Positions 1 through 12,065 of a stretch of 12,065 nucleotides of DNA are shown one piece after another. Position numbers and translations under genes: made by a program. This DNA comes from Desulfobacterales bacterium. GTDB taxonomy: Bacteria; Desulfobacterota; Desulfobacteria; Desulfobacterales; QNYZ01. Location: positions 1 to 12,065 of the forward strand of contig JAOZUU010000032.1 of the NCBI GenBank assembly GCA_029938515.1, given 5' to 3'. The notes beneath the pieces were generated by a model. It did not search any database. It was not told where the DNA came from and was given only the letters and a program-made list of their open reading frames with translations. Each line of letters starts with the position of its first letter. Position 1 is the stretch's first letter.

Positions 1-62
1 TGTTTCAGGATAACCTTTAGGCGGTCTGCTTAATTACCCGATAATAGTAAGGAGAATGATTG

Positions 63-566
63 ATGAGCGTGGCACCACCTGATGACTTTGTTGAATCATG
101 TGAAGCGGATATCGATTACCTGCAATTGGATCATATTATCGAAGCGGAATTCAACAACGATGAGGAAAACCTGATTATGATCCTGCAGGCTATCCAAAGG
201 CAATACAACTATCTGCCCGGACCGACCCTGAGCTATCTGGCGGTCAAAATTGAGGTACCATTGAGTAAAATTTATGAAGTGGCTACCTTTTACAGCACTT
301 TTAGTCTCACCCCGCGGGGGCGAAACATCATTTCCATCTGTCTGGGTACCGCATGCCATGTTCGAGGTGCCGAACGGATAAAAGAACGGATTACGGACAA
401 CCTGCATATCGCTGCCGGAGAGACCAGCGAGGACATGCGATTTACACTGGAGTCAGTGCGCTGCATTGGATGCTGCAGCTTGGGTCCGGTGGTTAAAATA
501 AACGAAAACACTTACAGCCGCATTGCGCCGGATGAAGTCGCCAACATTCTGGAAACATATGAATAA
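63..566 (+). CDS. NuoE-like [2Fe-2S] thioredoxin-fold subunit
   Basis: This is the 24 kDa (NuoE/HoxE/HndA/BamG) type of subunit, 167 residues, which carries a [2Fe-2S] cluster beside the FMN/NADH subunit of NADH-oxidising complexes. The family ligand set is visible: C93-x4-C98 in CLGTACHV and C134-x3-C138 in CIGCCSLGP. A helical N-terminal part (about residues 20-85, with the typical LPGP...YEVATFYSTF region) precedes the thioredoxin-like domain. The ATG at 63 is chosen because AAGGAG at 49-54 lies 8 bases upstream; a TTG at 60 is also in frame but is one codon longer and less likely. The gene is followed after 22 bases by the NuoF-like gene, its expected partner. No signal peptide or membrane segment is seen, so it is cytoplasmic. 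Whether it belongs to a true complex I can be rejected from the context: no membrane subunits follow. Confidence 0.93.
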   Translation: MSVAPPDDFVESCEADIDYLQLDHIIEAEFNNDEENLIMILQAIQRQYNYLPGPTLSYLAVKIEVPLSKIYEVATFYSTFSLTPRGRNIISICLGTACHVRGAERIKERITDNLHIAAGETSEDMRFTLESVRCIGCCSLGPVVKINENTYSRIAPDEVANILETYE

Positions 567-588
567 CGGACAAAACGAGGCACAGACC

Positions 589-2490
589 ATGAAAATTCAG
601 TCTGTAAAGGACCTGGAACAAATCGGCCAGCGGTATCAAAAAAATCTGTACATACCAGAGGGCGTCAAGGTGAACGTGGGCATGGCTTCCTGTGGAATTG
701 CCGCTGGTGCCCAGGCGACTTACGATAAGGCCCTTGAAATTTATGGCGCCAATAATGGTATCAAGATTTGTCAGACCGGTTGTATCGGCTTTTGTGAAGA
801 TGAACCCCTGGTGGAAATCTTTGGGCGAGATAAACCGCGCGTGGTCTATCATCATATTACCGAAGATAAAATCGTTGACATTATTGAAGCCTACCAGACT
901 GGTGATTTTGTAAAAAAGCATATCCTGGGTCAAATGAAAGATCCCCGCAGCCTGCTCGACGACGATCTGGAGAATCCTCTGACCGGGATTGATCTCGTTG
1001 ATGGTATCCCTGTTTTCGAGGAGATTCCCTTCTATCGTAGCCAGGTCAAGGTTGCCATGAGAAATTGTGGCTACATCGACCCGGACAGTATTGAAGAGTA
1101 TATGGCTCGCAGGGGATATGCGGCCTTTTTAAGCGCGCTTCAAGAAATGAAACCTTCCGAGGTCATCGAGGTCGTCAAGGGATCGGGATTGCGTGGCCGT
1201 GGCGGCGGCGGGTTTCCCACCGGCATTAAATGGGCCACTTGTGCCAAAAGCGAGGGGCGCCGGGCGGTCATCTGTAATGCAGACGAGGGTGATCCGGGGG
1301 CTTACATGGATCGCAGCATTCTCGAAGGAGATCCTCATAGCGTGATCGAAGGCATGCTCATCGCGGCGGTCGCCATCGGTTCCAGCAATGGCTACATTTA
1401 TGTACGCAATGAATATCCTCTGGCGGTTAAACGGCTGGTTGGCGCTATCAGACAGGCTGAAAGTTACGGGCTGATAGGGGACAACATCGCCGGTACCGAT
1501 TTTAGCTTTCACATCAAGATATCCACTGGTGCGGGGGCCTTCGTGTGTGGCGAATCAACCGCCCTGATGGCATCGCTTGAGGGCCGGGTGGGTCGGCCGC
1601 AGGCCAAGTATGTCCATACCGTGGAGAAAGGATTTCGCAACAAACCTTCCAATCTGAATAATGTGGAGACCTACGCCAATGTTCCCGCCATTCTATTAAA
1701 AGGGGCTTCCTGGTTTGGACAAATGGGTACCGAGCACAGTAAAGGCACAAAGGTCTTCAGCCTGGTGGGTAAAATCAAGAATACGGGCCTTGTGGAAGTC
1801 CCTATGGGCATCTCCTTAAGAGACATCGTTTTCAATATCGGTGGTGGTGTTCCCGGGAAAAAGGTATTCAAGGCCGTGCAGACCGGCGGGCCTTCCGGTG
1901 GATGTATCCCGGAACGTTTCCTGGATTTGCCCGTGGATTATCAGAAATTGACCGAAGTGGGTTCCATCATGGGTTCCGGCGGCATGATCGTCATGGATCA
2001 GGATACCTGTATGGTGGACGTGGCCCGTTATTTCGTGGAGTTCCTTAAAGAAGAGTCCTGCGGCCAGTGCAACCCCTGCCGCGAGGGACTCAAGCAGATG
2101 CTCGAGATTCTAACGCGTATTTGCGAGGGAGACGGCAAAGAGGGGGATATCGAACTGCTGGAAGAGATGGGACCCATGATGCAGAAGTTTTCTTTGTGCG
2201 GTTTAGGGACCTCGGCGCCCAATCCGGTACTGACCACGATCTTATATTTTCGTGATGAGTACGAGGCACACATCAAAGACAAAAAATGCTCTTCGGGTGT
2301 CTGTAAGGCCTTGTATCACTATGAAATTGACGAAGAAGCCTGTACCGGCTGTCGGGTCTGTTCTCGCAAGTGTCCCCAGGATGCCATCACCGGCAAGAAG
2401 AAAGAGCCTCACCGCATCGATCAGCAATTGTGCATCAAATGTAGTATCTGTTATGATGTGTGCAAGTTCGGTGCAGTTGTCGTTAAATAA
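589..2490 (+). CDS. NuoF-like NADH/FMN subunit with N-terminal [2Fe-2S] and C-terminal 2x[4Fe-4S] domains
   Basis: This is the NADH-oxidising flavoprotein of a soluble NuoF/HydB/HndC/BamH type complex, 633 residues from the ATG at 589. Domains in order: a thioredoxin-like [2Fe-2S] domain at about 25-105 with four cysteines (C35, C61, C65, C69); the FMN-binding glycine-rich loop GLRGRGGGGFPTG (200-212); the NADH/FMN segment CNADEGDPGAYMDR (229-242); GAGAFVCGESTALMASLEGR (314-333); TGGPSGGCIPE (432-442); the N3-type [4Fe-4S] ligands C491, C494, C497 and C537; and a C-terminal bacterial ferredoxin domain with two CxxCxxCxxxC sets (C585-C595 and C615-C625). This extended form is typical of bifurcating hydrogenases and related complexes, not of respiratory complex I, whose NuoF is about 430-450 residues. 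The start at 589 is favoured by GAGG 8 bases upstream; ATG 559, which overlaps the nuoE-like stop, is in frame and would add ten residues. Confidence 0.94.
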   Translation: MKIQSVKDLEQIGQRYQKNLYIPEGVKVNVGMASCGIAAGAQATYDKALEIYGANNGIKICQTGCIGFCEDEPLVEIFGRDKPRVVYHHITEDKIVDIIEAYQTGDFVKKHILGQMKDPRSLLDDDLENPLTGIDLVDGIPVFEEIPFYRSQVKVAMRNCGYIDPDSIEEYMARRGYAAFLSALQEMKPSEVIEVVKGSGLRGRGGGGFPTGIKWATCAKSEGRRAVICNADEGDPGAYMDRSILEGDPHSVIEGMLIAAVAIGSSNGYIYVRNEYPLAVKRLVGAIRQAESYGLIGDNIAGTDFSFHIKISTGAGAFVCGESTALMASLEGRVGRPQAKYVHTVEKGFRNKPSNLNNVETYANVPAILLKGASWFGQMGTEHSKGTKVFSLVGKIKNTGLVEVPMGISLRDIVFNIGGGVPGKKVFKAVQTGGPSGGCIPERFLDLPVDYQKLTEVGSIMGSGGMIVMDQDTCMVDVARYFVEFLKEESCGQCNPCREGLKQMLEILTRICEGDGKEGDIELLEEMGPMMQKFSLCGLGTSAPNPVLTTILYFRDEYEAHIKDKKCSSGVCKALYHYEIDEEACTGCRVCSRKCPQDAITGKKKEPHRIDQQLCIKCSICYDVCKFGAVVVK

Positions 2491-2507
2491 CAAAGGGATA
2501 GATTTCC

Positions 2508-5500
2508 ATGGTTACGTTTAAACTTAACGGAAAAACGGTTCAGGGAGATGAAGGGCAGTATATCCTGCAGGTGGCCGAGAAATACGGCGTTGACATTCCG
2601 ACCCTGTGTCATCACAAGGCTTTGGAACCGGCCGGCATGTGCCGCCTGTGCACGGTGGAGCTATTTGATGGTCGACGAACGCGATTTGTCACTGCCTGCA
2701 ACTATCCCATCTGGGAGGGTATGGAAGTCAGCACCGATAGTGAGATGGTTCACGACGGACGGAAGCTGATTGTTGAGATGCTGTTGTCCCGGTGCCCGGA
2801 AGTGCCTCTGATACAGAATTTGGCGCAAGGGTATGGTATCTCGGAACCACGGTTTAAGAAAGAAGAAGACACCTGTATCCTCTGTGGCTTGTGTACCCGG
2901 GTCTGCGAGCGAATGGGGGCCAACGCCATCAGTCTGACCGGGCGAGGCGTCGAGATGAAGGTGGATACGCCTTTCGGCCTTAACACCGAGGCCTGCCTGG
3001 CTTGCGGTGCTTGTGCATCGGTTTGCCCCACCGGGCATATTACGTTGGAAAGGGTGAACCAGAAACATGCCCGGATTGCGGCTGGGCTGATTCCATCCGA
3101 GTATGACGTCGGCCTAAATGGCCGCAAAGCCGTTTACGTCCCCTATGCCCAGGCCGTTCCCAATACCCCGGTCATCGATCGTGATGTCTGCATGCATTTC
3201 AAGACCGGTGGATGTGAAATCTGCGCTGAATTCTGCGGCGTGGATGCCATCGATTACACCATGGAAGACGAGATCGTTGAACTGGATGTCGGTTCCATCA
3301 TCCTGGCACCCGGATTTGAGCCTTTCGATCCATCCGCTTTTGATTCTTATAACTACATTAACCATGCCAATGTGATTACATCCATGGAGATGGAACGGAT
3401 CCTTTCGGCTTCAGGCCCTTTCGAGGGGCACCTGATTCGGCCATCGGATCATAAGGAACCTAAAAAAATTGCCTGGTTTCAGTGTGTGGGGTCAAGGGAT
3501 GTCAATCGCTGTGATAATTCCTATTGTTCATCGGTGTGCTGCATGTACGCCATAAAAGAGGCGGTAATCACCAAAGAGCATGCCGGAGATGATGTGGATT
3601 GCGCCATCTTTTTCATGGACATGCGTACGCATGGCAAGGATTTTGAGCGGTTTTATGACAAAGCCCGTGAAAAAGAGGGGGTTCGGTTTATCCGCAGCCG
3701 TGTGCACACCATTGATTCCATACCCGGGTCGGACGATCTGTCGCTAAAATACGTGCTCGATGATGGCCAAATGGTCACCGAAACGTTTGATATGGTCGTG
3801 TTGTCCGTTGGGCTGCAAACACCGCCCGAAGTGGTGGAATTGGCCAAAAAGCTCGATATTGAATTAACCGCGGGCAATTTTTGCAAAACACCTACCTTCG
3901 ATCCTGTGGTGACCTCCCGGCCGGGCATCTTTGTCTGCGGTGCCTTCCAGGGGCCCAAAGATATTCCCCAGGCGGTCGTGGATTCAAGTGCCGCCGCTGC
4001 GGCCGCCGGTGAGATTCTGGTTTCCGCCCGGCACAGCAATACTAAAGAAAAGGAAGTGATTCCTGAAACCAATGTGATCAACGAACGTCCTCGCATCGGT
4101 GTGTTCGTCTGCCGTTGCGGTACGAATATTGCGGGTGTGGTGAATGTGCCCGCCGTGGCTGAATATGCCAAAAGTTTGCCCTATGTCACGTATACCACGG
4201 ACAACCTGTATTCATGCTCCCAGGATACCCAGGAAGTCATGACCGCGATCATTAAAAAAGAGAAACTGAACCGGGTCGTTGTGGCAGCCTGCACCCCCAA
4301 AACCCACGAACCGCTTTTTCAGGAAACCCTGGTCAATGCCGGATTGAACAAGTACCTGTTCGAGATGTGTAATATCCGCAACCAGGATTCCTGGGTCCAT
4401 AAAACCACCCCCGATCTGGCCACTGAAAAGGCCAAGGACCTGGTTCGGATGGCTGTTTCCAAAGTGGGCTTGATGGAACCGCTCAAAGAAACCGCGTTTG
4501 AAGTCAACCAGAATGCGTTGATCATTGGCGGGGGCGTGGCCGGTTTAACGGTGGCCAAAAGCCTGGGTCGGCAGGGATATCAAACCCATATCGTCGAAAA
4601 AGGCGATCGACTGGGCGGCCAGGCGGAAAAACTGTATCGGACGGCTGATGGCGAAACGGTCAAACCCAAGCTCCGGCAGCTGATCGATGAAATAACGAAA
4701 AATGACAATATCACTATCCACCTGGACACCGAATTGACCGACGTGGACGGGTTCGTGGGAAATTTCAAATCGACCCTCTCCAGAAACGGGTCCGGCAACG
4801 ACGATGAAACGGTCATCGAGCATGGCGTGGCGGTGATTGCCACCGGCGGCAAACCATATACCCCTTCCGAATATCATTACGGGGAAGATTCGCGTATCAT
4901 GACCAGCCTGATGCTGGATCAAAAAATCATGGAAGGTGATTCCGATCTGAAGAATTTGGATACGGCGGTTTTTATCCAGTGTGTCGGCTCCCGTCAGCCC
5001 GATCGTCCCTATTGCTCCCGGGTTTGCTGTACGCATTCCATTGACAGTGCCCTGACCCTTAAAGAGATGAACCCGGATATGAATATCTATATTCTATATC
5101 GGGATATTCGGACCTATGGCGAACGGGAATACTTGTATAAAGAAGCGCGTGATAAAGGTGTTATTTTTATTCGTTATTCACTGGATGCTAAACCGATAGT
5201 TGAAGTAGAAGATGGCCAACTGGATATTGAACTCACCGACCCCATTCTCGACCGGCCGGTGAAAATTTCTGCCGGGCTGCTCTGTCTGGCCACGGCGGTG
5301 ATCCCCAACCAGGACGAAAAATTGGCCCGTATGTTTAAAGTTTCTGTGAACGATGATGGATTTTTCGTTGAACGGCATGCCAAGCTCGGGCCTTCGGAAT
5401 TCGCCACGGACGGCGTGTATTTATGTGGCCTGGCTCATTACCCCAAGCCCGTCGATGAATCGGTGGTCCAGGGACGGGCGGTGGCGTCACGGGCAGTGAC

Positions 5501-5789
5501 GTTGTTGGCCAAGGATAAAATTTACACCAGCGGGCAGGTGGCTGAAACCGATCCGGCCATCTGTAGTGCCTGCAACGTATGTGTCTCCGTTTGTCCTTAC
5601 GGCGCACCATCATTAACCCCGGAAGATGCACGGTTTTTCCCGGGAACGGCCGAGATCAACCCGGTGCTTTGCAAAGGGTGCGGATTATGCGTGGCATCCT
5701 GCCGTTCCGGGGCGATTCATTTGAAAGGATTTGACAACGATCAGATTTTCGCCCAGATATTTTCGCTTGATCAAGCGGTTGGGTTGTAA
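2508..5789 (+). CDS. NuoG-type ferredoxin region fused to two HdrA-like units (1093 aa)
   Basis: This is a large iron-sulfur flavoprotein and the likely hub of the complex. Residues 1-75 are a NuoG-type [2Fe-2S] domain (C34, C45, C48, C64). Residues 118-180 hold two [4Fe-4S] motifs (C123-C126-C129-C133 and C163-C166-C169-C173). The His-ligated cluster motif of NuoG is not seen. From about 200 the protein is HdrA-like: GRKAVYVPYAQAVP (205-218), C228/C236/C239/C243, QCVGSR (325-330) with CCMYAI (344-349), and a GIFVCGAFQGPKDIP loop (473-487). This first unit has no N-terminal GxGxxG half. A second HdrA unit starts near 528: VCRCGTNIAGVV (534-545), VVAACTPKTHEPLF (591-604), the FAD motif LIIGGGVAGLTVAKSLGRQG (671-690) with RLGGQ, QCVGSR (824-829), CCTHSI (840-845), and a FAD-tail loop DGVYLCGLAHYPKP (968-981). 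The C-terminus is a 2x[4Fe-4S] ferredoxin (C1019-C1029 and C1055-C1065). HdrA proteins carry the bifurcating FAD in methanogen Hdr complexes; that this one does so is inferred. AAAGGGA at 2492-2498 lies 9 bases before the ATG. Confidence 0.92.
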   Translation: MVTFKLNGKTVQGDEGQYILQVAEKYGVDIPTLCHHKALEPAGMCRLCTVELFDGRRTRFVTACNYPIWEGMEVSTDSEMVHDGRKLIVEMLLSRCPEVPLIQNLAQGYGISEPRFKKEEDTCILCGLCTRVCERMGANAISLTGRGVEMKVDTPFGLNTEACLACGACASVCPTGHITLERVNQKHARIAAGLIPSEYDVGLNGRKAVYVPYAQAVPNTPVIDRDVCMHFKTGGCEICAEFCGVDAIDYTMEDEIVELDVGSIILAPGFEPFDPSAFDSYNYINHANVITSMEMERILSASGPFEGHLIRPSDHKEPKKIAWFQCVGSRDVNRCDNSYCSSVCCMYAIKEAVITKEHAGDDVDCAIFFMDMRTHGKDFERFYDKAREKEGVRFIRSRVHTIDSIPGSDDLSLKYVLDDGQMVTETFDMVVLSVGLQTPPEVVELAKKLDIELTAGNFCKTPTFDPVVTSRPGIFVCGAFQGPKDIPQAVVDSSAAAAAAGEILVSARHSNTKEKEVIPETNVINERPRIGVFVCRCGTNIAGVVNVPAVAEYAKSLPYVTYTTDNLYSCSQDTQEVMTAIIKKEKLNRVVVAACTPKTHEPLFQETLVNAGLNKYLFEMCNIRNQDSWVHKTTPDLATEKAKDLVRMAVSKVGLMEPLKETAFEVNQNALIIGGGVAGLTVAKSLGRQGYQTHIVEKGDRLGGQAEKLYRTADGETVKPKLRQLIDEITKNDNITIHLDTELTDVDGFVGNFKSTLSRNGSGNDDETVIEHGVAVIATGGKPYTPSEYHYGEDSRIMTSLMLDQKIMEGDSDLKNLDTAVFIQCVGSRQPDRPYCSRVCCTHSIDSALTLKEMNPDMNIYILYRDIRTYGEREYLYKEARDKGVIFIRYSLDAKPIVEVEDGQLDIELTDPILDRPVKISAGLLCLATAVIPNQDEKLARMFKVSVNDDGFFVERHAKLGPSEFATDGVYLCGLAHYPKPVDESVVQGRAVASRAVTLLAKDKIYTSGQVAETDPAICSACNVCVSVCPYGAPSLTPEDARFFPGTAEINPVLCKGCGLCVASCRSGAIHLKGFDNDQIFAQIFSLDQAVGL

Positions 5790-5803
5790 ATGATAGAAGA
5801 AAA

Positions 5804-5831
5804 GCTGAAAGCTGAAAACTGAAGGCTGAAA
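5804..5831 (+). repeat. Four tandem 7-base units (GCTGAAA type)
   Basis: Four consecutive heptamers, GCTGAAA GCTGAAA ACTGAAG GCTGAAA, fill 28 bases of the 100-base gap between the HdrA-like fusion gene and the MvhD-like gene. The rest of the gap is purine-rich and ends in the AAAGGAG ribosome binding site of the next gene (5872-5878). No terminator-like hairpin with a T-run is present, so transcription probably continues through the gap. The role of the heptamers is unknown; they may be simple slippage-derived sequence. Confidence 0.6.
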
Positions 5832-5889
5832 GAAAGAGACAAAGGGCTCACGGCTGAGTGTTGAACGATGTAAAGGAGAGAAATACCAT

Positions 5890-6345
5890 ATGTCTGAATG
5901 GAAACCGAAGATTGTTGCTTTTTTATGCAACTGGTGCAGTTACGGCGCGGCGGACCTGGCCGGTGTCAGCCGGATGGAGTATCCGCCTTATATCCGCGTG
6001 ATCCGGATTCCCTGCGCGGGAAGAATGGATCCCAAGTTTGCCTTGGCTGCTTTGCGGGAAGGGGCCGATGGGGTCTGGGTATCCGGGTGACATCCGGGCG
6101 AATGCCATTACCTGGAAGGTAATTATTTTGCTCGTCGGAAGTTCGCCCTTTTCAAGGAATTGATGGCCCATATGGGTGTCGAGTCCGAGCGCATTCACTT
6201 TTCGTGGGTCTCCTCGGCTGAGTCGACTAAATTTGTCCGGGTGGTCAATGAAGTGACCGAGGCGGTTCGAGCTTTGGGGCCGAACCGGAGGTTCGTCAAA
6301 TCCCATGGTTTGGATCGACAATCTTACGATGAAAAGGCGGCTTGA
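5890..6345 (+). CDS. mvhD: MvhD-like [2Fe-2S] subunit, selenoprotein (TGA at 6088-6090 read as Sec67)
   Basis: This is a 151-residue MvhD/FlxD/BamF-family protein, the small [2Fe-2S] subunit that passes electrons to HdrA. The reading frame is interrupted only by a TGA at codon 67. Family-typical sequence continues in the same frame on both sides: [13 protein letters not shown] (13-25), PCAGRMDP (41-48), [21 protein letters not shown] (58-78), [16 protein letters not shown] (81-96), and SSAESTKF (108-115) to a TGA at 6343-6345. Sec67 falls exactly where relatives have the first Cys of the G-C-H-P-G-D-C-H-Y motif. C13, C16, C42 and C72 are the other conserved cysteines. A SECIS-like hairpin starts 4 bases after the TGA (separate entry). 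AAAGGAG (5872-5878) gives a start at 5890. The gene is followed by the next start after one base. Automatic callers will split or truncate this gene at 6090. An in-frame nonsense mutation is the alternative but is much less likely given the hairpin and the perfectly placed codon. Confidence 0.93.
6091..6134 (+). promoter_or_regulatory. Bacterial SECIS element for Sec67 of the MvhD-like gene
   Basis: The 44 bases after the TGA fold into a two-part stem. The apical stem is 7 perfect base pairs, ATTACCT (6107-6113) with AGGTAAT (6117-6123), closed by a GGA triloop (6114-6116). An internal loop (6103-6106 against 6124-6126) separates it from a lower stem pairing 6095-6102 with 6127-6134 (8 pairs including two G-T wobbles). 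The loop begins 24 bases after the TGA and has G at its first two positions. Known bacterial SECIS elements place a small apical loop with an early G roughly 16-37 bases downstream of UGA, where SelB binds. Pairing was worked out by hand; no folding energy was computed. Confidence 0.82.
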
Positions 6346-6346
6346 T

Positions 6347-7291
6347 ATGATCGGCTATATCGATAAAATAAAACAGATATCAAAACAGATACTTGAGGAC
6401 TGCAAAGTTGACATGGTCATCGGATTCCGCCGGGGGACCGTGCCGATGATGAACGAACCCTGTGTGGCCAAAACCGAGGATGATGTAGATCAATTTGTCT
6501 GGGACGGCCATTGCGGTATCAACCTGGCTAATTACCTGATGGGTCGTAAGGAAAAGATCGGGATTGTGGCCAAGGGCTGTGACACACGGAACATTGTGAC
6601 CCACATCATTGAAAACAAAATTGATCGCGACCAGCTTTACATTATCGGGGTTCCCTGCAAGGGGATGATCGATCGTCGGCAGGTAAACAACCGCTTTGAA
6701 GGAGTTCGCGAGGTAATCGACCAAGGTGATACAGTGAAAATCATAGGAGCGGATTTTGAGGAAAAGCTGGATAAAACAGACCTGCTCCAGAGCAATTGTG
6801 CTACTTGCACTCATCCCAACCCGGTGATTCATGACGAGCTGGTGGGTGACCCGGTGGAGGTGCCGACGGATATCGACCAGTGGGCAGATGTGAGAAAGAT
6901 CGAAGCCATGTCGACTGAAGATAAGTGGGGCTATTTCGACGATTTGCTTAAGGAATGCATCCGTTGCTATGCCTGCCGCAATGCCTGTCCATTGTGTTAC
7001 TGCCCCACCTGTTTCGTGGATGAATCCACGCCCCAGTGGGTTGGGAAAAGTCAGGACCCCATCGATGTGCGAACATTTCACTTCCTGCGGGCGTTTCATT
7101 GCGCCGGCCGGTGCACCGACTGCGGGGCCTGCGAACGGGCCTGTCCGGTGGGAATCAATATGCGGGTATTTACCCAAAAGCTGGAAAAAGACTGCTACGA
7201 TCTATACGGATGGGAAGCCGGGCTGACTACGGATGTCCGGCCGCCGCTGGATACCTATCGGGCCGATGATCCGGAGGAGTTTATAAAATGA
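6347..7291 (+). CDS. FrhB/FdhB-like (FlxC-type) iron-sulfur protein with C-terminal 4Fe-4S clusters
   Basis: The protein is 314 residues. The N-terminal two thirds resemble the coenzyme F420 hydrogenase/dehydrogenase beta-subunit C-terminal fold: IGFRRG (25-30), AKGCDTRNIVTHI (75-87), IGVPCKGM (100-107), and CATC (151-154). The C-terminal part has a dense cysteine cluster C204-x2-C207-x2-C210-x3-C214 with extra C217, C219 and C222, then C252 and C256-x2-C259-x2-C262-x3-C266-P, which together can hold at least two [4Fe-4S] clusters. Proteins of this kind sit between MvhD-like and AsrA-like subunits in Flx-type clusters, where they probably relay electrons; binding of F420 is not implied. The start at 6347 follows the mvhD stop by one base, with AAGGCGG just upstream. 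An in-frame start at 6305 would overlap mvhD heavily and is rejected. The stop overlaps the next start (ATGA). Confidence 0.88.
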   Translation: MIGYIDKIKQISKQILEDCKVDMVIGFRRGTVPMMNEPCVAKTEDDVDQFVWDGHCGINLANYLMGRKEKIGIVAKGCDTRNIVTHIIENKIDRDQLYIIGVPCKGMIDRRQVNNRFEGVREVIDQGDTVKIIGADFEEKLDKTDLLQSNCATCTHPNPVIHDELVGDPVEVPTDIDQWADVRKIEAMSTEDKWGYFDDLLKECIRCYACRNACPLCYCPTCFVDESTPQWVGKSQDPIDVRTFHFLRAFHCAGRCTDCGACERACPVGINMRVFTQKLEKDCYDLYGWEAGLTTDVRPPLDTYRADDPEEFIK

Positions 7292-8355
7292 AGATCATCA
7301 ACATCAACAAAGCCGACTGGAACACCGGGTTGAAAAAAACCGCCGATGGGTATCGGCTGATCGGCCCGGTGATGGATCAGGGGTTTTATCTTTTTAAACC
7401 CCTTGAGTCCGGAAAAGTACCCGACATGGGGTTTACCAATACCCGCTTGTCGGCCAAGGGGATCATCTATCCCCAGTCTCAGACCCTGTTTAACTATTCA
7501 CTGGATCCTAACCGGGAAGACCATCATTTGCTGACCGAACCGGAAGATGCGCATCAATTAACGGTGGTGATCGGCATCCGTCCATGCGATGCCGCCGCTT
7601 TTGTGCAGGTCAAACGCAACTTTGATGCCCCCGATTACCAGGACCCTTACTGGCTATCGGCCTATGAAAATACGGTGCTGGTGGGATTGGCCTGCGACCA
7701 GCCGGGATCGACCTGTTTTTGTACCACTGCCGGCGGTGGGCCATACCATGAAGATGCACTGGATGTCCTTTTAGTAGATGAAGATGACCAATACCTGGCC
7801 CGGGTCGTCAGCGAAAAGGGCGCGGCCTTCTTGGCAAAGGCCGGATGGACCGAAACGGCGGACAATGATCTGGTGATGAAAACCATTGCCACGCGTAAGG
7901 AGGCGGCCGAAAACCGGATAAGTTCCACCATCAAAACGAACAATTTGGCCGATGCCGAGACCATGGCCATTTATGATGCCCCTTTTTGGGATGATGTGGC
8001 CTTTGCCTGTATCAATTGCGGGACCTGTACCTACCTGTGCCCCACCTGCTGGTGTTTCGATATTCAGGATGAAACCCACGGCATGTCAGGTCAGAGAATG
8101 AGGAGCTGGGACAGTTGCATGTTTCCCTTGTTCACCCTGCACGGCTCCGGACATAATCCCAGAGGACAAAAGGTTCAACGGGTCCGCCAGCGGTTTATGC
8201 ATAAACTGAAGTACTATGTAGATAAATACGAAGCCGGAATTCAGTGTGTCGGTTGTGGCCGTTGCGTCGATCAATGCCCGGTCAATATTGATATCCGGAA
8301 AGTGTGCGAGTTGATGAATAACGCCGGGAAACAATCGGTCACCTGCGCCGCCTAA
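7288..8355 (+). CDS. AsrA-like (FlxB-type) 2x[4Fe-4S] electron-transfer subunit
   Basis: This 355-residue cytoplasmic protein is of the AsrA / sulfhydrogenase-beta (HydB) family. These proteins pass electrons between an AsrB-like flavoprotein and a catalytic or Hdr partner. Family features are GIRPCDAAAF (96-105) and ACDQPGSTCFCTTAGGGP (135-152) in the N-terminal domain, then a ferredoxin-like domain with C241-C244-C247-C251 followed by C254 and C256 (CPTCWCFDIQD), the linker RSWDSCMF (272-279), and C320-C323-C326-C330. The start overlaps the preceding stop by four bases, a sign of translational coupling, and the AsrB-like gene follows after 13 bases. No AsrC or other sulfite reductase gene is next to it, so a role in sulfite reduction as in Salmonella AsrABC is not supported. 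It matches the FlxB position in Flx-Hdr clusters by order and type. Confidence 0.9.
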   Translation: MKIININKADWNTGLKKTADGYRLIGPVMDQGFYLFKPLESGKVPDMGFTNTRLSAKGIIYPQSQTLFNYSLDPNREDHHLLTEPEDAHQLTVVIGIRPCDAAAFVQVKRNFDAPDYQDPYWLSAYENTVLVGLACDQPGSTCFCTTAGGGPYHEDALDVLLVDEDDQYLARVVSEKGAAFLAKAGWTETADNDLVMKTIATRKEAAENRISSTIKTNNLADAETMAIYDAPFWDDVAFACINCGTCTYLCPTCWCFDIQDETHGMSGQRMRSWDSCMFPLFTLHGSGHNPRGQKVQRVRQRFMHKLKYYVDKYEAGIQCVGCGRCVDQCPVNIDIRKVCELMNNAGKQSVTCAA

Positions 8356-8368
8356 GGAGAGAATCATC

Positions 8369-9208
8369 GTGGAGAACCCATATTTACCCTATCCGGTTCG
8401 GATTGATAACATCATCACCGAAACCGAGGATAAAAATTTAAAAACCTTTAAATTCGTTTTTCTAAATCCCGAAGACGAAGCTAAGTTCGATTACCATGCC
8501 GGCCAGTTCGCCGAACTTTCCATCGCGGGAAAAGGCGAAATTCCCATCGGCATTGCGTCGTCCCCCACCGAAAAAGGATTTGTCATGTTCACCGTGAACA
8601 AGGTGGGACTGGTTTCCTCTCACCTTCATGCCATGAAGGAAGGCGATATCATGGGCATTCGCGGCCCGTTGGGTAACTGGTTCCCGTGGGAAACGCTGAA
8701 AGGGAAAAATGTGGTGATTATCGGTGGCGGGTTCGCGTTTACCACCTTACGGGCATCGATTATTCATATGCTGGCCCATCGCGATCAATTCGGTGATATC
8801 ACGGTTGTTTATGGTGCCCGAACACCGGGGATGCTATTGTATAGGGAGGAATTGGCCCAGTGGGAAAAACGAGACGACATCGATATGCATATTACGGTGG
8901 ACAGCACTGACGATCCGGACTGGAAATACAATACCGGTTTTGTGCCGACCATCACCGAACAGAAGGCGCCACCGGGCGATGAAAATACGTATGCCATCAT
9001 TTGTGGCCCGCCGATAATGATCAAATTTACCCAGCCGGTACTGGATAAAAATGGGTATCATCCCGAAAATATGATCATGTCCCTGGAAAACCGGATGAAA
9101 TGCGGCATCGGCATGTGCGGGCGGTGCAATGTCGGACGTCATTTTGTCTGCAAAGATGGGCCGGTATTCACCCTGGGCCAGCTGAACCGGATGCCGAAGG
9201 AATATTAA
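8369..9208 (+). CDS. AsrB-like (FlxA-type) FAD/NAD(P)H oxidoreductase with [2Fe-2S]
   Basis: This 279-residue protein belongs to the ferredoxin-NADP reductase fold family of AsrB, sulfhydrogenase gamma (HydG) and dihydroorotate dehydrogenase PyrK. The FAD domain covers about 8-108 (GQFAELSI at 45-52, IPIGIASSP at 58-66, RGPLGNWF at 98-105). The NAD(P) domain has GGGFAFTTLR (119-128), VYGARTPG (147-154) and the CGPPIM motif (212-217). The PyrK-type [2Fe-2S] site is C245-x4-C250-x2-C253-x7-C261. The start is GTG at 8369 with AAGGAGA 8 bases upstream. It probably exchanges electrons between NAD(P)H and the AsrA-like protein. The nucleotide preference cannot be told from sequence by eye. This is the second pyridine-nucleotide site in the block, besides the NuoF-like protein. 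It is the last gene before the 133-base gap. Confidence 0.91.
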   Translation: MENPYLPYPVRIDNIITETEDKNLKTFKFVFLNPEDEAKFDYHAGQFAELSIAGKGEIPIGIASSPTEKGFVMFTVNKVGLVSSHLHAMKEGDIMGIRGPLGNWFPWETLKGKNVVIIGGGFAFTTLRASIIHMLAHRDQFGDITVVYGARTPGMLLYREELAQWEKRDDIDMHITVDSTDDPDWKYNTGFVPTITEQKAPPGDENTYAIICGPPIMIKFTQPVLDKNGYHPENMIMSLENRMKCGIGMCGRCNVGRHFVCKDGPVFTLGQLNRMPKEY

Positions 9209-9341
9209 TCGCTCAATTCAGGCGTCGGAAAATTTTCGTATTGACAACGATTATAAGATCCGGTAATTGACAGGATTTAAAAGTGGAGATAACTGGCGGT
9301 TTGCCGAAGGTAACAATATTTCAACACAAGGAGGTTTTTAA
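9209..9341 (+). promoter_or_regulatory. dsrC leader: possible promoters and strong Shine-Dalgarno
   Basis: These 133 bases are non-coding. Two exact TTGACA hexamers occur (9241-9246 and 9267-9272), but neither has a convincing -10 box at 16-18 bases, so promoter calls are tentative. A 10-base palindrome, GAAAATTTTC, lies at 9228-9237. AAGGAGGT at 9328-9335, six bases before the dsrC ATG, is a near-perfect ribosome binding site and predicts strong translation. No terminator is seen after the AsrB-like gene, so dsrC could be read both from the upstream block and from its own promoter. Confidence 0.45.
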
Positions 9342-9659
9342 ATGCCGGATGTAGAGTTTATGGGAAAGACGTTTAGCGTGGATGAAGATGGCTTCATTGA
9401 TGATTATTCCAACTGGTCCGAGGAGTGGGTCCAGCATGTCAAGGGGGAAGAGGGAATTGACGAACTGAACGACGAACACAAAAAGGTTATCCAGGTTTTG
9501 CAGGAGTACTATGAGAAGAACGGGATTGCTCCGATGGTACGGGTTTTATCAAAAGTAACCGGATTCAAGCTGAAACATATTTACGAGTTGTTTCCGTCCG
9601 GCCCGGGCAAAGGGGCCTGTAAAATGGCCGGCCTGCCAAAACCGACCGGGTGCGTATAG
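9342..9659 (+). CDS. dsrC: DsrC, sulfur-carrier partner of dissimilatory sulfite reductase
   Basis: DsrC carries sulfur as a trisulfide between its two C-terminal cysteines during sulfite reduction by DsrAB; the trisulfide is then reduced by a membrane or cytoplasmic electron donor. The 105-residue protein has the full family C-terminus: FPSGPGKGACKMAGLPKPTG followed by CV. C104 is penultimate and C93 lies ten residues before it, so both catalytic cysteines are present. This separates true DsrC from TusE-like and RspA-like homologues, which lack C93. The N-terminal region (VDEDGFIDDYSNWSEEWV, 13-30) and the helical part are also typical. Translation should be strong (AAGGAGGT, spacing 6). A terminator follows 28 bases after the stop. 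Its placement behind the Nuo/Hdr/Flx-like block suggests, but does not show, that the complex is a DsrC-linked redox partner. Confidence 0.95.
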   Translation: MPDVEFMGKTFSVDEDGFIDDYSNWSEEWVQHVKGEEGIDELNDEHKKVIQVLQEYYEKNGIAPMVRVLSKVTGFKLKHIYELFPSGPGKGACKMAGLPKPTGCV

Positions 9660-9663
9660 TCTG

Positions 9664-9677
9664 ACTGGACGACCAGT
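9664..9677 (+). other. Small perfect hairpin downstream of dsrC
   Basis: ACTGG (9664-9668) and CCAGT (9673-9677) form a 5-bp stem around an ACGA loop, four bases after the dsrC stop codon and ten bases before the terminator stem. It has no T-run of its own. It may protect the 3' end of the dsrC transcript or be chance. Confidence 0.3.
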
Positions 9678-9687
9678 GATTTGATTT

Positions 9688-9724
9688 AAAAAGCCCTGCG
9701 GCGTCAGCCGGGGGCTTTTTTTTT
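9688..9724 (+). terminator. Rho-independent terminator after dsrC
   Basis: AAAAAGCCC (9688-9696) pairs with GGGCTTTTT (9712-9720). Inside it, CGGC (9699-9702) pairs with GCCG (9707-9710) around a GTCA loop, with only a small bulge between the two stems. A run of nine T (9716-9724) follows directly. This closes the dsrC transcript and separates it from the yjbQ-like gene at 9746. The matching A-run upstream means it may also work on the other strand. Confidence 0.92.
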
Positions 9725-9745
9725 GTCAACCGGGAGCATGGCGAG

Positions 9746-10141
9746 ATGATATTGACCGTAAAAACCAGGGTGAAAACGGAATTTGTGGATATCACCAGCG
9801 AAGTTAACCGGTTGCTTGCATCAACCGGATCGGTGGTGGACGGGCTCTGTTTTCTTTATGTCCCCCATACCACGGCGGCCGTGACCATCAATGAAAGTGC
9901 TGACCCGAGTGTACGGAAGGACATTCTCAAGGTGCTAAACGACATTGTACCCTGGGAAGCCGGATACCGTCACCTTGAGGGCAACTCACCGGCGCATATA
10001 AAATCCACCCTGGTGGGTGCGTCCGAATGGATTGCGGTTGAAAATAACCGGCTGGTTCTCGGTACCTGGCAGGGGTTATTTTTTTGCGAGTTTGATGGAC
10101 CGCGCAACCGTAAGGTCCATGTCCGGGTTGTTCCGGGATAA
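9746..10141 (+). CDS. yjbQ: YjbQ/UPF0047 family protein
   Basis: This small cytoplasmic protein, 131 residues, has the usual length of the YjbQ (UPF0047) family. Family motifs are all present: VPHTTAAVTINESADPSV (39-56), YRHLEGNSPAHIKSTLVG (74-91) and GTWQGLFFCEFDGPR (106-120). The conserved H41, E50, H76, H84 and E115 are the likely metal or active-site residues. Some members have weak thiamine phosphate synthase activity when overproduced, but the physiological role of the family is not settled, so none is claimed here. The start ATG at 9746 follows GGGAG (9732-9736) and comes just 22 bases after the dsrC terminator, so a promoter would have to overlap the terminator region or transcription depends on read-through. 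AhbA follows after 9 bases. Confidence 0.92.
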   Translation: MILTVKTRVKTEFVDITSEVNRLLASTGSVVDGLCFLYVPHTTAAVTINESADPSVRKDILKVLNDIVPWEAGYRHLEGNSPAHIKSTLVGASEWIAVENNRLVLGTWQGLFFCEFDGPRNRKVHVRVVPG

Positions 10142-10150
10142 GGTAAAGCC

Positions 10151-10606
10151 ATGAATCAATTGAATGGCATTGATCGCGCGATCTTAAACCGGATTCAATC
10201 CGACTTTCCCTTGACCCGCCGTCCCTTTGCCACCATTGCCGCGGAACTCGGCCTGTCCGAGGAGCAGGTTATTCATTCCCTGATCCGCCTGAAAAAAGAG
10301 GGAATTATTCGCCGGATCGGCGGGAATTTTGTTCCTCATAAACTCGATCATGTCAGTACCCTTTGCGCCGCCAAAGTGCCCGGGGACCGGATCGATTCGT
10401 TTGCGGCGGTGGTTAATCGTTATCCCGGGGTCACGCATAATTACCAGCGCGACAACGAGTATAATATCTGGTTTACTTTCATCGCCCCTTCGATGGCGGA
10501 GATTGTCGAAAATCTCATAGAAATTTCTCGGGAAACCGGTGTCACCGATATTCTCAACCTGCCAGCCACGCGTGTATTCAAGATCAAGGCCGAATTTGAG
10601 GTGTGA
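10151..10606 (+). CDS. ahbA: AhbA, siroheme decarboxylase alpha subunit (Lrp/AsnC-like fold)
   Basis: AhbA with AhbB removes two acetate carboxyls from siroheme to give 12,18-didecarboxysiroheme, the first step of the alternative heme route used by sulfate reducers and archaea. The 151-residue protein has an N-terminal winged-helix half (IDRAILNRIQSDFPLTRRPF at 7-26, then KKEGIIRRIGGNF at 48-60) and a ferredoxin-like half with VSTLCAAKVP (68-77), YPGVTHNYQRDNEYNIWFT (91-109) and DILNLPATRVFKIK (133-146). The IRRIGG, THNY and LNLPATR motifs fit the alpha subunit; AhbB instead has an RFGA-type motif and a WPYNL-type motif. Automatic annotation often labels such proteins Lrp/AsnC regulators, but siroheme decarboxylase is the better call. 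AAGGTAA overlaps the yjbQ stop and serves as ribosome binding site. No ahbB is seen in the window. Confidence 0.82.
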   Translation: MNQLNGIDRAILNRIQSDFPLTRRPFATIAAELGLSEEQVIHSLIRLKKEGIIRRIGGNFVPHKLDHVSTLCAAKVPGDRIDSFAAVVNRYPGVTHNYQRDNEYNIWFTFIAPSMAEIVENLIEISRETGVTDILNLPATRVFKIKAEFEV

Positions 10607-10614
10607 TAAAGGAC

Positions 10615-11433
10615 ATGAAAGACATCCGTATTGCCGTGGCGATTGTCCCTTGTCCGGTTGGTGAGATTGAAGAAAATCTTGACCGGATGAGCAGGTGGGT
10701 CGATCAGGCCCGTCGGGAGAGAGCAGCGCTTATCTGTTTTCCGGAATTGAATATCACCGGTTATACCACCCAGCCTGAAATCCGTCGGGTGGCGCGACCG
10801 ATATCGGGAGCCATTCAAAATCGCCTCGTCGACATGGCACAGGCCGCAAAGATAGTCATCCTGGCGGGGCTGGCGGAGGTCGGCTCGGACGAGTGCGTTT
10901 ATGCCACTCACCTGGTGATTACCCCCGAAGGCGAGATTCATCGTTACCGGAAGCTGCACCTTGCCCCCCCTGAACAGGCCGAACTGACTCACGGTGACCA
11001 GGTCCCTATTTTTGAAGCGGCCGGCATCAAGTTTGGAATCCAGCTTTGTTATGATGCCCATTTTCCTGAGCTGTCCACGCGGATGGCCCTGTCCGGCGCC
11101 GAAGTGATTTTTATTCCCCATGCCTCTCCCCGGGTGACACCTGAAGAAAAATTTGCCTCATGGATGCGTCATCTGCCCGCCCGGGCCTATGACAATAGTG
11201 TGTACATCGTGGCCTGTAACCCCTGTGGAGAAAACGGGTTCGGGCTATCTTTCGCCGGCCTGGGCATGGCCATTGGGCCGTCCGGTAATGTGATTGAGCG
11301 CTATTTGGATGGTCAGGAGGGGATGCTGCGGGTCGATTTGAAAGCAGCAGACTTGGCCGCTGTGCGGGCGCATCGGATGCGGTATTTTCTGCCGAACCGT
11401 CGACCGGAGATTTACCGGCTCGAAAACCAATAG
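10615..11433 (+). CDS. Nitrilase-superfamily (C-N hydrolase) amidohydrolase
   Basis: This is a cytoplasmic carbon-nitrogen hydrolase of 272 residues, the usual length. The Glu-Lys-Cys catalytic triad is visible: E44 in CFPELNITGYT (41-51), K113 in YRKLHL (111-116) and C145 in QLCYDAHFPELS (143-154). Later family segments are IFIPHASP (165-172) and ARAYDNSVYIVACNPCG (189-205). The substrate cannot be told; it could act on an N-carbamoyl compound, an omega-amide or a nitrile. The start at 10615 (MKDIRIAVAI) is preferred because GAGGTG (10598-10603) sits 11 bases upstream. A GTG at 10603 is in frame and would add four residues while overlapping the ahbA stop. The gene is coupled to yjbQ and ahbA, yet no direct pathway link is evident. 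Confidence 0.88.
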   Translation: MKDIRIAVAIVPCPVGEIEENLDRMSRWVDQARRERAALICFPELNITGYTTQPEIRRVARPISGAIQNRLVDMAQAAKIVILAGLAEVGSDECVYATHLVITPEGEIHRYRKLHLAPPEQAELTHGDQVPIFEAAGIKFGIQLCYDAHFPELSTRMALSGAEVIFIPHASPRVTPEEKFASWMRHLPARAYDNSVYIVACNPCGENGFGLSFAGLGMAIGPSGNVIERYLDGQEGMLRVDLKAADLAAVRAHRMRYFLPNRRPEIYRLENQ

Positions 11434-11470
11434 GCTTCAGACATGATTAGTACCTGAAGGAAAGCCCAAT

Positions 11471-11570
11471 ATTTTTCCAAGTTCAAGGCGGGATTGAAAT
11501 TTTAACCGGAGGAATACATTGGGTATTTTGAGGATTAAAGTTTTGATCCCAACGCCGAAATTGGGAAAAT
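11471..11570. repeat. Large imperfect inverted repeat with internal hairpin between convergent genes
   Basis: The left arm (11471-11505, 35 bases) and right arm (11535-11570, 36 bases) align as inverted copies with 26 Watson-Crick pairs and about three G-T wobbles. The ends are the best matched (ATTTT...TTTAA against TTAAA...AAAAT). The 29-base centre contains a further hairpin, AATAC (11513-11517) with GTATT (11523-11527) around ATTGG. The element occupies most of the 161-base gap between the nitrilase stop and the stop of the minus-strand HAD gene. It could act as a two-way transcription stop, an interspersed repeat (REP or MITE-like) or a structured RNA. No target-site duplication was recognised. 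Confidence 0.7.
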
Positions 11571-11594
11571 AGGGGGTTTTCATTTAGGCACTAA

Positions 11595-12065
11595 TTACGA
11601 TCGTAACGTCGCCACTATCCGTAACGGATTGTCCAGAAGGGCCAGGGCTTCCAGGATGCTGGTGCACACCACATCCGCCATGGCAAGGGTTTGGGCACTG
11701 GCGCCTTCACCCAGGATGACCGCGATTCCCAAAGCGGACGCCTGAAGCATCAATCGGTCGTTCCGGCCGTTCCCAACGGCCACCGTTCGGTCGGCCCCCA
11801 GGGATTGGACGAAATTACGCTTACCGATATTCTGTTCGTTTTCCGGCAGGATGGTAATTTTGCAGGGTAAATCCGACAGCCGTGACTTAACCTTGCCGAA
11901 AGTATCGGCGGTCAGTATATGGATGGTGAGCCGCTCGGCCAGGGAACGCAACGCCTCTTTTACCCCTGGAATGACTTCACCATCTACGGCCAGGGTACCG
12001 TTATAGTCAAATACAATATGATCGAGTGCAAGAGTCCGGTATCCGGGAATGTCGATTTCAATCAT
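11595..12065 (-). CDS. HAD-superfamily protein, soluble P-type ATPase-like
   Basis: This minus-strand gene reads convergently towards the nitrilase gene and encodes 156 residues. It begins with ATG at the very last base of the window, so the start is plausible (the length fits the family) but its ribosome binding site lies outside. HAD motifs: motif I FDYNGTLA (19-26) with nucleophile D20, where the second acidic residue of the usual phosphatase DxD is N22; motif II LTADT (51-55); K82; and motif IV VGNGRNDRLML (97-107) with D103. There is no membrane segment, unlike true P-type ATPases, and no sizeable cap domain. Members of this family are annotated as soluble P-type ATPase-like phosphatases of unknown substrate. 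It belongs to a separate transcription unit from the other genes. Confidence 0.85.
   Translation of the reverse strand: MIEIDIPGYRTLALDHIVFDYNGTLAVDGEVIPGVKEALRSLAERLTIHILTADTFGKVKSRLSDLPCKITILPENEQNIGKRNFVQSLGADRTVAVGNGRNDRLMLQASALGIAVILGEGASAQTLAMADVVCTSILEALALLDNPLRIVATLRS

Follow-up and report, generated by a model that had tools for sequence, protein, structure and literature searches.

A gene cluster joining a NuoG-HdrA fusion to a Flx-type arm, without an HdrB-like gene, beside dsrC in a probable sulfate-reducing bacterium

Stn, which combines NuoE, NuoF, and a NuoG-GltD subunit, is a characterized NADPH/NAD+/ferredoxin transhydrogenase (PMC10482914), and a Bam-Bfu assembly with an HdrA module, but with no NuoG-HdrA fusion in the text available, is described in PMC9304861. 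An interaction of DsrC with the FlxABCD-HdrABC complex of Desulfovibrio vulgaris has been reported (Ferreira 2023, as cited by PMC10504309 and PMC10920352). The candidate DsrC partners shown in PMC6470260 are HdrB/HdrD-like CCG proteins, and a link between HdrL and DsrC was hypothesized earlier for Desulfurivibrio (PMC12142623). Here, we describe a related locus that bears on how the DsrC cycle, ferredoxin, and the pyridine nucleotides NADH and NADPH exchange electrons in the cytoplasm of this group of sulfate reducers.

The window (the whole 12,065-nucleotide stretch analyzed, which is an entire contig) comes from a probable sulfate-reducing bacterium and carries seven adjoining forward-strand genes that encode a chain of redox proteins. 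Judged by its gene content, the cluster is probably a genuine and common variant of a known machine; the thiol-reducing HdrB component present in related forms is absent from it. Pfam, NCBIfam, and open-reading-frame calls placed all seven genes where a preliminary description had put them, but the span given there (63..9208) ended one gene too early, as dsrC follows at 9342-9659.

The first two genes encode a NuoE-like [2Fe-2S] subunit of the HydC/BfuC/StnA type (63..566; PF01257, E = 2.2e-48; open reading frame) and a NuoF-like subunit of the HydB/BfuB/StnB type (559..2490; frame open from 523, likely start 559 or 589; PF01512, PF10589, Fer4). The latter has a Trx-like 2Fe-2S N-domain, an FMN/NADH domain, and a C-terminal 2x[4Fe-4S] region, and aligned, cysteine motifs included, with 9bov_B and 8oh5_B over its full length in two stretches and with 7t2r_B from residue 58 (best E = 2.6e-214). 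By these alignments it has the cluster ligands of bifurcating HydB/StnB, and the NuoE domain and HydB-like NuoF with its Trx-like 2Fe-2S and C-terminal ligands that mark the Bfu/HydBC core were both found. The third gene (2508..5789) encodes a NuoG-HdrA fusion of 1093 residues, delimited by Pfam/NCBIfam, by alignments with 5odc_A, and by aligning it with large subunits of two other kinds. A NuoG N-domain (residues 1 to ~157) is followed by the later part of one HdrA (~157-518) and by a second HdrA with an FAD motif (~526-1093). The preliminary description of a NuoG-HdrA-HdrA fusion was right about the fusion but needs refining for the first HdrA: of the three stretches aligned with 5odc_A, query residues 195-452 match only residues 260-511, and this HdrA is incomplete because NuoG occupies the position where the large subunits of other loci have the FAD Rossmann domain. 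The AlphaFold prediction for the fusion is poor (pLDDT 56.6).

The remaining genes encode the arm. An MvhD/FlpD (FlxD-like) protein (5890..6345; PF02662, E = 3.7e-53) is predicted to be a selenoprotein from an in-frame TGA (6088-6090, read as Sec in GUHPGECHY) at a position where some relatives have Cys; among 79 deduplicated loci, 60 have TGA at this site, 8 have a Cys codon, and the motif was not found in 11. A possible bacterial SECIS hairpin lies at this codon (6085..6150, forward strand; MFE -26.3 kcal/mol, z -3.06), there was no Rfam match at gathering score to it or elsewhere in the window, and SelB scored below the cut-off in this 71.7%-complete assembly. Directly after mvhD, which ends at 6345, the gene beginning at 6347 encodes a FrhB/FdhB-like iron-sulfur protein (6347..7291; frame open from 6305, with the Met at 6347 a start conserved in relatives), which is probably an FdhB-type adaptor, as it matches this type by sequence and FdhB/FrhB by fold. 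The last two genes encode an AsrA/SHI-beta-like iron-sulfur subunit (7288..8355; PF17179, E = 3.7e-33; 9nez_B, E = 8.9e-36) and an AsrB/SHI-gamma-like FAD-NAD(P)H subunit (8369..9208; PF00175, PF10418, PF00970; 9nez_C, E = 2.4e-55), which as a pair correspond to the NAD(P)H arm found in SHI from P. furiosus.

The arrangement is not due to chance, since the 120 best-listed of 7995 scored protein matches cover the whole fusion at 73-91% identity. An artefact or misassembly was ruled out by identical gene order on many contigs. Promoter and terminator scans, taken as a pair, gave numbers near chance (15 found against 12.1 expected and 15 against 13.7, respectively), so the limits of the operon are drawn from gene order alone.

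We tentatively favor, with somewhat less than even confidence, a reading in which the seven genes encode one soluble, HdrBC-less Flx-HdrA complex that couples NADH and ferredoxin to NAD(P)H in the manner of Stn or Nfn. In it, NAD(H) and ferredoxin would react at a core of the Bfu/HydBC type built from NuoE and NuoF. From NuoG, which is fused to the HdrA chain and replaces the first HdrA's FAD Rossmann domain, electrons would go to the HdrA FAD that is left, and MvhD followed by the FdhB-like adaptor would link HdrA with AsrA and AsrB, the pair serving as an NAD(P)H:flavin arm comparable to the one in SHI. Bifurcation or confurcation could then exchange electrons with NADH and ferredoxin on one side and NAD(P)H on the other, with the Stn and NfnAB transhydrogenases as analogues, and the NADH/ferredoxin module would fill the role of HdrBC in FlxABCD-HdrABC. 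The sites for NADH, ferredoxin, and NAD(P)H that this requires, which the preliminary description had also proposed, are indicated by homology. Its suggestion of a new machine was too strong, however: the MvhD-FrhB-AsrA-AsrB arm also occurs in loci with HdrB-like genes, NuoEF-NuoG is of the Bfu/Stn type, and nuoEFG-mvhD-hdrA units had already been noted in a Desulfobacterota genome in 2013 (PMC4046663). Service as a stand-in for NfnAB is weakened, and such a stand-in would not be needed, because the same genome has a strong NfnL candidate (C272, 602.6 bits). A pure transhydrogenase reading leaves the adjacency of dsrC unexplained.

Comparison across loci revealed a feature that had been overlooked. 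Three front modules occur at this type of locus, namely NuoEF-NuoG, a GltD-like module, and plain Sec-HdrA, and in a quick tree (with long branches for L186, L191, L196, and L197) the front module has been exchanged repeatedly and almost independently of the AsrAB arm. Loci L036 and L071, like L100 and L072, are pairs whose main difference is this module. Where present, the GltD/NfnL-like domain takes up this front part of the large subunit (by alignment, and by Pfam for L062) and is probably again a pyridine-nucleotide module. Plain-HdrA loci keep all other parts with no NADH module, and the core function may therefore not need that module; 22 of these loci lack and 10 have a CCG open reading frame within 1.5 kb (from 98 loci, duplicates included). 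The MvhD, FrhB-like, AsrA, and AsrB genes are homologous and colinear with those of phylum loci bearing HdrB-like genes, and the order HdrA-MvhD-FrhB-AsrA-AsrB is constant from distant loci to the present ones. In L044, the partner of the NuoE-NuoF-NuoG/HdrA-MvhD-FdhB-like set is not AsrAB but a formate dehydrogenase-like molybdopterin enzyme, as would be expected if the far arm were exchangeable too.

The preliminary description saw no obvious terminal substrate, which overlooked a candidate thiol carrier encoded 133 bp downstream of asrB: a DsrC with both C-terminal cysteines (9342..9659, forward strand; PF04358, E = 2.5e-35; C-x10-C), the sole DsrC match in the assembly and a likely further partner of the putative complex. 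A doubtful but real alternative to the transhydrogenase-like reading is that, without an HdrB subunit, the complex serves mainly to reduce oxidized DsrC with electrons of NAD(P)H, and of ferredoxin, or to run in reverse, the front module setting only an extra coupled electron source. First, of the 44 loci (named loci and the window) with room for it, 39 have dsrC downstream in the same orientation, and this holds for each of the three front modules (13/13 Nuo, 16/17 plain, 6/7 GltD, and 4/7 unclear), compared with none of 17 loci sampled elsewhere in the phylum. Second, both redox cysteines are present in 50 of 52 DsrC loci. Third, the reported D. vulgaris interaction and the HdrL-DsrC hypothesis cited above point the same way. 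By contrast, this cluster has none of the CCG proteins shown as DsrC partner candidates, dsrC is missing there in five of the 44 loci (L055, L057, L064, L107, and L113), and co-transcription across the gap (133 bp here, median 179 bp) is putative. Moreover, the neighborhood may be positional, because 9 of 30 DsrC loci that have no AsrB upstream contain such a block too, with yjbQ and/or ahbA next to dsrC (in one case close to the end of a contig and in one with opposite orientation).

HdrB and HdrC might instead be supplied from elsewhere in the genome, so that an FlxABCD-HdrABC of the usual kind would be encoded by a split operon and extended by an NADH module. The CCG domain typical of HdrB (PF02754) is absent from the contig, in agreement with the preliminary description, which also rightly found no catalytic enzyme encoded in the cluster; a Pfam scan detected no BamB or BamC among the ten window proteins, and in relatives a sample of upstream reading frames was examined. 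All 24 CCG matches in the assembly are on other contigs, which would allow such a supply, and four plain-HdrA loci with DsrC (L059, L105, L106, and L114) bear a CCG gene ~300 bp upstream of HdrA (by motif, and by Pfam for L059 and L105). However, the HdrB-type genes on C259 and C22, the two in the assembly that were looked at, adjoin other hdrA genes. Because the window starts 62 bases before nuoE, the proposed check for hdrB upstream was run in relatives, the only place where missing upstream genes could be sought. Among 10 named NuoG-type loci with upstream sequence of 1.4 kb or more, none has a same-strand CCG reading frame within 3 kb, and among 7 named GltD-type loci none has one nearby; the screen used a regular expression, and three of its matches were Pfam-checked (L059, L105, and L046). 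These results make it unlikely that hdrBC was cut off at the contig start, and we consider the split operon itself unlikely. L060, a NuoG-type locus, has a CCG reading frame 1.9 kb away on the opposite strand. HdrB-like genes do adjoin some relatives of other make-up, and CCG reading frames were found by motif in 12 of 20 stretches elsewhere in the phylum (one, in L187, overlaps a longer opposite frame). One NuoG-type locus, L044, has a CCG gene, and L045/L046 are cut contigs; from these sequences, NuoG-HdrA can apparently occur alongside HdrB-like genes.

That two separate complexes, NuoEFG-HdrA-MvhD and FdhB-AsrAB, merely share one locus is very improbable, for although front modules swap almost independently of the AsrAB arm, and an AsrAB-type arm also serves SHI (the 9nez_B and 9nez_C matches) and Asr, the five-gene order is kept across distant loci and the mvhD end and following start (6345 and 6347) nearly touch.

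A broader and rather unlikely extension of the single-complex reading is that the NuoG-HdrA chain couples two bifurcation sites in series, the NuoEF FMN/Fe-S core and the HdrA FAD, and, together with the Flx-type arm, lets DsrC, ferredoxin, NADH, and NAD(P)H exchange electrons with no HdrB involved; the front end would be a socket, beside dsrC, into which pyridine-nucleotide or flavin modules of three kinds have been swapped many times. The cluster keeps a Flx-type arm, adjoins dsrC, does without the HdrB-type subunit thought to reduce DsrC, and swaps its pyridine-nucleotide module, which makes electron flow among these carriers directly testable in few proteins.

Set against known systems, the cluster differs from methanogen Fdh-HdrABC and Elp-Hdr in having no formate dehydrogenase, HdrB, or evident HdrC. 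In the Bam electron module, BamF is MvhD-like. The module of class II benzoyl-CoA reductase also shares NuoE/F/G-like parts and an HdrA-type module (Bam-Bfu, PMC9304861), but the present cluster has the FrhB-AsrA-AsrB arm and shows no BamB-type enzyme among the ten window proteins scanned. In the HdrL loci of Desulfobacterium autotrophicum HRM2, likewise, a large protein of the HdrA type has an NAD-binding site, and mvhD and (according to the printed text) dsr genes come after it, but the available description, by which we set these loci apart, is of a glutamate-synthase fusion rather than NuoG (PMC2702500). Stn (StnABC) and the Bfu/HydABC family share NuoE, a HydB-type NuoF, and a NuoG-fused third subunit (PMC10482914, PMC9304861). 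Here, that subunit bears HdrA, not GltD or hydrogenase; the GltD/NfnL-like NADPH domain fused to NuoG, the hallmark of Stn, is absent, and a GltD-like domain appears in other loci of the family. Like FlxABCD-HdrABC of the D. vulgaris type, the cluster groups HdrA and MvhD/FlxD with FlxABC-type subunits, in the order found in phylum loci with HdrB-like genes; the comparison was with these loci, whose gene content is probably that of Flx-Hdr. Unlike that system, it has no HdrB-like gene, and it adds NuoEF-NuoG, two HdrA parts in the large subunit, and an adjoining dsrC.

Seven genes on the + strand at 63–9208 of the window, which at 12,065 bases is an entire contig of its assembly (G000; 3.23 Mb, completeness 71.7%), encode NuoE, a HydB-type NuoF, a 1093-residue NuoG-HdrA protein, MvhD, and FrhB-like, AsrA-like, and AsrB-like proteins. 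ORF and domain calls bore out the seven-gene composite of the preliminary description; the genes inside its span were right, but dsrC (9342–9659, + strand), downstream of AsrB, had been left out. The MvhD gene (5890–6345, + strand) contains an in-frame TGA within the motif GUHPGECHY. Because the same codon was TGA in 60 of 79 deduplicated loci and a cysteine codon in 8 (the other 11 yielded no such motif), the comparison supports reading this TGA as a predicted selenocysteine. The RNA fold around the TGA had a z of –3.06, and SelB gave a sub-threshold match in this incomplete assembly.

Scanning with the FrhB-like protein as query yielded 63 named loci, whose titles were chiefly Desulfobacterales/Desulfobacteraceae, with some just Proteobacteria, Deltaproteobacteria, or Thermodesulfobacteriota. 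The gene-order comparison across Desulfobacterota that had been proposed showed that HdrA-MvhD-FrhB-AsrA-AsrB recurs in relatives; named loci and other relatives, many truncated by contig ends, shared the order HdrA-MvhD-FrhB-AsrA-AsrB-DsrC-(YjbQ)-AhbA-Nit, where YjbQ is the name we assume for the gene between DsrC and AhbA. In a sample of 297 genomes from other parts of the phylum, 188 had an FrhB-type relative at E ≤1e-15, distant ones included, and 20 stretches were hand-picked from such genomes. In four of them (L192, L193, L196, and L197), an HdrB-like CCG gene and a stretch of ferredoxin type (HdrC-like) precede HdrA, MvhD, FrhB, AsrA, and AsrB, a make-up that we take to be Flx-Hdr. Since these loci share the window's gene order, 34–36% FrhB identity, and invariant cysteines, the right half of the window cluster is, by comparison with phylum loci instead of D. 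vulgaris sequences, a predicted Flx-type arm. In two other stretches a single cluster contains either a tandem of two HdrA-MvhD-FrhB sets (L194) or a NuoG-HdrA gene with a plain HdrA gene after it (L195).

The large subunit took three forms at the same locus. In the window's form (V1), NuoEF lies upstream and NuoG stands where the first HdrA has its FAD Rossmann segment; V2 retains that segment and contains a TGA in frame within LDKTFPTNDCAMU; V3 retains both, with a GltD/NfnL-like domain inserted behind the segment. This second selenocysteine site of V2/V3, missing from the NuoG-type fusion, had TGA in 32 of 33 V2 and V3 loci examined, duplicates included, the remaining one being cut by a contig end.

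The front module (NuoEF-NuoG, plain HdrA, or a GltD-like part) underwent repeated exchange with respect to both the HdrA body and the arm. First, a tree of concatenated FrhB-AsrA-AsrB held 79 rows after duplicates and incomplete rows were removed from 98 loci (21 Nuo, 29 plain, 11 GltD, 4 HdrBC, and 14 unclear; L092, L195, and the four HdrBC rows labelled by hand). On this arm tree the Nuo label required 14 changes, at least 11 of them forced by well-supported branches; shuffled labels averaged 18.7 changes, and none of 500 shuffles was as low as 14. Second, in a 60-row comparison that left out one Nuo row, the 4 HdrBC rows, and the 14 unclear ones, the three labels required 12 changes on the HdrA-body tree (0/200 shuffles as low), where the Nuo label alone required seven, at least five forced, compared with 23 on the arm tree (25/200 as low). 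The front module therefore tracks the HdrA body more than the arm. Loss from ancestors with several copies, instead of transfer, would be an alternative source of this pattern, and L194 and L195, with more than one HdrA set, fit such an ancestry; gain and loss are indistinguishable here.

As the preliminary description had held, HdrB is absent from the window: a search for its CCG domain (PF02754) was empty on this contig, with 24 matches on other contigs of the assembly. We counted same-strand CCG ORFs within 3 kb at those named loci whose upstream sequence ran to 1.4 kb or more, leaving out loci with less. Such ORFs accompanied 0/10 NuoG-type loci, which applies to relatives the suggested check for upstream hdrB, 4/18 plain-HdrA loci, and 0/7 GltD-type loci; corresponding phylum-sample values were 6/9 plain, 0/3 GltD, and 4/4 HdrBC-type. 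Among NuoG-type loci of other relatives, one of five had a CCG ORF (L044); L036 and the named locus L069 are one and the same contig. L181 (GltD type) and L182 (cut), outside these counts for too little upstream sequence, have a CCG ORF 3′ of AsrB, and L060 and L055 have an opposite-strand one upstream. In L044 (genome G021, 280–12505), a NuoE-NuoF-NuoG/HdrA-MvhD-FdhB-like set without AsrAB is joined to a formate dehydrogenase-like molybdopterin enzyme, with a CCG gene upstream. Because this enzyme takes the place of AsrAB, the far arm appears exchangeable too. CCG genes also lie upstream in L045 and L046, two NuoG-type contigs that end before an Flx-type arm is reached. CCG absence is thus consistent in the window's type, and the wider family uses HdrB-like proteins, given the CCG genes beside L044–L046 and other make-ups. 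Four plain-HdrA loci with DsrC (L059, L105, L106, and L114) have a CCG gene ~300 bp upstream of HdrA, preceded in L059 and L105 by a membrane/ferredoxin gene, presumably of TmcC or DsrM type.

Flx-Hdr of D. vulgaris is reportedly linked to DsrC by experiments mentioned in citing papers. DsrC occurred in 54 of 58 sampled genomes (a single match in G000), and in at least 29 of the 54 dsrC lay within 9 kb of a listed HdrA match, 3.5–4.1 kb away every time. Counting loci with ≥1.5 kb after AsrB, dsrC followed on the same strand in 39/44 named or window loci, all front modules represented, and in 0/17 phylum loci; the AsrB-dsrC gap had a median of 179 bp (range 116–421; n=52 loci). Against a functional tie, 9 of 30 DsrC loci (L118–L147) have yjbQ and/or ahbA beside dsrC with AsrB absent upstream. 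dsrC with yjbQ and/or ahbA, often with a nitrilase gene, forms a conserved block (9342–11433 in the window; L118–L147). Because DsrA scored above cut-off in 52 of the 58 genomes, G000 included, most of these belong to dissimilatory sulfate- or sulfite-reducing lineages.

The genes establish the presence of redox parts, and the electron path is a proposal. NADH and ferredoxin would enter at NuoEF, and electrons would pass through the NuoG clusters, the ferredoxin-type clusters of HdrA, the FAD of the second HdrA, the C-terminal HdrA clusters, the MvhD [2Fe-2S] cluster, an FdhB-like adaptor, AsrA, and the AsrB FAD to NAD(P). By analogy with Stn, as described in PMC10482914, the net reaction might couple NADH and reduced ferredoxin with NADP+, or the reverse. 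With an NfnL candidate in G000, the complex would not be its sole transhydrogenase. Were DsrC a partner, electrons would have to leave for it by a route other than a CCG subunit of this cluster, which encodes none.

Single pieces of this system are already published: Bfu, Stn, Flx-Hdr, and Bam with HdrA. For D. autotrophicum, HdrL has been described together with mvhD and dsr genes (PMC2702500); Desulfotignum is reported to have nuoEFG-mvhD-hdrA units (PMC4046663), and an HdrL-DsrC link has been hypothesised for Desulfurivibrio (PMC12142623). The Fig. 4 text of PMC2702500 places dsrA, dsrB, and dsrC after HdrL1 and MvhD; with the asrA-like, asrB-like, dsrC order of our GltD-type loci as a model for re-reading that locus, these may be asrA-like, asrB-like, and true dsrC genes. 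The accessible open-licence literature yielded no description of a NuoG-HdrA fusion with a Flx-type arm beside dsrC, or of repeated front-module exchange. Judged from its genes, the cluster is real and common: it is a variant of Flx-HdrA that lacks HdrBC, carries a Bfu front module, and encodes a predicted complex. It has the HdrA-MvhD-FrhB-AsrA-AsrB order in common with the Flx-Hdr-like loci L192, L193, L196, and L197, which differ by their HdrB-like CCG gene and HdrC-like stretch; the window's contig has no CCG gene.
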